Under the pieces are notes generated by a model. That model had not been told where the DNA came from and did not search any database. It saw only the letters and a program-made list of their open reading frames with translations. Positions 1-64,000 of a stretch of 64,000 nucleotides of DNA are shown here, in pieces. The translations under genes and the position numbers were made by a program. Numbering within the stretch: the stretch's first letter is position 1; each line of letters begins with the position of its first letter. The stretch spans positions 992,001 to 1,056,000 of the forward strand of contig NZ_SODV01000001.1 in the NCBI RefSeq assembly GCF_004366355.1, in the 5' to 3' direction. The DNA comes from Dinghuibacter silviterrae. Lineage in GTDB: Bacteria > Bacteroidota > Bacteroidia > Chitinophagales > Chitinophagaceae.

Positions 1-667
1 GGTTGCCGTTACCTCCGCGGTTCCCGTTATTGCTCCGGTTCCCGTTGGTGCCACGGTTGTTTTGCGAATAGTGTTGTTTGTGACGAGGCTTGCCGACGTT
101 GGATATGAAATCTTCCCTTTCCGGGGACGCGCGGTGCTTGACAAAAGGACGGTTGTTGAACTCAAGCTGGCCTTGGGTAAGGTTGCTCAGCTCTGCCTGG
201 ATAGAGTCGTCGTGGACGAGCTCGTGGTGCCAGTTGGAGTACGCCAGCTTCATGTAATAAGCGATGGCGTTGGCAAACCCCTGGCGTTTGTCGGCGTCTT
301 CCTCGCTGAGGGCTTTGTTGATCACCGTTTCGATGTTCTTACCGAGGTGGTTGAACTTCGGATACCGTTTCGGGTAGGGAAGCCGCTCCGGTTTGGTCTT
401 CAGGGTTTCCCTGGTCGGAATCGGATAGGGGCTTTCTACCTCCAGTTTGAAATCGGATATAAGGAAAAGGTGATCCCAAAGTTTGTGGCGGAAATCTTCT
501 ACGTTGCGAAGGTGCGGATTCAGGAAACCCATCAGTTCAATCAGGGCGTAGGCGTTCTTTTGTCTCCTTTCCGGGTCCTCAATCGTTAGCAGGTAATCCA
601 CCATCTGCTGAATATGGCGGCCATACTCCCGCATGGTCAGCCCGGTGCGTAATGTATTATATTCCAT
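1..667 (-). CDS. DUF4290 family protein, 3' end cut by window edge
   Basis: The start codon is the CAT at 665-667 and the frame stays open to the left edge, so the C-terminus is missing. The protein begins MEYNTLRTGLTMREYGRH and contains FRHKLWDHLFLISDFKLE and SPYPIPTRETL, all typical of DUF4290, a Bacteroidota family of unknown function. After about 200 conserved residues it enters a low-complexity tail: the last 20 codons in the window are almost only Asn, Gly and Arg with single Thr and Ser. Such a tail suggests nucleic-acid contact or a flexible tether, which is inference. A TACTTTTG -7 box on the minus strand at 690-683 lies 15 bases before the start. Confidence 0.85.
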   Translation of the reverse strand, partial: MEYNTLRTGLTMREYGRHIQQMVDYLLTIEDPERRQKNAYALIELMGFLNPHLRNVEDFRHKLWDHLFLISDFKLEVESPYPIPTRETLKTKPERLPYPKRYPKFNHLGKNIETVINKALSEEDADKRQGFANAIAYYMKLAYSNWHHELVHDDSIQAELSNLTQGQLEFNNRPFVKHRASPEREDFISNVGKPRHKQHYSQNNRGTNGNRSNNGNRGGNGN

Positions 668-681
668 AAAATGTGTCTCAA

Positions 682-726
682 ACAAAAGTACGGTAAATTT
701 CACAAGGGACCCTTTTGTACTTTTGT
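682..726. promoter_or_regulatory. Mirror-image divergent promoter pair between DUF4290 and glycosyltransferase genes
   Basis: ACAAAAGTAC (682-691) and GTACTTTTGT (717-726) are perfect inverted copies 25 bases apart. Each contains a Bacteroidota -7 box TAnnTTTG (TACTTTTG), one firing left into DUF4290 and one right into the glycosyltransferase. A CCCGGGC/GCCCGGG hairpin (730-747) follows on the right side, before the start at 757. No convincing -33 TTTG is seen for either box. Confidence 0.5.
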
Positions 727-756
727 GCCCCCGGGCGACCGCCCGGGCCCCTGATC

Positions 757-1965
757 ATGCACCTTGCGATAGACGGAACCTTATGGGAAAACCATAGCCC
801 CGATGGGTACGACCGGATGGCCAGATCCCTCCTGGACGCCCTGGGGCAGCCCGCCACCTTCCTGGGAAGGGGCCCCGTCCCGGCCGCCTTTGCGGCGCCC
901 GGCGCCAGTGCAGGCCGGGCCTCTGTCGCGGCGCCGGCCGTCATTGTAGGCCGTGCTTTCGCCGAGGGCCGCTGGATGCAGGCGGAGCCGAATCTGATGG
1001 AAAAAATAAGGCCCGCCGGCTGGCTCAAACGAACCATCCCCCGGGTCATGACCGAAGCCCACCTCGACCGTTGGATCAGCTTTTCCGGGAACACCTCCGC
1101 CCCCGGCGGAAGGATCTTCCTCAAGGATGTAGCGCCCCTGCTCTGGCCGGACACCGCCCCCCGGGGCGCGGCCGACGCCCTCCGGGCAAGGTACGCCGAA
1201 GCCCTGGAGGACCCGGGCACGGAAGTGCTGCTGTTCTCGAAGCGCGCGGCGGAGCTCTTGGGCGACGGCGCGGGTCGCAGCCACCAAGCCGCCAGCGACG
1301 GCGGGCCGGCGATCACCAACGGCGCCGCCGCGAGCCGCGTCCACGTCCTCCCGCCATACTACGGCCCCGCCCCGGTGGCGGACCGCGACGCCATCAAAGC
1401 CGAATACGGCCAGGGCAAAGAATACTTCCTTTGGACCGGCTCCACCGGAGACCACTGGAGGGACGCCATGAAGGCCTTTTCCCAGTTTAAAATGCGGCAA
1501 AGGAGCCATATGCGGCTGGTCCTGGCGCCCTGGGGGGCGCCGACGGGCGGCGCGGGGACAAGCCCGGGCGAGGGCATACAGGAAGGCCTGGCGACATACA
1601 AATTCCGCGCGGACGTCACCGTCCTTGATCCGGAAAAGCGGGGGCCGGAAAAGTGGGAACACGCCGCCCTGGGCGCGTACGCCCTTTTATATACGCCCGA
1701 AAAAGAGGAGTTGGGTTGGGTCACCCTGGCGGCGGCAACGCTTGAAACGCCCCTCATACAGACAAAGCGGAGCGTGGCCACGGAATGGGCCGGGGATGCC
1801 GCGGAGTGGGTAGACCCGGGGGATCCGGCGTCGATAGCGGAGGCGATGTTGCAACTTTTCAAGGACGAGGCGTACCGGAGCCGCCTTTTAAAAAGAGGAA
1901 GGGCCCTGGCGGAGGCAATGGGACCGGAGAAGGTGATTAATCGTTACCTTTGCCATCTTAGTTAA
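757..1965 (+). CDS. glycosyltransferase, GT-B/group 1 type
   Basis: 402 residues starting MHLAIDGTLWENHSPDGYDR. The upstream alternative start at 715 would add 14 residues encoded by the promoter and hairpin, so 757 is preferred. The C-terminal half looks like the donor-sugar-binding half of group 1 glycosyltransferases: EYFLWTGSTGDHWRDAMKAF, then KWEHAALGAYALLYTPEKEE and the closing WVDPGDPASIAEAMLQLF helix. The N-terminal half is Ala/Gly/Pro-rich and poorly recognisable. No membrane segment is seen, so it is probably cytosolic. The acceptor and sugar cannot be read from sequence. The next gene starts 9 bases after the stop. Confidence 0.65.
   Translation: MHLAIDGTLWENHSPDGYDRMARSLLDALGQPATFLGRGPVPAAFAAPGASAGRASVAAPAVIVGRAFAEGRWMQAEPNLMEKIRPAGWLKRTIPRVMTEAHLDRWISFSGNTSAPGGRIFLKDVAPLLWPDTAPRGAADALRARYAEALEDPGTEVLLFSKRAAELLGDGAGRSHQAASDGGPAITNGAAASRVHVLPPYYGPAPVADRDAIKAEYGQGKEYFLWTGSTGDHWRDAMKAFSQFKMRQRSHMRLVLAPWGAPTGGAGTSPGEGIQEGLATYKFRADVTVLDPEKRGPEKWEHAALGAYALLYTPEKEELGWVTLAAATLETPLIQTKRSVATEWAGDAAEWVDPGDPASIAEAMLQLFKDEAYRSRLLKRGRALAEAMGPEKVINRYLCHLS
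1945..1952 (+). promoter_or_regulatory. candidate -7 box for the gldC operon
   Basis: TACCTTTG followed by C, inside the last codons of the glycosyltransferase and 22 bases before the gldC ATG. It matches the Bacteroidota TAnnTTTG element, but no good -33 TTTG is visible, so gldC may instead be read through from upstream. Confidence 0.3.
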
Positions 1966-1974
1966 TTGTTTAAT

Positions 1975-2319
1975 ATGAAGAAGAGCACCATTACGGTAGA
2001 CGTTTATTTGGACGAGCAGAAGATACCGGAGAAGATCGAATGGATGGCGGCGGACAGCGCCGTGTCGGAAAAAGAAAGGGCAAAAGCCCTCCTGATGGCC
2101 CTCTGGGATGGTGCGGACAAAACCGCCATGCGGATCGACCTCTGGACAAAGGACATGATGGTAGACGAAATGGCGGATTTCTATTACCAGGTATTGCTCA
2201 CCATGGCGGATACCTACGAAAGGGCGACCCACCACGCGGACCTGGTGGCCGACATGAAAAAATTCGCCGCTGATTTTTATAAGAAATTCAGGGAAATTCA
2301 ATCAAAGGGAAACACTTAA
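1975..2319 (+). CDS. gldC: gliding motility protein GldC
   Basis: 114 residues starting MKKSTITVDVYLDEQKIPEK. The TTG at 1966 is a weaker alternative start. The family signature is clear: short beta-rich N-terminus, then KTAMRIDLWTKDMMVDEMAD and a helical C-terminus. GldC is a small cytoplasmic protein found with gliding/type IX secretion components in Bacteroidota; its biochemical role is not established. It lies 9 bases after the glycosyltransferase and 6 bases before a YqeY-like gene. No other gld genes are present in the window. Confidence 0.85.
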   Translation: MKKSTITVDVYLDEQKIPEKIEWMAADSAVSEKERAKALLMALWDGADKTAMRIDLWTKDMMVDEMADFYYQVLLTMADTYERATHHADLVADMKKFAADFYKKFREIQSKGNT

Positions 2320-2325
2320 ATCGCT

Positions 2326-2772
2326 ATGTCACTGGAACAAACCATTAATACTGACCTGAAAACGGCCATGCTGGCCAAGGATGAGCCGACGGTGCGCGGA
2401 CTTCGCGCGATCAAGGCGGCCATCATCTTAGCCAAAACCAGCGAGGGGAACAACGGGGCCGTTACAGAGGCCCAGGAACTCACCCTGCTTCAAAAACTTG
2501 TCAAGCAGCGGAAGGACTCCATCACCATCTTCCAAGAGCAAAACAGGAACGACCTGGCGGGAAAAGAACTGGAGGAAGTAGCGGTCATCGAGCGCTACCT
2601 GCCCGCACAGATGAGTCCGGAAGAGCTGAAAACGGCCCTCAAGGCCATCATTGAAAAATTGGGCGCCAAAGGACCTGCCGACATGGGCAAGGTCATGGGG
2701 GCGGCGAACAAAGAGCTGGCCGGCCGGGCCGACGGGAAGTCCATCGCCGCCGCCGTGAAGGAATTGCTCTAG
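2326..2772 (+). CDS. GatB/YqeY domain-containing protein
   Basis: 148 residues, the normal length for the stand-alone YqeY family. Recognisable features are the N-terminal LEQTINTDLKTAMLAKDE helix, KQRKDSITIFQEQNRNDLAG, and the C-terminal GxxDMGKVMGAANKELAGRADG motif shared with the tail domain of amidotransferase subunit GatB. That domain binds tRNA in GatB; the role of the free protein is unknown. It is part of a tight operon: 6 bases after gldC, and its TAG directly abuts the ATG of the CvpA-like gene. Confidence 0.9.
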   Translation: MSLEQTINTDLKTAMLAKDEPTVRGLRAIKAAIILAKTSEGNNGAVTEAQELTLLQKLVKQRKDSITIFQEQNRNDLAGKELEEVAVIERYLPAQMSPEELKTALKAIIEKLGAKGPADMGKVMGAANKELAGRADGKSIAAAVKELL

Positions 2773-3300
2773 ATGATCATCGACGTCCTGCTCCTGTGTA
2801 TTGTCGCTTTGGGGGCCATCCGGGGTTTTTTCCGCGGGCTGGTCCTGGCGTTGTTTGCCCTGGTGGCCTATATCCTGGGGCTGGCGGCGGCCATGAAGTT
2901 TTCGCATGCGGCCGCAGCGTGGCTGGCACCGATGCTTCACGCGGGTCAAAGATGGATGCCGCTGATCGGTTTTCTTGTTGTGTTTTTCGGCGTAGTACTG
3001 CTGGTGCGCTGGCTGGGTATATTGCTGCAAAAAGCAATGGAAGGGCTGATGCTGGGTTGGGCCAACCGGCTCGGAGGGATGGTATTTTATATCGTACTAT
3101 ACGTGACGATCTACAGTGTTCTGCTCTTTTACCTGGTAAAAATGCGGTTGATAGGCCCCGATACGCTGCGGCATTCGGTCACTTATCCTTATCTTTCGCC
3201 CATCGCGCCAAAAATCATCGGGGCGCTGGGCCTGGTGCTTCCCTGGTTCAGGGACATATTTGACAGGCTGGACAAATTCTTTGATAAAGTAGGCCCATAG
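2773..3300 (+). CDS. cvpA: CvpA family inner-membrane protein
   Basis: 175 residues with four hydrophobic segments (roughly 3-20, 25-45, 62-83, 100-122). The N-terminus MIIDVLLLCIVALGAIRGFF carries the typical IRGFFRGL turn of CvpA proteins. In enterobacteria CvpA is an inner-membrane protein linked to colicin V export and envelope stress tolerance; its role in Bacteroidota is not known. The ATG follows the previous stop with no gap, so translation is probably coupled. Confidence 0.85.
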   Translation: MIIDVLLLCIVALGAIRGFFRGLVLALFALVAYILGLAAAMKFSHAAAAWLAPMLHAGQRWMPLIGFLVVFFGVVLLVRWLGILLQKAMEGLMLGWANRLGGMVFYIVLYVTIYSVLLFYLVKMRLIGPDTLRHSVTYPYLSPIAPKIIGALGLVLPWFRDIFDRLDKFFDKVGP

Positions 3301-3356
3301 TCCTATTTTAGCACCTGGGATGGCTTAAGGAAATAATGAGTAAATTTGAGGGAGTT

Positions 3357-3430
3357 GCGCCGAGGGCGCCCCAAGGTGGTGCGGGGCACCGGAGGTGCCC
3401 TCAAGATGGTGCAGGGCGCCGGAGGCGCCC
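3357..3430. repeat. short array of GC-rich hairpins with compensatory changes
   Basis: Two tandem 30-base units (about 3373-3432) each contain a 7-bp hairpin with a GGA loop: GGGCACC-GGA-GGTGCCC at 3384-3400 and GGGCGCC-GGA-GGCGCCC at 3414-3430. They differ by an A-T to G-C change that keeps the pair. A weaker 5-bp hairpin, GCGCC-GAG-GGCGC, precedes them at 3357-3369. The array lies between cvpA and the hydrolase gene. It resembles the longer array at 57900-58065. Confidence 0.7.
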
Positions 3431-3467
3431 ATAGATGGAGATTAATCAACGGAAGATTTTTGGAAGA

Positions 3468-4238
3468 ATGAACTACGAAATCAAACAGGAGGAGAAGTTC
3501 AGGTTTATTGAAGAAGGTCAGGGAGAGCCTCTTATCCTTCTGCATGGCTTGTTCGGAGAGTTGAGCAACTTTAAGGATCAGCTTGGCTACTTTAGCCGGC
3601 ACGGCTATAAAGTGGTCCTGCCCCTCCTTCCGCTTTTAGACCTGGACCTGCTGCACACCTCGGTGGGAGGATTGCAGAAATACGTGCATAAGTTCATCGA
3701 AACCAGGGATTACCAGGATATACACCTCCTGGGCAATTCTTTGGGCGGGCACGTGGCGTTGCTACACACCCTTAAACACCCTGAGCGGATCAAGTCCCTG
3801 ATCCTCACCGGTAGCTCCGGCCTTTTCGAAAACGGAATGGGCGACAGCTACCCCAAGAGAGGAGACTATGAATATATACGGCGCAAGACGGAGCTGACAT
3901 TTTACGACCCCGCGATGGCTACCAAAGAGCTGGTCGACGAGGTATACGCCATCACGTCCAACCGCCTCAACGTGGTCAAGATCATCGCCCTGGCCAAAAG
4001 CGCCATCCGCAACAACCTGGGTGAAGAGGTCAGCCAGATCCAGCAGCCTACCCTGCTCATCTGGGGGAATAACGATACGATCACGCCGCCGTTTGTGGGT
4101 AAAGAGTTCCACCGATTGATTCCTCATTCCGAGTTACATTTCATTGATAAATGCGGGCACGCGCCGATGATGGAAGTTCCCGGGGAGTTTAACCAGATCC
4201 TGGAAAAGTTCCTGACCAAGTTGCCGGTGAGTGCCTGA
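3468..4238 (+). CDS. alpha/beta hydrolase
   Basis: 256 residues from MNYEIKQEEKFRFIEEGQGE. The ATG at 3435 sits at the end of the hairpin repeats and is less likely. The fold is clear: oxyanion-hole motif LILLHGLFGE, nucleophile elbow GNSLGGH, acid loop LLIWGNNDTITPP and catalytic His in DKCGHAPMMEVP. This is a cytosolic serine hydrolase of unknown substrate. It heads an apparently co-directional run with the CBS, Omp85 and NAD kinase genes. Confidence 0.88.
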   Translation: MNYEIKQEEKFRFIEEGQGEPLILLHGLFGELSNFKDQLGYFSRHGYKVVLPLLPLLDLDLLHTSVGGLQKYVHKFIETRDYQDIHLLGNSLGGHVALLHTLKHPERIKSLILTGSSGLFENGMGDSYPKRGDYEYIRRKTELTFYDPAMATKELVDEVYAITSNRLNVVKIIALAKSAIRNNLGEEVSQIQQPTLLIWGNNDTITPPFVGKEFHRLIPHSELHFIDKCGHAPMMEVPGEFNQILEKFLTKLPVSA

Positions 4239-4252
4239 TAAAAGGACTACAC

Positions 4253-4915
4253 ATGCGGGCCGTTAACCTAATTTCACACGCTGTCCCCTTTCTGCGGGTA
4301 CAAGACACCGTAAGGCAGGCCTTGCAGCTCATGACCGACTTCCACATCACGCATCTTCCCGTGGTCCAGGACGACAAGTACCTGGGGCTGGTGGAGGAGA
4401 ATGCTTTGCTAGACATCGCCGACGAGGACACGCCGCTGGGTGAGACAGGTCTTGCCTGGAACCGCGCGGCCATCGGGGAGGAAGAGCATTTTCTCGCCGT
4501 TCTGCGTTTGTGGAAAAAAACGCGTCTCAGCGTCATCCCCGTCATCAACCGGGACATCGAGTTGCAGGGAGTGATCACCGCCACAGAGCTGCTGCTGGCC
4601 CTGGACGAGTATACCGCGGCGGAAGAACCGGGCGGTTTGATCGTCCTGAGCATCGAACCCCGGAACTTTTCGCTGAGCGAGATCGGGCGGCTGGCAGAAT
4701 CCAACGACGCCACCATCGTACACGTGGCTACACAAAAGGACCCAACTACGGGTATGCTGAGCGTGTCGATCAAATTGAACCGGAATGATATTCAGGATAT
4801 TCTCGCCACCTTTCAGCGATACGAGTATACCATAGAAACCTATTTCGGCGACAACCTGTCGGAAGATGATCTCCGCTCCAACTACGCTCACCTGATGAAC
4901 TACCTGAACATTTAA
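4253..4915 (+). CDS. CBS domain protein with C-terminal ACT-like region
   Basis: 220 residues. A tandem CBS pair fills about residues 1-120 (DFHITHLPVVQDDKYLGLVE and TRLSVIPVINRDIELQGVIT). The last 90 residues (GGLIVLSIEPRNFSLSEIGR onward) resemble an ACT-type ligand-binding fold. CBS pairs usually bind adenine nucleotides, so this is probably a cytosolic energy or ligand sensor; the partner is unknown. Its TAA overlaps the ATG of the next gene by one base. In other Bacteroidota this family is commonly found beside NAD kinase, which is also close here. Confidence 0.85.
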   Translation: MRAVNLISHAVPFLRVQDTVRQALQLMTDFHITHLPVVQDDKYLGLVEENALLDIADEDTPLGETGLAWNRAAIGEEEHFLAVLRLWKKTRLSVIPVINRDIELQGVITATELLLALDEYTAAEEPGGLIVLSIEPRNFSLSEIGRLAESNDATIVHVATQKDPTTGMLSVSIKLNRNDIQDILATFQRYEYTIETYFGDNLSEDDLRSNYAHLMNYLNI

Positions 4916-6333
4916 TGCTCGCGCGGCTTTGTGTTTGCGCGTTGCTCCTGCTACAAACGGTCGTGGTTTCAGCGCAGGACACCAGCACCGTCGTTGTACG
5001 GCGGATCGTGCTGACCGGTAATAAAAAAACAAAATCCTTCATCATCCTTCGGGAAGTGCCCTTCCGGGCGGGCGATCGCGTGCCCGTAGCGCAGTTGACG
5101 GGTCTTTTGCAAAAGGCCCACGACCAGCTCATGAACACCTTCCTGTTCATCAACGTCGTGCCGGGGATCATGGGGTGGAAGGACGGGGCGCTGGATGTGG
5201 TCTTTGACCTTAAGGAGCGCTGGTACATCTTTCCCATCCCCTATCTGAAGATCATCGACCGGAACTTTAACCAGTGGTGGGTGGAAGAGAACCACAGCCT
5301 GCAACGGGTAGACTACGGGATCCATTTCTCCTGGTACAATATGACCGGACGCAACGACAAGATGCACCTGTACCTGGAGAGCGGCTACAACCGCCTGGTC
5401 AACCTGGCGTACGAAAGCCCCTACCTGGACCGGCGGTTGCGACAGTATTTTACCTTTGGCGCACTATACAACAACGCCAAACAGGTCAATTTCGCCACCG
5501 ACTCCAATAAGCAGGTATTTTTCCCCGATACCACCCACCTCCAGGATGTTTTTGTCCACCGGACGATCCAGGGCAGCGTCGGGTATGTCTACCGCCTCGG
5601 GTCCACCCAAAAGCATTCCGTTCAGTTGACGTATACCGACGAACAACTGGGAGATACGATTAACCGGCTGACGGGGGAGAAGGGGTACGGGTCTTACTTT
5701 GCAAACAATCGCACGCACGTCCGTTACCCGGAACTCAGTTACACCTACCAGTACTTCGGCGTGGACTATATACCCTACCCGCTCAAGGGTTTTACGGTTT
5801 TTGCACAGATCGACGACAAGGGCTTGGGGATAAGTCCCGACGTCGACCTTTGGACGCTGACCCTGAGGGGCGGGTATTACCGGCCGCTGGCCCGCCGCAC
5901 CTTCCTGGGGGTGGAGGGCACCGTGGTCGCCAAGACGCCCTCGGCCCAGCCGTATGCATTTACACACCTTTTGGGGTTTGGCGGCTTGTACCTGCAGGGG
6001 CTCGAATACTACATCGTCGATGGGAATTTTGGCGCCCTGGGCCGGGTGACCCTCCGGCAAAAACTCGTTGACCACGACTTCACCACGATCTTCCGCGGCA
6101 GCCGGTTGTACGGGACCCTGCCCATCCGTGTTTTCTTAAAAGCGTACTTCAATGCGGGCTACGCATCCCTGAGCGGACCGTCCTACGGGAGCTTTTTGAA
6201 CAACCGTTTTTTGTATACGGAAGGGATCGGGCTGGACGTCGTTACCATATACGATCTACAGCTGAAGATCGAATTCTCTTGGAACCAATTGGGGCAAAGC
6301 GGGCTATTTTTGCATAATTACAAAGGTTTTTGA
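4915..6333 (+). CDS. Omp85/BamA-like outer-membrane protein
   Basis: 472 residues with a signal peptide (MLARLCVCALLLLQTVVVSAQ). One POTRA-like domain follows (VVVRRIVLTGNKKTKSFIIL through LDVVFDLKERWYIF), then a long beta-barrel region with alternating aromatic strands, ending in FLHNYKGF. With a single POTRA it is far shorter than BamA (about 800 residues or more), so it is more likely a specialised Omp85 or TamA-like protein than the essential BamA. The substrate is unknown. It is translationally coupled to the CBS gene (TAATG overlap). Confidence 0.75.
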   Translation: MLARLCVCALLLLQTVVVSAQDTSTVVVRRIVLTGNKKTKSFIILREVPFRAGDRVPVAQLTGLLQKAHDQLMNTFLFINVVPGIMGWKDGALDVVFDLKERWYIFPIPYLKIIDRNFNQWWVEENHSLQRVDYGIHFSWYNMTGRNDKMHLYLESGYNRLVNLAYESPYLDRRLRQYFTFGALYNNAKQVNFATDSNKQVFFPDTTHLQDVFVHRTIQGSVGYVYRLGSTQKHSVQLTYTDEQLGDTINRLTGEKGYGSYFANNRTHVRYPELSYTYQYFGVDYIPYPLKGFTVFAQIDDKGLGISPDVDLWTLTLRGGYYRPLARRTFLGVEGTVVAKTPSAQPYAFTHLLGFGGLYLQGLEYYIVDGNFGALGRVTLRQKLVDHDFTTIFRGSRLYGTLPIRVFLKAYFNAGYASLSGPSYGSFLNNRFLYTEGIGLDVVTIYDLQLKIEFSWNQLGQSGLFLHNYKGF

Positions 6334-6351
6334 ATAACTTTCCAATCAGTC

Positions 6352-7230
6352 ATGCGTATCGGCATTTATACGAGGGGCATTGAAGAAGACCAGCTGCAGG
6401 ATGTCCAGATGTTGATGGACGCGCTGTCCGCGCACCACATCACGCCCGTGGTCTACCGGCCTTTTTACGAACAGATCTGCGAAAGGGTCCGCTTTCCGGA
6501 GCCCATGGAACAATTCGAGACGTTTTACGACCTCGATGAACAAATAGAATGTTTTATCAGCCTGGGGGGAGACGGGACCCTGCTGGACACGGTTACCCTG
6601 GTCCGGGACAAGAAGATTCCCATCCTCGGGATCAACTTCGGCCGGCTGGGATTCCTGGCAGGCATAGGGAAAGAAGAGCTCACCACCGCCGTAGCCTCCC
6701 TCATCAACCGGACGTATGTCCTGGACCGACGCTCACTGATCCACCTTGATTCCGACGAACCCTTGTTCGGGGAAGTCCCTTACGCCCTCAACGAGTTTGC
6801 CATACACAAGAAGGATACGTCGCCCATGATCAAGATCCATACGTATCTGAACGGCGCCTTCCTCAATACGTATTGGGCCGACGGCCTGATTGTGGCCACC
6901 GCGACCGGTTCGACAGGGTACAACCTGAGCTGCAACGGTCCGGTGATTTTTCCCGACGCCGCCAACTTTGTCATTACGCCCGTGGCTCCCCATAACCTCA
7001 ATGTCCGCCCCATCGTGGTTCCCGACCACAACATCATCTCCTTCGAGGTCGAAGGCCGCTCGGACCAGTTTATTTGCGTCCTGGACGCCCGTAAGGAAGT
7101 GGTCAGCCGGCAGGTCCAGCTGGCCGTCAAAAAGGAATCGTTTTCGATCAACCTCCTTCGCCTCAATGAGAATACCTTTTTGCAGACCCTCCGGAACAAG
7201 CTGTCCTGGGGCCTGGATAAAAGAAACTGA
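6352..7230 (+). CDS. nadK: NAD kinase
   Basis: 292 residues, the normal family length. It makes NADP+ from NAD+ and ATP (or polyphosphate) in the cytosol. The diagnostic GGDGT motif is at residues 72-76 with the catalytic Asp at 74. Further family motifs are GINFGRLGFLAGI, ALNEFAIHK, DGLIVATATGSTGYNLSCNG and TPVAPHNLNVRPIVV. The gene starts 18 bases after the Omp85 gene, so it is probably in the same transcript. Confidence 0.97.
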   Translation: MRIGIYTRGIEEDQLQDVQMLMDALSAHHITPVVYRPFYEQICERVRFPEPMEQFETFYDLDEQIECFISLGGDGTLLDTVTLVRDKKIPILGINFGRLGFLAGIGKEELTTAVASLINRTYVLDRRSLIHLDSDEPLFGEVPYALNEFAIHKKDTSPMIKIHTYLNGAFLNTYWADGLIVATATGSTGYNLSCNGPVIFPDAANFVITPVAPHNLNVRPIVVPDHNIISFEVEGRSDQFICVLDARKEVVSRQVQLAVKKESFSINLLRLNENTFLQTLRNKLSWGLDKRN

Positions 7231-7280
7231 ATGGGTTGTATACAAAAACCCCGTACCGTGACGTTTGTACCAACAGCATT

Positions 7281-8123
7281 ATGAACAGATTTGTACTCCT
7301 TCTACTCGCTGTTTGCCTCGGCAGCTTCGCGGCAAAGGCTCAATATGAAGGATTTATCCATACCGGTGAAATCGGCATCACGGCGGGGGGGGCCAGTTAT
7401 TTCGGGAGCCTCAACACCAACGGGGATGTCACACATTCCAAAATGGCCTTTGGCGCCTTTTTCCGGAAACAATTCGGGGACTATGTCGCCGTACGCCTGG
7501 GTGGTCAATACGCCCGCGTCGGGTACAGCGACGTCTACAGCAAAAACGCCTTTCAACATACCCGCAACCTGAGCTTTAACAGCGACATCTGGGAAATGAC
7601 CCTGCAGGGGGACTTCAACTTTTTCCGTTTCAACCCCGTCGATCCGGATGAGCGGTTCACGCCCTACCTGACGTTTGGGCTGGGGGCTTTTCATTTTGAT
7701 CCTTATGCCTACCTGAACGGCCAGAAATACTACCTCCGGCCGCTTCATACCGAGGGCGAGGGTATCATCCCCGGCAAAAAGGAATACAGTACCATGGCCG
7801 TTTGTTTCCCGCTCGGCTTTGGGTTCAAGCTGGCGCTGAACGAAAGCGTGAACCTGGGCTTTGAGGTCCTTTACCGGTTTACGACGACCGGCTACCTGGA
7901 CGACGTCAACGGCACCTACGCCGGTGCCGCGGCCTTTCCGGCTTTGCCCAACGGCGAACCGTCCCCTGCCTATCTTCTGCAGGACCGCTCCTATGTATAT
8001 GGTGCCCCCATCGGCGAAGCCGGCCGTCAACGCGGCAACGGGGAGAAAGATTCCTACGCCACGGCATCCCTGACCCTCTCCTTTAACCTCAGCAGTTACC
8101 GCTGTCCGCCGGTACCAAAATAA
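7281..8123 (+). CDS. DUF6089 family outer-membrane beta-barrel protein
   Basis: 280 residues from MNRFVLLLLAVCLGSFAAKAQ, a clear signal peptide. The ATG at 7281 is preferred over the frame extension to 7236, which would spoil the signal sequence. The mature part has GEIGITAGGASYFGSLN and alternating beta strands, as in DUF6089, a Bacteroidota family often found next to NAD kinase and upstream of uppS and bamA. Here uppS is absent and ribosomal genes follow. A small periplasm-facing barrel is likely; the function is unknown. Confidence 0.8.
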   Translation: MNRFVLLLLAVCLGSFAAKAQYEGFIHTGEIGITAGGASYFGSLNTNGDVTHSKMAFGAFFRKQFGDYVAVRLGGQYARVGYSDVYSKNAFQHTRNLSFNSDIWEMTLQGDFNFFRFNPVDPDERFTPYLTFGLGAFHFDPYAYLNGQKYYLRPLHTEGEGIIPGKKEYSTMAVCFPLGFGFKLALNESVNLGFEVLYRFTTTGYLDDVNGTYAGAAAFPALPNGEPSPAYLLQDRSYVYGAPIGEAGRQRGNGEKDSYATASLTLSFNLSSYRCPPVPK

Positions 8124-8213
8124 ACCCGCAAGTTTTTTATTGATTTTCAGTTAGTTGTAGAGGTGGCCTCAAAAAAGGGCTGCCGGATCCTTATTTTTCC
8201 CCAAATATTGATC

Positions 8214-8221
8214 TACCTTTG
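8214..8221 (+). promoter_or_regulatory. candidate -7 box upstream of rplM
   Basis: TACCTTTG followed by CGC, 66 bases before the rplM start. This is the Bacteroidota consensus TAnnTTTG. The leader between it and the ATG is G-rich (8222-8265) and then A-rich directly before the start, with no Shine-Dalgarno sequence. Confidence 0.5.
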
Positions 8222-8287
8222 CGCTCCCTCTAGGGGGATGCTCCGCCCGGGATGGCGGCGGGGCAAAAACGCAAAAACAAGAAAAAA

Positions 8288-8731
8288 ATGAGCAAACAAC
8301 ATTTTACAACAAAGCACGCCAACGCGGCTACCGTCCAGCACAACTGGTATGTGGTGGATGGTACCAATCAAACCGTGGGCCGGATGTGCGCCAAGATTGC
8401 CGCTGTTCTTCGCGGGAAGAACAAGGCTTACTTCACCCCTCACGTTGATTGCGGGGACTTTATCGTGTTGATCAACGCCGATAAGGTGAAATTCACCGGC
8501 AACAAGCTGGAGGAAAAAGAATACATCCACTACACCGGTTACCCCGGGGGTCAGAAAAGCGAACTGGCAAAAGACCTCCTGAAGCGCCGTCCCGAAGCAG
8601 TGATCGAAACCGCTGTGAAGGGCATGCTGCCGAAGAACCGCCTGGGCAGGAAAATGTTCAAGAAACTGTTCGTATACGCCGGGGCGGCACACCCCCACGG
8701 CGCACAACAGCCCAAAGCGCTTCAATTCTAA
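8288..8731 (+). CDS. rplM: 50S ribosomal protein L13
   Basis: 147 residues from MSKQHFTTKHANAATVQHNW. The in-frame ATG at 8252 would add 12 non-conserved residues and is rejected. Family motifs are WYVVDGTNQTVGRMCAKIAA, HVDCGDFIVLINADK and MLPKNRLGRKMFKKLFVYAG. It binds 23S rRNA early in large-subunit assembly. It is followed after 27 bases by rpsI, the usual order in bacteria. Confidence 0.97.
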   Translation: MSKQHFTTKHANAATVQHNWYVVDGTNQTVGRMCAKIAAVLRGKNKAYFTPHVDCGDFIVLINADKVKFTGNKLEEKEYIHYTGYPGGQKSELAKDLLKRRPEAVIETAVKGMLPKNRLGRKMFKKLFVYAGAAHPHGAQQPKALQF

Positions 8732-8758
8732 ACACTAACATTTCAAATTCCAGATACA

Positions 8759-9148
8759 ATGGAAAAACAAAAAAATGCAGTGGGTCGCCGTAAAGAAGCC
8801 GTCACCCGCGTTTTCCTGAGCCGGGGCGAGGGCAAGATCACGGTGAACGATAAGGACTATAAAGTCTATTTCCCGCTGGTGTATCTCCAGAACCAGGTAG
8901 AAATGCCGCTCAAAACCGTTGATGCGCTGGATAAATTCGACGTCAAGATCAACGCCACCGGTGGCGGGATCAAGGGTCAGGCCGAAGCCGCCAAGCTCGG
9001 CATCGCCCGCGCCCTTTGCGAAGTCAACCCGGAATTCCGTCCCGCGCTCAAGGCCGCCGGCCACATGACGCGTAACCCGGCCGGCGTTGAACGTAAGAAA
9101 CCCGGTCGCAAGAAGGCTCGTCGCAGCTTCCAGTTCTCTAAACGTTAA
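8759..9148 (+). CDS. rpsI: 30S ribosomal protein S9
   Basis: 129 residues, normal length. Conserved motifs are AVGRRKEAVTRVFL, the GGGIKGQAEAAKLGIARAL core and the basic C-terminal tail ending KKARRSFQFSKR, whose last Arg reaches the P-site tRNA in bacterial ribosomes. It belongs to the rplM-rpsI-rpsB-tsf cluster, with rpsB 24 bases downstream. Confidence 0.97.
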   Translation: MEKQKNAVGRRKEAVTRVFLSRGEGKITVNDKDYKVYFPLVYLQNQVEMPLKTVDALDKFDVKINATGGGIKGQAEAAKLGIARALCEVNPEFRPALKAAGHMTRNPAGVERKKPGRKKARRSFQFSKR

Positions 9149-9172
9149 TCACCTTATTACTTTTTACCTATT

Positions 9173-10141
9173 ATGGAGAATAATACGTCACTGCAGCAAC
9201 AACTTCTGGACGCCGGCGTTCACTTCGGACACCTGCGCAAGAAGTGGAATCCCAAGATGCTGCCTTATATTTTCGCGGAGAAGAAAGGCATTCACATCAT
9301 CGATCTGAACAAGACCGTCGACAGCCTTCAAGAAGCTGCCGCCGCCCTGAAGCAGATTGCCAAAAGCGGTAAGAAGATCATGTTCGTCGCTACCAAAAAG
9401 CAGGCGAAAGAGATCGTTACCGAAAGCGCAAAGCGCGTCAACATGCCCTACGTCACCGAGCGTTGGCTGGGGGGTATGCTCACGAACTTCGCCACCATCC
9501 GCAAGAGCGTGAAGAAAATGCAGAGCATCGAAAAGATGCTGGGCGACGGTACCTTCGACAGCATCACCAAGAAGGAACGCCTGACCCTTTCCCGGGATAA
9601 GGATAAGATGGAAAAAGTACTGGGTGGTATCGCGCAACTGAGCCGCGTACCCGCTGCGCTTTTCCTCGTGGACATCGGCCATGAGCACATCGGCCTGGCC
9701 GAAGCCAAGCGTCTTGGCATCACCACCTTTGGAATGGTCGACACCAATTGCGACCCGAACAAGGTGGACTTCGCCATCCCTTCCAACGATGACGCGACCA
9801 AGTCGATTGCCATCATCACCGATTATATCACCGCTGCTATCGCAGAGGGTCTTGCCGAAAGGCAGGCGGAAAAAGCCGATGAGGTTGAAGAATCCGAAGA
9901 ATCCGAAGCCGGCGGTCCTAAGTTCGAACTCGGTTCCGAGGAAGAGCGTGAGCGTGGTCGTCGCAGCGGCGGTCCCGGTGCCAATCGTGGTGGCGGCGGT
10001 CGCGGGCCCGGTGGTCCTGGTGGACCCGGCGGTCCCGGTGGCGGCCAGCGTCGTCGCACCAGCGGTGCACCCGGTGGTGGCGGTGGCGGACGCCGTCCCG
10101 GTGGCGGTGGTGGCGGACCTCGTCCCGGTGGACCCCGTTAA
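9173..10141 (+). CDS. rpsB: 30S ribosomal protein S2 with long Gly/Arg/Pro-rich tail
   Basis: 322 residues. The first about 225 form a normal S2 (LLDAGVHFGHLRKKWNPKML, YVTERWLGGMLTNFATIRKS, DTNCDPNKVDFAIPSNDDA). An acidic linker (VEESEESEAGG) follows, then about 75 residues built from runs of Gly with interspersed Arg and Pro, like RGG or collagen-like low-complexity regions. S2 is usually 230-270 residues. S2 sits on the small-subunit platform side near the mRNA exit, so the tail may contact mRNA or nearby proteins; that is inference. Confidence 0.96.
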   Translation: MENNTSLQQQLLDAGVHFGHLRKKWNPKMLPYIFAEKKGIHIIDLNKTVDSLQEAAAALKQIAKSGKKIMFVATKKQAKEIVTESAKRVNMPYVTERWLGGMLTNFATIRKSVKKMQSIEKMLGDGTFDSITKKERLTLSRDKDKMEKVLGGIAQLSRVPAALFLVDIGHEHIGLAEAKRLGITTFGMVDTNCDPNKVDFAIPSNDDATKSIAIITDYITAAIAEGLAERQAEKADEVEESEESEAGGPKFELGSEEERERGRRSGGPGANRGGGGRGPGGPGGPGGPGGGQRRRTSGAPGGGGGGRRPGGGGGGPRPGGPR

Positions 10142-10170
10142 TAAGGGTTAAGCCTCCATTAAAAAATTAT

Positions 10171-10197
10171 ACCGGGCCTTAGGGCCCGGTCTTCTTT
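10171..10197 (+). terminator. hairpin between rpsB and tsf
   Basis: A perfect 8-bp stem, ACCGGGCC/GGCCCGGT with loop TTAG, is followed by CTTCTTT. It could terminate part of the transcription after rpsB or act as an RNA-processing boundary, since tsf begins only 24 bases later. The T-tract is interrupted by C, so full termination is uncertain. Confidence 0.55.
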
Positions 10198-10221
10198 CAT
10201 TAATATCGTGCAAAAATTATT

Positions 10222-11067
10222 ATGAGCGCAACTATAACAGCTACGGATATCAACAAATTGCGTCAGGCAACCGGCGCCGGGATGATGGACTGCCGCAAGG
10301 CCCTGACCGAGTCGGGTGGAGATTTTGAAGCCGCCATCGACTGGCTGCGCAAGCAAGGCCAGAAGGTTGCCGCCAAGCGTCAAGACCGTGAAGCAAAAGA
10401 AGGGGTAGTGATCGCCAAGACCACTGCCAACCAAGCCAGCGGCTTTGTCCTCTGCCTGGCCTGCGAAACCGACTTCGTGGCAAAGAATGCCGAATTCGTT
10501 GCTTTTGCCCAGAGCCTGATCGACCTGGCCGTTGCCAAGGACGTCAAGACCCTGGACGAACTCAACGCCGCTCCCTACGAGCAGATTACCGTTGCAGAAA
10601 AGATCAACGAACAGGTGGGTAAGATCGGTGAAAAGATCGGCATCACCCGTTTCGAGCGCATCGACGCTACCGCCGTTGCTGCCTATATTCACGGCGCCAA
10701 CCGCATGGGTGTACTGGTTGGCCTGACCAAGGGTGGCGACGCCGCCCTGGCTGCCGGCAGGGACGTGGCCATGCAAATCGCCGCCATGAACCCCGTTGCC
10801 GTCGACCAGGACTCCGTTCCTGCCGACGTCGTCGAGCGTGAAAAGGCCATCGTCCTGGAACAGATCAAACAAGATCCCAAGATGGCCGGCAAGCCCGACG
10901 AAATGCTGGACAAGATCGCCGCCGGCAAGCTGAATGCCTTCTTCAAAGAAAGCACCCTACTCGCCCAGGCCTTCGTAAAAGACAGCAGCCACACGGTCGC
11001 CGACTACCTCAAGAGTGTAGACGCGGGGCTGAAGGTCACGAGCTTCGTGCGCGTGGCACTCGGTTAA
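10222..11067 (+). CDS. tsf: elongation factor Ts
   Basis: 281 residues, normal length. It is the nucleotide exchange factor that recycles EF-Tu. The N-terminal UBA-like motif LRQATGAGMMDCRKALTESG and the core motif GFVLCLACETDFVAKNAEF are diagnostic. It follows rpsB as in most bacteria and is ended by a strong intrinsic terminator. Confidence 0.97.
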   Translation: MSATITATDINKLRQATGAGMMDCRKALTESGGDFEAAIDWLRKQGQKVAAKRQDREAKEGVVIAKTTANQASGFVLCLACETDFVAKNAEFVAFAQSLIDLAVAKDVKTLDELNAAPYEQITVAEKINEQVGKIGEKIGITRFERIDATAVAAYIHGANRMGVLVGLTKGGDAALAAGRDVAMQIAAMNPVAVDQDSVPADVVEREKAIVLEQIKQDPKMAGKPDEMLDKIAAGKLNAFFKESTLLAQAFVKDSSHTVADYLKSVDAGLKVTSFVRVALG

Positions 11068-11085
11068 GCGAACCCACTATATTGG

Positions 11086-11115
11086 AGGCCGCCCCACAAG
11101 GGCGGCCTTTTTTTT
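11086..11115 (+). terminator. rho-independent terminator after tsf
   Basis: Stem AGGCCGCCC (11086-11094) pairs with GGGCGGCCT (11100-11108) around a 5-base loop, followed by eight T (11108-11115). It starts 18 bases after the tsf stop. Confidence 0.9.
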
Positions 11116-11157
11116 GCGCCGCCGCCGCACATCATAACTTGCGGCGGCGGCGCAAAA
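11112..11157. repeat. 18-bp GC-triplet inverted repeat between tsf and pyrH
   Basis: TTTTGCGCCGCCGCCGCA (11112-11129) and its perfect complement (11140-11157) flank a 10-base loop. The core of the stem is GCC/GGC triplets. The left T run is shared with the tsf terminator. The A run on its right side would give a U-tract on the opposite strand, so it could stop leftward transcription. Confidence 0.85.
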
Positions 11158-11180
11158 TCACTAACGATGGTCCTTCGGAC

Positions 11181-11206
11181 GGCGGGCCCGTGGCCCGCCC
11201 TTTTTT
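11181..11206 (+). terminator. second terminator-like hairpin directly upstream of pyrH
   Basis: GGCGGGCC (11181-11188) pairs with GGCCCGCC (11192-11199) around a CGT loop, followed by C and six T. It lies 35 bases before the pyrH ATG. It may be a second stop for tsf readthrough or an attenuator for pyrH. A weak TATCTTCG box follows at 11209. Confidence 0.6.
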
Positions 11207-11241
11207 CCTATCTTCGCCCCCACATCACTAATCGAGACGAC

Positions 11242-11952
11242 ATGCTCCCCAAGTACAAACGAATATTGCTGAAGTTATCCGGAGAATCCCTGATGGGTGA
11301 AAACAGTTTTGGGATGGATCCCAACGTGATTGCAGGGTATGCGCAGGACATCAAGATCATCACGGACCTGGGGGTACAGGTCGCCATCGTCATCGGGGGC
11401 GGCAATATTTACAGGGGAATGAACGAACAGGAGACCGGCATCGAACGCGCCCAGGGCGACTATATGGGCATGCTGGCCACGGTCATCAACGGGATGGCCC
11501 TCCAGAGTGGTTTGGAAAAAATCGGCGTGTATACGCGTCTCCAAAGCGCCATCAAAATGGAACAGGTCGCCGAACCCTACATACGCCGCCGGGCCATCCG
11601 GCACCTCGAAAAAGGACGCGTCGTGATCTTTGGCGCGGGCACCGGGAACCCCTATTTCACGACGGACACCGCGGGTTCCCTGCGGGCCATCGAGATCAAG
11701 GCGGACGTCATCCTTAAGGGCACGCGGGTGGACGGCATCTATACGGCCGACCCCGAGAAAGACCCCGACGCAAAGAAATTCGAACAGATTACTTTTTCCG
11801 AAGTCATATCCCGCAGCCTCAAGGTGATGGACATGACGGCGTTTACCCTTTGCCAGGAGAACAACCTGCCCATTATCGTGTTTGACATGAATAAGCCGGG
11901 GAACCTGCTGCGCGTCGTCACAGGAGATAATGTAGGGACGCTGGTAAAATAG
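11242..11952 (+). CDS. pyrH: uridylate kinase (UMP kinase)
   Basis: 236 residues from [20 protein letters not shown], the typical PyrH start and length. The frame is open back to 11167, but that part codes through the terminator hairpin and is rejected. It phosphorylates UMP to UDP and is a hexameric amino-acid-kinase-fold enzyme. Motifs are [45 protein letters not shown] and the C-terminal [13 protein letters not shown]. pdxH follows after 5 bases. Confidence 0.97.
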
Positions 11953-11957
11953 GGTCT

Positions 11958-12602
11958 ATGCAGCCGATCGCAGACATACGAAAAGAATATAAGTTAAAGG
12001 AACTCACCGAAGCCTCGGTGGCCACCGACCCCTTCCTCCAATTCGGCCGCTGGTGGGACGAAGCAATGGCATCGCATATTGACGAGGTCAACGCCATGAC
12101 GCTCGCGACCGTGTCGCCCGATGGCCTGCCCGAGGCGCGGATCGTGTTGCTCAAGGGGGTGGACAACCGCGGGTTTGTTTTCTATACCAATTACGACAGC
12201 CACAAGGGCGCCGCGCTGGCCGCGCATCCACAGGCTTGCCTTTTGTTTTTTTGGAAAGAGCTGGAACGCCAGGTGCGCATCACCGGGAGTGTCGAAAAAG
12301 TCAGCCCGGAAGAAAGCGATGCCTATTTTCATTCCCGCCCCGAAGGCAGTCAATTGGGTGCCTGGGCCTCGCCCCAAAGCCAGGTGATCGACGGTCGCTC
12401 GGTCCTGGATAAAAACCTGGAATCCTATACCACGCGCTTCTCCGGCGCCGAGGTGCCCCGTCCGCCGCATTGGGGCGGCTATCGCGTCCATCCCGATAGC
12501 GTGGAATTCTGGCAGGGACGTCCCAGCCGTTTGCACGACCGTCTCCTCTACAGATGGAACAAGGCGGCCAACGCCTGGAGCATTAGCCGCCTCGCACCCT
12601 AA
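11958..12602 (+). CDS. pdxH: pyridoxamine 5'-phosphate oxidase
   Basis: 214 residues, normal length. The FMN enzyme oxidises pyridoxine or pyridoxamine 5'-phosphate to PLP. Motifs are the N-terminal [44 protein letters not shown], SKAxxxxQSQ-like [12 protein letters not shown] and the C-terminal [10 protein letters not shown]. It is 5 bases downstream of pyrH, so probably cotranscribed. It converges on the THX gene. Confidence 0.97.
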
Positions 12603-12629
12603 GTCAATACACGAACGATCGTACGCGGC

Positions 12630-12746
12630 CTAGGAGGCTGCCTTTACGATGAATTTCGAATGCTTCGTTTTTTTGGCCAACCGGGATTTTCCGAAAGATG
12701 CCCGGAAGATCTTGCCCTTCTTCGTTTTTTTGTCACCGCGACCCAT
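12630..12746 (-). CDS. 30S ribosomal protein THX
   Basis: A 38-codon gene reading MGRGDKKTKKGKIFRASF, then a Lys-rich stretch, ending in KFIVKAAS and TAG. The opening MGxGDKKTxxGKI is the signature of the tiny basic THX protein first known from Thermus 30S subunits and common in Bacteroidota. There it fills a cavity in the 16S rRNA head; the role here is inferred from the family. It shares its strand with the HU gene but lies beyond the HU terminator, so it probably has its own weak promoter in 12747-12800. Confidence 0.9.
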   Translation of the reverse strand: MGRGDKKTKKGKIFRASFGKSRLAKKTKHSKFIVKAAS

Positions 12747-12800
12747 GGCGCTTGAGTTTTATGAATGAATAATGCCCTGCGAGGGGGCATAAATGTACGC

Positions 12801-12838
12801 AAAAAAAAGCAGGTACACTGAGGAAGCGCACCTGCTTT
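12801..12838 (-). terminator. rho-independent terminator of the HU gene
   Basis: On the minus strand AAAGCAGGT pairs with ACCTGCTTT around a 15-base loop and runs into eight T (the A run at 12801-12808). It begins 24 bases after the HU stop. Confidence 0.85.
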
Positions 12839-12861
12839 GTGTTTGACACGGGCCTCAGAGA

Positions 12862-13131
12862 CTACAGCTTTGCAGCCAGCTCCTTGCCGGCCTTGAACTT
12901 GGCCACTTTCTTCGCTTTGATCTTGATCACAGCGCCCGTTTGGGGGTTGCGGCCATTGCGTGCAGCGCGCTTGGTAACGGAGAAAGTACCGAAACCTACG
13001 AGCGTTACTTTGCCACCACCTTTCAGGGTTTTGGTTACAGCTTCAACGAAAGAGTCCAGAGAAGCATTGGCTTGCGTCTTTGTGATGCCGGCGTCTTCGG
13101 CGATTTTAGCAACTAATTCAGCTTTGTTCAT
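12862..13131 (-). CDS. HU family DNA-binding protein
   Basis: 89 residues from [20 protein letters not shown], the exact family start. The frame extension to 13215 covers the promoter and is rejected. Motifs are [21 protein letters not shown], which is the DNA-bending beta-arm, and the C-terminal [13 protein letters not shown]. It is a histone-like nucleoid protein acting as a dimer. It is monocistronic, with a near-consensus promoter and a strong terminator. Confidence 0.96.
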
Positions 13132-13154
13132 AGTAGGGTATATTTTAGCAGAAA

Positions 13155-13184
13155 CAAATATAGCCGGTTTTTTATTGCAACAAA
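13155..13184 (-). promoter_or_regulatory. consensus Bacteroidota promoter of the HU gene
   Basis: Minus-strand TTTG (13184-13181), an 18-base spacer, then TATATTTG (13162-13155). This matches the TTTG / TAnnTTTG consensus. The start codon is at 13131, giving a leader of about 18 bases without a Shine-Dalgarno sequence. Confidence 0.75.
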
Positions 13185-13285
13185 ATATTTTTGGAAAAAT
13201 TTCATCCGTTTGCAATCGGCTATAACCCGCATGGTGTAAGGGTTTGGGGGGAGGATTTTAGCAAAGACCGTTAGCGTCGTTTTCG

Positions 13286-13310
13286 AAAACCCTTGTCCAT
13301 AAAGGGTTTT
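13286..13310. terminator. AT-flanked hairpin downstream of DUF4286
   Basis: AAAACCCTT (13286-13294) and AAGGGTTTT (13302-13310) pair perfectly around a 7-base loop. It lies 58 bases after the DUF4286 stop on the minus strand, and the symmetric A/T ends would suit termination in either direction. The rest of 13185-13367 shows no gene. Confidence 0.5.
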
Positions 13311-13367
13311 GGAGGTTTCTTCGGAATGCCAGTGTGGGCGCGGTTTCCGGGGAAAACATATCCACAA

Positions 13368-13673
13368 TTAGTGCACAACCTCCATCAGCGTGCCGAAGGA
13401 CATACTTTTTTCCCCCCAGAGGCGCTGACTTTCCCTCTGAAATGCGGGTTCGTGGGTGGACTGGAAGTGGTCGCAGGCGGCCCGGTCTGTTGCATACAGT
13501 TGCAGTGCGAAAGTAAGCCCATGGCTTTCATCCACGTCTACGAGACGGACGAACTGGTACCGTTCGAAAAAACCGGTAGCCATGATCCCGGGAATCTGCC
13601 GGTCTTTCATCCAGGCGAGCCAGGACGCCACAATGCCCGGATCTACGAGGGTTGTAGTATTGAGGATAAACAT
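13368..13673 (-). CDS. DUF4286 family protein
   Basis: 101 residues, cytosolic. The pattern MFILNTTTLVDPGIVASWLA, WMKDRQIPGIMATGFF, YATDRAACDHFQSTHEPAFQ and a C-terminal FGTLMEVV matches DUF4286, a ferredoxin-like-fold family of unknown function common in Bacteroidota. It is 4 bases downstream of the exonuclease III gene, so it belongs to that operon. No catalytic residues can be assigned. Confidence 0.8.
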   Translation of the reverse strand: MFILNTTTLVDPGIVASWLAWMKDRQIPGIMATGFFERYQFVRLVDVDESHGLTFALQLYATDRAACDHFQSTHEPAFQRESQRLWGEKSMSFGTLMEVVH

Positions 13674-13677
13674 TTCT

Positions 13678-14442
13678 TTAGTCCGTTAGTTCCAAAAAAA
13701 CGGGACAATGGTCGCTATGGGCGATGTCGGGGAGTATCCGGGCACCGGCCAGGGCGTCTCTGAGGTCTTCCGATACGTTGACATAGTCGATCCGCCATCC
13801 CTTATTGTTGCCGCGGGCGCCGGCGCGAAAGGTCCACCAACTGTAGTGATGGGGATCTTTGTTAAAATGCCGGAAGGTGTCGATAAAGCCACCTTCGAAA
13901 AAGCGGTCCATCCAGGCGCGCTCTTCGGGCAGGAAACCGGAGGAAGTCTTGTTCCGGACGGGATCGTGTATATCGATGTCCCGGTGGGCGATATTGTAGT
14001 CGCCGCAAACGATCACCCGGGGACGCTCTGTGAGCAGTGCGTGTAGAAAGGCCATGAATTCATCCAGCCACTGGTATTTGTAGCGCTGCCTGTCCTCACC
14101 GGTGGTGCCGGAAGGGAAGTAGGCGTTGATCAGGGTCCGGTCGCCGAAATCCAGGCGGATCACCCTCCCTTCGGCGTCGCTTTGGGGGTGTCCGGTTCCG
14201 TAGACGACGTTGTCGGGGTGGATCCGTGTAAAGACGGCAACGCCGCTATACCCTTTTTTCTGGGCGGGGAACCAAAAGGTCTCGAAACCGAGGCTTTCGA
14301 TCGAGGCGATGTCCACGTCTTCACGCAGGGCCTTGATCTCCTGGAGACAGACGATGTCCGCGTTTTCCCTGGAGAGCCATTCCAGCAGGCCCTTGTTGAT
14401 GGCCGAGCGGACGCCGTTGACGTTGTACGTGATGATCTTCAT
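13678..14442 (-). CDS. xth: exodeoxyribonuclease III
   Basis: 254 residues of the ExoIII/APE1 family, which cleaves DNA at abasic sites and removes 3' blocking groups in base excision repair. Conserved residues are visible in [22 protein letters not shown] (catalytic Glu), [27 protein letters not shown] and the C-terminal [11 protein letters not shown]. Its ATG overlaps the TGA of the metH C-terminal gene by four bases, an unusual pairing of repair and methionine genes. Confidence 0.96.
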
Positions 14443-17135
14443 ATATCATACTCCAGGTTGGGACGCAGCCAGCGCTCCACTTCCTCGATGCTCATGCCTT
14501 TGCGGCCGGCGTATTGTTCCACCTGGTCTTTTTCGATTTTACCGACACCGAAATAGATGCTTTGCGGATGGCTGAAATACCAGCCGGAAACGGAAGAGGC
14601 GGGGTACATCGCCAGGGACTCGGTCAACTGGATACCGGCTTGCGCGTCGGCGTCCAGGAGCCGGAAAAGCTTGAGCTTTTCGGTATGGTCCGGGCAGGCG
14701 GGATAACCCGGGGCGGGCCGGATCCCCTGGTAACGTTCGGCGACCAGGTCTTCCGCGGAGAGGTGTTCTTCCGAGGCATACCCCCAGAATTCCCGGCGGA
14801 CCCGGAGGTGTAAATGTTCGGCAAAAGCCTCCGCCAGCCGGTCCGCCAGCGCCTTTAACAGGATAGCATTATAGTCGTCGTTTTCTTTTTCGAAGTGCGC
14901 GATCCACTTTTCGATCCCGATGCCTGTGGTCACGGCAAAACCACCGACATAGTCGCCCGGGCCGGGGAGCCCGGCCGGTTTTATAAAGTCGGTGAGGCAG
15001 AACTGGGGCTGGTCGGCGGCCTTCTTGATTTGTTGCCGGAGGTGACACAATAACTCAGGCGTACCCTCCACATCGATGGAAATATCATCCCCCACAGCGG
15101 CGGCGGGCCAGAAGCCGACAGCGGCGTTGGCCGTGAGCCACTTTTCGTCGATGATGCGTTGCAGAAGGGCGCGGGCATCCTTATACAAACGGGTGGCTTC
15201 GACCCCCACCTTTGGGTCTTCCAGGACGGCGGGAAAACGGCCCGGCATTTCCCAGGCCAGGAAAAACGGACCCCAGTCGATCATATCCGCGATCGTCCCC
15301 AGGTCGTACTCCTTGAAGTAACGGACCCCGGTAAAGGCGGGCACGGGCGGGGTGTACCCTTTCCAGTCGATGGGCATCCGGCGCGTCTGCGCGTCCGCGA
15401 TCGGCAGGTATTGCTTGGTGGTTTTCTTTCTTGCAAAGTCCTCCCGGAGCTTTTGGTATTCGTCCGCCAGTTGCTTTAGGAAAACAGGTTTCTGCTGCGG
15501 GTTCAGGAGGTTACCAGTGACCGTTACGCTGCGGCTCGCGTCCAGGACGTGGACGACGCCGTGCGGGTACTCACCGGCAATCTTGACCGCGGTATGCGTC
15601 CGTGAGGTCGTGGCGCCCCCGATCAATAGGGGGATGGTCATCCCGCGGCGCTTCATTTCCTTGGCCACGTGCACCATCTCGTCCAGGGACGGCGTGATCA
15701 GGCCGCTGAGCCCGATGACGTCGGCTTCTTCCTTCTGGGCGGTTTCCAGGATCTTGTCGGCGGGGACCATGACCCCGAGGTCGACGATCTCGTAGCCGTT
15801 ACAACCCAGGACAACGCCGACGATGTTTTTACCAATATCATGAACGTCGCCCTTGACGGTGGCCATTACGACCTTACCCGCGGAAGACCGTTTCTGGCTG
15901 GTTTTTTCCAGTTCGATAAAAGGTGTGAGTACGGCGACGGACTTTTTCATCACGCGGGCGCTTTTTACGACCTGCGGGAGGAACATCTTGCCGCTCCCAA
16001 AAAGGTCACCCACCACGCTCATCCCATCCATCAAAGGTCCTTCGATGACGTCCAAAGGTTTTGGATAGGCCTGGCGCGCTTCCTCGGTATCGGCCTCGAT
16101 GTAATCGGTGATCCCGTTGACCAGGGCGTGTTGAAGGCGCTCCTGGACGGTGCCCTGGCGCCAGGTCTCATCCTTGACCTGTACGGTGCCCTTTGACTTG
16201 ACCGTTTCGGCAAAGGAGATCAGGCGGTCGGTCGCGCCCCCGCTAGGGTCCCGGTTCAGGATGACGTCTTCGCACAGCTTTTTGAGTTCAGGTTCGATCT
16301 GCTCGTATACCGGCAACTGGCCGGCATTCACGATCCCCATGTCCATGCCTTCGCGGATGGCATAATAGAGGAAGATCGAGTGCATGGCCTCGCGGACGGC
16401 TTCGTTCCCCCGGAAGGAAAACGACATATTGCTTACTCCCCCACTGATTTTGACCAGCGGGAATTTTTGCTTAATAAGCCGGCACGCTTCGATAAATTCG
16501 ACCGAATAGTTGTTGTGTTCCTCGATGCCGGTGGCAATGGCAAACACGTTGGGGTCGAAGATGATGTCCTGCGGGGCGAAGCCTACCGTTTCGGTCAGGA
16601 TCCTGTAGGCCCGGTCGCAGATACGCATGCGGCGTTCGTTGTTGTCCGCCTGGCCGTCTTCGTCAAAGCACATCACGACGACCGCGGCCCCAAAGCTTTT
16701 ACAGATAAACGCCTGGTCGATGAATTTCTCCTCTCCTTCCTTTAGGGAGATGGAATTGACGATGCACTTCCCCTGTACGCATTTGAGACCCGCGTGGATG
16801 ATCGAAAACTTCGACGAGTCGATCATGATGGGGATCTTGGCGATATCGGGTTCGCTTTGCAGAAGGTTGAGGTAGATCGTCATGGCCTTTTCCCCGTCGA
16901 GCAGGGCGTCGTCCATGTTGACGTCAAGGATCTGGGCCCCGTTTTCCACCTGTTGGCGGGCAACACTCAAGGCCTCTTCATATTTATTTTCCCGGATCAG
17001 CCGGGCAAATTTCTTGGAGCCGGTGACGTTGGTACGCTCTCCTACATTGACAAAATTGGTTTCGGGGCGGACCACCAGGGGTTCCAGCCCGCTAAGACGG
17101 AGGTAAGGCGGTATGATCTTCGTTGTTGTGGACAT
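14439..17135 (-). CDS. metH: methionine synthase, folate/B12/activation modules (split MetH, C-terminal part)
   Basis: 898 residues holding three of the four MetH modules. The methyltetrahydrofolate-binding domain covers about 1-330 ([20 protein letters not shown]). The cobalamin cap and Rossmann domain cover about 340-570, with the B12-ligating His at 432 in DVHDIGKN. The AdoMet reactivation domain is C-terminal ([33 protein letters not shown]). The homocysteine module is encoded by the gene just upstream; only 9 bases separate that stop from this ATG. The break falls in the natural linker before LRLSGLEPL, so both products look intact and should act together. Confidence 0.95.
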
Positions 17136-17144
17136 GGCGGTTGT

Positions 17145-18149
17145 TTACAGTGCCTCCGCCGTCACGGGAACAGCCCTGGGGGACAGGTTCCGGACGTGCT
17201 CGGCGATGTGGCGAATATGATCGGGGGTGGTGCCGCAGCAGCCGCCCACGATATTGACGTATCCTTCCCGTGCCCAGTCTTCCAGGAAGTGGGCTGTTTG
17301 TTCCGGCTGCTCGTCGTACTCACCCATGGTGTTGGGCAGACCGGCGTTGGGATAGGCCGACGTGAAGCAGGCGGCGATCTGGCTGAGCTCCTCGATGTGC
17401 GGCCGCATTTCGGCGGCGCCCAGTGCACAGTTGAGCCCAATACTCAGGGGAGCCGCATGTTGTACGGAGATATAGAACGCCTCCAGGGTCTGGCCGCTCA
17501 GGGTCCGGCCCGAGGCATCGGTGATCGTGCCGCTGATCATGATCGGCAGTTCGGGTATCCCTGTGTCCTTGAAGAATTGCTTGATCGCATAGATCGCCGC
17601 CTTTGCGTTGAGCGTGTCGAATATGGTTTCGATCAACAGGAGGTCCACACCGCCTTCCACCAGGCCCTTGACCTGCTCGTAGTAGGCTTCCGACACTTCG
17701 TCGAAGTAAACCGAACGGAAACCGGGATTGTTCACGTCCGGGGAAAGCGACAGCGTTTTGTTCATTGGCCCGATGGCGCCGGCGACGAAAACGGGCTTAT
17801 CGCTCTGAAATGCCTGGACGGCTTCCCGGGCGATACGCGCGGCCGCCACGTTAATCTCGTAGGCAATGTCCTCCATGTGGTAGTCCGCCATGGATACACG
17901 CTGGGCATTAAATGTATTGGTTTCGATGATGTCCGCCCCGGCCTCCAGGTATTCCAGGTGTATACCTTTGATGATATCGGGTTGGGTCAGGCAGAGAAGG
18001 TCGTTGTTGCCCTTTAGATCGGAGGGCCAGTCCTTGAAGCGTTCTCCCCTGTAGTCTTCCTCCGTCAGCCGGTGGCGCTGGATCATGGTCCCCATGGCGC
18101 CGTCGATGATGAGGATGCGTTTGCGTAAACAATCAGCGATCGTTTCCAT
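17145..18149 (-). CDS. methionine synthase, homocysteine module (split MetH, N-terminal part)
   Basis: 334 residues from [20 protein letters not shown]. The frame extends to 18197, but that part codes through the structured leader and is rejected. It is the zinc-dependent homocysteine S-methyltransferase barrel. The three Zn ligands are in GLNCALGA and VGGCCGTTP, and DGAMGTMIQ and [19 protein letters not shown] align with the MetH N-terminus. It ends after [11 protein letters not shown], in the linker where single-chain MetH continues into the folate domain. Confidence 0.93.
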
Positions 18150-18275
18150 AAAAAATTCCTCTTTAGGAACTCTATAAACGCGGGGGGTATTGGTCATCCG
18201 GTGGGGGATGCTGCCGAGCGTTTATTAGTTCTGTTCTGAATGTCAGGCCGAACAATAAACAAATCCGCCTGTTGT
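18150..18275 (-). ncRNA. structured 5' leader of the split metH operon (candidate riboswitch/attenuator)
   Basis: The leader lies between the promoter and the ATG at 18149. An 8-bp stem, ATAAACGC (18225-18218 in transcript sense) with GCGTTTAT (18181-18174), encloses a hairpin CATCC-CCCACC-GGATG (18210-18195). It is followed by TTCCT-AAAG-AGGAA (18169-18156) and a run of six T directly before the ATG. The last hairpin is terminator-like and also covers the only AGAGGA sequence near the start. It does not match the SAM-I or cobalamin riboswitch consensus as I know them. Confidence 0.45.
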
Positions 18276-18280
18276 AGGTG

Positions 18281-18311
18281 CAAATGTACGGCATTGACGG
18301 AACATCACAAA
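18281..18311 (-). promoter_or_regulatory. consensus promoter of the split metH operon
   Basis: Minus-strand TTTG (18311-18308), a 19-base spacer and TACATTTG (18288-18281) match the Bacteroidota promoter consensus. The expected start near 18275 gives a leader of about 125 bases, long for this genome. The -33 element overlaps the last codons of recR. Confidence 0.7.
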
Positions 18312-18928
18312 GTCCGCCCCACATACTGTCCAACGGGCAGCCTTCCTGTCAGCGAACGGGCGAGGGTGAGCTCATCGGTGAATTCCAGCTCGCCCCCGAA
18401 GGAGATGCCGCGTGCTATCGTAGTGACAGTCAGGGGATAAGGCTCCAACTGTTTTTGGATATAAAAGATCGTGGTGTCTCCCTGGATGGTGGGGCTTAGG
18501 GCAAAGATGACTTCCTTGACCTCCTCCTCACGGACCCGGCGGACAAGGGCTTCGATGGGCAGTTGGTCGGGACCCACGCCATCCAGCGGGGAGACAACCC
18601 CACCCAGGACGTGATAGGTGCCGTTATACTGGCCCGTGCCCTCTATGGCCATGACATCACGTATGTTTTCTACGACACAGATGGTGTCGGATTTACGGCC
18701 CCGGTCCGCGCAGATGTTGCACAGCGGGCCGTCCGCGATATTGTGACAGCGGGTGCAGAACCGTATCTCACTCCGCATTTTGGCGATCGTGTCGCTAAAA
18801 TGCTGCACGGCTCCCTGTTCCTGCCTGATCAGGTGCAAGACCAGCCTCAAAGCGGTTTTTTTACCGATGCCGGGAAGTTTTGCGAATTCATTCACCGCAT
18901 TTTCCAGCAGGGAAGATGGGAAGATCAT
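18305..18928 (-). CDS. recR: recombination mediator protein RecR
   Basis: 207 residues, normal length. The order is helix-hairpin-helix (LPGIGKKTALRLVLHL), a zinc finger with Cys 58, 61, 70 and 73 (CxxC-x8-CxxC), and a Toprim domain (TICVVENIRDVMAIEGTG, YHVLGG, EVIFALSPTIQGDTT). It acts with RecO/RecF to load RecA at gaps. It is divergent from serC with only 61 bases between the starts. Confidence 0.97.
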   Translation of the reverse strand: MIFPSSLLENAVNEFAKLPGIGKKTALRLVLHLIRQEQGAVQHFSDTIAKMRSEIRFCTRCHNIADGPLCNICADRGRKSDTICVVENIRDVMAIEGTGQYNGTYHVLGGVVSPLDGVGPDQLPIEALVRRVREEEVKEVIFALSPTIQGDTTIFYIQKQLEPYPLTVTTIARGISFGGELEFTDELTLARSLTGRLPVGQYVGRTL

Positions 18929-18932
18929 GACA

Positions 18933-18969
18933 CAAAGATAACAGATAGCCGTATTTTGATGTAGGTTTG
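18933..18969. promoter_or_regulatory. divergent -7 boxes for recR and serC
   Basis: On the minus strand TATCTTTG (18940-18933) ends 4 bases before the recR ATG, so the recR message would be leaderless or nearly so. On the plus strand TAGGTTTG (18962-18969) ends 20 bases before the serC ATG. Both match TAnnTTTG; -33 elements are not convincing. Confidence 0.55.
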
Positions 18970-18989
18970 CACCCTAACTAAGTATCCAG

Positions 18990-20060
18990 ATGATCCACAA
19001 TTTCAATGCCGGGCCATCCATTTTGCCGGATCAGGTGCTACAGGAAGCCGCCCAGGCGGTGCTCAACTTTAACGATACCGGGCTTTCCATCCTGGAGATC
19101 GGTCACCGTACCCCTTTGTTCGAAGCCGTCCTGGATGAAGCCCGTTCCCTGGTCAGGGAGCTGATGTCGCTGGGTTCCCAGTATGAAATCCTGTTCCTCC
19201 ACGGCGGGGGAACCACGCAATTCATGCAAGTGCCCATGAACCTGCTGGACGAAGCAGGGACTGCTGCGTATATCGATACCGGTGTCTGGTCATCGAAAGC
19301 GATTTCCTACGCAAAACTATTCGGAAGAGTCAAGGTCCTGGCTTCCTCCCAGGACGCCAACTATACCTATATCCCCAAGAATTTCAGCGTCGACCCCCCG
19401 GTTACGTACCTGCACATCACCACCAACAACACGATTTACGGTACGGAGTGGCATCGGATCCCCGATGGCAAAGGCGTGCCCCTGGTGGCAGACATGAGCA
19501 GTGACATCATGAGCCGGGTGACGGACTTTTCGAAGTTCGACCTCATCTATGCGGGTGCCCAGAAAAATATGGGCGCCGCGGGTGTCACCCTGGTGGTCCT
19601 CAAGAAATCGCTGCTGGGAAAGGTCCAACGGAAAATCCCCGGCATCCTCGACTACCAGAAGCACATCGAGGCGGGCTCCATGTTGAATACACCGCCCGTC
19701 TTCGCGATCTATGTGACCCTGCTGACGCTGCGCTGGCTGAAAGCGCAAGGGGGTGTGGCCGCCATGGATAAGGCCAACACCGAGAAGGCCGGGTTGTTGT
19801 ACGACGCCCTCGACCGGTTGCCCGTGTTCAAACCCACCGTCGTAAAGGAAGACCGGAGCCGGATGAACGCCTGTTTCGTGATGAAGGACCCGGCCCTGGA
19901 GCAGGCTTTTGCAGAGCGTTGCAAACAGGAAGGGATGTACGGGGTCAAAGGACACCGGAGTGTGGGTGGTTTCAGGATCAGCCTGTACAACGCCCTGCCC
20001 TTGTCCAGCGTGAAGGATATAGTGGCATTGATGGAAGACTTTGCAAAAACACACGGTTAA
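18990..20060 (+). CDS. serC: phosphoserine aminotransferase
   Basis: 356 residues, normal length. The PLP enzyme converts 3-phosphohydroxypyruvate to phosphoserine (and acts in PLP synthesis in some bacteria). Motifs are NFNAGPSILPDQVLQEA, FLHGGGTTQFMQVPMNL, DMSSDIMSR, the PLP-lysine segment IYAGAQKNMGAAG and the C-terminal GHRSVGGFRISLYNALP. The DUF1015 gene follows after 26 bases, an association seen in other Bacteroidota. Confidence 0.97.
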   Translation: MIHNFNAGPSILPDQVLQEAAQAVLNFNDTGLSILEIGHRTPLFEAVLDEARSLVRELMSLGSQYEILFLHGGGTTQFMQVPMNLLDEAGTAAYIDTGVWSSKAISYAKLFGRVKVLASSQDANYTYIPKNFSVDPPVTYLHITTNNTIYGTEWHRIPDGKGVPLVADMSSDIMSRVTDFSKFDLIYAGAQKNMGAAGVTLVVLKKSLLGKVQRKIPGILDYQKHIEAGSMLNTPPVFAIYVTLLTLRWLKAQGGVAAMDKANTEKAGLLYDALDRLPVFKPTVVKEDRSRMNACFVMKDPALEQAFAERCKQEGMYGVKGHRSVGGFRISLYNALPLSSVKDIVALMEDFAKTHG

Positions 20061-20086
20061 GACGCAAAACACCTTTATTGGATATT

Positions 20087-21316
20087 ATGGCAATCATCGC
20101 ACCTTTTAAAGCACTTAGACCCCAGGCGCAGTATGCCCGGCAAGTCGCCTCAAAGCCCTACGACGTATTGAACTCCAAAGAGGCGAAGGTGGAGGCGCAG
20201 GGGAATCCCAATTCTTTCCTGCACGTCACCAAGTCGGAGATAGACCTGCCGGAAGGCACGGACATTCATTCCGCGGAAGTCTATGCAAAGGCCAAGGAGA
20301 ACCTGTATGCCTTTTTGCAAAGGGAGGTCGTTTTCCAGGAGGCAAAACCCTGTTATTACATTTACCAGCTCGTGATGAACGGCCGCAGCCAGACGGGTCT
20401 GGTGTGCGTCAGCAGCATCCAGGACTATACGACGGGACAGATCAAGAAACACGAACTCACCAGGCCCGAAAAGGAGCTGGACCGGATCAACCATATCAAG
20501 ACGACCGGTGCGCAGACGGGGAATGTGTTCTTAGCCTACAGGGACATCCCGGCGGTCAGCCACCTGGTCGGGAAGTGGATCTCGGAAAAGACGCCGGTTT
20601 ATGACTTCGAGGCTGACGACCAGGTGCGGCATACGGTCTGGGTGATCAATGACGAACCGGTCATCGCGCAGATCACGGCCCTTTTTGGCCAGCCTTCCAT
20701 CTGTACCTATATCGCCGACGGTCATCACCGCGCGGCATCCGCCGCCAAGGTGCGCTCGGAACTAAGCACGACGCCTACAGAGGCCTCGGCGTATTTCCTG
20801 ACTACGCTCTTCCCCTCCAGCCAGCTCCACATCATGGACTACAACCGCGTTGTCAAGGACCTGAATGGTTTGAGCGAAGCCGCTTTCCTGGAACGTCTGG
20901 GCGAATCTTTTACCATCACACCCTCTACCTCCGCCGTGGCGCCCGGTTTCTTGCACGAGTTCGGCATGTATCTTGGAGGCAAATGGTATACGTTGCAGGC
21001 AAAACCGGGTACCTACAAAAACGATCCGATCGGCGTCCTGGACGTGACCGTCCTACAGGAGCGCCTGCTGGCGCCCATCCTCGGGATCGATGATCCCAGG
21101 ACCAATACCCGGATCGATTTCGTGGGGGGCATCCGCGGCCTGGGCGAACTCGAATCCAGGGTCAACAGCGGTGAGATGGCCGTCGCCTTTAGCCTGCACC
21201 CCGTCACCATCGAACAGCTTTTTGACATCGCCGACAGCGGCCAGGTGATGCCGCCCAAAAGCACCTGGTTCGAACCAAAGCTCCGGGACGGTCTGTTGAC
21301 GCATTTGATTTATTAA
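20087..21316 (+). CDS. DUF1015 family protein
   Basis: 409 residues from MAIIAPFKALRPQAQYARQV. The frame is open upstream into serC, but this start opens the conserved family sequence. Motifs are SKPYDVLNSKEA, NPNSFLHVTKSEID, the central YIADGHHRAASAA (probable active-site or metal site) and FVGGIRGLGELE. The family sits with serine biosynthesis genes in many genomes; its reaction is unknown. It is cytosolic. Confidence 0.88.
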   Translation: MAIIAPFKALRPQAQYARQVASKPYDVLNSKEAKVEAQGNPNSFLHVTKSEIDLPEGTDIHSAEVYAKAKENLYAFLQREVVFQEAKPCYYIYQLVMNGRSQTGLVCVSSIQDYTTGQIKKHELTRPEKELDRINHIKTTGAQTGNVFLAYRDIPAVSHLVGKWISEKTPVYDFEADDQVRHTVWVINDEPVIAQITALFGQPSICTYIADGHHRAASAAKVRSELSTTPTEASAYFLTTLFPSSQLHIMDYNRVVKDLNGLSEAAFLERLGESFTITPSTSAVAPGFLHEFGMYLGGKWYTLQAKPGTYKNDPIGVLDVTVLQERLLAPILGIDDPRTNTRIDFVGGIRGLGELESRVNSGEMAVAFSLHPVTIEQLFDIADSGQVMPPKSTWFEPKLRDGLLTHLIY

Positions 21317-21329
21317 AAACCAGTGAACC

Positions 21330-22364
21330 ATGAATATACTGAGGTCCGGGATGTTGTTCGGGCTGTTGGTGGCGGGGTTTTCCCTGCGCGCCCAAAGCGT
21401 AAAGGAGGAGTTGGAAACGGGGAATTCCCTGATGCAGGGAGGTGACTTTTCCAACGCGATCGCCGTGTTGTCAAAAGCCCATAGCCAGGAACCCGGAAAC
21501 CTGGAGGTGGTCAAAAGCCTGGCATTTTCCTACTATCTGTCAAAGGACTATACCAAGGCACTGGACGTGATCAAGCCGATGATCGACGGGGACGGTGGGG
21601 ACGATGCGTGTTTCCAGATCGCCGGGAATATTTATGTGTCGCTTGCCCAAAACAAGGAGGCCGAGAAACTGTATAGAAAAGCCCTCAAAAAATTCCCCGA
21701 CTCCGGGCCATTGTATGCCGACTTCGGGATCTTCCTCGGCAGCCTCGCCGAAGGACCGGACGCGATCAGGATTTGGGAGCAGGGGATAGAGGCCGATCCG
21801 AGCTATCCCGGGAACTATTACTATGCCTCCAAATACTATTATACCGTAGACCTGACCTGGAGCATCCTTTATGGAGAGGTCTTCGTAAATATGGAAAGCC
21901 TGACCCGGCGCACCCCGGAGATCAAGGCCCTGTTGCTGGACAGCTATAAGAAAATATTTTCCAAGGACGAATACCTGAATCCCCTCGTCGACAGGAAAGG
22001 GCGCCCCGTCAACGAGTTTGAAAATGACGTCCGGGCTACCTTACGCGCCAACGCCTCGGCCCTGGGCGGTGGGATCAACGAAGAATCCCTGACCGCCCTG
22101 CGCAGCAGGTTTGTCCTCGACTGGTTTAGCAAATATGCCACCCAGTTCCCCTACCGGTTGTTCGACTACCAAAGACAGCTCCTGCAACAGGGGATGTTCA
22201 CTGCCTACAACCAGTGGATCTTTGGCAGCGCAGAGGATGAAAAGACCTATAACAGCTGGGTAAGCGCCCACAACGACGAGTTCAATACGTACTACGGTTT
22301 TGCGCGGGGAAGGGTATTTAAGATACCGAAGGGGCAGTATTACCAAACAAAAGAAAAAGAGTAA
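21330..22364 (+). CDS. exported tetratricopeptide-repeat protein
   Basis: 344 residues with a signal peptide (MNILRSGMLFGLLVAGFSLRAQ). TPR-like helical repeats span about 25-165 (GNSLMQGGDFSNAIAVLSKA, YLSKDYTKALDVI, NKEAEKLYRKALKKFPDSGP). The C-terminal half (170-340) is a unique helical region with a hydrophilic end. It is probably a periplasmic scaffold. It begins 13 bases after DUF1015. The function is unknown. Confidence 0.7.
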   Translation: MNILRSGMLFGLLVAGFSLRAQSVKEELETGNSLMQGGDFSNAIAVLSKAHSQEPGNLEVVKSLAFSYYLSKDYTKALDVIKPMIDGDGGDDACFQIAGNIYVSLAQNKEAEKLYRKALKKFPDSGPLYADFGIFLGSLAEGPDAIRIWEQGIEADPSYPGNYYYASKYYYTVDLTWSILYGEVFVNMESLTRRTPEIKALLLDSYKKIFSKDEYLNPLVDRKGRPVNEFENDVRATLRANASALGGGINEESLTALRSRFVLDWFSKYATQFPYRLFDYQRQLLQQGMFTAYNQWIFGSAEDEKTYNSWVSAHNDEFNTYYGFARGRVFKIPKGQYYQTKEKE

Positions 22365-22408
22365 CTTCCGGGCTCCGGGGGGTCCCCCTGGCAATAAATG
22401 TTTGCCTT

Positions 22409-24208
22409 ATGCTGAATGCCCGAACCCGATTGTTTGACAGCCTGGACATCCAACTGGAGCGTTTTCATAAACCCAACATGCTGGCCGCCAAGGAAGAAGG
22501 CCGCTGGAAAACCTACGCTACCTCGGAGATCAAAGACCTCGTGGACCGGTTGAGCCTGGGGCTCCTTCGCTTAGGCGTGAGCGGTCACGACATGACCCCG
22601 GAAAGGCAGGACAAGATCGCCATCATCAGCAACAACCGGCCCGAATGGGTCGTCACCGACCTGGCCGTCCAACAGGTGGGCGCGGTCCTCACCCCCATCT
22701 ATCCCACGACCAATCCCGTGGAGCTGGAATTTATCCTCCAGGACGCCCAGGTCAAATACATGTTTGTCAACAACCAGGAGCAGCTTGATAAGGTCCGCGC
22801 GCTTCAACCCCGGGTGCCGTCGCTGCAAAAGATCTTTACCTTCGACCCGGTATCCGGGGCGGACCATTGGGAGGTGCTTCTCGATGGCGGCCTTTTGGAA
22901 GACAAAGCCCGTCTTCAAACGATAAAGGACGGCATACACCCCGATCACCTGGCCACCATCATTTACACGTCCGGCACGACCGGTACGCCCAAGGGCGTCA
23001 TGCTCAGCCACCGGAACATCGTCTCCAACGTGATCATGGCGAAGGAAAGCTTCCCTTTTCCCGACGCACCCGAGACAAAGGTCCTGAGCTTTCTCCCCCT
23101 CAACCATATTTTCGAGCGCTGTGTGACCTATATCTATCTCTTTAGCGGGATCAGCATCTATTACGCCGAGAGCATGGATACCATTGCCGCCAATCTCCGG
23201 GAGATCAGCCCCGATGGTTTTACGACTGTCCCCCGTCTCCTGGAAAAAGTATACGAGCGCATCATGGCGACGGCCCACGAATTAAAAGGGATCAAAAAGA
23301 CGTTGTTCTTCTGGGCGCTCCGGCTCGGGGAAAAGTATGACAACCGGGACCCGGGCTCTTTTGGCTACCGCATCCAGCTGGCCCTGGCGAACAAACTCAT
23401 TTTCTCCAAGTGGCGCGCCGCCCTGGGAAACAACATCAGCTTTATCGTCACCGGCGGCGCCGCCTGCCAGGAGCGTCTCCTGAGGATCTTCAACGCGGGG
23501 CGCGTCCCGGTGTATGAAGGCTACGGCCCCACCGAACACAGCCCGGTGATCAGCGTCAACCGCCGCGCACCGGAAGGCCTCACCAAATTTGGCTCCGTGG
23601 GACCCGTCATCAATGGCACAGAGCTAAAGCTGGCCGAAGACGGCGAGATCTGCGTCAAATCCCCCAGCGTGATGATGGGCTATTACAAACGCCCTGACCT
23701 CACCGCCGAAGTCATCATCGACGGCTGGCTGCACACCGGAGACATCGGTATCCTGGAAGAAGGAACATTCCTAAAGATCACCGACCGCAAAAAAGAGCTT
23801 TTCAAAACCAGCGGCGGCAAGTACGTAGCGCCCCAGGCGGTGGAAGGCAAAATGAAGGACAGCCCCTATATCGAACAGGTCATGGTCGTTGGGCCGGAGC
23901 GAAAGTTCGTGGGGGCGTTGATTGTTCCCTCTTTTACTTCCCTAAAAAAATGGTGTGTCGCAAACGGGGTGCCCTTCGACACCAACGAAGCCGTTGTCAG
24001 AGAACCGCGTGTGCTGGCGCTTTTCCAGGAAGAGGTCGAGCGTTGCAACCAGACCCTGAACCATATCGAGCAGGTGAAGAAATTCGAATTGCTTCCGCAC
24101 GAGTGGACGGTCGACAAAGGGGAAATGACGCCGAAGCTGAGTATGAAGCGGAAAGTCATCACCGAGCATTATGCGACGGTGATCGAGCGCATTTATGCCG
24201 AAGTTTAG
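22409..24208 (+). CDS. long-chain acyl-CoA synthetase (AMP-forming)
   Basis: 599 residues of the ANL superfamily, the FAA1/FadD15-like long-chain class. The P-loop TIIYTSGTTGTPKGVML, the LPLNHIFERC segment, GYGPTEHSPVIS and the hinge DGWLHTGDIGILEEGTFLKI are present, followed by the acyl-CoA synthetase C-terminal Lys region (TPKLSMKRK). It activates fatty acids with ATP and CoA at the membrane face. Its TAG interleaves with the TAA of the convergent cydB (4-base overlap). Confidence 0.93.
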   Translation: MLNARTRLFDSLDIQLERFHKPNMLAAKEEGRWKTYATSEIKDLVDRLSLGLLRLGVSGHDMTPERQDKIAIISNNRPEWVVTDLAVQQVGAVLTPIYPTTNPVELEFILQDAQVKYMFVNNQEQLDKVRALQPRVPSLQKIFTFDPVSGADHWEVLLDGGLLEDKARLQTIKDGIHPDHLATIIYTSGTTGTPKGVMLSHRNIVSNVIMAKESFPFPDAPETKVLSFLPLNHIFERCVTYIYLFSGISIYYAESMDTIAANLREISPDGFTTVPRLLEKVYERIMATAHELKGIKKTLFFWALRLGEKYDNRDPGSFGYRIQLALANKLIFSKWRAALGNNISFIVTGGAACQERLLRIFNAGRVPVYEGYGPTEHSPVISVNRRAPEGLTKFGSVGPVINGTELKLAEDGEICVKSPSVMMGYYKRPDLTAEVIIDGWLHTGDIGILEEGTFLKITDRKKELFKTSGGKYVAPQAVEGKMKDSPYIEQVMVVGPERKFVGALIVPSFTSLKKWCVANGVPFDTNEAVVREPRVLALFQEEVERCNQTLNHIEQVKKFELLPHEWTVDKGEMTPKLSMKRKVITEHYATVIERIYAEV

Positions 24209-25239
24209 TAGCTCATTTCATCCAGCTTTACCTTCCCCTTAAAGGTCCAGAACACAAACGTCGTGTAAGACGCCACCAGCGGCACCCCGATGGCCGCGAT
24301 CGTCAGAAGGATCCGCAAGGTCTTTTCGGAAGAGGAGGCGTTGTGCACCGTCAGGTTCCAATCCTCATTTAAGCTGGACAACACCAGGTTGGGATACAAC
24401 TCTATCGCGACAATCACCAGGAGCAGGCTGATCGTCAGGGCTGACGAAAAAAAGGCCTTCAGGTACTGCTGTTTGGAGATGCTCCGGGTGACGTTTGCGA
24501 TCGCCAGCACCATGATCACCGGCACGCCAAAAAGCCACACATGGGATTTGATCTGGTGGGAAAGATGGGGGATATACAGGATCGTATAAAAGCTTAACAA
24601 CAGGATACAGATCACAAAGAAAATGGTCATGTTCTTGACGATGATCGTCAGTTTTGTATACAGCCGTTTTTCGGTCTTCATGACCAGGTAGATCGCCCCG
24701 TGCATCATAAAGAGCGCCAACGTCGTGACCCCCACCATCACCGCATAGGGATTCAGAAAGTCAAACACCCCGCCCTGGTAGACCCCGTTCTTGTCGATCG
24801 GCAATCCCAGCAGACAGTTTCCTAAGATCAGCCCCAGCGCAAACGTCACCAGGATGCTGGACCCGCAATAACAGATATCCCAGGCCTTGCGCCACCATAA
24901 CATCGGCTCCTTGCTCCGGAACTCTATCGAGATCGCACGGGTGATGAGGGCGACAAGAAAGACCATAAAGGGGATATAAAAGGCCGAGAAAACCGCGGCG
25001 TACACCTTTGGAAAACCCGCAAACAAAGCGCCCCCGCCGATCACCAGCCACACTTCGTTCCCGTCCCAGACGGGGCCGATGGCGTTGAGGGCCGTCCTCC
25101 TGCTTTCCTCCTTGTTAAAGAACAGGTGGATGGCGCCCGCGCCCAGGTCAAAACCGTCCAGGATCGCGTACCCGGAGAAGGAGGCGCCCACGACGAGGTA
25201 CCACCAGGTGGCATAGTCAAGTCCCAGGAATGTTGCCAT
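24205..25239 (-). CDS. cydB: cytochrome bd ubiquinol oxidase subunit II
   Basis: 344 residues with about eight to nine membrane segments. The N-terminal YAILDGFDLGAGAIHLFF and GPVWDGNEVWLVIGGGALFAGFP motifs are diagnostic of CydB. It is the second subunit of the high-affinity quinol oxidase in the inner membrane. It starts 11 bases downstream of the cydA stop. No cydX-like small ORF is evident in the 11-base gap. Confidence 0.96.
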   Translation of the reverse strand: MATFLGLDYATWWYLVVGASFSGYAILDGFDLGAGAIHLFFNKEESRRTALNAIGPVWDGNEVWLVIGGGALFAGFPKVYAAVFSAFYIPFMVFLVALITRAISIEFRSKEPMLWWRKAWDICYCGSSILVTFALGLILGNCLLGLPIDKNGVYQGGVFDFLNPYAVMVGVTTLALFMMHGAIYLVMKTEKRLYTKLTIIVKNMTIFFVICILLLSFYTILYIPHLSHQIKSHVWLFGVPVIMVLAIANVTRSISKQQYLKAFFSSALTISLLLVIVAIELYPNLVLSSLNEDWNLTVHNASSSEKTLRILLTIAAIGVPLVASYTTFVFWTFKGKVKLDEMSY

Positions 25240-25250
25240 ACGTCAAAGTT

Positions 25251-26648
25251 TTAGTGTCCGGCTGTTTCGCCCGTCGGCCCGAAGTGCTCCGCCATATCCC
25301 GGTGCATGGAACTGTGCATTTCCTCTGCCGCCCAATTCGGTCCGTGTGTGATCTTACGGTTCAACAGGAACACGAACAAGGCGAACAACCCTATATACAC
25401 CAGGACAAATAGAATCAGGGAGAAAATAACCTGCCCCGCCTTCACTGCCTCTGAAAGCGCGGCCGACGTCCTTAACAGCCCATAAACCACCCATGGCTGG
25501 CGACCCATCTCCGCCGTGAACCACCCCGCCTGGTTCGCCAGTTGCGGAAGAAGCACCGACCAGACGAAAATGCGCAGAACCCAGGGCTTGTCAAAAAGCG
25601 TATCCCGTCTCAGCCAAAAAGCAGCGACGGTGGTCAGCAGGATCATCAGGGTCCCCAGCGTGATCATCAGGTGATACACCTGAAAAACGCCGTTGACCTG
25701 ACCGGGTCTGTCCCCGATTGGTGTGGCCCTCAACCCCTGAACCGGCGCGTGAAAGTCACCGTATGTCAGGAAGCTCAACCCGCCCGGTATGCTCAGACCG
25801 TGGGTTTGTTCGTGTTGCTGGTCCACCCAGCCAAACAGGTACATCGGCGCCGGGGCGCTGGTGTCGAAATGGCCTTCCATGGCCGCGAGTTTGGCCGGCT
25901 GGTAGTGCGCCACCACCTTTGCCGACCGGTCACCGATAAAAAGCTGCGCCCAGGACGACAAAAAGGCAATGACCAAAGCGATCTTGAAGGAAGACTTGGC
26001 AAACTCGATGTATTTTTTGTGCAGCAGATACCACGCGCTGATGCTCAGCACGAGAAAGGACCCCGCCAGGAAGGCGCCGACCCAGACGTGCAGCACACGA
26101 TCGATCGATGAAGGATTAAACACCATGGCCCAGAAGTCCGTGATCTCCGCCCGGGCATCCATCCCCGATCCCACGATGTGAAAACCCGCCGGAGTTTGTT
26201 GCCAGGAATTCGCCACCACGATCCAGATCGCCGAAAACATCGACCCCAGCGTCACCATGACGGTGGCCAGGAAGTGCGTCCGGGGCTTTACGCGGTTCCA
26301 CCCAAACAAAAGGATACCCAGAAACCCGGATTCCAACGCAAAAGCAAAAATCCCTTCCGCCGACAACGCGCTCCCAAACACATCCCCCACGTATTTCGAA
26401 TAGACCGCCCAGTTCGTGCCGAACTCGAATTCCATGACGATCCCCGTCGCCACCCCGATCCCGAAAATGAGGGCGAAGATGCGCGTATAGAATTTTGTCA
26501 TGGTCTCGTAGAGCTTGTTACCCGTTTTCAGGTACATGCCCTCCATGCATACCATGACCAGGCCGAGGCCAATGCTTAAAGGTGGATAGATATAATGGAA
26601 AGAAATCGTGAAGGCAAACTGTATCCTGGACAATATTTCGACGCTCAT
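25251..26648 (-). CDS. cydA: cytochrome bd ubiquinol oxidase subunit I
   Basis: 465 residues from [20 protein letters not shown]. The alternative start at 26669 adds 7 residues through the palindrome and is rejected. Heme and quinol features are visible: the His in [34 protein letters not shown], the Q-loop start [12 protein letters not shown] and the C-terminal [11 protein letters not shown]. It reduces oxygen at low concentration. The short Q-loop is normal for non-enteric CydA. Confidence 0.96.
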
Positions 26649-26659
26649 AGAACAGGATT

Positions 26660-26674
26660 GTACCTGCAAGGTAC
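26660..26674. promoter_or_regulatory. palindrome upstream of cydA
   Basis: GTACCT-GCA-AGGTAC, a 6-bp inverted repeat 11 bases before the cydA ATG and in the 36-base gap after the outer-membrane protein gene. On the minus strand it overlaps TACCTTGC, one base off a TAnnTTTG box, so it could be an operator on a cydAB promoter. No regulator can be named. Confidence 0.35.
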
Positions 26675-26684
26675 ACCCGCGGCG

Positions 26685-27953
26685 TTAGAAAACCTCTCCG
26701 AGATTTAGAAATAACCCGTTCGACCCGTTTAACCCAAAGCCGTAGTCGACGCAGATATTGGTTTTGGAAAATTTGTTGAATTTGATCCGGAGACCCGCGC
26801 CTGCGCCGGGCCAGAAGACATTAAACTGGCCCGTTCCCGGGTCGGACACCGACTGACAATTGGCAAAAATTACACCGCCCAGCAAACCGTCGTTCAGGAT
26901 GCCGAAACGGAATTCTCCTTCCAGGTCCAGCAGCGACTTTCCCCGGAACCGGCTTTGCACGTAACCGCGACCGGTATTGTCGTAGGTATCCCAGGCCGTA
27001 CTCGGCAGGTCCAGGTAAGGCGGCTTTCCCGAAAGCGTGAACCAGTCAAAGCTCCAAAATGCCAGGACGTTGTTCTTATGCCCCACGCTAAAGTATTTCC
27101 GGACGTCGACCAACACCGAGTTCCAGTCCTGGTCGCTCCCCAGAAACGTCAGGTTCTGCCGGACGACCAGGTTCCCGTAAAAAGAACCCCCTTCCGGGTT
27201 GATCGAGTTTTTCCGGGTGTCGTACAGCACATCCAGCGCTACCCCCGAAGAATAGGAGGAAGACTTGTATCCGTAGGCGTCAAAAGGTGTCACCTCTCCG
27301 GGGCTAAGGTTCAACTGCTGTATGTCATAGTGAATGTCGAGTTGGTACCCCGGCCCGATAAAAAAGTCCTTTGCCACTTTCCGAAGGATGTACTGGTAAA
27401 ACCGGAGGTAGTTGTAATTGAGGTCCACGGCGTCGGCGTCCGTTGTATGACCGCCCAGCCCATAGGTCTTTTCGGGGAATTCCATGTATCGCCAGTCCCC
27501 CACGAAATTATACTTGTTGTCCTTTGTCCAGATCGAGGACTGTATCGGGCAGATCAACTGCTGGTTCTGCGTACCCGTTACCGACGCCAGTACCGAGGAC
27601 AGGTTGGTTTCGCTATCCCGCACCAGGTAAAACCCTGCATTTCCGGTAAAGTTGACCCCTAACCCCGTTTCCAGCGAATACTGGATGGCGGGCGCCGCTG
27701 AGATGTGCAACCGGGGTGATTGGCCTTCTTTTTTTAACAGACGTTTGTCCGGATTTCTGCCCGTGATGATGAGAAAAAGGTCGATCAGGTCCCGTTGAGA
27801 GCGGAAATAGGCTGCTTCGGGGATGGTGTCGGCGCCTTTACGGTTTGTGGTCGTGTCCTTCTGAAACCGTGCTGCCGTGTCTCCGGTCTGCCCGAAGGCC
27901 CCCGTGCCGGTAAACAAGGTCAGAAAGAGGTATAGTAATGTCGATCTTTTCAT
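26685..27953 (-). CDS. BamA/TamA-family outer-membrane barrel protein
   Basis: 422 residues with a signal peptide (MKRSTLLYLFLTLFTGTGAFGQ). After a linker (30-85) the rest is beta-barrel-like and ends in aromatic NGLFLNLGEVF. ALDVLYDTRKNSINPEGGSF is typical of the Omp85 barrel (the DTRxxxxxPxxG motif). No POTRA domain is seen, so it is a barrel-only member of the bacterial surface antigen group. It lies on the same strand upstream of cydAB, though a functional link is doubtful. Confidence 0.8.
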   Translation of the reverse strand: MKRSTLLYLFLTLFTGTGAFGQTGDTAARFQKDTTTNRKGADTIPEAAYFRSQRDLIDLFLIITGRNPDKRLLKKEGQSPRLHISAAPAIQYSLETGLGVNFTGNAGFYLVRDSETNLSSVLASVTGTQNQQLICPIQSSIWTKDNKYNFVGDWRYMEFPEKTYGLGGHTTDADAVDLNYNYLRFYQYILRKVAKDFFIGPGYQLDIHYDIQQLNLSPGEVTPFDAYGYKSSSYSSGVALDVLYDTRKNSINPEGGSFYGNLVVRQNLTFLGSDQDWNSVLVDVRKYFSVGHKNNVLAFWSFDWFTLSGKPPYLDLPSTAWDTYDNTGRGYVQSRFRGKSLLDLEGEFRFGILNDGLLGGVIFANCQSVSDPGTGQFNVFWPGAGAGLRIKFNKFSKTNICVDYGFGLNGSNGLFLNLGEVF

Positions 27954-27995
27954 TTCGGCAGCCCCTCTGACCGCATTTCCGGGTCCGGGTTTAGC

Positions 27996-28430
27996 TTAGT
28001 CGCTTTTTTTAGCTCTTATTTGTGAGGATTTAAGGTAGACCTTTTTCCCTTTGTCATCGACATAAAATTTTTTGTCGTTTTTGTCGATGTACACCGTTTG
28101 CCCTTTAGGGCCCTCTTTGCCTTTGTACACTTTGTCCGTCACGGCAGAGGCACCCTTCACGGCTGCGCTCGCCGTCTTATCGCCCGCAACTTTGGCGGCT
28201 TCACCGGTTTCGTGCCCTACCTTTTTCGCGGTGGTGGCCGTCGCACGCCCCACGCGGTGGGCCGCGGTGTCCGTCTTGACCGCCACCGTGTGCGCGGCTT
28301 CGCCCGTCTTTTTGGTCACCTTATGTACGGAACTGTCGAATTTGTTTTGTGCCGTGGCGCCAACGGCGATGAGTGAGCCGGCGAGGGCGAATACGACCAC
28401 CCCGATATGCCGGTTTAGGTTGATGTTCAT
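27996..28430 (-). CDS. exported Ala/Lys/Thr-rich repeat protein (LEA-like)
   Basis: 144 residues with a signal peptide (HIGVVVFALAGSLIAVGATAQ). The mature part from 30 to 105 repeats a loose 11-residue pattern of Lys, Thr, Gly, Ala, Ala and Val (KKTGEAAHTVAVKTD, GHETGEAAKVAGDKT, AAVKGASAVTDKVY), as in amphipathic LEA or apolipoprotein-like helices. It ends in a short beta-rich module (GQTVYIDKNDKKFYVDDKGK). It may protect periplasmic or membrane components under stress, which is inference. It is divergent from the 28561 gene. Confidence 0.65.
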   Translation of the reverse strand: MNINLNRHIGVVVFALAGSLIAVGATAQNKFDSSVHKVTKKTGEAAHTVAVKTDTAAHRVGRATATTAKKVGHETGEAAKVAGDKTASAAVKGASAVTDKVYKGKEGPKGQTVYIDKNDKKFYVDDKGKKVYLKSSQIRAKKSD

Positions 28431-28560
28431 ACGTTTGCTTTTATGTGGAGAAATTCAACAATGGTGCCACAGATCATCCGCCCTTCCCTCTCCTGTAACG
28501 ATCAAACGGTTGCGCTTTCTTCCCGGGTTGCGTGGGCTCGAATAACCGGTAAATTGATGT

Positions 28561-29901
28561 ATGAAATATACAATCCTCGCTTTGGCGGTATGGTTTTCTA
28601 CGACAGCATTACTCCGGGCCCAGCAGGTAGGTGATACCATCCGGCCCACCCGGACAGAGTGGATCACCCCTGTTCATAAGGACGCTTTTAGAGATGGACG
28701 TTTTAAACAAAGAATACAGGGTGGAAACCCGCGTATGGTCAACGGTTATTTGGTTTTCGACGGCTCGAAAGACGGCGATCGCCAGGTCGACCCCCAGATC
28801 GCCGTCGGCAACGGCTACATCCTCCACGGCACCAACGGAGGCCTGATCATCTACAATAAGAAAGGCGAATATATCGACGGCGTGCCCCAACGCGATTTTG
28901 CCGATGGGATCGACCCCAAGCTTTTTTATGATTCGTATAACAAAGTCTTTGGTTTCGACATGTGGGTTTATTGGGACTCGGCCAAGATCCGGCCCGTCAA
29001 CATATCGGTTTCCGAAACCGGTGACCCCAGGGGCGCCTGGAACATCTATTCCGTGTCCGCTTCCAAAGGGGAAGACGGTGGCGGAATCGGCTACAGCCAC
29101 CACTGGATCTCCTATTGTTTCCCGGGCGGACCCGAAAATACTTTTGTGTTGAGCATCGCCGACGCCAAAGCCGGAAAATCCACCAAGGTCTACCACTTCC
29201 CCGGCAGCCTCGGTGAGCCCGTCCAGATGCAAGGCGGGTCAGACGACATGTATTTCTTCGAGATCGCCGACAAGAATTTCGTCATCCGGAAATTGACCAC
29301 GCTGCCCGACGGCACACCCGTTGCCGTCGTCGTGGCCCATACGCCCCACCATCTGGCCAATTACGACTATCCTCCCGAATCCCCTCAAAAGGATACCAAC
29401 CAAACGATATCCTCCGGCGACCGGAACCCCAAAAATGTCGTCTATCAAAACGGCTATATCTGGTTTTCACAGGCGATCAATTATAACGGTCACTCCGCTG
29501 TCCAGTGGCACCAGGTCGATGCTGGTTCCGGCAAGATCGTTCAGACCGGTCTCATCGCCAGCCCTACCAGTAACTATATCCAGACGACGCTCGCCGTGAA
29601 TAAACATAACGACGTCCTCATCGGTTTCCAGGAGACCAACGCGCAGATGTATATCAGCCCCCGGTTTGCTTACCGCTACGGTCACGACAAGCCCGGTACC
29701 ATCCGCGGGATCATCTCGATCGGCGAAGGCGTGGCACCCACCGGCGGCCCTGCCTGGGGTGACTATAGCGGCAGTGTCGTCGATCCGGATAACATGACGG
29801 ATATGTGGACGATACAAAGCGTGGCAGGCAAAAGGGGGAATGGCGAAACCGTGATTGCACGGTTTATACCCGCTCCCGCCGCAGCAACACCTGCAAAATG
29901 A
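28561..29901 (+). CDS. secreted protein of unknown function, probable beta-propeller
   Basis: 446 residues with a signal peptide (MKYTILALAVWFSTTALLRAQ). The mature protein has repeated blocks of the type DPQIAVGNGYILHGTNGGLI, NVVYQNGYIWFSQAINYNG and TTLAVNKHNDVLIGFQETN, which suggest a six- or seven-bladed propeller. No catalytic residues are recognised. It has no lipobox, so it is periplasmic or secreted. Its last 38 bases overlap the 3' end of the convergent MFS gene. Confidence 0.6.
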   Translation: MKYTILALAVWFSTTALLRAQQVGDTIRPTRTEWITPVHKDAFRDGRFKQRIQGGNPRMVNGYLVFDGSKDGDRQVDPQIAVGNGYILHGTNGGLIIYNKKGEYIDGVPQRDFADGIDPKLFYDSYNKVFGFDMWVYWDSAKIRPVNISVSETGDPRGAWNIYSVSASKGEDGGGIGYSHHWISYCFPGGPENTFVLSIADAKAGKSTKVYHFPGSLGEPVQMQGGSDDMYFFEIADKNFVIRKLTTLPDGTPVAVVVAHTPHHLANYDYPPESPQKDTNQTISSGDRNPKNVVYQNGYIWFSQAINYNGHSAVQWHQVDAGSGKIVQTGLIASPTSNYIQTTLAVNKHNDVLIGFQETNAQMYISPRFAYRYGHDKPGTIRGIISIGEGVAPTGGPAWGDYSGSVVDPDNMTDMWTIQSVAGKRGNGETVIARFIPAPAAATPAK

Positions 29902-31090
29902 TACACATCAGCACTCCCATGACCAGGTAGCCATACCCCAGCATCTGCTGCGACTGGGGATGGAAAATGCCCACCACGGCATAGCTGCTAAAGGCCGTGA
30001 TCAGGAAGTTGGCGCCGCCGCTCAGCCCACTGGCCAGCCCCGCCATTTGCGGAAACCTCCCCAGCAGGTAGGCGAAATAATTGTTGAAGATAAAACCCAC
30101 GCACACGTGCGCCAGGAAGGCAAAGGCGATCAACGTGTACAGGTTCGATACGAAACCGGCACTGGCGATCATAGCCAGTATCACCGCCAATTGAACGGCA
30201 TTGCTCAACCGCAGTTTGGGAAGAAAAGTCTTTTTTATCGTCGCTTTCCCCAGGAGACCGCCACACATCCACGCCAGTCCCATCATCAAGGCACCATACC
30301 CTGCCACCACGGAGGAGTAGTGCATCCGGTGCTCGATGATAAACGAACCTACCAACCCGAAGATCATCGTGGTCCCATAACACAAACCGCACATCCATAA
30401 TCCGTAATTAAAGGTACGGCTGCGCAGCATGATCGAATAATCATGCACAATGGAAGACCACTTCAGCGGGCGGTAGGCCGGCACCGTTTCGCCCGAAAAT
30501 GCCCACTCCAGACACAGCATCAATATCCCATATCCCGCCAGTACATAAAAGTTAGACTGCCAGTTAAAGTATTGTTGCAGATACCCGCCCGCAAAAGGCG
30601 CCAGTACCGGGGCGGAAGACCACACGATCGACATCATGCTCAGGTAATGTTTGCGCTCCTCGCCTTCATAGACGTCTACAAAAAAAGCCCTTTTCGCCAC
30701 CACGATAAAGCCGGTCGTGATCCCCTGCACGATCCGCATGGCATAGATGACCTCCAGGTGTTGCGTTCCAACGATGACCAAATTGCTCAGCACGAATATG
30801 GCCAGCGACACCAACGTCAAACGAAACCGCCCAAAGCTGTCGATCAGGCTCCCGGTCACGAACTGAGCCAGGCCATAGCTGATCAAAAACAAGGAAAGGG
30901 TCATCTGGATGGCGCCCTCCGATCGATGAAGGTCCTGCGCCATGTGCGGCATGGACGGGATATAGATGTCCGTGATGAGACCCGATAAGGGGATTAATAA
31001 GAAGGAGACAAGGGTGGCCGCCTTTTTGTTTTTTTCATCTAGTCTTTTTGCGCCTGTTGGTTGCTGCCATGCGGGGTCCATTCCGATCAT
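29864..31090 (-). CDS. MFS transporter, Bcr/CflA-like drug-efflux type
   Basis: 408 residues from MIGMDPAWQQPTGAKR. The TTG at 31114 lies inside a TATCTTTG -7 box (31119-31112) and is rejected. Twelve membrane segments are visible, with the 12-TMS drug exporter opening LIPLSGLITDIYIPSMPHMA (the TDxYLPxxP-like Bcr/CflA motif), QFVTGSLIDSFGRF (motif A) and RIVQGITTGFIVV. It probably exports a small hydrophobic compound by proton antiport. The substrate cannot be told. Confidence 0.85.
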   Translation of the reverse strand: MIGMDPAWQQPTGAKRLDEKNKKAATLVSFLLIPLSGLITDIYIPSMPHMAQDLHRSEGAIQMTLSLFLISYGLAQFVTGSLIDSFGRFRLTLVSLAIFVLSNLVIVGTQHLEVIYAMRIVQGITTGFIVVAKRAFFVDVYEGEERKHYLSMMSIVWSSAPVLAPFAGGYLQQYFNWQSNFYVLAGYGILMLCLEWAFSGETVPAYRPLKWSSIVHDYSIMLRSRTFNYGLWMCGLCYGTTMIFGLVGSFIIEHRMHYSSVVAGYGALMMGLAWMCGGLLGKATIKKTFLPKLRLSNAVQLAVILAMIASAGFVSNLYTLIAFAFLAHVCVGFIFNNYFAYLLGRFPQMAGLASGLSGGANFLITAFSSYAVVGIFHPQSQQMLGYGYLVMGVLMCIILQVLLRRERV

Positions 31091-31207
31091 ATCCGTTGTC
31101 TTTTGTATCCGCAAAGATAGAAAGCCGGGGCCAAGGGCTGGGTGCCCTCATCAAATGTAAACTTGCAAAATTCAAACAATGCCCTTTGGTTGTCCGCCAT
31201 AAAGAGA

Positions 31208-31248
31208 AAGGTCCCAAATCCATTGTTTGCCAATGAATTTGGGACCTT
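31208..31248 (-). terminator. terminator after tRNA-Val
   Basis: A long hairpin with a 12-bp stem AAGGTCCCAAAT/ATTTGGGACCTT, one mismatch, then CATTG/CAATG around a 5-base loop. On the minus strand it runs into TTCTCTTTA. It starts 7 bases after the tRNA 3' end. Confidence 0.75.
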
Positions 31249-31254
31249 CAGGGG

Positions 31255-31328
31255 TGGATCCTATTGGATTCGAACCAACGACCTCTTCCATGTCAAGGAA
31301 GCGCTCTAACCAACTGAGCTAAAGATCC
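31255..31328 (-). tRNA. tRNA-Val (anticodon GAC)
   Basis: A complete cloverleaf on the minus strand. The acceptor begins GGATCTT and ends AGGATCC plus discriminator A. The D-arm contains AGCTCAGTTGGTTAGAGC. The anticodon stem CTTCC/GGAAG surrounds loop TTGACAT, so the anticodon is GAC, and the T-loop is GGTTCGAATCC. CCA is not encoded (ACCCC follows). A TATATTTG -7 box lies at 31371-31364, 36 bases upstream. Confidence 0.95.
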
Positions 31329-31446
31329 AAAGAAGGGGCAAGGCCAAACTGCTTTGCGGACGGCAAATATAGGATTTTTTAATTAATACCGATCATTAAG
31401 GGGTTATTAGTGGCCGTGTTAACGAGCCTTTGCTTCCTTTGCTGAT

Positions 31447-34317
31447 ATGTCATTCTCCCCCAAAAAATGGTACCTCTTTGTCCTGCTGGCCTCGACCGTT
31501 CGAATGGTACACGCCCAGAACGAATTTATTTCCGCCAATGCCTCGTCGAACGCGGCCAAGGCGGCCCTGGCAACGGACGGTGATCCGGCGACGGGGTGGT
31601 CGCCGGGAGACGTTTCCCAGGATCAGTATTTGTTGCTGACGCTACAGACCCCGGGCGATGTGGACCGGCTGCAAATCGTTGCGGATGGGCTCCCGACGGC
31701 GAGCCTGAAGGCTGTTTTTGTAACGTACGACCCCATGAATCCGGGCAATGCGGTGACGTACACCATCACCGGTAAGAAGCCGTTGACCCTGCGTTTTCCA
31801 CCTCAATATGGGGCGCATGTCAAGCTGGTCTTTAAAGCGGGCACCTTTATCATCCGGGAGGTGCACGTCGGCTATGCGGAGGCGGTCATAAGAAGCGCGG
31901 ACACCCTGGCTGCAAAACCCTGGCTGAACGCCCAACTGCCGGTGGAGCAGCGGGTCAACAGCCTGTTGGCAGTTATGACGCCGGCTCAGAAAATGGAGCT
32001 TCTTCGGGAAGGTTGGGGTATTCCGGGGATCCCCAGCCTGGGTATCCCGGCCATGAACAAGGTGGAGGCGATTCACGGGTTTTCTTATGGGAGCGGGGCG
32101 ACTATTTTCCCCCAGTCTATTGCCCTGGGCGCTACCTGGGATAAGGCGCTGGTGGAAAAGGTGGCCATGACCATCGGGGAGGAGACGGTGAGTGCGCATA
32201 CGGTGGAGGCGTGGTCGCCGGTCCTGGACGTGGCGCAGGACCCTCGCTGGGGGCGGTGTGAAGAAACGTATGGGGAGGATCCGGTGCTTGTGTCGGAAAT
32301 AGGGGGTGCCTGGATCAAGGGCTACCAGTCGAAGGGGTTGATCGTTACCCCCAAACATTTTGCGGTGCATGGGGCCGTGATGGGGGGACGGGACTCTCAT
32401 GACATCGGCCTGTCGGAAAGGGAGATCAGGGAAATACACCTTGTTCCTTTCCGCCACGTCATCGAAACGTATCACTGCCAGTCTATCATGATGGCGTATT
32501 CGGACTTCGAGGGGGTACCGGTGGCCAAGAGCAAGGAATTGCTGAAGGGGATCCTTCGGGACGAGTGGGGATTCGACGGGTATATCGTGAGCGACTGTGG
32601 GGCCCTGGGCAACATGACCAGCCGCAAACACTATACGGCGAAGGATGTAGTGGAGGCGGCCAATGAGGCGCTTGCCGCGGGTATCGCGACCAACTGCGGG
32701 GATACGTATAACAACCCAGCCGTGATTGCTGCTGCGCAAAACGGGGGCATTGATATGGAGAACCTGGACTATACCTGCAGGACCCTGCTCAGGGTCATGT
32801 TCCGCAACGGTTTTTTCGAGCACAATCCTATGCGTCCGCTGGACTGGCATAAAATCTATCCCGGATGGAATAGCCCGGAGCATAAGGCTATCGCCAGGGA
32901 GGCGGCCCGTGAAGCCATCGTGTTGCTAAAGAACGAGGGGAACCTGCTTCCGCTCGCGGGTGGCGGCAACGGGAGCGCCGGTGGCGACAACGGGGCCACG
33001 ATCGCCGTCATCGGCCCCGGCGCGGACGACCTGCAGCCCGGGGACTATACCCCCAAGCTGCAGCCCGGCCAACTGGTCTCCGTGCTGAGCGGTATCCGGC
33101 AGGCCGCGGGCGAAAAGACCAAAGTCCTCCATGAAAAAGGCTGCGCCTTCACCGGGGACGGACATTTTGATCCGCAGCCGGCCCTGGACGTGGCCGCCAA
33201 AGCAGACGTCGTCGTCATGGTCCTGGGTGATTGCTCGACCAGCGAGGCGATCCAGGGTGTCACGAAAACCTCCGGTGAAAACAATGATTATTCCTCCCTG
33301 ATCCTGCCAGGGAACCAGGAGCGCTTGCTGGAGGCGGTCTGCGCCACCGGTAAGCCTGTTGTATTGGTGTTGCAGTCGGGCAGGCCTTATAACTTGTCCT
33401 ATGCCGCGGAACATTGTAAGGCCATTTTGGTCAACTGGCTGCCTGGGCAGGAAGGCGGGCCGGCCCTCGCGGATGTGTTGTTTGGCGCGTACAATCCCGC
33501 CGGGCGGCTGCCGATGACCTTCCCCCGCAGCGTGTCTCAGTTACCGCTCTATTACAACTTCAAGACGTCGGGACGGCGGTACGATTATGTAGATATGAGT
33601 TTCCATCCGTTGTACCCTTTTGGTTACGGGCTTAGCTATACCCGCTTTTCTTACGCCGGTCTGACCACTTTGCAACATGCGGACGGAACAGTAAGCGTAA
33701 AAGTAACGGTCACCAATACCGGCTCTTTGAAAGGGGACGAGGTCGCACAGCTTTATGTGACGGACATGTACGCTAGTGTAAAGACCAGGGTCATGGAGTT
33801 GAAGGACTTTCAGCGGATCAACCTGGCGCCTGGCGAATCAAAGGAAATCGCCTTCACGCTTACGCCCTATCAGTTATCGCTTTTGAACGATAATATGGAC
33901 AGGGTTGTCGAAGCAGGGGACTTCCGGATCATGGTGGGCGGGTGTAGCCCGTCTTTTGTGGCCGGGGACAGGATCAAAAACAGCGTGGGTTATGCCAGCG
34001 CGTCGGATGGTCTTGTCAGCACGCTGAACTATACGGCTGCCTACAAAGCGGATTTTGCGCTGACGCCGGGTTTGACGAGAAAAGATGAGGAGACCGGCAA
34101 GAACATGGTTGCCGTGTCCGTGGAGAATACGGGCAATCTGACGGATGCCGGTCAGGTGACGCTTTATGTCAATGGGGCGGAAGAGGGTGATGTACGCCAT
34201 TTCGAACTGGTGCCGGGCGTCTCGAAGACGATCTGGTTTCCCGTGGGTGAAACCGGGACTTTTACGGCTACTTTTGCTACTAAGTATAGGGTTGTTTCCA
34301 AGAATTATTCGTTCTAA
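31447..34317 (+). CDS. GH3 beta-glucosidase/xylosidase with N-terminal F5/8-like domain
   Basis: 956 residues with a signal peptide (residues 1-23, ending VHAQ). Residues 25-140 look like a discoidin (F5/8 type C) carbohydrate-binding domain. The GH3 N-domain follows (EAIHGFSYGSGATIFPQSIA, VAQDPRWGRCEETYGEDP, TPKHFAVHGAVMGGRDSHD) with the catalytic nucleophile Asp383 in GYIVSDCGALGN. After it come the GH3 C-domain, a fibronectin-III-like domain and a C-terminal beta extension (CARDB-like). It is a periplasmic or secreted exo-glycosidase on plant or bacterial beta-glycans; the exact sugar is open. It is monocistronic. Confidence 0.92.
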   Translation: MSFSPKKWYLFVLLASTVRMVHAQNEFISANASSNAAKAALATDGDPATGWSPGDVSQDQYLLLTLQTPGDVDRLQIVADGLPTASLKAVFVTYDPMNPGNAVTYTITGKKPLTLRFPPQYGAHVKLVFKAGTFIIREVHVGYAEAVIRSADTLAAKPWLNAQLPVEQRVNSLLAVMTPAQKMELLREGWGIPGIPSLGIPAMNKVEAIHGFSYGSGATIFPQSIALGATWDKALVEKVAMTIGEETVSAHTVEAWSPVLDVAQDPRWGRCEETYGEDPVLVSEIGGAWIKGYQSKGLIVTPKHFAVHGAVMGGRDSHDIGLSEREIREIHLVPFRHVIETYHCQSIMMAYSDFEGVPVAKSKELLKGILRDEWGFDGYIVSDCGALGNMTSRKHYTAKDVVEAANEALAAGIATNCGDTYNNPAVIAAAQNGGIDMENLDYTCRTLLRVMFRNGFFEHNPMRPLDWHKIYPGWNSPEHKAIAREAAREAIVLLKNEGNLLPLAGGGNGSAGGDNGATIAVIGPGADDLQPGDYTPKLQPGQLVSVLSGIRQAAGEKTKVLHEKGCAFTGDGHFDPQPALDVAAKADVVVMVLGDCSTSEAIQGVTKTSGENNDYSSLILPGNQERLLEAVCATGKPVVLVLQSGRPYNLSYAAEHCKAILVNWLPGQEGGPALADVLFGAYNPAGRLPMTFPRSVSQLPLYYNFKTSGRRYDYVDMSFHPLYPFGYGLSYTRFSYAGLTTLQHADGTVSVKVTVTNTGSLKGDEVAQLYVTDMYASVKTRVMELKDFQRINLAPGESKEIAFTLTPYQLSLLNDNMDRVVEAGDFRIMVGGCSPSFVAGDRIKNSVGYASASDGLVSTLNYTAAYKADFALTPGLTRKDEETGKNMVAVSVENTGNLTDAGQVTLYVNGAEEGDVRHFELVPGVSKTIWFPVGETGTFTATFATKYRVVSKNYSF

Positions 34318-34341
34318 ATTGCCGTACAAACTTTGTCAACC

Positions 34342-34656
34342 ATGATAGAACGCCAATGGAAAGGAACCGCTCACCTCAGCGAAGCGGACCGGTATGTCGC
34401 CCACCTTCTGGAAGAAACTTTTCCCCAGCTCAAAAAGATCCCGGGTTTTTCAAAAGCAACCATCCTCCGGCGGGAAACTCCGGCGGGCGTGGAGTTCCAG
34501 GTTGTCACGGTATGGGAGTCCCTGGAGGCGGTGAAAAAATTTGCCGGTGAGGGCTATGACGAGGCGGTGGTCCCCGAAGTCGTCCGGGAAATGATGGTGG
34601 ATTACGACGAAACCGTGGTCCATTACGAGATCGTCCGGGAGGTGCACCACGCGTGA
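34342..34656 (+). CDS. antibiotic-biosynthesis-monooxygenase-like small protein
   Basis: 104 residues from MIERQWKGTAHLSEADRYVA. The fold pattern (beta-alpha-beta with GFSKATILRRETPAGVEFQV and VTVWESLEAVKKFAGEGYDE) fits the dimeric ferredoxin-like ABM family. These are small oxygenases or quinone or stress enzymes; the substrate is unknown. Its TGA overlaps the GTG start of the AraC-type regulator by four bases, so the two are coupled. Confidence 0.7.
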   Translation: MIERQWKGTAHLSEADRYVAHLLEETFPQLKKIPGFSKATILRRETPAGVEFQVVTVWESLEAVKKFAGEGYDEAVVPEVVREMMVDYDETVVHYEIVREVHHA

Positions 34657-35585
34657 ACGCGGTTTTTGTTCTTCCTCCGCACGTCCATTTGCTGGACATG
34701 ACCGGGCCTGCCCATATTTTTTACGAATCGGCTTGTTATGGGGGACCGGTGCGGTCGTTGTTTAGCACGATGTTTTTAGACCAGGTGGAGGTGGTGAGCA
34801 GCAGCAGCCTGGCCTTTGGACAGTTGACGCCGTACAACCGGCTCGACTTGGAAAAAGGGGACCTCATTTTCATACCCGGTCTGGAAGGAAGCCTGCTCCT
34901 GACGGAGGCCTTCCTGGAATCGGCAAAACCTTTTCTGGCGTGGCTCCGGGAGCAACACGCCCGGGGTGTCCTGGTGTGCTCGGTGTGTACGGGCGCCTTC
35001 CTGCTGGCGGAATCGGGCTTGCTGGACGGGTTGTCCTGTACCACGCACTGGAAGTATGCGGAACGGTTCACGCGACGCTACCCGGGAATACGGCTCCTGG
35101 CCAATCGCCTGTTTGTGCGGGAAGAGGGTATTTTCACCAGCGCCGGGGTGGCCTCAGGAATCGACCTGGCGTTGCACCTGGTGCAACAGCTTTGGGGACC
35201 TTATTTTGCGGCCCAGATCGCAAAGGAGGTCGTGGTGTATTTCCGAAGGGCGCCTGATGATCCACAGTTTAGCGTGTTTATACAATACCGAAACCATATC
35301 GACAACCGGATCCACCTCATTCAGGACCGGCTGGCACAGTCGCTGGACCAGAAGCTGACCGTAGAAGACCTCGCGGACGTGGTGAGCATGAGTCCGCGGA
35401 ACCTAACCCGTCTCTTCAAGAAAACAACCCAGATCACCATCGGGGATTACCTCGAAAAGCTTCGCGTGGAAAGGGCTGAGCAGCTCATCAGCGACGGGCA
35501 GACGATGCAGGCGGCGGCGCTGCATTGCGGGTTGAAGAGTACCAATCAGTTGCGCAGCCTGCTGAGGCGGCACAGGGGGGCGTAA
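34653..35585 (+). CDS. GlxA-type AraC regulator with DJ-1/PfpI domain
   Basis: 310 residues starting at GTG (overlap GTGA with the previous gene). Residues 1-190 are a DJ-1/PfpI domain retaining the elbow Cys112 in SVCTGAFLLAESGLLDG. Residues 210-305 are the AraC/XylS double helix-turn-helix (LTVEDLADVVSMSPRNLTRL, GDYLEKLRVERAEQLI). It is a cytosolic transcription regulator sensing an unknown small molecule. Likely targets are its own operon and the exported DJ-1 gene that follows, but this is inference. Confidence 0.88.
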   Translation: MNAVFVLPPHVHLLDMTGPAHIFYESACYGGPVRSLFSTMFLDQVEVVSSSSLAFGQLTPYNRLDLEKGDLIFIPGLEGSLLLTEAFLESAKPFLAWLREQHARGVLVCSVCTGAFLLAESGLLDGLSCTTHWKYAERFTRRYPGIRLLANRLFVREEGIFTSAGVASGIDLALHLVQQLWGPYFAAQIAKEVVVYFRRAPDDPQFSVFIQYRNHIDNRIHLIQDRLAQSLDQKLTVEDLADVVSMSPRNLTRLFKKTTQITIGDYLEKLRVERAEQLISDGQTMQAAALHCGLKSTNQLRSLLRRHRGA

Positions 35586-35675
35586 AGGGCGGCGCCGGGT
35601 GCCCCATGGCCGCGCCCCACCTCGCATGTCCCAATCCTGCGCACTTATGTCCTTGCGCCCGGCGGGCGGGGCGCC

Positions 35676-35683
35676 TAGCTTTG
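35676..35683 (+). promoter_or_regulatory. -7 box upstream of the exported DJ-1 gene
   Basis: TAGCTTTG followed by TGC, 16 bases before the ATG at 35700. It matches TAnnTTTG. The 114-base gap before it is GC-rich with no gene. Confidence 0.45.
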
Positions 35684-35699
35684 TGCAAAAGCAACGCTG

Positions 35700-36515
35700 A
35701 TGAAAACCCTTTGGTCCATCGCCCTTTTCCTGGCCCCCTTGCTTACGGGGGCGATCAAAGCGCACGCACAAACCGACACCACTACTATGGCCTACTATTG
35801 CCCCTTCTGCGGAAACGATTGCGACAAGATCGCGTACACCCAACCCGGTAAGTGCCCGCATTGCGGGATGGACCTTGTCCTGGAAAGCAGGGCGTCCCAC
35901 GAAAAAAAAGACACGGTCCAACGGCTGAAGGTCCTGTTTTATCTACAGGACGGCGTTGAGGTCCTGGACTTTGCAGGGCCTATGGAGGTCTTTTCTTACG
36001 CAGGATTTGATGTAAAAGTAGTGTCCAGGACAAAGGACCCGATCGTCTCTCAGGGCATCCTGAAGATCATCCCCGACTACAGCATCGACGACGCGCCCGC
36101 GGCGGACATCCTGGCCTTTTTTGGCGGGAACGCAGGGGCGGCCGCGAGCGATAGCCTGGTCATCCGCTGGCTTCAGGGGATGACGACACCGGACTACTAT
36201 TTCTCCGTCTGTACGGGGGCCTTTATCATGGGCAAGGCGGGGCTTTTGGACAACCTGATGGTGACAACGTTTCATGAAAGCCTCGACCATCTGCAACAGG
36301 CGGTTCCCAGCGCCAAGGTCCTGAGGGGTGTCCGCTTTGTCGACAACGGGCGGGTGATCACGACCGCGGGGATCTCGGCGGGGATTGACGGCGCCCTTCA
36401 CCTGGTAGAAAAGATCCGCGGGCGGGATGCGGCGGAGCAGGTCGCGGCTTATATGGAGTATGATAAATGGGTGCCGAATCAGGGGTTGGTGGTCAATTCA
36501 TCAGGTGCGAAATAA
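35700..36515 (+). CDS. exported HMBD - DJ-1/PfpI fusion protein
   Basis: 271 residues. A signal peptide (1-24, ending AHAQ) is followed by a heavy-metal-binding HMBD motif at about 31-60 (YYCPFCGNDCDKIAY and PGKCPHCGMDLV, with six Cys and one His). A complete DJ-1/PfpI domain follows at 76-262 with elbow Cys171 in SVCTGAFIMGKAGLLDN. HMBD motifs are normally found in copper or heavy-metal efflux proteins, so an exported DJ-1 carrying one is unusual. It is probably a periplasmic metal- or redox-related enzyme. Confidence 0.85.
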   Translation: MKTLWSIALFLAPLLTGAIKAHAQTDTTTMAYYCPFCGNDCDKIAYTQPGKCPHCGMDLVLESRASHEKKDTVQRLKVLFYLQDGVEVLDFAGPMEVFSYAGFDVKVVSRTKDPIVSQGILKIIPDYSIDDAPAADILAFFGGNAGAAASDSLVIRWLQGMTTPDYYFSVCTGAFIMGKAGLLDNLMVTTFHESLDHLQQAVPSAKVLRGVRFVDNGRVITTAGISAGIDGALHLVEKIRGRDAAEQVAAYMEYDKWVPNQGLVVNSSGAK

Positions 36516-36537
36516 ACTTTTAATTATCAATTACTTA

Positions 36538-36566
36538 ATTAATCGCGACACTATGTCGCGATTAAT
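36538..36566. repeat. 13-bp inverted repeat at the 3' end of the deaminase-ATPase gene
   Basis: ATTAATCGCGACA (36538-36550) and TGTCGCGATTAAT (36554-36566) pair perfectly around CTA, which is the complement of the gene's TAG stop codon. A third copy of the core ATCGCGACA, on the coding strand, follows at 36565-36573. The AT-rich flank on the left could serve as a U-tract for minus-strand termination. Confidence 0.75.
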
Positions 36567-38053
36567 GTCGCGATAACTTGATAGTATGTTGTGGGACCTG
36601 CTCCCTTACGCTCAATGAGGTTATGGCTTACAAATTTGCTTAAATGCCGTTCAGCTTTTTTCTTGTCAAATTTGAAATGATGCTCATAGTCCTGCCTCGT
36701 AACCTTTTCCTTTAGCTTTATAAACTCGTAACCTTGAAGTTCATCTTCGCTAAGCATGTCTACTCCCTTTTGAACAGATACCCTCTTTACAGCTTCCATA
36801 GATCTAGGGAAAGTCAGGGTAAGAAAGGGGTCTTGAAATGTATATTCCGGTAGTGGCAACCCGTATCTTAATTGCAACGATTGTAGCGCTTCCATACCAA
36901 AGCCGGCCTCCTCTACGTATTTCATTAGATTAAAGACATATGTAATAACTGGATTTCGACTGATGGAGGGTGCTTTAAAGGTGTTCAATTGTTCAAGAGA
37001 GATCGAGTGAACGGGCGATCCGGGGCTTTTTATGACGATCTTGTCGCTATTTATCTGAAGATAGGATTTGGCACCGTCTATACTATAGTCCCTATGCACA
37101 ATTGCATTTATAACGGCCTCGCGGAGGACTTCCATGGGAAATACAGGGACATCTCTTCTTCTAAAGGTCGAAGTGTCTTTTGTAATAGGTAAGACCTTTC
37201 TTATCCATTCCTCAACGAGTTCGGGGACAAGAACCAGAGGCTGATCAAAATCTTTTGACTCGATATTGCTCTCCCCATAGTCGACTGAACATTTTAAGAC
37301 GGCCTGTTTATATTTTGTTCTCGGGTTGCGTCCGAATAACAGAATACCAAAACCAGTTGGTCTTTGTTGACCATCTTTCTTATCAATTGCAAGAACACCG
37401 AGATCTGTTAGAAAGGTTTTGAATTCAGGTTGCTCCACTTTAAATGACAGATTTGCTTGGTCTATAAATTTTTGTAAGGCATAGACGGAGAGGGTATCAA
37501 TATTTGACGTGGCAATGGGCAAATCGATAGTGGGTAAAGGTTCCTCCTCTACCTTGCGTTTTCTTTCCAGCGCTTGTTTTAAGAAATCAACGTTTTCCTT
37601 TTCTATCTCCTTCTGAAGGTCTCTGTCAAACATGACTACGCGAACCCCATTTTTTTCAAGGTGGTTTATGCCTTTGGTAGAGACAGTTGGGTCAGGATCT
37701 ATAATACCAATATAGACCGTTTTTATCCGGGCGTTCGTCGTACGCCTACAACAAGCGATTTTAGGGTGACCTCTTTCGACGCAAGGTTCGAGTGTGGTAA
37801 ATAACGTACATTCCGATAAATTCTTATCTGAAAGCTTTCTTTCTATAAGTGTATACTCGGCATGGTCTCCCTCTCTAAGTTCTCCCCGGTGTGCGCTGGT
37901 TACCTCTCCATCAGGAAATAATATTACCGCACCCACCTTTGGCGGCACTTTCCCGTCAATCCTGGCCTCGTTTACCGATCGCCTCATTTCCTCGATGGCC
38001 ATTAACATATAATCCCTGGCGGTGTAGCCCACGCTTTCTTTCACTCCTGCCAT
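36551..38053 (-). CDS. RibD/dCMP-type deaminase fused to COG2865-type ATPase and winged helix
   Basis: 500 residues. Residues 10-160 are a cytidine-deaminase-fold domain: zinc motif HAE at 64-66, LEPCVERG (Cys91) and Cys101/102, then RibD-like IGIIDPDPTVSTKGINHL. Residues 185-420 match the core of COG2865 ATP-binding proteins (TGFGILLFGRNP, the GHKL-type LREAVINAIVHRDY at 310-323, SPGSP, RNPVITYVFNLMKYVEEAGFG). A C-terminal winged helix covers about 430-495. The N-terminal AlbA/Schlafen-like domain usual for COG2865 is replaced by the deaminase. Codon use is AT-rich, unlike both neighbours. No partner gene is seen. A nucleotide-sensing or defence role is inference. Confidence 0.85.
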   Translation of the reverse strand: MAGVKESVGYTARDYMLMAIEEMRRSVNEARIDGKVPPKVGAVILFPDGEVTSAHRGELREGDHAEYTLIERKLSDKNLSECTLFTTLEPCVERGHPKIACCRRTTNARIKTVYIGIIDPDPTVSTKGINHLEKNGVRVVMFDRDLQKEIEKENVDFLKQALERKRKVEEEPLPTIDLPIATSNIDTLSVYALQKFIDQANLSFKVEQPEFKTFLTDLGVLAIDKKDGQQRPTGFGILLFGRNPRTKYKQAVLKCSVDYGESNIESKDFDQPLVLVPELVEEWIRKVLPITKDTSTFRRRDVPVFPMEVLREAVINAIVHRDYSIDGAKSYLQINSDKIVIKSPGSPVHSISLEQLNTFKAPSISRNPVITYVFNLMKYVEEAGFGMEALQSLQLRYGLPLPEYTFQDPFLTLTFPRSMEAVKRVSVQKGVDMLSEDELQGYEFIKLKEKVTRQDYEHHFKFDKKKAERHLSKFVSHNLIERKGAGPTTYYQVIATLIAT

Positions 38054-38187
38054 GTTTATTTATTTTCTCGATGATGCACCGATATTAAAACAAACTTTGA
38101 GGCTGGATTAACCCATTTGGATAGATTTTTTTATCCTACCATTAATTTGGTTGCCGGGGCTCCGAAAAACGAGGGAGGGGATCCCCC

Positions 38188-38973
38188 TTATGGCGCCACG
38201 GCTGTCTTCCCGCTCACCGTATGCGCGCTGAAATACCCGAGTGAGCCTCCTATGATGTTGCTTTGAGGGTTTGCCGGCGAAGCATCCTGCGACTGCTGCC
38301 CCGGGTCGGTAATCTGTTCGACTTCGTCAAAGTAGGTATAGTTGTTCGCGTCGATGCAATACATATTGACGAGCACCTGGTCACCCGGCAGAATCTGGGA
38401 GGTGTCTGTACCGAGGGCGCGGTGGATGTACCGGCCGTCCGAAAGACGGTCGTCGAATACAAAGGTGCTTTGCAACTGGACGCCATTGACATAGACCACG
38501 AACTGGTAATAGTTGTGGATACCGGCCGGGTCCTGGAAGTTGGGGATGGGCTGGATGACGGATTTGCCGCCGCGTTTGTTGGTGCTAAAGGTCACGGAAT
38601 CCAGCGGCACGGGCGCGGGCATCGTCGAGCTGGCCGTATAGGTGTTGCCCCCGGACAAAACATACAGCCCATACGTGTGACCGGGCACACCCTGCAAGAG
38701 GTGCGTGCTGTATACGCCGGGCGCGGTTTCCGTAAGCGAGTCTGTGACGCCGGAGGTGCTGTCGGTGATCTTGATGACGGCGCCCGATACGGTGGGGTAT
38801 ACATTGTCCGCATAAAAGTCAACCGACTGACTAAGACTGACGGTATAGGGACCGGGCAGATTGGTCACGTCTCCCTGTATGTCGAGCTCCGGCGGGACGC
38901 TTTTTAGCGGTAGCGTGATGACCTTCTGACAGGAGGCGAGGCATATACAGAAAAGAAAAAGATAACGCATCAT
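38188..38973 (-). CDS. DUF4249 lipoprotein
   Basis: 261 residues with a lipoprotein signal (MMRYLFLFCICLASC, lipobox Cys15). The beta-sandwich pattern (PPELDIQGDVTNLPGPYTVS, GAVIKITDSTSGV, GVYSTHLLQGVPGHTYGLYV) is that of DUF4249, the usual surface or periplasmic partner of small FecA-like TonB receptors in Bacteroidota. It starts 3 bases after the receptor stop, so it is cotranscribed. It probably helps capture the receptor's ligand. Confidence 0.9.
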   Translation of the reverse strand: MMRYLFLFCICLASCQKVITLPLKSVPPELDIQGDVTNLPGPYTVSLSQSVDFYADNVYPTVSGAVIKITDSTSGVTDSLTETAPGVYSTHLLQGVPGHTYGLYVLSGGNTYTASSTMPAPVPLDSVTFSTNKRGGKSVIQPIPNFQDPAGIHNYYQFVVYVNGVQLQSTFVFDDRLSDGRYIHRALGTDTSQILPGDQVLVNMYCIDANNYTYFDEVEQITDPGQQSQDASPANPQSNIIGGSLGYFSAHTVSGKTAVAP

Positions 38974-38976
38974 GGT

Positions 38977-41304
38977 TCAGAATTTGAAGTTGTAGGTAAC
39001 AGAAGGAATGATCCCAAACAGGGTGGTCTGGACGGCCTGGGTCTGGCTGAGGTTGTTGGGGTTTTGCTGGAAAACAATGGTGTACGCGTTTTGACGGTCG
39101 TAGGCATTGTAGACGGAAAAGGTCCAACTGCTTTCCCATTTGGCCGTCTTTTTGACAATCACGGTGGCGCCTAAGTCAAGCCGGTGGTAGTCGGGCATCC
39201 GGTAGTCGTTGCGTTGCTGATAGAGATAGACCGGCTGACCGTTGACGTCATATTTGCCCGAGGGCCAGGACACGGGGTAGCCGGTATTGTAGACCCAGGT
39301 CGCGGACAGGGTCCAGCGTTTGGAAAGGCTATAGACGCCGACCACCGATATGTTTTGGGGCTCGTCCTGCCGGGACGGATAGTAGGTGTCGTTGTTGACA
39401 CCGGGTATCTTCAGCTCGCTTTTGGACAATGTGTAGGAGATCCAACCCGTCAGCTTTCCCGTTTTCTTTTTGAGGTAGAATTCCAGGCCGTAGTCCCGCC
39501 CGTTCCCGTACAACAATTCCGATTCGATATTGACGTTGGCTACGAGCTGCGACCCGTCCTTGTAGTCGATCTGGTGCTGGAGGTATTTGTAATAGCCCTC
39601 CACGGAAAACTCGTATGCATTGTGGTGGAAGTTGCGATAGTAGCCGATCGACACCTGGTCGGCGATTTCCGGTTGTACGTTGTTGCTGCTGGGGATCCAC
39701 AGGTCTGTGGGATTGGTCGACGTGGAGTTGTTGAGGAGGTGAAGGTTTTGTACGTTCCGGTCGTAGGACGCTTTGATCGAACTGACGTCGTTGATCTGGA
39801 AACTCCCGGACACGCGTGGTTCCGGGTTGACAAAGGTCTTGACCACCCGGCCGGATGAAAAGACCGATGAGTCCACGGTCTCACCGGCGGCATTATAGGT
39901 ATAAAAGGTACCCGGTCCCAGCACGTTGAACATCGACAGCCGGATCCCGTAGTTGATGTTCCAGCGTTTGGCGGGAGACCATTCATGGGCCACATACAAC
40001 GCACTTTCCAGGGAATATTTGTTGGGAAGGTTGAAGGAGTTGAAGCTGGACGTGGAGGAAGTGTTAAATATCCCCGGAGATAGCGTGTGGTGGATGGACT
40101 CCAGACCGAAATAAATCTTCCCGGCACTTCCGGCAAAATATTGCAGGTCTTCCTTGAAGTGGATGTCCTTGATCCGGGTGGCGGTGGTTAAATCATTATT
40201 GTTCGTGTTGATCCCGGCGTCGAAGTTATACCGGCTGTAGATCAGCGAGGTGTTGGCAAAAAGACGGTCGGAGAACACGTGGTTCCAGCGCAGGGTGGCG
40301 GTGGCGTTTCCATAGTTGAGGCTAAACTGGTTGTTGATCCCCAGCACGTCCTGACCCAGGTAGCCGGAAAAGAATATTTTATCTTTTCCCCCAAAACTAT
40401 AGTCTGCTTTTGCGTTGATGTCATAGAAATAAAGTTGATCGTTCCGCCGGGTGCTGTCCCTGCTGAGCCGTAGAAAAAGATCGGCGTACGTTCTCCGGGC
40501 GCTGATGTCAAACGACCCTTTGCCCTTGACGATCGGGCCTTCGAGGTTTGCATGGGAATCGATGAGCCCGATCCCGGCGCTGACAATGTACTTCTGGTCG
40601 TTCCCGTCGTTGGTCTTGATGTCTTCCACCGAAGACAGCCGTCCGCCATATTGGGCCGGCATCCCGCCTTTATACACCGTGACGTCTTTGATGGCGTCGG
40701 TATTAAAGGTGCTAAAGAACCCCAGCAGGTGGGTCGGGTTATACACCGTCGCCTCGTCCAATAGAATCAGGTTCTGATCGGGTCCTCCACCCCGGACAAA
40801 AAAGCCGCTGTTCCCGTCTCCGGCGGATTCTATCCCGGGTAACAACTGGATGGCCTTCAAGACGTCCTGTTCCCCAAAAAGGGCGGGGATCGACTTGATG
40901 TCCGCGGCGGACATTTTTTGAACCCCCATCAGGGACTGGGTCAGGTTGCGGTTATTTTTGGACGCGTCGATGACGACCTCCTGCAGTTCCTGGCCGGCGC
41001 CCAGGCTTACGTCCTGGGCAACTTCCCGGTCGAGGGTGAGGGAGATCGTGTCGGCGGTGTGCCCGGTAAAGCTGACCACGAGGTGATAAAGCCCCGTGGG
41101 CGCCGTCAGGGAATAAAATCCATAGCCATTGCTGACGGTGCCGGCGGCCGGCCGTTCCAGGAGCGACACGGACGCCCCGATCAGTACTTCGCCCGAAGCC
41201 TTGTCCTTGACGGTCCCGTATACTGTATGTTTTTGCTGGGCCAGACCGGGCATCGACGCCAGTAGGCCGGATAGTAGGATGATTGCGGTTTGGGTTGCTT
41301 TCAT
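38977..41304 (-). CDS. TonB-dependent receptor with carboxypeptidase-regulatory-like domain
   Basis: 775 residues from MKATQTAIILLSGLLASMPG (signal peptide to about 22). The frame extension to 41529 crosses the regulatory region and is rejected. Order: CarboxypepD-reg-like domain (24-105, GTVKDKASGEVLIGASVSLL), plug (120-235, GEQDVLKAIQLLPGIESAGD and FFVRGGGPDQNLILLDEATV), and a 22-strand barrel to a terminal aromatic (VTYNFKF). It is an outer-membrane importer of an unknown ligand (siderophore, vitamin, peptide or sugar), paired with DUF4249 and facing a LytS/LytTR system. Confidence 0.93.
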   Translation of the reverse strand: MKATQTAIILLSGLLASMPGLAQQKHTVYGTVKDKASGEVLIGASVSLLERPAAGTVSNGYGFYSLTAPTGLYHLVVSFTGHTADTISLTLDREVAQDVSLGAGQELQEVVIDASKNNRNLTQSLMGVQKMSAADIKSIPALFGEQDVLKAIQLLPGIESAGDGNSGFFVRGGGPDQNLILLDEATVYNPTHLLGFFSTFNTDAIKDVTVYKGGMPAQYGGRLSSVEDIKTNDGNDQKYIVSAGIGLIDSHANLEGPIVKGKGSFDISARRTYADLFLRLSRDSTRRNDQLYFYDINAKADYSFGGKDKIFFSGYLGQDVLGINNQFSLNYGNATATLRWNHVFSDRLFANTSLIYSRYNFDAGINTNNNDLTTATRIKDIHFKEDLQYFAGSAGKIYFGLESIHHTLSPGIFNTSSTSSFNSFNLPNKYSLESALYVAHEWSPAKRWNINYGIRLSMFNVLGPGTFYTYNAAGETVDSSVFSSGRVVKTFVNPEPRVSGSFQINDVSSIKASYDRNVQNLHLLNNSTSTNPTDLWIPSSNNVQPEIADQVSIGYYRNFHHNAYEFSVEGYYKYLQHQIDYKDGSQLVANVNIESELLYGNGRDYGLEFYLKKKTGKLTGWISYTLSKSELKIPGVNNDTYYPSRQDEPQNISVVGVYSLSKRWTLSATWVYNTGYPVSWPSGKYDVNGQPVYLYQQRNDYRMPDYHRLDLGATVIVKKTAKWESSWTFSVYNAYDRQNAYTIVFQQNPNNLSQTQAVQTTLFGIIPSVTYNFKF

Positions 41305-41346
41305 GGGGACGAAACTACCTTCGGCGGGGACGCAGGTGATGGGAAT

Positions 41347-41465
41347 TATACCAAGCCCCCCGGGCATTATAGGAAACCCATCCTGTGGTATAGTTGGTAT
41401 TCGTCGAACCGCCGGCCGGGTTTGTATAAAATCCTCCCCGCGGCTCCCCAGGTCGTGTACATTTG
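41347..41465. promoter_or_regulatory. repeat-rich regulatory region between TonB receptor and LytS/LytTR genes
   Basis: TGGTAT occurs twice in direct orientation 9 bases apart (41387-41392 and 41395-41400), and once inverted as ATACCA (41348-41353), giving TATACCA/TGGTATA and ATACCAA/TTGGTAT pairs. LytTR regulators are known to bind short direct repeats. TACATTTG (41458-41465) is a -7 box for the kinase gene, 8 bases before its ATG. Confidence 0.4.
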
Positions 41466-41473
41466 GATCGATT

Positions 41474-42508
41474 ATGAAAAAGGACAGAAACCTCTTTGTG
41501 GACTTCCTCGTCGAGCGGAAATACAGCATTTACCGGCACACCTTGCTGATCATCGTCCTCTTATTTGTTGTCTTTAACGGCCGTGGGATTGGGACCAGTC
41601 CTCCGGTTTGGTCGTTTCGGGTCATTTTCCCCATCTTCAACGTGTCCTTGTTTTACGTGAATGTATATGTGTTGATCCCCAGGTTTTTGTGGAAAAATAA
41701 ATATAGCGACTACTTTTTGATCGTCCTCGGACTTGTCATGTTCGCTGCGGTTACTGTAGGTCTTGGCCGGTATTGGATAGCCACCCATTATCGCCTTCCC
41801 ATCCCGCCCGAAAAGGAATTCAACCCCTTCAAGTTCTCATTTTGGATGCTGACGCTCATGGGCGTAACCACCTCGTTCAAATTCTTCCAGCGATGGGTGT
41901 TCGACACCGAGCGCATCAACGAGCTGGAGCGGCTTACGCGCCAGTCCGAACTGGCCCAGCTCAAAAACCAGATCAACCCCCACTTCCTGTTCAACATGCT
42001 CAACAACGCCAACGTACTGACCCACAAAGACCCCGAAAAGGCCTCCCAGGTCCTGATGAAGCTCAGCGACCTGCTCCGCTACCAACTCTACGACAGCGCC
42101 CGGGACAAGGTCCTGCTGACCGCCGACATCCGTTTCCTCCACGACTTCCTCAACCTGGAGAAAACCCGGCGGGACAACTTCGACTTCCTTATCTCACAGG
42201 AAGGAGAGCTGAGCGGTGTGCAGATACCCCCGTTGTTGTTTACTACTTTTGTGGAGAATGCAGTCAAGCACAGCGTCGCGCCGGAGGGACCGTCTTATGT
42301 GCACTTATATTTCAGCCTCCACGCGAGTGCCCTGTGTTTTCGCTGCGTCAACTCCAAACCCGCGGTGGCCGCCAGCAAAGGTGCGGTAGGGGGGCTTGGC
42401 CTGACCAACATCCGCCGGACCCTGGACCTGCTATACCCCGGCAAATACCGCCTGGAGATCAGGGATGTACTTGACGCCTATTCCATCACCTTAAACCTAG
42501 AGGTATGA
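41474..42508 (+). CDS. LytS/YehU-type sensor histidine kinase
   Basis: 344 residues from MKKDRNLFVDFLVERKYSIY. The longer frame from 41129 is antisense to the receptor gene and rejected. Four membrane helices lie at about 22-38, 48-70, 80-100 and 121-138. The His_kinase domain has its phospho-acceptor His170 in NQINPHFLFNMLNNAN, and the ATPase has FVENAVKHSVAPEG and GLGLTNIRRTLDLLY. There is no periplasmic sensor domain, so it probably senses through the membrane. It is coupled to the response regulator by an ATGA overlap. Confidence 0.93.
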   Translation: MKKDRNLFVDFLVERKYSIYRHTLLIIVLLFVVFNGRGIGTSPPVWSFRVIFPIFNVSLFYVNVYVLIPRFLWKNKYSDYFLIVLGLVMFAAVTVGLGRYWIATHYRLPIPPEKEFNPFKFSFWMLTLMGVTTSFKFFQRWVFDTERINELERLTRQSELAQLKNQINPHFLFNMLNNANVLTHKDPEKASQVLMKLSDLLRYQLYDSARDKVLLTADIRFLHDFLNLEKTRRDNFDFLISQEGELSGVQIPPLLFTTFVENAVKHSVAPEGPSYVHLYFSLHASALCFRCVNSKPAVAASKGAVGGLGLTNIRRTLDLLYPGKYRLEIRDVLDAYSITLNLEV

Positions 42509-43227
42509 CCTGTATCATCGTCGACGACGAACCCCTCGCCCGGGAAGGCCTCCAGCTCCTGATTGCCGCGACCAAGGACCTGGACCTCCTCGCCGGTTTC
42601 AGCAACGCCGCCGCTGCGTCGAAACTCCTCCTGACCGATCGGGTCGACCTGCTTTTCCTCGATATACAAATGCCCGGTATCAACGGCATCGAGTTTGCCC
42701 GCACCGTCCCAACCAAGACCCTTGTCATCTTCACCACTGCGTTCACCGAATACGCCATCGACAGCTATGAAGTCGAAGCCATCGACTACCTCGTCAAACC
42801 CATCAAACCCGAACGCTTTCAACGCGCCGTCGCCAAAGCCTTTTCCTACCAACAGCTCCTCCATGCCGACACCGCCGCCGGCAACATCGAATCCGTTTCC
42901 GACGACTATATTTTTATCAAATCCGAGCGAAAGGTCTTCAAGGTTCAGTTTAAGGATATCCTCTTTATCGAAGGCCTCAAGGACTATGTGATCGTCCATA
43001 CCGAAGACCAGAGGATCATCACCGCGATGAACATCAAAACCATCCACGACCAACTGCCCCGCGGCATCTTTGTCCGCATCAGCAAGTCGTATGTGATCAA
43101 TGTGCAGCACATTGCCTCCTTTGATAACAACACGGTCTTTGTCCGCAAATTCGAGATCCCGATCGGGAGTGCGTACCGCGCGTATTTCTTTGATGAGTTT
43201 GTGGCTAAGCGGATATTGAGCCGGTGA
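42505..43227 (+). CDS. LytTR-family response regulator
   Basis: 240 residues. The receiver domain (1-120) has VDDEPLAREG, phospho-acceptor Asp53 in LLFLDIQMPGING and Lys98 in DYLVKPIKP. The LytTR DNA-binding domain (about 135-238) has DDYIFIKSERKVFKV, LKDYVIVHTED and ISKSYVINVQHIASFD. It is the partner of the adjacent kinase, and likely controls the divergent TonB receptor operon. Its last 23 bases overlap the convergent SRPBCC gene. Confidence 0.94.
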   Translation: MTCIIVDDEPLAREGLQLLIAATKDLDLLAGFSNAAAASKLLLTDRVDLLFLDIQMPGINGIEFARTVPTKTLVIFTTAFTEYAIDSYEVEAIDYLVKPIKPERFQRAVAKAFSYQQLLHADTAAGNIESVSDDYIFIKSERKVFKVQFKDILFIEGLKDYVIVHTEDQRIITAMNIKTIHDQLPRGIFVRISKSYVINVQHIASFDNNTVFVRKFEIPIGSAYRAYFFDEFVAKRILSR

Positions 43228-43648
43228 CCAACGTTCTTTCCAGTTTTGTAAACGTCCGGGTCCACCCTTCCTTATAGGCATGTTCGGAATTTGACCAGAC
43301 GCCGGCGTGGGTAAACGCCATCATCGTTCCGGCGCCGTCGGGCGTCAGGCGCACCGTTACCAGGGACGGCTGGTGGGGCTCGCTGGCCCAGGTCCAGGTG
43401 AAGGACAAAAGATTGTTGGGCTCCACTGCTTCGTATGTTCCGAAACAAGTATGCACTGTGCCGTCGGAGTCCCGGAATGAGATCTCGTAGGCGCCGCCCG
43501 GCCGGACGTCCAGGTTGGCGGATACCCCTGTTCCTTCGGGATCGGATCCGAACCATTGCAGGATCATAGCAGGGTCAGTCCAGGCGCGCCATACGTGTGC
43601 CGCGGGAAAATTCAGGTGGGTATCGATATGTACAATGGATCGGGACAT
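43205..43648 (-). CDS. SRPBCC/AHSA1 domain protein
   Basis: 147 residues. The START-like fold opens with IDTHLNFPAAHVWRAWTDPA and WFGSDPEGTGVSANLDVRPG, then a GGAYEISFRDSDG strand and the C-terminal helix EGWTRTFTKLERTL, all typical of the AHSA1 subgroup (activator of Hsp90 homolog 1-like). Members bind hydrophobic ligands; the role is unknown. It starts 3 bases after the stop of the dioxygenase-like gene, so it is cotranscribed. Confidence 0.88.
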   Translation of the reverse strand: MSRSIVHIDTHLNFPAAHVWRAWTDPAMILQWFGSDPEGTGVSANLDVRPGGAYEISFRDSDGTVHTCFGTYEAVEPNNLLSFTWTWASEPHQPSLVTVRLTPDGAGTMMAFTHAGVWSNSEHAYKEGWTRTFTKLERTLVTGSISA

Positions 43649-43651
43649 CCG

Positions 43652-44596
43652 TCAGCATTTTGAAAAACTAATATACTGAACAAACCTGGGCAAGTCCGCA
43701 TGATTCGTGCCGGCCGCATGCGGCAGCGTATTCCGCCAGAGCACAATATCTCCCTTCACCCCAGGTACAGGTACGCCTGTCAGTGTGCTTTGCATGACTT
43801 GCTGCGCATCGAGTGAATCGGGATATGTTTTCATCCAGTCCTTAAACCGGTGATGAAATCCGGGCACCACGGTCAACGGTCCCCGGTTTTCCGGGACATC
43901 GTTGAGGTACACCAAACCCTGGATGTAGTCCAGGTCCGGTTTTTCAAAGTCTATGTCCCAGTGGAGCTTGCTGTGGCGGAAGGTCCAGGTGGATGTTTCC
44001 GGGGGATTGAAGCTAACTTTTTCCGTGTTGGCGATGATGTTGGAGGTGCCGTAGAGTTCGGTGAACAGGTATAAAATAGAAGGAAGGGTTTTGATGGCAT
44101 TGATCCGCTCATCCTGGTATATATACAACATCAATCCATGCCAATCGGGATGGGGGTTGTACCAGGTCTCGGGTTTGGAAAGATCGACGCCTAGTTGTGT
44201 ACAAATCAGTTGGATAACGGCATCACACAACTGTTCGTCCACGAGGTTGCTTACTTTCAGGTATCCTTGCTCTTTCCAGCTTTGCCATTGGCTCGGACTC
44301 AGTATGGAGGGGGCGGCGTCCGCGTGGAGCGCCTTTCCTTTCGTCCACTGGTCGAAGGCTGCCGCAGATTCCCGGACCTGTTGTTCCCCTTTCTGGCGGA
44401 TTATCCACTCCTCTAAGTCTGTGATGCTCGTGCAATTTTCATAGATGAACTGATAGGTTTCGAATTTCCCGAGTCCGTAGAAGCCCATCCATAAATTTTC
44501 AATGATCGGGAAATCTTTCACGTCGGCAGGCGGGGTGCCGGTCTTTATACATTGATGATGGGCATAAAATACGGGGAGAAAGGAGCAGTTTATCAT
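43652..44596 (-). CDS. phytanoyl-CoA dioxygenase (PhyH) family protein
   Basis: 314 residues. The Fe(II)/2-oxoglutarate oxygenase core is in the C-terminal two thirds: the metal-binding HxD in SKLHWDIDFEKPD, a distal His in WRNTLPHAAGTNH and Arg in LPRFVQYISF for 2-oxoglutarate. The N-terminal about 90 residues (IIENLWMGFYGLGKFETYQF) are specific to a bacterial subgroup. The substrate is unknown. The start lies only 20 bases from that of the divergent DoxX gene, so its promoter must lie within that gene or the gap. Confidence 0.85.
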   Translation of the reverse strand: MINCSFLPVFYAHHQCIKTGTPPADVKDFPIIENLWMGFYGLGKFETYQFIYENCTSITDLEEWIIRQKGEQQVRESAAAFDQWTKGKALHADAAPSILSPSQWQSWKEQGYLKVSNLVDEQLCDAVIQLICTQLGVDLSKPETWYNPHPDWHGLMLYIYQDERINAIKTLPSILYLFTELYGTSNIIANTEKVSFNPPETSTWTFRHSKLHWDIDFEKPDLDYIQGLVYLNDVPENRGPLTVVPGFHHRFKDWMKTYPDSLDAQQVMQSTLTGVPVPGVKGDIVLWRNTLPHAAGTNHADLPRFVQYISFSKC

Positions 44597-44616
44597 CTTA
44601 TGTTATCTTTATTCTC

Positions 44617-45009
44617 ATGAAAATTACAGTGCTTGTCTCCCGTCTGGTCCTCGGGTTCCTATACCTGGTATTCGGTCTCGATTACTTTCTGCACTTCATA
44701 CCCTATCAGCCACCGCAGCATCCGGGGGCGGCAGGGGTTTTCAAAACCGGTCTCATGGCGGCAGGCTATTTTTATCCCATGCAAAAGAGCATTCAAATAG
44801 CAGGGGGGCTCTCCTTATTGTCCAACTGGTATGCGCCCTTTTTCGCGGTCGTTCTTTTCCCCATCAGTCTCAATGTATTCCTGTTCCACACGATGCTGGT
44901 TCCCTCGGGCTGGCTGATGGGGGTGCTGCTTTTGCTGCCTAATCTGCTGTTGGGCTTCGGTTACCGGGCCTGTTATCGGGGCCTTTTCACCGCCCGGCCC
45001 CAGCTATAG
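44617..45009 (+). CDS. DoxX-like membrane protein
   Basis: 130 residues with four membrane helices (5-25, 45-62 partly, 68-92, 98-118). RLVLGFLYLVFGLDYFLHFI and QIAGGLSLLSNWYAPFFAVV are DoxX-like. The family is linked to thiosulfate:quinone oxidoreductase or redox stress, but the function here is unknown. A TATCTTTA box (44604-44611) ends 5 bases before the ATG, which would make a leaderless message. It converges on the propeller lipoprotein gene with a 10-base gap. Confidence 0.75.
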   Translation: MKITVLVSRLVLGFLYLVFGLDYFLHFIPYQPPQHPGAAGVFKTGLMAAGYFYPMQKSIQIAGGLSLLSNWYAPFFAVVLFPISLNVFLFHTMLVPSGWLMGVLLLLPNLLLGFGYRACYRGLFTARPQL

Positions 45010-45019
45010 GATGGCGCGT

Positions 45020-46600
45020 TTACTGCTGCGCCTGGAAAACCACGCCGGCTGAATCGACCACGCAAGGCGTTGACGCAATCACGCCCCCGATCCCGCTCGC
45101 CCAAATAACCTTGCCGGTAGAGGCATCGACAGCATAGACATTTCCATCATTCCCGCCGACATAAATAATCCCGTGCGCCACGACAAGCCCTCCCTGGGCG
45201 AAGGTGTTGGAAACAAGCGATGTCAGCCAATTTTGCTGTCCATTGGCCGCGTTCAGGCTGAGCACGACGCCGGAAGAAGCGAGATATATCGAGTTGTCTA
45301 CGACTTGAGGGACGGTGCCCAGTGACCCTATGGGGACTGACCATATTTGAGCGCCGGTGGTTGCATTGAATGCGTAGAAATGCTGAAAGCTGCCTACGTA
45401 TACCACGCCATTCGACACCGTTGGTGTTCCATTGAGCTCGGTAATGGGATTGACCCAGGCGACGGTCCCATCCGCGGCGTTGAGCGCATACAGCTCACTT
45501 ATTTCGCCGGCGGAATCGTAGCCCGACACATACACTAACCCGTTGGCGGCAACCGGTGTACCTGCGTAGATGTTATCCCTGCGCCAGTTCAACGCTCCGG
45601 TGGACAGGTCGAGGGAATATACGCTACTACTTGAACGGGAAGTATATACACTGCCATTATATACGCTGGCGTTACCCCAGGCGTTCACCACAAGCCCTGC
45701 ATTGTACACCCATTTTTGTTGTCCCGTGGCAGCATCGATGGCATAAAAATTGGCGTTGATGGCACCCATATACACGACACCCTGGTAAATCGTAGGCGTT
45801 CCCTCCCAGGGTGCGGAGGTGAACGTCCAAAGGGTGACGCCGGTATTGGGGTCCAAAGCAACTAAGATGCTGTCGTTACCTCCGCAGGCGACGTATAATA
45901 CACCATTGGCAAACGCAGGACTGTTGGCTCCGTTTAAAGGGATCGTCCATTTAGGCGCGCCGGACGTAACATCGAGTGCATAAAAATAGCCATCGTTGTC
46001 GCTGATATATATGGTCCCTTTGTTGGAATTGGTAAAGGACGTTTGCGCCACGGCCGACTTACAACCGCTCTGAACGGCCACATGACCCGTTGTTACCCCG
46101 GCCGGGACTCTTACAACGATTTTCCTGGCTGTGGCCGAAAGAATGGTTGCGGGAATGTGGTTGAAATAAACGGTATCCTCCGCCGCCACCGGGTTGAAAA
46201 ACTGCCCGTTTATAGTCACCATGGTCCCGGTGCCCGCCACTGAGGGGCTGATGGAATCGATGACGGTGGGCTCCTTATACAGCGAATCCGGCCAATACAG
46301 TTGGATGTGTTCGGAAACCACGTTGAGGGTCCCCGCAAAAGTGGCTGCGGGTATTTTGACCACCAGCTTTGTCTGTGTGGCCGACAGGATCTGCCCCGTC
46401 AGGCTGCCGAGGGTGACCGACACCCCAGAGGGGACGGAGTCAAAATTGGTACCGGTAATGGTGATGATCCCGTCACAATAGTCCGAGAACTGAACGGCGG
46501 TTATGGAAGGGGTGCCCGCCGGATACCAGGGTTTGGGGGCATCCTTTTTTTTGCATTGTATCAGCGGAAGGCACGCGAGAATGGCTATATACTTTTTCAC
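45020..46600 (-). CDS. lipoprotein with IPT/TIG domains and PQQ-like beta-propeller
   Basis: 526 residues from a GTG giving MKKYIAILACLPLIQC, with lipobox Cys16. A TTG at 46630 would break the signal. Two IPT/TIG Ig-like domains lie at about 35-115 and 118-195 (PTVIDSISPSVAGTGTMVTI, FFNPVAAEDTVYFNHIPATI). A seven- or eight-bladed PQQ/pyrrolo-quinoline-like propeller follows at 200-526, with the repeat GxxYAxDxxTGxxxW (FYAIDAATGQQKWVYNAG, VYAVDASTGKVIWASGIG). It resembles BamB-type scaffold propellers; enzyme activity is unlikely. Confidence 0.85.
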   Translation of the reverse strand: MKKYIAILACLPLIQCKKKDAPKPWYPAGTPSITAVQFSDYCDGIITITGTNFDSVPSGVSVTLGSLTGQILSATQTKLVVKIPAATFAGTLNVVSEHIQLYWPDSLYKEPTVIDSISPSVAGTGTMVTINGQFFNPVAAEDTVYFNHIPATILSATARKIVVRVPAGVTTGHVAVQSGCKSAVAQTSFTNSNKGTIYISDNDGYFYALDVTSGAPKWTIPLNGANSPAFANGVLYVACGGNDSILVALDPNTGVTLWTFTSAPWEGTPTIYQGVVYMGAINANFYAIDAATGQQKWVYNAGLVVNAWGNASVYNGSVYTSRSSSSVYSLDLSTGALNWRRDNIYAGTPVAANGLVYVSGYDSAGEISELYALNAADGTVAWVNPITELNGTPTVSNGVVYVGSFQHFYAFNATTGAQIWSVPIGSLGTVPQVVDNSIYLASSGVVLSLNAANGQQNWLTSLVSNTFAQGGLVVAHGIIYVGGNDGNVYAVDASTGKVIWASGIGGVIASTPCVVDSAGVVFQAQQ

Positions 46601-46628
46601 GAGGCGGGCTTTGTGTACCCAAGATAAC

Positions 46629-46653
46629 AAAAAACCCGCTGGGCGGCAGCGGG
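46629..46653 (-). terminator. terminator after tRNA-Arg
   Basis: On the minus strand CCCGCT-GCCGCCC-AGCGGG followed by six T. It lies 11 bases after the tRNA and separates it from the lipoprotein gene. Confidence 0.8.
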
Positions 46654-46664
46654 TGAAAGGAGTG

Positions 46665-46736
46665 TAGCCCCGACAAGAATCGAACTTGTATCTAAAGTTT
46701 AGGAAACTTCTATTCTATCCATTGAACTACGAGGCC
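46665..46736 (-). tRNA. tRNA-Arg (anticodon CCT)
   Basis: A minus-strand cloverleaf. Acceptor GGCCTCG pairs with CGGGGCT (two G-U pairs). The anticodon stem GAAGT/ACTTT surrounds loop TTCCTAA, giving anticodon CCT. The T-arm is ACAAG-TTCGATT-CTTGT. CCA is not encoded. A TATTTTTG -7 box is at 46775-46768, 31 bases upstream. Confidence 0.93.
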
Positions 46737-46767
46737 AAAAAAGGGGCAAACCCCTCGAAACTTGGCG

Positions 46768-46797
46768 CAAAAATACAGGATTCTCCTATTATCTTTG
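46768..46797. promoter_or_regulatory. divergent -7 boxes for tRNA-Arg and TPR membrane protein
   Basis: Minus-strand TATTTTTG (46775-46768) serves tRNA-Arg. Plus-strand TATCTTTG (46790-46797) lies 55 bases before the next gene. Both fit TAnnTTTG. Confidence 0.5.
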
Positions 46798-46852
46798 CTG
46801 CTTTCTTAAACATTCTGGCGGGCCAAAAGGGCCCACGGGACAAAATTCGACT

Positions 46853-47503
46853 ATGAAGTGGCTTAATATGTTCGTAAGGTACCGGCTGGCGCTGGGGATT
46901 GTGCTCCTGGTGGCAGCGGTGGGAGTGAACCTGCTGAGCGGGTTCTGGCCGGCCTTCGTTCTGTATTTTCTGGCGTTGATCTGTATAGTGGGACATTTTA
47001 TCATCGGGCCGATGCGGCTGGTGCAGGAATATGTCGAAACAGGGGACATGGAGGGCGCCAATAAGGTATTGAATTCCATACGATTTCCGGGCTTGCTGAT
47101 CAAGCCGGTGCGGTCGGTGTATTATACCCTGAAGGGGAATGTGGCGATGATGAACCAGGACTTCGACAGCGCGGAGAAAATGATGAAAAAGGGCCTGGAC
47201 CTGGGCATGCCGATGAAGGAAGCCGAGGGCGCGAGCTTGTTGCAGATGGGTATGCTGGCCATGCAAAAAAACGACATCCGTCAGGCGGAAAGCTATATCC
47301 GCCAGGCGCTCAGAAAAGGGTTGCCGGATAAGGAAAATCAGGCGGCAGCTTATCTGCAGTTGTGTTCCATCATGATGACCAAGCGGGAGTTCCGCGCAGC
47401 CAAGGACTTTTTCAGAAAGGCAAAGTCCCTGAAGCCCAGCACGCCTCAAATCGTTGACCAGATCAAACAGATCGAGAAATATATCAGCCGCATTCCGGGT
47501 TAA
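46853..47503 (+). CDS. membrane-anchored TPR protein
   Basis: 216 residues. Two N-terminal membrane helices (RLALGIVLLVAAVGVNLLSG at 11-30 and AFVLYFLALICIVGHFIIG at 34-53) are followed by a cytosolic TPR region: ETGDMEGANKVLNSIRFPGL, MNQDFDSAEKMMKKGLDLGM, KNDIRQAESYIRQALRKG and TKREFRAAKDFFRKAKSLKP. It is probably an inner-membrane scaffold; the partner is unknown. It is monocistronic and followed by a structured gene-free region. Confidence 0.8.
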   Translation: MKWLNMFVRYRLALGIVLLVAAVGVNLLSGFWPAFVLYFLALICIVGHFIIGPMRLVQEYVETGDMEGANKVLNSIRFPGLLIKPVRSVYYTLKGNVAMMNQDFDSAEKMMKKGLDLGMPMKEAEGASLLQMGMLAMQKNDIRQAESYIRQALRKGLPDKENQAAAYLQLCSIMMTKREFRAAKDFFRKAKSLKPSTPQIVDQIKQIEKYISRIPG

Positions 47504-47506
47504 GAG

Positions 47507-47767
47507 GTGCCATAGGTTAGCAACGGCCAGGGGTAACCGAGATAGGTCAGATTGCTAATGTATGTTGGTTATGGCGCACGGATACAGGCAGCTGATCGGC
47601 GTACAGATCGAATATTGGGATGGGGGTTTTCCGTGAGGAAAGGGCACGGATCAATGGTTTAGTAGGGTGTTTCTCAGGAAGTTGTCATCAACATTTTTAA
47701 AGACAGGGCTTCGTGTACAAAATTACCGTCCTTTTCTCAGCGGGCAATACCACAAACTGGTAATTTT
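47507..47767 (+). ncRNA. candidate structured RNA in the 386-base gap before the helicase gene
   Basis: No credible ORF is found. An outer stem GTGCCATA/TATGGCGC (47507-47514 with 47567-47574, one G-U) encloses TTAGCAA/TTGCTAA (47517-47523 with 47551-47557). CCGTG/CACGG forms near 47630-47650, and AAAATTACC (47719-47727) pairs with GGTAATTTT (47759-47767). A strong terminator follows at 47772-47799. This is compatible with a small RNA of nearly 300 bases, or with an elaborate 3' UTR of the TPR gene. Confidence 0.3.
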
Positions 47768-47771
47768 TTAA

Positions 47772-47799
47772 AAGACCCCGAAGAAAACTCCGGGGTCTT
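47772..47799. terminator. strong hairpin upstream of helicase gene
   Basis: AAGACCCCG (47772-47780) pairs with CGGGGTCTT (47791-47799) around a 10-base loop, with a T/A-rich flank on both sides (TTTTTTAAA before, CTTAAGGATTTT after). Confidence 0.7.
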
Positions 47800-47889
47800 C
47801 TTAAGGATTTTAAAAACGGGCAAAGTCGCAATAGCTGGTAAGCTAGCGAAAATTATGCTCATTTCATAAGACCTTATATTTTTTTTAAC

Positions 47890-50800
47890 GTGTTCCGGGA
47901 AGAATTTCAAAAGGTCTATCACCAGCTTAACCCCGAGCAAAAGGCGGCGGTGGACAAGATCGAAGGTCCGGTCATGGTCATTGCCGGACCGGGCACGGGG
48001 AAGACCCAGATCCTGAGCGCCAGGATCGGGAAAATCCTTTTGGAAACGGACGCGGGACCGGACAACATATTGTGTCTAACGTATACAGACGCGGGCGCGG
48101 TGGCCATGCGGCGCCGGTTGTTGGGGTTTATCGGACCGGATGCGTATAAGGTCCATATTTTCACCTTTCATGCCTTTTGTAACGAGATCATCCAGGCGAA
48201 CCTGTCACTGTTTGACAAACAATCGATGGACCCGGTCAGCGACCTGGAGCGGATCGAGATCCTGAAAAAGCTGATAGACCACTTGCCAAAGGGCAATCCG
48301 CTCAAGCGATACCGTGGGGATGTGTATTATGAAATGAGTAACCTGCAGGGACTGTTCTCCACGATGAAGCGGGAGGGTTGGACACCGGCATACCTGGAAC
48401 AGTGTATCGACCGGCACCTGGTGGACATCGAAACGGATGAGGAGTTTCTGTATAAGAATTCCCGGGCGGGCAAATGGACGAAGGGGGACAAAAAGCCGGC
48501 GTATTACACGGAGCTGGAGAAGATGGAGAAAACCCGGGCGGCGGTGCGGGAGTTTGACCGGTACCAGGAGGCGATGCGCCGGGCAAACCGGTATGACTTT
48601 GACGATATGATCAACTGGGTGAGCCGCGCTTTCCAGGACCACCCGAACCTGCTGGCGGACTACCAGGAGCGGTTTCAATACATCTTAGTCGACGAATTCC
48701 AGGATACGTCGAACAGCCAGAATAACCTCATCGAGCTGCTCATCAGCTTTTGGGAGGATCCCAATGTCTTTGTCGTGGGGGACGACGACCAGTCTATTTT
48801 CCGGTTCCAGGGAGCCAACCTGGAAAATATGGAGGAGTTTGCCGCCAAAAGGATGCGGCAAAGCCTTTCGGAGATGGTGGTGGTGCTGACCCGGAACTAC
48901 CGGTCCACGCAACCGGTCCTGGACGTGGCGGAGGCGCTGATCGGACGAAACAAGGAGCGCCTGGTCAATAAAATGGAGGGGTTGAGCAAACGGCTGGTAA
49001 GCACGCATCCGGACCGGCAGGGGGGAATGCCATCGCCGAGGCTACAGGAATACCTGAGCGCGCGTCACGAAATGGCGGGGATCGCGTCGGCCATCGGGGC
49101 ATTGCTGGCGGGCGGGGCCCTGCCGCGGCAGATCGCGGTCATTTACCGGGAGAACCGCTTTGGGGAGGAGCTGGCCCAGGTACTGCAGCTCCGGAAGATC
49201 CCGTTTTATTCCAGGCGGCGGCTGAACCTGTTGCAGATCCCTTTTGCCCGGAACGTCCTGACGCTGCTGCGGTTTCTGGATGCCGAGGTGCAACTGCCCT
49301 TTAGCGGGGACCCTTACCTGTTCGAGATCCTGCACTTCCCTTTTTATCGCATCGACGCCATGGAGATTGCGCGGATGAGTGTGGCGGTGACCGAGCGTAA
49401 ATACAAAGAACCTTATTCGCTCCGGCAACACCTTTTTGAAAAGGCCCGGTCGGTCCCGGCGGATCTTTTTGCCCCGCCCGTCAACCCGGACATCCAAAAG
49501 GTGTCGGGCTTTCTTGAACGGGCGATCAAGGAGGTCCACAGCCTGACGCTCCAGCAGTTGTTCGAGCGCGTGATCCGGGAGGGGGGTATCCTTTCCTACA
49601 TCATCGCCTCCCCGGAAAAGGTCTGGCTGATGCGCGTACTGACCGCGTTGTTTGATTTTATAAAAGAAGAAAACCAGCGCAACCAGGATCTGAACCTCCA
49701 TACTTTGGTCGAGACCTTTGACCTGATGGCATCGAACGGCCTGCCCATTTCGATCACCCAGCTGGAGGGGAACGACCAGGGCGTAAACCTGCTGACGGCA
49801 CACGGCAGCAAGGGTTTGGAGTTTCGGTGGGTGTTCCTGGCGGGGTGCAATAAGGAATTTTGGGAGGGCAAACGAACGCCCTCACGGGGGTACACCCTTC
49901 CCAATACCGTTTTCCGGACGGTGGAAAAAGGCAGCGACCTGGAGGAGCTTCGCCGGTTGTTTTACGTAGCCCTTACGCGGGCGGAGGTCTTTTTACACTT
50001 ATCCTGGGCGCGGTTCCGGCCGGACGGTAAGGAAATGGAAAAGACGGTTTTTATCGAAGAGATCCGGGAACAGGATCCCCTGCCCATCGAGCACGAGGAC
50101 GTTCCCGAGGAAACCCTCATGGACCTGGAGGCCCTTCGGTTCCAGGAGGGAATGGCGCCCGAGATCGAGGCCGTGGAGGACGCCTTTATAAAACCCTTGC
50201 TGGACCGTTTCGTGATGAACGTAACGGCGCTCAACAACTACCTGTACTGTCCGCTCCAGTTTTATTACCAAAGCCTGATTCGCATTCCGTCGGGAAAGTC
50301 CGAGGCGGCGGAGTTCGGGGTGGCGGTGCATTTTGCGCTCCGGCGTCTTTTTGAAAAAATGCAGAACTCCCCGGATAAAAAAACCTTCCCGCCCAGGGAG
50401 GAATTCCTGCGGGATTTTGACTGGTGGCTCGTCCGTCACCGGGAAAGCTTTACCCGGGAAGGCCTGGCGCGGCGGACGGAATACGGGCATGAGGTGCTCG
50501 GGAATTATTATGACATGTATATTGGGTCCTGGGCGACCGTGACCCTGGTGGAGCTCAATGTCAAGGCGGTCTTGGGGGATATTCCGCTCAAGGGGCAACT
50601 GGACAAACTGGAATTTACTGGGAGGGAGGTAAACGTCGTGGACTATAAAACGGGAGACCCCGATAAGGCCGCACCCAAGCTAAAACCCCCGGGGGAACGG
50701 ATCCCCGACGGCGGTGACTACTGGCGGCAGGCGGTCTTTTACAAAATCCTGCTGGACAATTATCCTTCAAAGAACTGGGAGGTCGTGTCGACCGAATTCG

Positions 50801-51036
50801 AATTCGTGGAACCGGACGCCAAAAAACAATACGTACGCCGGAAAGTGGCCATCACACCGGCCGATATGGCCACGGTTTCCGACCAGGTCCGCCGGGTATG
50901 GGAACGGATCCAGGCCAGGGACTTCTACACGGGTTGCGGCAAGCCGGAATGCCATTGGTGTAATTTTGTCAAGGAAAACCGCCTGGCGGTAGCGCTCCAC
51001 GAGGTCGTGGAGGAAGTGGAGCCGGGGGAATCTTAA
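47890..51036 (+). CDS. UvrD-like helicase with C-terminal AddB/Cas4-type Fe-S nuclease
   Basis: 1048 residues starting at a GTG (MFREEFQKVYHQLNPEQKAA). SF1A helicase motifs: Walker A AGPGTGKT at 32-39, VDEFQDT at 267-273, GDDDQSIFRFQGA, LTRNYRST, GVNLLTAHGSKGLEFRWVFL and RRLFYVALTRAE. The C-terminal PD-(D/E)XK nuclease (about 775-1040) has LDKLEF and VNVVDYKTG, and Cys787 plus Cys1016, 1021 and 1024, which fit the 4Fe-4S clasp known from AddB and Cas4. It is probably a stand-alone end-processing or repair helicase-nuclease. Confidence 0.9.
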   Translation: MFREEFQKVYHQLNPEQKAAVDKIEGPVMVIAGPGTGKTQILSARIGKILLETDAGPDNILCLTYTDAGAVAMRRRLLGFIGPDAYKVHIFTFHAFCNEIIQANLSLFDKQSMDPVSDLERIEILKKLIDHLPKGNPLKRYRGDVYYEMSNLQGLFSTMKREGWTPAYLEQCIDRHLVDIETDEEFLYKNSRAGKWTKGDKKPAYYTELEKMEKTRAAVREFDRYQEAMRRANRYDFDDMINWVSRAFQDHPNLLADYQERFQYILVDEFQDTSNSQNNLIELLISFWEDPNVFVVGDDDQSIFRFQGANLENMEEFAAKRMRQSLSEMVVVLTRNYRSTQPVLDVAEALIGRNKERLVNKMEGLSKRLVSTHPDRQGGMPSPRLQEYLSARHEMAGIASAIGALLAGGALPRQIAVIYRENRFGEELAQVLQLRKIPFYSRRRLNLLQIPFARNVLTLLRFLDAEVQLPFSGDPYLFEILHFPFYRIDAMEIARMSVAVTERKYKEPYSLRQHLFEKARSVPADLFAPPVNPDIQKVSGFLERAIKEVHSLTLQQLFERVIREGGILSYIIASPEKVWLMRVLTALFDFIKEENQRNQDLNLHTLVETFDLMASNGLPISITQLEGNDQGVNLLTAHGSKGLEFRWVFLAGCNKEFWEGKRTPSRGYTLPNTVFRTVEKGSDLEELRRLFYVALTRAEVFLHLSWARFRPDGKEMEKTVFIEEIREQDPLPIEHEDVPEETLMDLEALRFQEGMAPEIEAVEDAFIKPLLDRFVMNVTALNNYLYCPLQFYYQSLIRIPSGKSEAAEFGVAVHFALRRLFEKMQNSPDKKTFPPREEFLRDFDWWLVRHRESFTREGLARRTEYGHEVLGNYYDMYIGSWATVTLVELNVKAVLGDIPLKGQLDKLEFTGREVNVVDYKTGDPDKAAPKLKPPGERIPDGGDYWRQAVFYKILLDNYPSKNWEVVSTEFEFVEPDAKKQYVRRKVAITPADMATVSDQVRRVWERIQARDFYTGCGKPECHWCNFVKENRLAVALHEVVEEVEPGES

Positions 51037-51074
51037 TAAAACATTAGGACGATTAGCCTTAGGTTTGCGAAACT

Positions 51075-52505
51075 ATGCAGCGTATTTTGCTTTTTGCCGC
51101 GTTCTGCGCTTTGGTGGGTTTGTCTGTCTTTCAAAGTGGGTGCGCCCGTATCGTCCCTCCGTCCGGGGGGCCCAGGGACAGCCTCCCACCCGTCCTTGTC
51201 AAGGCCGACCCGGGGGATTCGGCGCTGAACCAGCCCCTGACCGGTCTGAAGATCACGCTCACGTTCAATGAATACATCCAGCTCGACAATGCCGCCCAGA
51301 ACCTCATCGTCAACCCTACCGTAAAAATGGTGCCTGTTACCCAACTGATGGGTGACAGCAAAGGTTTTTACATCAAGATGAAGGACACCCTGGAGCCGAA
51401 TGCCACCTACACCCTCAATTTTGGCAAGGCGGTCAAGGACGTCAACGAAGGCAATGTCCTGCGGAACTTTACCTATATCTTTTCCACGGGGCGCTTCCTG
51501 GATAGCGGGACCCTGCAGGGCCGGGTGCGCCTGGCACGGACCAGCAAGGTGGATTCCACCCTCCTGGTCATCCTCCATCCACACGGGGACGACTCGGCGG
51601 TGGCCAAGGAAACGCCCCGGTACGTGGCCCGGCTTGATTCCGCGGGCCGGTTCCGGTTCGACCACATCGCCACGGGGGAGTATTCGATATTCGCCTTGAA
51701 GGATGTAGGCGATAAGAAATACCACGACAAGTCCGAGCTGTTTGCTTTTTACGATCACCGGATTACGGTGACGAGTACGCCCAACGACAGCATTGTCTTA
51801 TACGCGTATGCGGAGGAAGCGCCCAAGCCGAAAGCGGGCAGCACCAACAAAGAAAACGCCAAAAAGCCCGCGAAAAAGGAGCCCAAGGAGCATAAGCTCC
51901 ACCTGGCCTTGAGCATTGCGGGGGGCAAACAGGACCTGCTTTCCCCCCTTTTCCTCCAATACGACCAACCCATCCTGAAATACGACAGTACCCAGCTCCG
52001 GTTGACGGATACGTTGTATAACCCGCTGCCGTTTGTTTTTCTCAACAACGACACGACACACCACAAGTTCGGTATCGACTATCACTGGCACGAGGACTCG
52101 GCCTATAAGCTGATCGTCGGTAAAACATTTGCCACCGATACCACGGGCGTCACCCTTTTGAAGGGGGACACCATTACTTTTCTGAGCAAAAGGGAATCCG
52201 AATACGGCAGTCTTGTCCTGAGGCTCCACAACTTCGACTACGCCAGGCATCCCGTCCTCCAGTTCGTCCAAAGTGACAAGATCGTGGACAGCATCAAGGT
52301 CACCGGCCCGACGATCACCAGGGACCTCTACCATCCGGGCGACTACGAGCTGAGGGTGCTCTACGATACCAACCAGAACGGCACCTGGGACCCGGGTTCG
52401 TATTTCGGGATCCACCGTCAGCCGGAAATCGTCGTTCAGCCAAAGGTCCCGAAGATAAAGGTGAGAGGAAACGGCTGGGAAAACGAGTACGACGTGACTT
52501 TATAA
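51075..52505 (+). CDS. Ig-like (Big_5) domain lipoprotein
   Basis: 476 residues with lipobox Cys23 (SVFQSGCARIVPPSGGPRD). A Big_5/SbsA-type Ig domain lies at about 35-145 (LPPVLVKADPGDSALNQPLT, ITLTFNEYIQLDNAAQNLIV, TYTLNFGKAVKDVNEGN), then beta-rich domains with a Lys-rich linker at about 258-275. This architecture is common in Bacteroidota cell-envelope lipoproteins of unknown role. It starts 38 bases after the helicase and 15 before the S46 peptidase, so it may be cotranscribed with the peptidase. Confidence 0.85.
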   Translation: MQRILLFAAFCALVGLSVFQSGCARIVPPSGGPRDSLPPVLVKADPGDSALNQPLTGLKITLTFNEYIQLDNAAQNLIVNPTVKMVPVTQLMGDSKGFYIKMKDTLEPNATYTLNFGKAVKDVNEGNVLRNFTYIFSTGRFLDSGTLQGRVRLARTSKVDSTLLVILHPHGDDSAVAKETPRYVARLDSAGRFRFDHIATGEYSIFALKDVGDKKYHDKSELFAFYDHRITVTSTPNDSIVLYAYAEEAPKPKAGSTNKENAKKPAKKEPKEHKLHLALSIAGGKQDLLSPLFLQYDQPILKYDSTQLRLTDTLYNPLPFVFLNNDTTHHKFGIDYHWHEDSAYKLIVGKTFATDTTGVTLLKGDTITFLSKRESEYGSLVLRLHNFDYARHPVLQFVQSDKIVDSIKVTGPTITRDLYHPGDYELRVLYDTNQNGTWDPGSYFGIHRQPEIVVQPKVPKIKVRGNGWENEYDVTL

Positions 52506-52520
52506 CCAAACACCATACAG

Positions 52521-54680
52521 ATGAAGAAAACCGCGTTATTGCTTGCCCTGCTGCTCGTCCTGTTTCGCTCTTATGCGGACGAGGGCATGTGGTTGCCCAT
52601 GCTGCTGGGGCAACAGGTTTACGACAACATGGTCAAAAAGGGCCTGAAGCTCACCAAAGAGCAGCTCTATAGCCTCAACAAGCCGTCCATCAAAGACGCC
52701 ATCGTCATCTTCGGGAACGGCTGTACCGGCGAAATCGTGAGCAACCAGGGGCTCATTTTTACCAACCACCACTGCGGATACGAAGCCGTGGCGGCCCTGT
52801 CCACCGTCGAGCACAACTATCTCCACGACGGGTTTTACGCCCACAACATCCACGAGGAACTGCCCGGCCAGGGCTTGTCCGTCCAGTTTCTGGACAGCAT
52901 CGTCGATGTGACGACGGAGGTCGAGGGCCAATTGCAAGGTTTGTCGGCCACCGACCGCGCCGCCAAACAAAACCAGGTGCTCGCCGCGATCAACGCCAAA
53001 TATTCCGATCCCGCGTCCAAACACGAGGCCAGGGTCAGCGTCCTTTTTAAAGGCAACCAGTACATCGTATTTATCTACCATCGCTATACCGACATCCGTC
53101 TCGTGGGCGTGCCGCCCGAAAGCGTCGGCAAATACGGTGGAGATACGGACAACTGGGAATGGCCCCGGCATACGGGTGATTTTTCCGTGTGGCGGGTCTA
53201 CGCCACCCACGACGGCAAATCCAACGATTATGATCTCAGCAATGTCCCCCTCCAACCCCGGTACTCCCTTCCTGTTTCCCTCAAAGGGGTGAAGGACGGC
53301 GACTATGCCATGATTTACGGGTACCCCGGGAGCACCAACCGGTACGAGACCTCATTCGGCGTCAAGTTGGAAACGGATATTTCCGATCCTTCCATCGTGA
53401 CCCTCCGCGACGTCCGGCTCCGCCTCATGATGGACCGGATGAAGACCGACCCGGCCGTCCGGTTGAAACTGGCGTCCAACTATGCCGGCATCGCCAACTA
53501 CTGGAAATTCTTCGACGGGGAGCGCAAACAGTTGCTCAAGTATGACGTATACGGGCAAAAAAAGACTTTTGAGGACCAGTTCAACACCTGGGCCGCGGCG
53601 AAACCCGAGTACAACCATATTTTCGCCGACTACGCCAAGGTCTATAATAACTGGACCCCCTACGCCAAGTCCCGCATATACCTCATAGAAGGCGTTCTCG
53701 GATCTCCCCTGATGGCCTACTGTTCCAGCCTGGTGCAGCTCGAAACGACCATGGCCACCCCTGGCAAGGGAGGCGACATCCCCAAAGCGATCGCTGCTGC
53801 CGACAAGGCCAGGACAACCTTCCTGAACGAAGAAGACCAGCCCAGCGACATGAAAATCCTGGCCGCCGTCCTCCAGATGTACTACGACTCCATCCCCCAC
53901 GATCAGCAACCCGTTGGCTTTTTCGAAGGGATCAAAAGCCAGTACGGCGACCTCAAAACGGCCTCCACCTATCAGACCTACGCGTCCGCCGTTTTCAGCA
54001 ACACGTTTATTTTCAATGACGCCAAGTGGAAAGCCTTTATGGCCAACCCCGACGCCACCGTTCTCCAGGGTGATCCTGCTTACGCCGCCGCGTCCGCCTT
54101 TGTCCGGAACTACCTCTCCAAATACGCTCCGCTTTACAGCCAGTTCACGGCCGGCAACAACGACCTCGGTCGCCAATACCTCAAAGGCGTCATGGCCCAA
54201 AATCCCGGCAAGCTCATGTACCCCGACGCGACGTTTACCATGCGGCTCACCTACGGGAATGTCAAGTCGTACAGCCCCCGTGACGCTGTCCACTACGACT
54301 ATGTCTGTACGATGAAAGGGGTGTTGGAAAAATATGTGCCCGGCGACTATGAGTTCGACCTCCCGTCCAAATTCCTCGAACTGGCCCGTGCCAAGGATTT
54401 TGGCCCCTACAAAGACGCCACGCGAAACGACCTTGTCGTTACTTTTATCACTACCGACGACATCACCGGCGGCAACTCCGGCTCCCCCGTCCTCAACGAC
54501 AGGGGCGAGCTCATCGGCCTTGCCTTCGACGGCAACTACGAAGCGCTCAGCCACAAGATCGCCTTCGACCCGGTCTACAACCGCACGATCTGCGTGGACA
54601 TCCGCTATGTCTTATGGTGTATCGACAAACTCGGCGGGGCCTCCAATATCATTTCGGAGTTGACTATTCATAAGGTCTAA
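52521..54680 (+). CDS. S46 family dipeptidyl-peptidase (DPP7/DPP11 type)
   Basis: 719 residues with a signal peptide (to about residue 19). Trypsin-fold catalytic motifs are the His in FTNHHCGYEA (81-90), DTDNWEWPRHTGDFS and the serine in GGNSGSPVLNDRGELIGLAF. Length and EGMWLPMLLGQQ at the N-terminus are standard for S46 peptidases, which release dipeptides from the N-terminus of periplasmic peptides. I cannot decide between hydrophobic (DPP7) and acidic (DPP11) specificity from memory of the specificity residue. Confidence 0.94.
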   Translation: MKKTALLLALLLVLFRSYADEGMWLPMLLGQQVYDNMVKKGLKLTKEQLYSLNKPSIKDAIVIFGNGCTGEIVSNQGLIFTNHHCGYEAVAALSTVEHNYLHDGFYAHNIHEELPGQGLSVQFLDSIVDVTTEVEGQLQGLSATDRAAKQNQVLAAINAKYSDPASKHEARVSVLFKGNQYIVFIYHRYTDIRLVGVPPESVGKYGGDTDNWEWPRHTGDFSVWRVYATHDGKSNDYDLSNVPLQPRYSLPVSLKGVKDGDYAMIYGYPGSTNRYETSFGVKLETDISDPSIVTLRDVRLRLMMDRMKTDPAVRLKLASNYAGIANYWKFFDGERKQLLKYDVYGQKKTFEDQFNTWAAAKPEYNHIFADYAKVYNNWTPYAKSRIYLIEGVLGSPLMAYCSSLVQLETTMATPGKGGDIPKAIAAADKARTTFLNEEDQPSDMKILAAVLQMYYDSIPHDQQPVGFFEGIKSQYGDLKTASTYQTYASAVFSNTFIFNDAKWKAFMANPDATVLQGDPAYAAASAFVRNYLSKYAPLYSQFTAGNNDLGRQYLKGVMAQNPGKLMYPDATFTMRLTYGNVKSYSPRDAVHYDYVCTMKGVLEKYVPGDYEFDLPSKFLELARAKDFGPYKDATRNDLVVTFITTDDITGGNSGSPVLNDRGELIGLAFDGNYEALSHKIAFDPVYNRTICVDIRYVLWCIDKLGGASNIISELTIHKV

Positions 54681-54724
54681 CCTAGCGATAGCCTATAACC
54701 TCTAACCACTAAGCCTGATTGCCC

Positions 54725-54837
54725 GGCCGAGGGGGGGTAGGTCCATTTTACTCCTTTTCCTCAGGAGATTCGAACGATGTCAAGACGTTTCGGTTCCCTG
54801 AGGAAAAGGAGTAAAATGGACCTACCCCCCCTCGGCC
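54725..54837. repeat. 40-bp perfect inverted repeat with 33-base loop
   Basis: The left arm 54725-54764 (starts GGCCGAGGGGGGGTAGG) and right arm 54798-54837 are exact reverse complements over 40 bases, including a run of seven G/C. The loop is 54765-54797. It lies 45 bases after the S46 peptidase stop and between convergent genes. The right arm also forms the start of the tandem repeat that follows. Confidence 0.95.
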
Positions 54838-54960
54838 TAGCGGCATGGTTTGTCCTCAAAGTAGAGTTATAGGCCTACCCCCCCTCGGCCTAGCGGCATG
54901 GTTTGTCCTCAAAGTAGAGTTATAGGCCTACCCCCCCTCGGCCTAGCGGGCTGGTTTGTA
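54821..54960. repeat. 53-nt tandem repeat, two full copies and a partial third
   Basis: Copies start at 54821, 54874 and 54927. The first two are identical over 53 bases, beginning CCTACCCCCCCTCGGCCTAG and ending GTAGAGTTATAGG. The third matches about 34 bases, with a CA to GC change, then diverges. The first 17 bases of each unit equal the outer end of the inverted-repeat arm. No gene is present in 54681-55007. Confidence 0.93.
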
Positions 54961-55007
54961 CGCTAGGTCGTGGGTGGATAGGCCTGTTCCGTTTTAACTT
55001 TTAATGG

Positions 55008-56483
55008 TTATAGAACTTTCCAGCCGTCGCGGTAGGTTCGTTGGACGAACTGGTTGGCGTCGTCGAAGTTGGTTACTTTCATGGTGTCTCCGTCCCAGAG
55101 GAGGGTGATGTAGCGGCCGGGGTAGTCGTAGCCCTTGCCGGTGGCCCTGGGTTTGCGGATGTCGAAGCTGCGGATGGCCAGGTTGCCCATCAGGACGGTT
55201 TCCGTCAGGGGGCCGGCGATGTCGAAGGATGAGCTCAACAAGGAGGCTTCCTTACTGCCTGGCCCGGCGATCGCTGCTTCTACCCATTGGGCGTAGTGAC
55301 CGTCTTCACCACCCTTCACCCTCGGGAGGGATTGGGGGGTGTGTACTTCGGCTGTCCTGGACGTGGGTAACAACTTCGGATCCCTGCCGTAGGTGGAACA
55401 CATCATTTTACCCTTGGTGCCATAGATCAGGACACCGTTGCCGCCGTCCCCCATCATTTCGTTGGGACCCAGTTCTTCCGGGCGTTCGGGTTGTATGCCA
55501 CCATCCATCCAGTGAAAGGTGACGTCGTTCAACTTATTCTTGTGGTGTTTGGAGGGCACCTTGAACTTGAGCACGACGTGGGAGGAAGGGGGAGGGCCGT
55601 CGGGAAAATAACCCCGCTGGAATTCGTCCACATATACGGACCCCACACTACACTCCGCCTGGTAAGGATACCCTAAACCAACGGTGCGGAACGCGGGTTC
55701 GATGATGTGGCAGCCCATGTCGCCCAGGGCGCCTGTACCGTAGTCCCACCAGCCCCGCCAGTTAAAGGGGACCAGTTTGTCGACATAGTCCTTATAAGGA
55801 GCGGTGCCCAGCCAAAGATCCCAGTTCAGTTCCGAGGGAACGGCATTGGCATTGGGCGGCCAGGCAATCCCCTGCGGCCAGACCGGACGATCCGTCCAGC
55901 AATAGATCGTGTGCGCCTCACCGATGACGCCGGCGTTGTACCACTCCCGCATCTGGCGCACCCCGTCCCCAGAAGAACCCTGGTTGCCCATCTGCGTGAC
56001 CACGTTGTATTGTTTAGCCGCCTTGGTCATCTGCCGGGCCTCATAAATGTCGTGCGTCATGGGCTTTTGCACATACACGTGCTTGCCCAGCGACATGGCC
56101 GACAGGGCGATGATCGCGTGGTTATGGTCCGGGGTCGACACCGACACGGCGTCAAAATTCTTGTGCTCCTTATCCAGGAGCTCCCTCCAGTCCTTGTAAT
56201 ACTTTGCTTTGGGGAAATTGGCGCGGGTCTTGGCGCTGCGACGGTCGTCCACATCGCAGAGATAGGCGATCTCCGCCTTTCCGCTGGCATAGAAATTATG
56301 AATATCGCTTTCCCCCTTGCCACCGGCGCCAATACCGGCGACCACCAATTTGTCACTGGGGGCGATAAATCCACGGCCCAACACGTGCCGGGGTACGATC
56401 ATAAAGCCCGCCGCGGCAAGAGAGGTATCCTTAATAAAATCCCTACGTGTGGTTGTTTTTGCCTTCGATTCCTGGTCGTTCAT
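55008..56483 (-). CDS. Tat-exported Gfo/Idh/MocA family oxidoreductase
   Basis: 491 residues. A twin-arginine signal (TTTRRDFIKDTSLAAAGFMI, Arg13-Arg14) is followed by a Rossmann fold (VVAGIGAGGKGESDIHNF, AYLCDVDDRR), and VSVSTPDHNHAIIALSAMSL then GKHVYVQKPMTHD with the catalytic-type Lys of the family. The C-terminal alpha/beta domain holds NWRGWWDYGTGALGDMGCHI. It is an NAD(P)-dependent periplasmic sugar or inositol-type dehydrogenase or glycosidase-like member; the substrate is unknown. It is monocistronic. Confidence 0.92.
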   Translation of the reverse strand: MNDQESKAKTTTRRDFIKDTSLAAAGFMIVPRHVLGRGFIAPSDKLVVAGIGAGGKGESDIHNFYASGKAEIAYLCDVDDRRSAKTRANFPKAKYYKDWRELLDKEHKNFDAVSVSTPDHNHAIIALSAMSLGKHVYVQKPMTHDIYEARQMTKAAKQYNVVTQMGNQGSSGDGVRQMREWYNAGVIGEAHTIYCWTDRPVWPQGIAWPPNANAVPSELNWDLWLGTAPYKDYVDKLVPFNWRGWWDYGTGALGDMGCHIIEPAFRTVGLGYPYQAECSVGSVYVDEFQRGYFPDGPPPSSHVVLKFKVPSKHHKNKLNDVTFHWMDGGIQPERPEELGPNEMMGDGGNGVLIYGTKGKMMCSTYGRDPKLLPTSRTAEVHTPQSLPRVKGGEDGHYAQWVEAAIAGPGSKEASLLSSSFDIAGPLTETVLMGNLAIRSFDIRKPRATGKGYDYPGRYITLLWDGDTMKVTNFDDANQFVQRTYRDGWKVL

Positions 56484-56658
56484 GCGATAAAGAATGTTTT
56501 TATGTGAGCAATCGAGTTAAAAAGTGCCCTTAAGGTAGCGATTTTACGCGTCGGGATCGTGCAAATACGCCAGCTAAATCGTTTTTTTAAATGATTCCAA
56601 ACAATTATTGGTTTTTTCAAAAAGAACTGCTACATTAGTAGTATCAAATCCACTCCCT

Positions 56659-57246
56659 ATGACCACTATCCATGCCCTTACCCTGGCCCTTGGTGTCGTC
56701 GGCTTTCCCGCCTTTTTGCTTAGCAAGCGCAAAACAAGCTCCCAACCGCAACATAGTCACAATAACAATAACTGGCTGGAACAGCTCCGGCTGGACCGCA
56801 ACCCTTATCAGTCCCTGCGCTTTCTGGCGATCACGACGCCTCCCTATAAGTATAATGGCATCCAGGTAGACTCCGTTTATGGCGTGGTCATGGATTATCC
56901 CGTTAAAAACGGGACCGGTACGCTGGCTTCCTATATTACCGGCGAGTGCAGCCTCTATATGAGCAACGGGAGCGGGATCATCAACGGCGAGAAACACGAA
57001 TCCGTCCGTTTATCCGCCATCGACCTGGTCGAACTGGCCAGCCGCAACATGAGCAGCGCCATCCCCACGACGCGCTACCCCGCCGCCACCAACGAATTTG
57101 TCCGCTTTTATATCCTGACCACGGAAGGTGTACGCACCTCCTGGTTCCGCGTTTCCGACCTCAACCGCCACGAAGAAGGCCACGCCCTGTTTGCCGAAGC
57201 CAACAAGGTGATCCGCGCCATGCAGCTCACGACCGTGTTGAACTAA
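56659..57246 (+). CDS. hypothetical protein with N-terminal hydrophobic segment
   Basis: 195 residues from MTTIHALTLALGVVGFPAFL. One N-terminal hydrophobic helix is followed by an Asn/His-rich linker (SQPQHSHNNNN) and a mixed alpha/beta domain (NGIQVDSVYGVVMDYPVKNG, FVRFYILTTEGVRTSWFRVS). No family is recognised. TACATTAG at 56630-56637, with TTG 20 bases earlier, may be the promoter. The upstream GTG-type start at 56608 would lie before this box. A terminator follows. Confidence 0.6.
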   Translation: MTTIHALTLALGVVGFPAFLLSKRKTSSQPQHSHNNNNWLEQLRLDRNPYQSLRFLAITTPPYKYNGIQVDSVYGVVMDYPVKNGTGTLASYITGECSLYMSNGSGIINGEKHESVRLSAIDLVELASRNMSSAIPTTRYPAATNEFVRFYILTTEGVRTSWFRVSDLNRHEEGHALFAEANKVIRAMQLTTVLN

Positions 57247-57314
57247 ACGCTTAACCCACAAAGGCAGTTAGTATCGTTGTCCATAGTTAAGTTAATCCGT
57301 ACTCGTATCAAAAC

Positions 57315-57346
57315 CAGGGAGCCTATCTAGGCTCCCTGCCTTTTTT
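57315..57346 (+). terminator. rho-independent terminator
   Basis: CAGGGAGCC (57315-57323) pairs with GGCTCCCTG (57330-57338) around TATCTA, followed by CC and six T. It lies 68 bases after the 56659 gene and before the small lipoprotein gene. Confidence 0.85.
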
Positions 57347-57409
57347 GGCGGGGGCGGCGTCGCGGCGCGATTTTTTGCTGCTTCGGCGAGGATTCCTATA
57401 TTCGTCCCC

Positions 57410-57880
57410 ATGCGCAAAATCAAAAAACTCCCTGGCCACGTATGGACCCGTGCCCTGGGCTGGGGTCTGGCAGTAACGATGGCTTTCTCCTCCGGTTGTC
57501 ATCAAGGCGGAGTGGACGTAAACTCCGACGGTACCCGGAAGGTCGTATCGACCCAGGCGGTGGCCTCCTATACCCAGAAAGTCAACGACAGCCTGAACAA
57601 AGAATGGTTTTTTTCCGTCCAGGTCTATGAAACCCCCAAACCTCTCGACTACCTCGTGCAGATGATTTACGAGGAAATGCACGAAGTCGATACCGTCCAC
57701 TTCCCCGATATGGGCTACCCGATCAAACCCGCCGTCCTCAAAGGACCGGACTCGTTGACCTGCTATGTCGGGTTCCTCGACCCCAAGGGGCAATTCATGT
57801 ATTACAAGAGCGTGTACGTGGAAAACAAGACGCTGAACCTTCGGACCATCCGAAAGTATACCGCCAGCGATACCCAATAG
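57410..57880 (+). CDS. small lipoprotein of unknown function
   Basis: 156 residues. Basic N-terminus then hydrophobic stretch ALGWGLAVTMAFSSGC with probable lipobox Cys30. The mature part is hydrophilic with EWFFSVQVYETPKPLDYLVQ, CYVGFLDPKGQFMYYKSVYV and a basic C-terminus. No family is recognised. A -7 box TATATTCG near 57390-57397 is one base off consensus. It is followed by the hairpin array at 57900. Confidence 0.55.
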   Translation: MRKIKKLPGHVWTRALGWGLAVTMAFSSGCHQGGVDVNSDGTRKVVSTQAVASYTQKVNDSLNKEWFFSVQVYETPKPLDYLVQMIYEEMHEVDTVHFPDMGYPIKPAVLKGPDSLTCYVGFLDPKGQFMYYKSVYVENKTLNLRTIRKYTASDTQ

Positions 57881-57899
57881 GCGATCTCCGAAGGGAACC

Positions 57900-58065
57900 C
57901 GGGGCGCAGCCCCGAAGGTGATCCGGGGCGCAGCCCCGAAGGGGATTCCAGGGGCGCAGCCCCTGAAGGGGTCCGGGGCGCAGCCCCGAAGGGGTCCGGG
58001 GCGCAGCCCCGAAGGGGTCCGGGGCGTAGCCCCGAAGGGGGATTACGAAGGGGGCGAAGCCCCCT
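57900..58065. repeat. array of seven GNA-loop hairpins
   Basis: Hairpins at 57900-57914, 57924-57938, 57950-57964, 57974-57988, 57997-58011, 58020-58034 and 58049-58065. Stems are CGGGGC/GCCCCG, once AGGGGC/GCCCCT and once AGGGGGC/GCCCCCT, so changes are compensated. Loops are GCA five times, GTA once and GAA once. Each centre reads GC-GNA-GC, the core of the unusually stable DNA mini-hairpin d(GCGAAGC). Units are spaced 23-26 bases (29 for the last). Confidence 0.93.
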
Positions 58066-58083
58066 TGGTCGCGACGCAAATGA

Positions 58084-58159
58084 TAAATTTTTGCCCCAGC
58101 CTAAATTTTGACCTTAGGCTGGGGCAAAAATTTAGCCTCCCTGAAGACTCAGGGAGGCT
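58084..58159. repeat. two adjacent perfect inverted repeats between convergent genes
   Basis: The first has 21-bp arms (58084-58104 and 58114-58134, core TTGCCCCAGCCTAA) around a 9-base loop. The second has 11-bp arms AGCCTCCCTGA/TCAGGGAGGCT (58134-58144 and 58149-58159) around AGAC. Both lie between the lipoprotein gene and the TetR gene. They may be back-to-back terminators; the A/T ends of the first give U-tracts in both directions. Together with the hairpin array they fill 57881-58215. Confidence 0.8.
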
Positions 58160-58215
58160 TGAAATTCTTCCGCATCTCATAGAGCAGAAGAAGGTATTCA
58201 ACCCATACCAACGAT

Positions 58216-58872
58216 TTACGAACCCGTTTGCCCGATGGGCGGCGTTACGGGTACGACCGGTTTTTGCTGTCTTTCTTTCAGGTACCGGTGAATGAGTTTA
58301 TTTCCCTCCGGAGAGGCAATACCGTAGAGGTAGTGTATGAACAATTCCTGTTGCAGGTCCGCCAGGCTAAAGGAGACCTCGCTGTAAAAATCTGCATGGA
58401 GGTTGAGGTGGATGGCATCCACCCGTGCCCTGGACAGAATATCGATACGGATTTCGGGGCGGTAAAGACCCTCTGCGATGCCTTTTTGAAGATTCTTTTC
58501 CACAATGCCCCGCATAAAGGTGTGCCGGTGGCAGTTTACCTTCTTGAAGGCCTCGGGGTGGAACTTCTCCATATCGTGTATCGCCACGGGATTGAGCGTC
58601 CGCAAATGTTCCAGGAAATTATCCTGGTTCAGGAACTCTTCATGGATCGCATTTTCACCACTGCCCACCACACGCATGCATTCCTCTCGCGACGCCTGCA
58701 GCTTCCGGTCGATCATCGACTGTACCAACTCTTCTTTATCCGCGAAATACTGGTAGATGGTCTTTTTGGACACACCCAACTGGGAGGCGATCTCGTCCAT
58801 GGTGATGGACTTGACGCCAAACCGCATAAAAAGCTCGGTCGCTTTTTCCTGTATTCTTTCCTTCACATCCAT
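58216..58872 (-). CDS. TetR family transcriptional regulator
   Basis: 218 residues from MDVKERIQEKATELFMRFGV. The frame extension to 58920 runs through the operator-promoter and is rejected. The N-terminal helix-turn-helix is classic (KSITMDEIASQLGVSKKTIY, then QYFADKEELVQSMI). The ligand domain (60-200) is helical with DMEKFHPEAFKKVNCHRHTF. It is a repressor of unknown ligand. The inverted repeat over its own promoter suggests autoregulation. Confidence 0.93.
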   Translation of the reverse strand: MDVKERIQEKATELFMRFGVKSITMDEIASQLGVSKKTIYQYFADKEELVQSMIDRKLQASREECMRVVGSGENAIHEEFLNQDNFLEHLRTLNPVAIHDMEKFHPEAFKKVNCHRHTFMRGIVEKNLQKGIAEGLYRPEIRIDILSRARVDAIHLNLHADFYSEVSFSLADLQQELFIHYLYGIASPEGNKLIHRYLKERQQKPVVPVTPPIGQTGS

Positions 58873-58890
58873 ACCCGGGCATTTCTTTGA

Positions 58891-58926
58891 CAAAACTAAA
58901 GAAACTTTTTTTGTTACCAAAGTTTC
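58891..58926 (-). promoter_or_regulatory. autoregulatory promoter/operator of the tetR gene
   Basis: Minus-strand TTTG (58921-58918), 19-base spacer, TAGTTTTG (58898-58891): a consensus Bacteroidota promoter. The inverted repeat GAAACTTT (58901-58908) and AAAGTTTC (58919-58926) lies across the -33 box and the spacer, where a TetR dimer would block transcription. Confidence 0.65.
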
Positions 58927-58999
58927 CGCTTGTTATTTTTATTTATCCTGGACCGGGTGGGGGTATAACAGCCTACCTTTATCCCAAATACCATCCGGT

Positions 59000-59614
59000 A
59001 TGTCCCTGAAAATTAGGTCATTTGGCCGTTTTATTTACAAAGTTATCCTGAACTATTTCCTCCAGGGGCTCATCATCCTGGCACCCATAGCGGTAACGGC
59101 GGTGGCGATATATACCATCTTTGACAAGGTGGACAGCATCCTCAGACCCTCCATCAATATCCCGGGGCTTGGCTTCCTGATCATCATCGGGGGCGTTATT
59201 CTGGTGGGCTGGATCAGCTCCTTCTTTGTCATGAGCCGGGTCCTCAGCATATTTGATCATTGGCTGGAACGTACGCCGGTGATCAAATTCATCTACTCCT
59301 CCCTGCGTGATTTCTTCGAAGCCTTTGCGGGGAACAAACGCAAGTTCGACAAGGCGGTGCTCGTCAATGTCAAGGGGGAAGATGTCTGGCAGGTGGGCTT
59401 CATCACCCAGGAAGACACGGCGGAGTTCGATTTACCGGGGTATGTCGCGGTGTATGTCCCCCAGTCTTACGCACTGGCGGGCCAACTCTACATTGTACCA
59501 CGATCGAAGGTCCGGCTGTTGCCAAAGGTCAGTGCAGCGGAGGCCATGCGTTTTGCGATCAGCGGAGGTGTTACGGAAGTGGAAGTAGAGGAAGAAAAGA
59601 TTCCTAGTGCATAG
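59000..59614 (+). CDS. DUF502 family membrane protein
   Basis: 204 residues from MSLKIRSFGRFIYKVILNYF. The earlier frame from 58757 is antisense to tetR and rejected. Two membrane helices (about 17-38 and 55-78) and the family motifs GLIILAPIAVTAVAIYTIFD, GLGFLIIIGGVILVGWISSF, TPVIKFIYSSLRDFFEAF and the beta-rich end (VAVYVPQSYALAGQLYIVP) identify DUF502. The function is unknown. It is divergent from tetR and could be its target. Its last 11 bases overlap the CPBP gene. Confidence 0.88.
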   Translation: MSLKIRSFGRFIYKVILNYFLQGLIILAPIAVTAVAIYTIFDKVDSILRPSINIPGLGFLIIIGGVILVGWISSFFVMSRVLSIFDHWLERTPVIKFIYSSLRDFFEAFAGNKRKFDKAVLVNVKGEDVWQVGFITQEDTAEFDLPGYVAVYVPQSYALAGQLYIVPRSKVRLLPKVSAAEAMRFAISGGVTEVEVEEEKIPSA

Positions 59615-60434
59615 CCGCCCAGACTTCCAGCCCCCACGCCAGGCACAGGTGTAGCAGCACGCCCACGTAAATGCTCCGCGACTCCAGGGCAATGATACCC
59701 AGTAAAAGTCCGCCGAACAAGCTACTCACGCACTCTGCCATCGGTTTGCCAAAATGTACGGTGCAATAGAAAAGAGCCATCGGCAAGACCGCGTGGGCCC
59801 TGTCCTTGTCCGCCATGCCCAGGATCAGGAATCCGCGGAAAAAGAATTCCATGCTAAAGAGGTCGAGGCCGTAGCTGCCTTCAAAGAGGGCGAGGGGCGC
59901 GGCACCTCTCATTTTTGCCCGCGGGTACATCAGCAAAAAATCCGGCTGCCCCGCCGCATACCACAGGAGCGGGATCATCGCGAGCAGGAGATAAGGATAG
60001 TACGACCAGGTATCCGGTTGCTGCAGCCCATACAACGATTGCCGACCCCGGTCCCGGAGCAGCCAGAAGACGATGACAGGTATGATAAGGCAACACGAGC
60101 GAAGCGTGTATAGTGCCGTCAGCCCGTGTATAGGTAAGGTCGACTGGAGTCCGAATAAGATAGGGGCGATCAGAATGATCAAGTAGCTGCGGTGAACGCC
60201 GCGCATAAAAAGATGCTGCAACCCAAAGGCCGCCCAATAAGGCAACGCATACAGGAGGCAAGCCCGCGGAAACCGCGCCCCCCATCCGGATACACCCCTC
60301 ACCCATTGCGCCTCCAGCCGGTAGGCGTAGTTCGCATATACCAACAGGGCGGCCAGGGCCAGGATGCTCAGCAGGTACCATGGACTTTTAGTGGCGGTCC
60401 AGTAGGTCCGGAAGTATGCGAACAGCGGTCGCAT
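59604..60434 (-). CDS. CPBP family intramembrane metalloprotease
   Basis: 276 residues with about eight membrane helices. The CPBP/Abi active-site motifs are SMEFFFRGFL (motif 1; only the second Glu of EExxxR is present, first is Met), FYCTVHFGKP with a His, and LLHLCLAWG with a His. Such proteins cleave or process membrane substrates. The N-terminal half is poorly conserved. It is 4 bases downstream of obg, so probably cotranscribed. Confidence 0.8.
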   Translation of the reverse strand: MRPLFAYFRTYWTATKSPWYLLSILALAALLVYANYAYRLEAQWVRGVSGWGARFPRACLLYALPYWAAFGLQHLFMRGVHRSYLIILIAPILFGLQSTLPIHGLTALYTLRSCCLIIPVIVFWLLRDRGRQSLYGLQQPDTWSYYPYLLLAMIPLLWYAAGQPDFLLMYPRAKMRGAAPLALFEGSYGLDLFSMEFFFRGFLILGMADKDRAHAVLPMALFYCTVHFGKPMAECVSSLFGGLLLGIIALESRSIYVGVLLHLCLAWGLEVWAAMH

Positions 60435-60438
60435 GGTT

Positions 60439-61443
60439 TTATTCAGTGGGCGGTGTGTTCAGTGCGTCCCAAAGCAGGTCCTTCAGCGCGGGAAGTCCCT
60501 GCCCGGTGATGGACGAAAAGAAAACGTGCGGAATACCTTCCGGCAACTCCTTTTCGATCCCCGCTTTCAGCTCGTCGTCCAGCATGTCGCTTTTGCTGAT
60601 GCCGATGACAAACTGTTTGTCTAGCATTTCAGGGTTGTATTCTTCCAGCTCCCGTTCCAGGATCCGGAACTCTTCTCCATGATCCGCGCTGTCCGCGGGG
60701 ATAAGGAAAAGCAGCACCGGGTTACGCTCGATATGCCTCAGGAAGCGATGCCCCAGGCCCTTGCCTTCGGCCGCGCCTTCGATGATGCCGGGTAAATCGG
60801 CTACGCAAAAGGACTTTCCACCCCTATAGTCCACCATCCCCAATTGAGGTATCAGGGTTGTGAAGGCATAGTCGGCGATCTTTGGCTTGGCCGCGCTGAT
60901 GGACGAGAGCAGGGTTGACTTGCCCGCGTTGGGGAACCCCACGAGGCCCACGTCCGCCAGCACCTTTAGTTCGAGGACCTTCCACCCTTCGACCCCCGGC
61001 TCCCCGGGCTGGGCGTGTTCGGGGACCTGGTTGGTGGGGGTGGCAAAATTCGAGTTCCCCAGCCCGCCCCGGCCGCCCTTTAGCCAGATGATCTCCTGGC
61101 CGTCTTCCAGGATTTCGGCTTCTTCTTCCCCTGTTTCTTCGTCCCGGGCTACCGTGCCCAGGGGGACTTCTATATACGTGTCCTTTCCAAAGCGGCCGGT
61201 GCAGTTGTTCCCGCTCCCGCCCTCTCCGTTCTCCGCAATGACGTTTTTATAATACCGCAGGTGGAGCAGCGTCCATAGCTGGGCGTTCCCTTTCAGGATG
61301 ATGTGCCCGCCCCTGCCTCCGTCTCCGCCGTCGGGGCCGGCCTGGGCGTTGTACTTCGTCCGCATGAAGTGCTTGCTCCCCGCGCCCCCGTGGCCGGATT
61401 TGCAAAACACGCGGATATAGTCGATGAAGTTGGTTTTTTCCAT
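60439..61443 (-). CDS. obg: GTPase Obg/CgtA
   Basis: 334 residues from [20 protein letters not shown]. The frame extends to 61488 but the -7 box TATTTTTG (61459-61452) ends 8 bases before the ATG, so the shorter start is chosen. The Gly-rich Obg fold (1-160; [26 protein letters not shown]) is followed by the G domain with G1 [10 protein letters not shown]3 DLPGIIEGA and G4-like SKSD. It acts in 50S assembly and stress control. The C-terminal OCT domain is absent, as in many Bacteroidota. Confidence 0.96.
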
Positions 61444-61526
61444 GTAGGGTGCAAAAATACGGGATTCCGCGCGGCCTGAGGCCGCCAAGCGGCGCGCGCC
61501 CGGTCCTCGTGGGCGCTGCGGCGGAG

Positions 61527-62123
61527 CTACTCGCGCCCGGGGTCCTTCCAGCTTTTGTACTCACCGGCGGCCGCATCGTAGCCCGGCGGCACCTCCCGCA
61601 AGGGCTCGCACGCCCGCGCGCCGCCGTGCATATCCGCCGGGAGGCGGCGGTAGAGGGCTGTGCCTTTATTTTTCCATACCAACATATCGTCCGGGACTTC
61701 CCGGATGATCCGGCCCGGGTTACCCACGACCAGGCTGCGGGGTGGGATCTGCATCCCCTCCGTGACCAGGGTCAGGGCGCCGATAATGGACCCTTCCCCG
61801 ATAACCACCCGGTCCAGGACGACGCTGTTCATGCCCACCAGGCAGTGCTTGCCGATCCGCGCGCCGTGGATAATGGCGCCGTGGCCGATGTGGGCCTCTT
61901 CCTCCAGGACCACCGTGATCCCGGGGAACATGTGGACCACGCAATTTTCCTGGATATTACAGCCGTCGGCGATGCGGATGCCGCCCCAGTCTCCCCGGAG
62001 CATGGCACCAGGGCCGATGTAGACGTCCTTGCCGATGACGACGTTCCCGGTGACGACGGCCTGGGGATGGACATAGGCGGTTTCGTGGACGACGGGGGTG
62101 TGGGCACCAAAAGTGTAGAACAT
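61527..62123 (-). CDS. paaY: PaaY-like gamma-carbonic-anhydrase hexapeptide-repeat protein
   Basis: 198 residues. A left-handed beta-helix of hexapeptide repeats ([40 protein letters not shown]) with the gamma-CA motifs [17 protein letters not shown] and three His for the metal site (in [19 protein letters not shown]). In the phenylacetate operon it is a thioesterase-like repair protein, PaaY. The paaG gene precedes it with a 1-base gap, so the name is favoured by context; a general gamma-CA is the alternative. Confidence 0.82.
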
Positions 62124-62124
62124 G

Positions 62125-62901
62125 TTATTGCCCCTTGAAAACAGGCGTGCGTTTTTCCAGGAAAGCCTGTACGCCTTCCCGGTAGTCTTCCGTACCCGCC
62201 GCTTGTTGTTGTAGGATATCCTCCAGGTGCAGTTGCTCCTCGAAGGTTTGATGAAACGACTGTTGAAGGGCTTCCTTGGTCAGTGCCAGCCCCCGCGTGG
62301 GCATATCCCCCAGTTGCACGGCCAGCGCCCAGGAGGCCTCCGCAAAAACATCATCCGCGAACACCTTATAGATCATCCCCATCCGTTCGGCCTCCGCGGC
62401 GGGGACTTTGTCCCCGAGCATGGCGAGGGCGGATGCCCGCTGCCAGCCGATCAGACGGGGGAGGAAGTAGGTGCCCCCGCTGTCCGGGATGAGACCAATC
62501 TTGGAAAAAGCCTGTACAAAGGAGGCGGACGCCGCCGCTACCACCACGTCGCAGCAAAGGGCAAGGTTGGCACCGGCGCCCGCGGCCACGCCGTTGACGG
62601 CGGCGACGACCGGTTTGGCCAGCCGGAAAATGCGGCGGACGATGGGATTATAGTGTTCTTTCAGGATGCGGTCCATACCCGGGCCGTGCGGATCGACCAC
62701 TTCCGACAGGTCCTGGCCTGCGGAAAAACCCTTCCCGGCGCCGGTCAGGTAGACGGCCCGTATGCTGGGTCTGGCGGCGCATTCGTCCAGGGCTTCCTGG
62801 AGTTCCAGGGCCATCTCCCGGTTAAAGGCATTAAGCTTGGAGGGGCGTTCCAGGGTGATCCTGGCGACCCGTTGTTCGACGGTGAACGTTATGGAAGCCA
62901 T
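62125..62901 (-). CDS. paaG: enoyl-CoA hydratase/isomerase PaaG-like
   Basis: 258 residues from MASITFTVEQRVARITLERP. The ATG at 62925 overlaps paaD and is less likely. The crotonase fold has the oxyanion-hole motif GAGKGFSAGQDLSEV and VAAVNGVAAGAGANLALCCD, and SASFVQAFSKIGLIPDSGGT (acidic residue loop). In the pathway it isomerises the ring epoxide of phenylacetyl-CoA to the oxepin. It lies 1 base from the paaD stop, tight operon. Confidence 0.88.
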   Translation of the reverse strand: MASITFTVEQRVARITLERPSKLNAFNREMALELQEALDECAARPSIRAVYLTGAGKGFSAGQDLSEVVDPHGPGMDRILKEHYNPIVRRIFRLAKPVVAAVNGVAAGAGANLALCCDVVVAAASASFVQAFSKIGLIPDSGGTYFLPRLIGWQRASALAMLGDKVPAAEAERMGMIYKVFADDVFAEASWALAVQLGDMPTRGLALTKEALQQSFHQTFEEQLHLEDILQQQAAGTEDYREGVQAFLEKRTPVFKGQ

Positions 62902-62902
62902 G

Positions 62903-63439
62903 CTAGTGACTTTTGAAATAATCAAAGGGTTCCTGGCAGTCCTTGCACTTGTACAGGGCCTTGCAGGCCGTAGACCCGAACCGGCTCACCATCTCGGTAT
63001 GATACGACCCGCAGTGCGGACAACGCACCGACTCGTCCTGCTGGAACAAGTCCAGGGAGCACACCGAAGGGACGGAATTGGGTGGGGCGATGCCAAAGGC
63101 CTCCAGCTTTTCCCTGGCCGCTTCGCTCATCCATTCAGTAGACCAGGCCGGGGAAAGGGCCGTCCGGACATCCACCGGGGTATACCCCGCGGCGATCAAG
63201 GTCATACGGATGTTCATGCGGATGACGTCCACGGCCGGACATCCGTTGTAGGTAGGTGTGATCATCACCGTCACCCCGGGGAACGCCCCCTGCTCGGATG
63301 CCGGGTATACCCGAACGTCACGGACAATCCCAAGATCCAGGATGGACAATACAGGGACCTCGGGGTCCGGTATATTTTCCAGCAGTTCCATGACGTGTCT
63401 CGGGTCGGATAAGGTTTTTATAGTCGCTGTGTCGCTCAT
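62903..63439 (-). CDS. paaD: 1,2-phenylacetyl-CoA epoxidase subunit PaaD
   Basis: 178 residues from MSDTATIKTLSDPRHVMELL. The upstream ATG at 63532 would overlap paaC and adds a Cys-rich non-family stretch. The DUF59/MIP18 domain (20-120) has DPEVPVLSILDLGIVRDV and TPTYNGCPAVDVIRMNI. The C-terminal zinc ribbon has VRCPHCGSYHTEM and YKCKDCQEPF (Cys-x2-Cys twice). PaaD is needed for Fe-S or di-iron assembly of the epoxidase. It lies 43 bases after paaC. Confidence 0.93.
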   Translation of the reverse strand: MSDTATIKTLSDPRHVMELLENIPDPEVPVLSILDLGIVRDVRVYPASEQGAFPGVTVMITPTYNGCPAVDVIRMNIRMTLIAAGYTPVDVRTALSPAWSTEWMSEAAREKLEAFGIAPPNSVPSVCSLDLFQQDESVRCPHCGSYHTEMVSRFGSTACKALYKCKDCQEPFDYFKSH

Positions 63440-63482
63440 TATATGGCAAATATCGTTAACCCGGTGTAATAAACACCAGGTA

Positions 63483-64000
63483 TTACCACGTGCTTCCCGG
63501 ATAAGCCCGTTGCATAAACTGCATTTCCGCAAGAACGTACCCCAGGTGTTCCGAATGCGCCCCGGTTTTTCCCCCCGCCTGGAAGGCCGGCGCCAGCGGC
63601 ACTGTCAGCCCCGCCTGCCCCAAAACCCTACGGACGTGCTCCATCCAGGACCCTTCCAGGCTGTCCACGGCTACCGCCACCCCGGCTTCTACCAGGACTT
63701 CTTCGTAGGGTGCCGGCCGGAACAGCTCTCCGGTATACATCCACAACGTTTCCAGGGCCTTCAGCAGACGCGCCCGGCTTTCCTCCGTCCCATCCCCCAG
63801 CCGGACCACCCATTCCCCGCTCCAACGCAGGTGATAGGTGACCTCCTTCAACGACCTCGTTCCGATGGCTGACAGTTGTTCGTCCGTGCTCGTCTTCATC
63901 GCCTTATACAGTTCATACTGGTAAGCGCTGAAAAAGAACTGCCGCAGCGTCGTGTGTGCCCAATCCCCGTTCGGCTGCTCCACCAGCAAACAATTCCGGT
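63483..64000 (-). CDS. paaC: 1,2-phenylacetyl-CoA epoxidase subunit PaaC, 5' end cut by window edge
   Basis: The C-terminal about 172 residues of PaaC; the start lies beyond the right edge. Diagnostic sequence: LVEQPNGDWAHTTLRQFFFS, LKEVTYHLRWSGEWVVRLGD and the C-terminal GKTGAHSEHLGYVLAEMQFM. PaaC is the catalytically inactive structural partner of the di-iron PaaA subunit. PaaA and PaaB are expected further right. It is followed by paaD, paaG and paaY in one leftward operon. Confidence 0.93.
   Translation of the reverse strand, partial: RNCLLVEQPNGDWAHTTLRQFFFSAYQYELYKAMKTSTDEQLSAIGTRSLKEVTYHLRWSGEWVVRLGDGTEESRARLLKALETLWMYTGELFRPAPYEEVLVEAGVAVAVDSLEGSWMEHVRRVLGQAGLTVPLAPAFQAGGKTGAHSEHLGYVLAEMQFMQRAYPGSTW

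Follow-up and report, generated by a model that had tools for sequence, protein, structure and literature searches.

What is the role of a gene that joins a zinc deaminase of the RibD type, an ATPase core, and a winged helix in a single protein chain? The question is raised by an open reading frame in a stretch of 64,000 nucleotides (positions 992,001 to 1,056,000 of contig NZ_SODV01000001.1) from the genome of Dinghuibacter silviterrae, hereafter called the window. A preliminary description of the frame, made from the sequence, had called it an orphan gene and a candidate single-gene defence system. The gene and its parts lie at the following window coordinates:

36551..38053, minus strand: complete fusion gene, 500 aa from ATG (open reading frame; two Pfam domains over cut-off; relatives with like length and architecture)
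37559..38023, minus strand: RibD-type zinc deaminase domain, residues 11-165 (PF00383; TIGR00326 below cut-off; RibG Z 21.4 over 146 residues)
37856..37864, minus strand: H64-A65-E66, zinc ligand and catalytic glutamate (invariant, 80/80)
37751..37786, minus strand: P90-C91...R94...C101, zinc cysteines and candidate phosphate-binding Arg at C+3 (C91 and C101 80/80; R94 79/80)
37670..37699, minus strand: DPDPTVSTKG, residues 119-128 (D119/D121 against BsRibG D101/N103 in the HMMER alignment to 2b3z)
37154..37486, minus strand: connector domain of the bacterial Schlafen scaffold, residues 190-300 (hhalign to bacterial Schlafen)
36803..37141, minus strand: HATPase_c_4 core, residues 305-417, with N-box E312-x-x-N316-A-x-x-H320-R-D-Y (PF13749; residue counts; 3lmm match)
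36569..36760, minus strand: predicted C-terminal winged helix, residues 432-495 (AlphaFold; alignment with the MarR-like HTH end of bacterial Schlafen)
36516..38187, no strand: AT-rich single-gene insert between a DJ-1/PfpI gene and a DUF4249 gene (GC contrast)

Domain Architecture of the Fusion Protein

When the sequence was re-read, the frame at 36551-38053 and its motifs HAE (64-66), PC (90-91), and DPDPTVSTKG (119-128) stood where the preliminary description had placed them. In Pfam, the window protein matches dCMP_cyt_deam_1 (PF00383) at residues 13-116 (E 1.4e-10) and HATPase_c_4 (PF13749) at residues 327-415 (E 1.2e-14), both over the curated cut-off. The motif of the GHKL-like core described earlier, LREAVINAIVHRDY, lies at residues 310-323. 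SLFN_AlbA_2 (PF04326) gave no match in the window protein up to E 1, and no RibD_C reductase domain was found in it by Pfam. The top NCBIfam model is RibD (TIGR00326), which covers residues 33-160 only and scores 51.8 bits against a cut-off of 156.35. No whole-protein family for the fusion was found in PADLOC-2023, NCBIfam, Pfam, or PHROGs, with only partial matches to the core in PADLOC.

An AlphaFold model built on the alignment of 80 family sequences (mean pLDDT 91.5) shows a CDA-type domain, a HATPase core, and a winged-helix-like C-terminal unit at residues 432-495, composed of helices 436-448, 453-460, and 464-476 and strands 480-483 and 490-493; a C-terminal winged helix, as had been proposed, is thus predicted. 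Residues 9-165 of the model match RibG/RibD in the PDB (Z ~21, rmsd 2.0-2.4 over 144-146 residues), and residues 148-495 match the COG2865 protein 3lmm (Z 21.9, 284 residues, rmsd 8.4 A), where the high rmsd probably reflects domain movement.

The Deaminase Active Site

A first scan of genome contigs with the window protein alone as the query found no relatives. With a four-sequence alignment as the query, a scan of 85,000 species genomes returned 132, the best 80 of which were kept, and residue counts were taken over these 80 aligned rows. The gene is an orphan within the window, as had been stated, but it has at least 80 full-length relatives elsewhere.

In the family alignment H64, E66, P90, C91, C101, and D119 are invariant (80/80), R94 is present in 79/80, and the D121 position holds Asp in 68/80 and Asn in 6/80. 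Conservation of the zinc residues in homologues had been set beforehand as a test of the deaminase reading, and it extends to all 80 aligned relatives; as for the cysteine pair described at 101-102, C101 is the invariant residue at the second Cys ligand position, but C102 is not general in the family. The zinc site of the CDA superfamily (H-x-E and P-C-x(n)-C) is therefore intact, and it lies in a predicted CDA fold (fold match Z 21). R94 is exactly three residues past C91, the C+3 position, and D119 and D121 align with D101 and N103 of BsRibG in the HMMER alignment to 2b3z. In the fungal Rib2 of A. oryzae, the zinc ligands are His61, Cys102, and Cys112, and Arg105, three residues past the first Cys, forms a salt bridge with the substrate phosphate; in B. 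subtilis RibG, the ribose contacts are Asp101 and Asn103 (PMC8256712). From these active-site residues, which support an active deaminase on a phosphorylated nucleotide, we infer both the activity and the kind of substrate, which is probably a nucleotide other than a riboflavin intermediate.

The fusion thus shares with RibD/RibG and fungal Rib2 the CDA fold, the HAE and PC...C zinc site, the D101-type ribose residue, and the Rib2-type Arg at C+3. It differs from RibD/RibG in that it is without the reductase domain, falls below the RibD cut-off, has mostly Asp at the N103 position, and carries conserved features of its own, RGELRxGDHAE and E71-R72-K73. Relatives differ less in the deaminase half (mean pairwise distance 0.40) than in the sensor half (0.56), a pattern that would fit a small-molecule substrate that stays fixed while the sensor diversifies.

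A deaminase joined to a winged helix could instead edit nucleic acid: the winged helix would bind phage or unmodified DNA or RNA, and the deaminase would mutate it or mark it for excision, with no emptying of the nucleotide pool. The deaminase domain indeed matches an Inv-AAD/APOBEC-type model (PF18785, E 1.6e-11) and APOBEC structures, and both the winged helix and the R-M context described below suggest contact with DNA. However, the nearest structures and sequences are those of RibD/RibG and not of TadA or APOBEC, and the RibD-type ribose (D119) and phosphate (R94) positions are kept, which points to a mononucleotide, so that we regard editing as unlikely. The apparent APOBEC-like affinity was set aside as non-specific, given that canonical RibD matches PF18785 as well.

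A Bacterial Schlafen Scaffold

Residues 190-497 of the fusion family align to residues 164-463 of a bacterial Schlafen from the same bacterial family (L007; hhalign probability 99.7). That protein has SLFN_AlbA_2 at 24-134, HATPase_c_4 at 301-379, and a MarR-like winged helix, and the alignment spans everything past its RNase domain. Judged by this homology, the C-terminal half is specifically a bacterial Schlafen scaffold, a point beyond the preliminary description, and the RibD-type deaminase takes the place of the N-terminal Schlafen RNase while the rest of the scaffold is kept. At the ATP site, R321 is invariant (80/80), E312, N316, and H320 are found in 79/80, as is Y323, and the G2-like G386 in 77/80. 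SPG at residues 343-345 stands where DxGxG would be expected; the N-box is kept, and the ATP-binding motifs are only partly canonical.

Bacterial Schlafens with a C-terminal kinase-like domain and a wHTH have been described as anti-phage RNases tied to BREX loci (PMC12839542), and TrlG (AlbA_2 and HATPase_c_4) has been shown by genetics to halt the growth of Photorhabdus on a temperature up-shift (PMC7554251). The fusion resembles the bacterial Schlafens (COG2865; SLFN_AlbA_2, HATPase_c_4, and wHTH; TrlG included) in its connector, HATPase_c_4, and winged helix, in their order, and in a recurrent link to R-M or BREX-type loci (R-M for the fusion; PMC12839542, PMC7554251), whereas it is without the AlbA_2 RNase and has a RibD-type deaminase instead. 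An ordinary bacterial Schlafen of the AlbA_2 and HATPase_c_4 type (L074:6455-8146) is the next gene downstream of one fusion.

PADLOC models of Argonaute-associated SIR2 proteins (Aga_SIR2) match residues 137-354 of the window protein (E 1.1e-15). A SIR2-Schlafen-APAZ orthogroup has been described, as have Schlafen domains fused to long-B Argonautes (PMC6299218). Like the SIR2-Schlafen-APAZ proteins of Argonaute operons, the fusion has an effector enzyme ahead of a Schlafen-type core, and pAgo is found near five fusions. In contrast, those proteins have SIR2 in place of the deaminase, together with APAZ, which is absent from the fusion, and the Argonautes beside the fusion (~682 aa) exceed in length the short MID-PIWI pAgos with which most APAZ proteins are paired. 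In its predicted architecture, the fusion sets a new effector on a scaffold that was already known. We found no description of a deaminase-Schlafen fusion in the open-access literature that we searched; the 2011 deaminase-fold survey or the 2025 bacterial Schlafen preprint could mention it.

Association with Defence Loci

Genes were called and profiled around the 80 loci, with up to 10 kb of flank on each side, and R-M genes or pAgo are present at 31 of them. Type I R-M genes (HsdR, HsdM, or HsdS) occur at 20/80 loci, and a further locus (L050) has a fragment of HsdR. Type III Mod/Res genes occur at 5/80, type IIG (Eco57I-type) at 3/80 (L011, L013, and L015), and Dcm with Vsr in L083. A pAgo (Piwi domain) is found at 5/80 loci, directly downstream in L041, L065, L076, and L080 and slightly further in L068, and three of these five also have type III genes. 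Further adjoining genes encode AIPR (L065, L068), a caspase (L080), OLD/TOPRIM (L075), and HerA (L022), and PADLOC tallies of the immediate neighbours agree with this R-M, pAgo, and defence context. More than half of the loci are without a recognised defence gene, to some extent owing to the shortness of many contigs, and none adjoins the fusion in the window.

In L018 and L019, where the gene order is hsdM-hsdS-fusion-hsdR, the frames of HsdS and the fusion share 4 nt, as do those of Res and the fusion in L026; by their positions, both arrangements look translationally coupled. The whole genomes of 49 relatives hold 98 matches to HSDR_N, one per ~2 Mb. Among these 49, 11 have a verified HsdR gene in the flanking DNA that was sampled (L018, L019, L023, L024, L040, L052, L054, L060, L061, L072, and L075), against 0.46 expected by chance; as the genomes are related, a Poisson P for this excess serves only as a guide. 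Three of 14 loci with HsdR by coordinate overlap (L009, L053, and L076) were dropped, as the sequence there is an open frame other than HsdR, on what is probably a different contig. When the labels are mapped onto the protein tree, type I requires 11 changes and pAgo requires 3, and both associations are therefore repeated. The fusion family is non-randomly linked to defence genes.

A restriction of homologues to core metabolic contexts, such as riboflavin synthesis, had been named beforehand as grounds for refutation; many are in R-M, Argonaute, and other defence loci, and no riboflavin gene recurs beside the fusion among the profiled loci. The proposal of a candidate single-gene defence system, with a deaminase gated by the ATPase and winged-helix part, is well motivated by the zinc site and the defence loci, but many relatives are partners within R-M operons.

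Two observations concern the layout of individual loci. The Argonautes downstream of the fusion (L041:11811-13859, L065:6909-8954, L076:12055-14118, L080:11692-13737, and, at a greater distance, L068) are Piwi-domain proteins of ~682 aa encoded on the same strand as the fusion. In L066 (upstream fragment; 3669-7850) and L062, a short piece of the HsdR N-terminus is encoded immediately upstream of the fusion, and the L066 fragment repeats the start of the full downstream HsdR, as if the fusion had inserted into hsdR or been tandemly copied there.

The position of many copies inside R-M operons would also suit a regulator, in which the deaminase fold served as a nucleotide sensor and the winged helix controlled transcription of the adjoining defence genes, and COG2865-type proteins have been named transcriptional regulators (e.g., Pfam DIP2311-like_C). 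We consider this improbable. The full catalytic set is retained in 80/80 relatives, unlike what would be seen in a decayed ligand-binding domain, the stand-alone copies (window, L027, L033, and L086) have nothing obvious to regulate, and the relatives of the scaffold are effectors (TrlG in growth arrest and the Schlafen RNases).

Distribution and Mobility

The fusion architecture is present in at least 80 species from ~20 phyla, including the archaeon Methanolobus, and nearly all of the best 80 of the 132 relatives are complete fusions of ~490-505 aa, while a few are truncated or frame-shifted. Within the bacterial family of the host, 4/296 genomes encode it (the host, G003, G082, and G269); a fifth match in that search, G118, proved to be an ordinary bacterial Schlafen. 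A sample of the phylum yielded the fusion in 8/395 genomes, always as a frame of 497-509 aa. The protein tree of the 80 relatives intermixes ~20 phyla, the Bacteroidota rows need at least eight changes, and none of Pseudomonadota, Planctomycetota, and Methanobacteriota forms a single group, although some rows come from metagenome bins and could be wrongly binned. One contig labelled as a Klebsiella pneumoniae MAG (L060), with the fusion and type I R-M genes, groups with copies from environmental bacteria and is possibly mis-binned. From its phylogeny and distribution, the fusion is a horizontally mobile, patchily spread gene.

The GC content of the window gene is 0.41-0.46 (42%) compared with 0.50-0.61 (~56%) on both sides, and the sole congener keeps the left-hand AraC/DJ-1 gene pair without the fusion. 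Given the low GC and the congener without it, the window copy looks like a single gene that was recently acquired in the D. silviterrae genome; the right flank of the congener differs, so that a clean empty site could not be demonstrated there. The gene pair on the left (window 34653-35585 and 35700-36515), also conserved in the congener, encodes DJ-1/PfpI-domain proteins, of which one carries an AraC HTH and the other a heavy-metal-binding domain.

At the sensitivity used, the full fusion was not found in IMG/VR, INPHARED, or PLSDB. Viral scans returned two deaminase-only relatives, neither of them a fusion, and searches of plasmid and phage proteins gave half-matches only, of the RibD or the COG2865 type. 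A deaminase on an IMG/VR contig (L088:7983-8876) belongs to the same subfamily, with RGExxxGHHAEFT and the C+3 Arg; its C-terminal part differs and resembles a stretch of a DUF4062 protein, which hints at other deaminase fusions. A small recurrent protein of 128-156 aa is encoded 128-241 nt downstream of the fusion in L008 (3253-3639), L010 (11628-12098), and L081 (2935-3399), and its L010 copy has no Pfam or NCBIfam match. L008 and L010 carry nearly identical fusion genes in different flanks, which suggests a two-gene cassette with the small protein.

A patchy, scattered distribution and copies beside integrases (L031, L055, and L056) or a transposase (L005) are also what might be seen if the fusion were a selfish gene that maintains mobile elements through addiction or competition between elements and travels with defence islands as a hitchhiker, without protection against phage. 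This seems to us slightly less likely still, since no separate antitoxin recurs beside the fusion among the profiled loci, the positions coupled with HsdS and Res occur in several lineages, and the searches of viral and plasmid collections returned no full fusion. Finally, although RibD is the closest single-domain family, a house-keeping or salvage role in riboflavin or pyrimidine metabolism, as an enzyme with a fused regulator, is very unlikely, given the missing reductase domain, a score of 51.8 bits against the 156-bit cut-off, an occurrence in ~2% or fewer of the family and phylum genomes, and the lack of recurring riboflavin neighbours, and a riboflavin role was rejected because a canonical RibD (G000:C2, 246.9 bits) is encoded elsewhere in the host genome.

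A Proposed Role in Phage Defence

We favor, with only slightly more confidence than doubt, the hypothesis that the fusion is a mobile, single-gene anti-phage protein of the abortive-infection type, in which a Schlafen-type sensor controls a mononucleotide deaminase effector; the fusion is probably an as yet unnamed phage-defence protein. The connector, HATPase_c_4, and winged-helix half would be the sensor and regulator, and the RibD-type deaminase would be the effector. The gating, trigger, outcome, and protection against phage would then be as follows. In the resting cell, the scaffold would keep the deaminase inactive. A sign of infection, such as DNA that is foreign or unmodified, a block to restriction, or some other nucleic acid made by the phage, would engage the winged helix and the ATP site, and the freed deaminase would hydrolyse a free mononucleotide of the pyrimidine type, such as dCMP/CMP or a related compound in the pool. 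The disturbed nucleotide pool would halt phage and cell together. For the relatives inside R-M operons, the fusion may act as a back-up, in a position that we take to be comparable to that of PrrC-type guardians.

Several antiviral systems provide analogies. The dCTP deaminase systems, AvcD, RADAR RdrB, and Cad1 likewise use a nucleotide-acting deaminase as the antiviral effector (PMC10511110, PMC9994260, PMC11645235), but their control modules (an RNA antitoxin, an AAA+ ATPase, or CARF) are all missing from the fusion, and the PADLOC dCTPase match of the window protein has an E-value of only 0.03.

More tentatively, and with rather less confidence than we place in the defence role itself, we suggest that the Schlafen sensor scaffold may serve generally as a chassis on which effectors can be swapped (RNase, SIR2, and RibD-type deaminase) in a widespread, unnamed defence class, and that the deaminase may have been turned from vitamin synthesis to the destruction of a nucleotide, possibly one that is not yet recognised as an immune target. 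The deaminase-Argonaute partnership merits separate study. If our proposal is correct, RibD-type deaminases would be a further enzyme class among the effectors of the Schlafen immune scaffold, available as a portable single gene of ~1.5 kb, spread across many phyla and directly testable. Sensing by the Schlafen HATPase and winged-helix half could then be studied through a readable enzymatic output in place of RNase toxicity, and the possibility of a nucleotide-depleting back-up within R-M and Argonaute loci would become testable.
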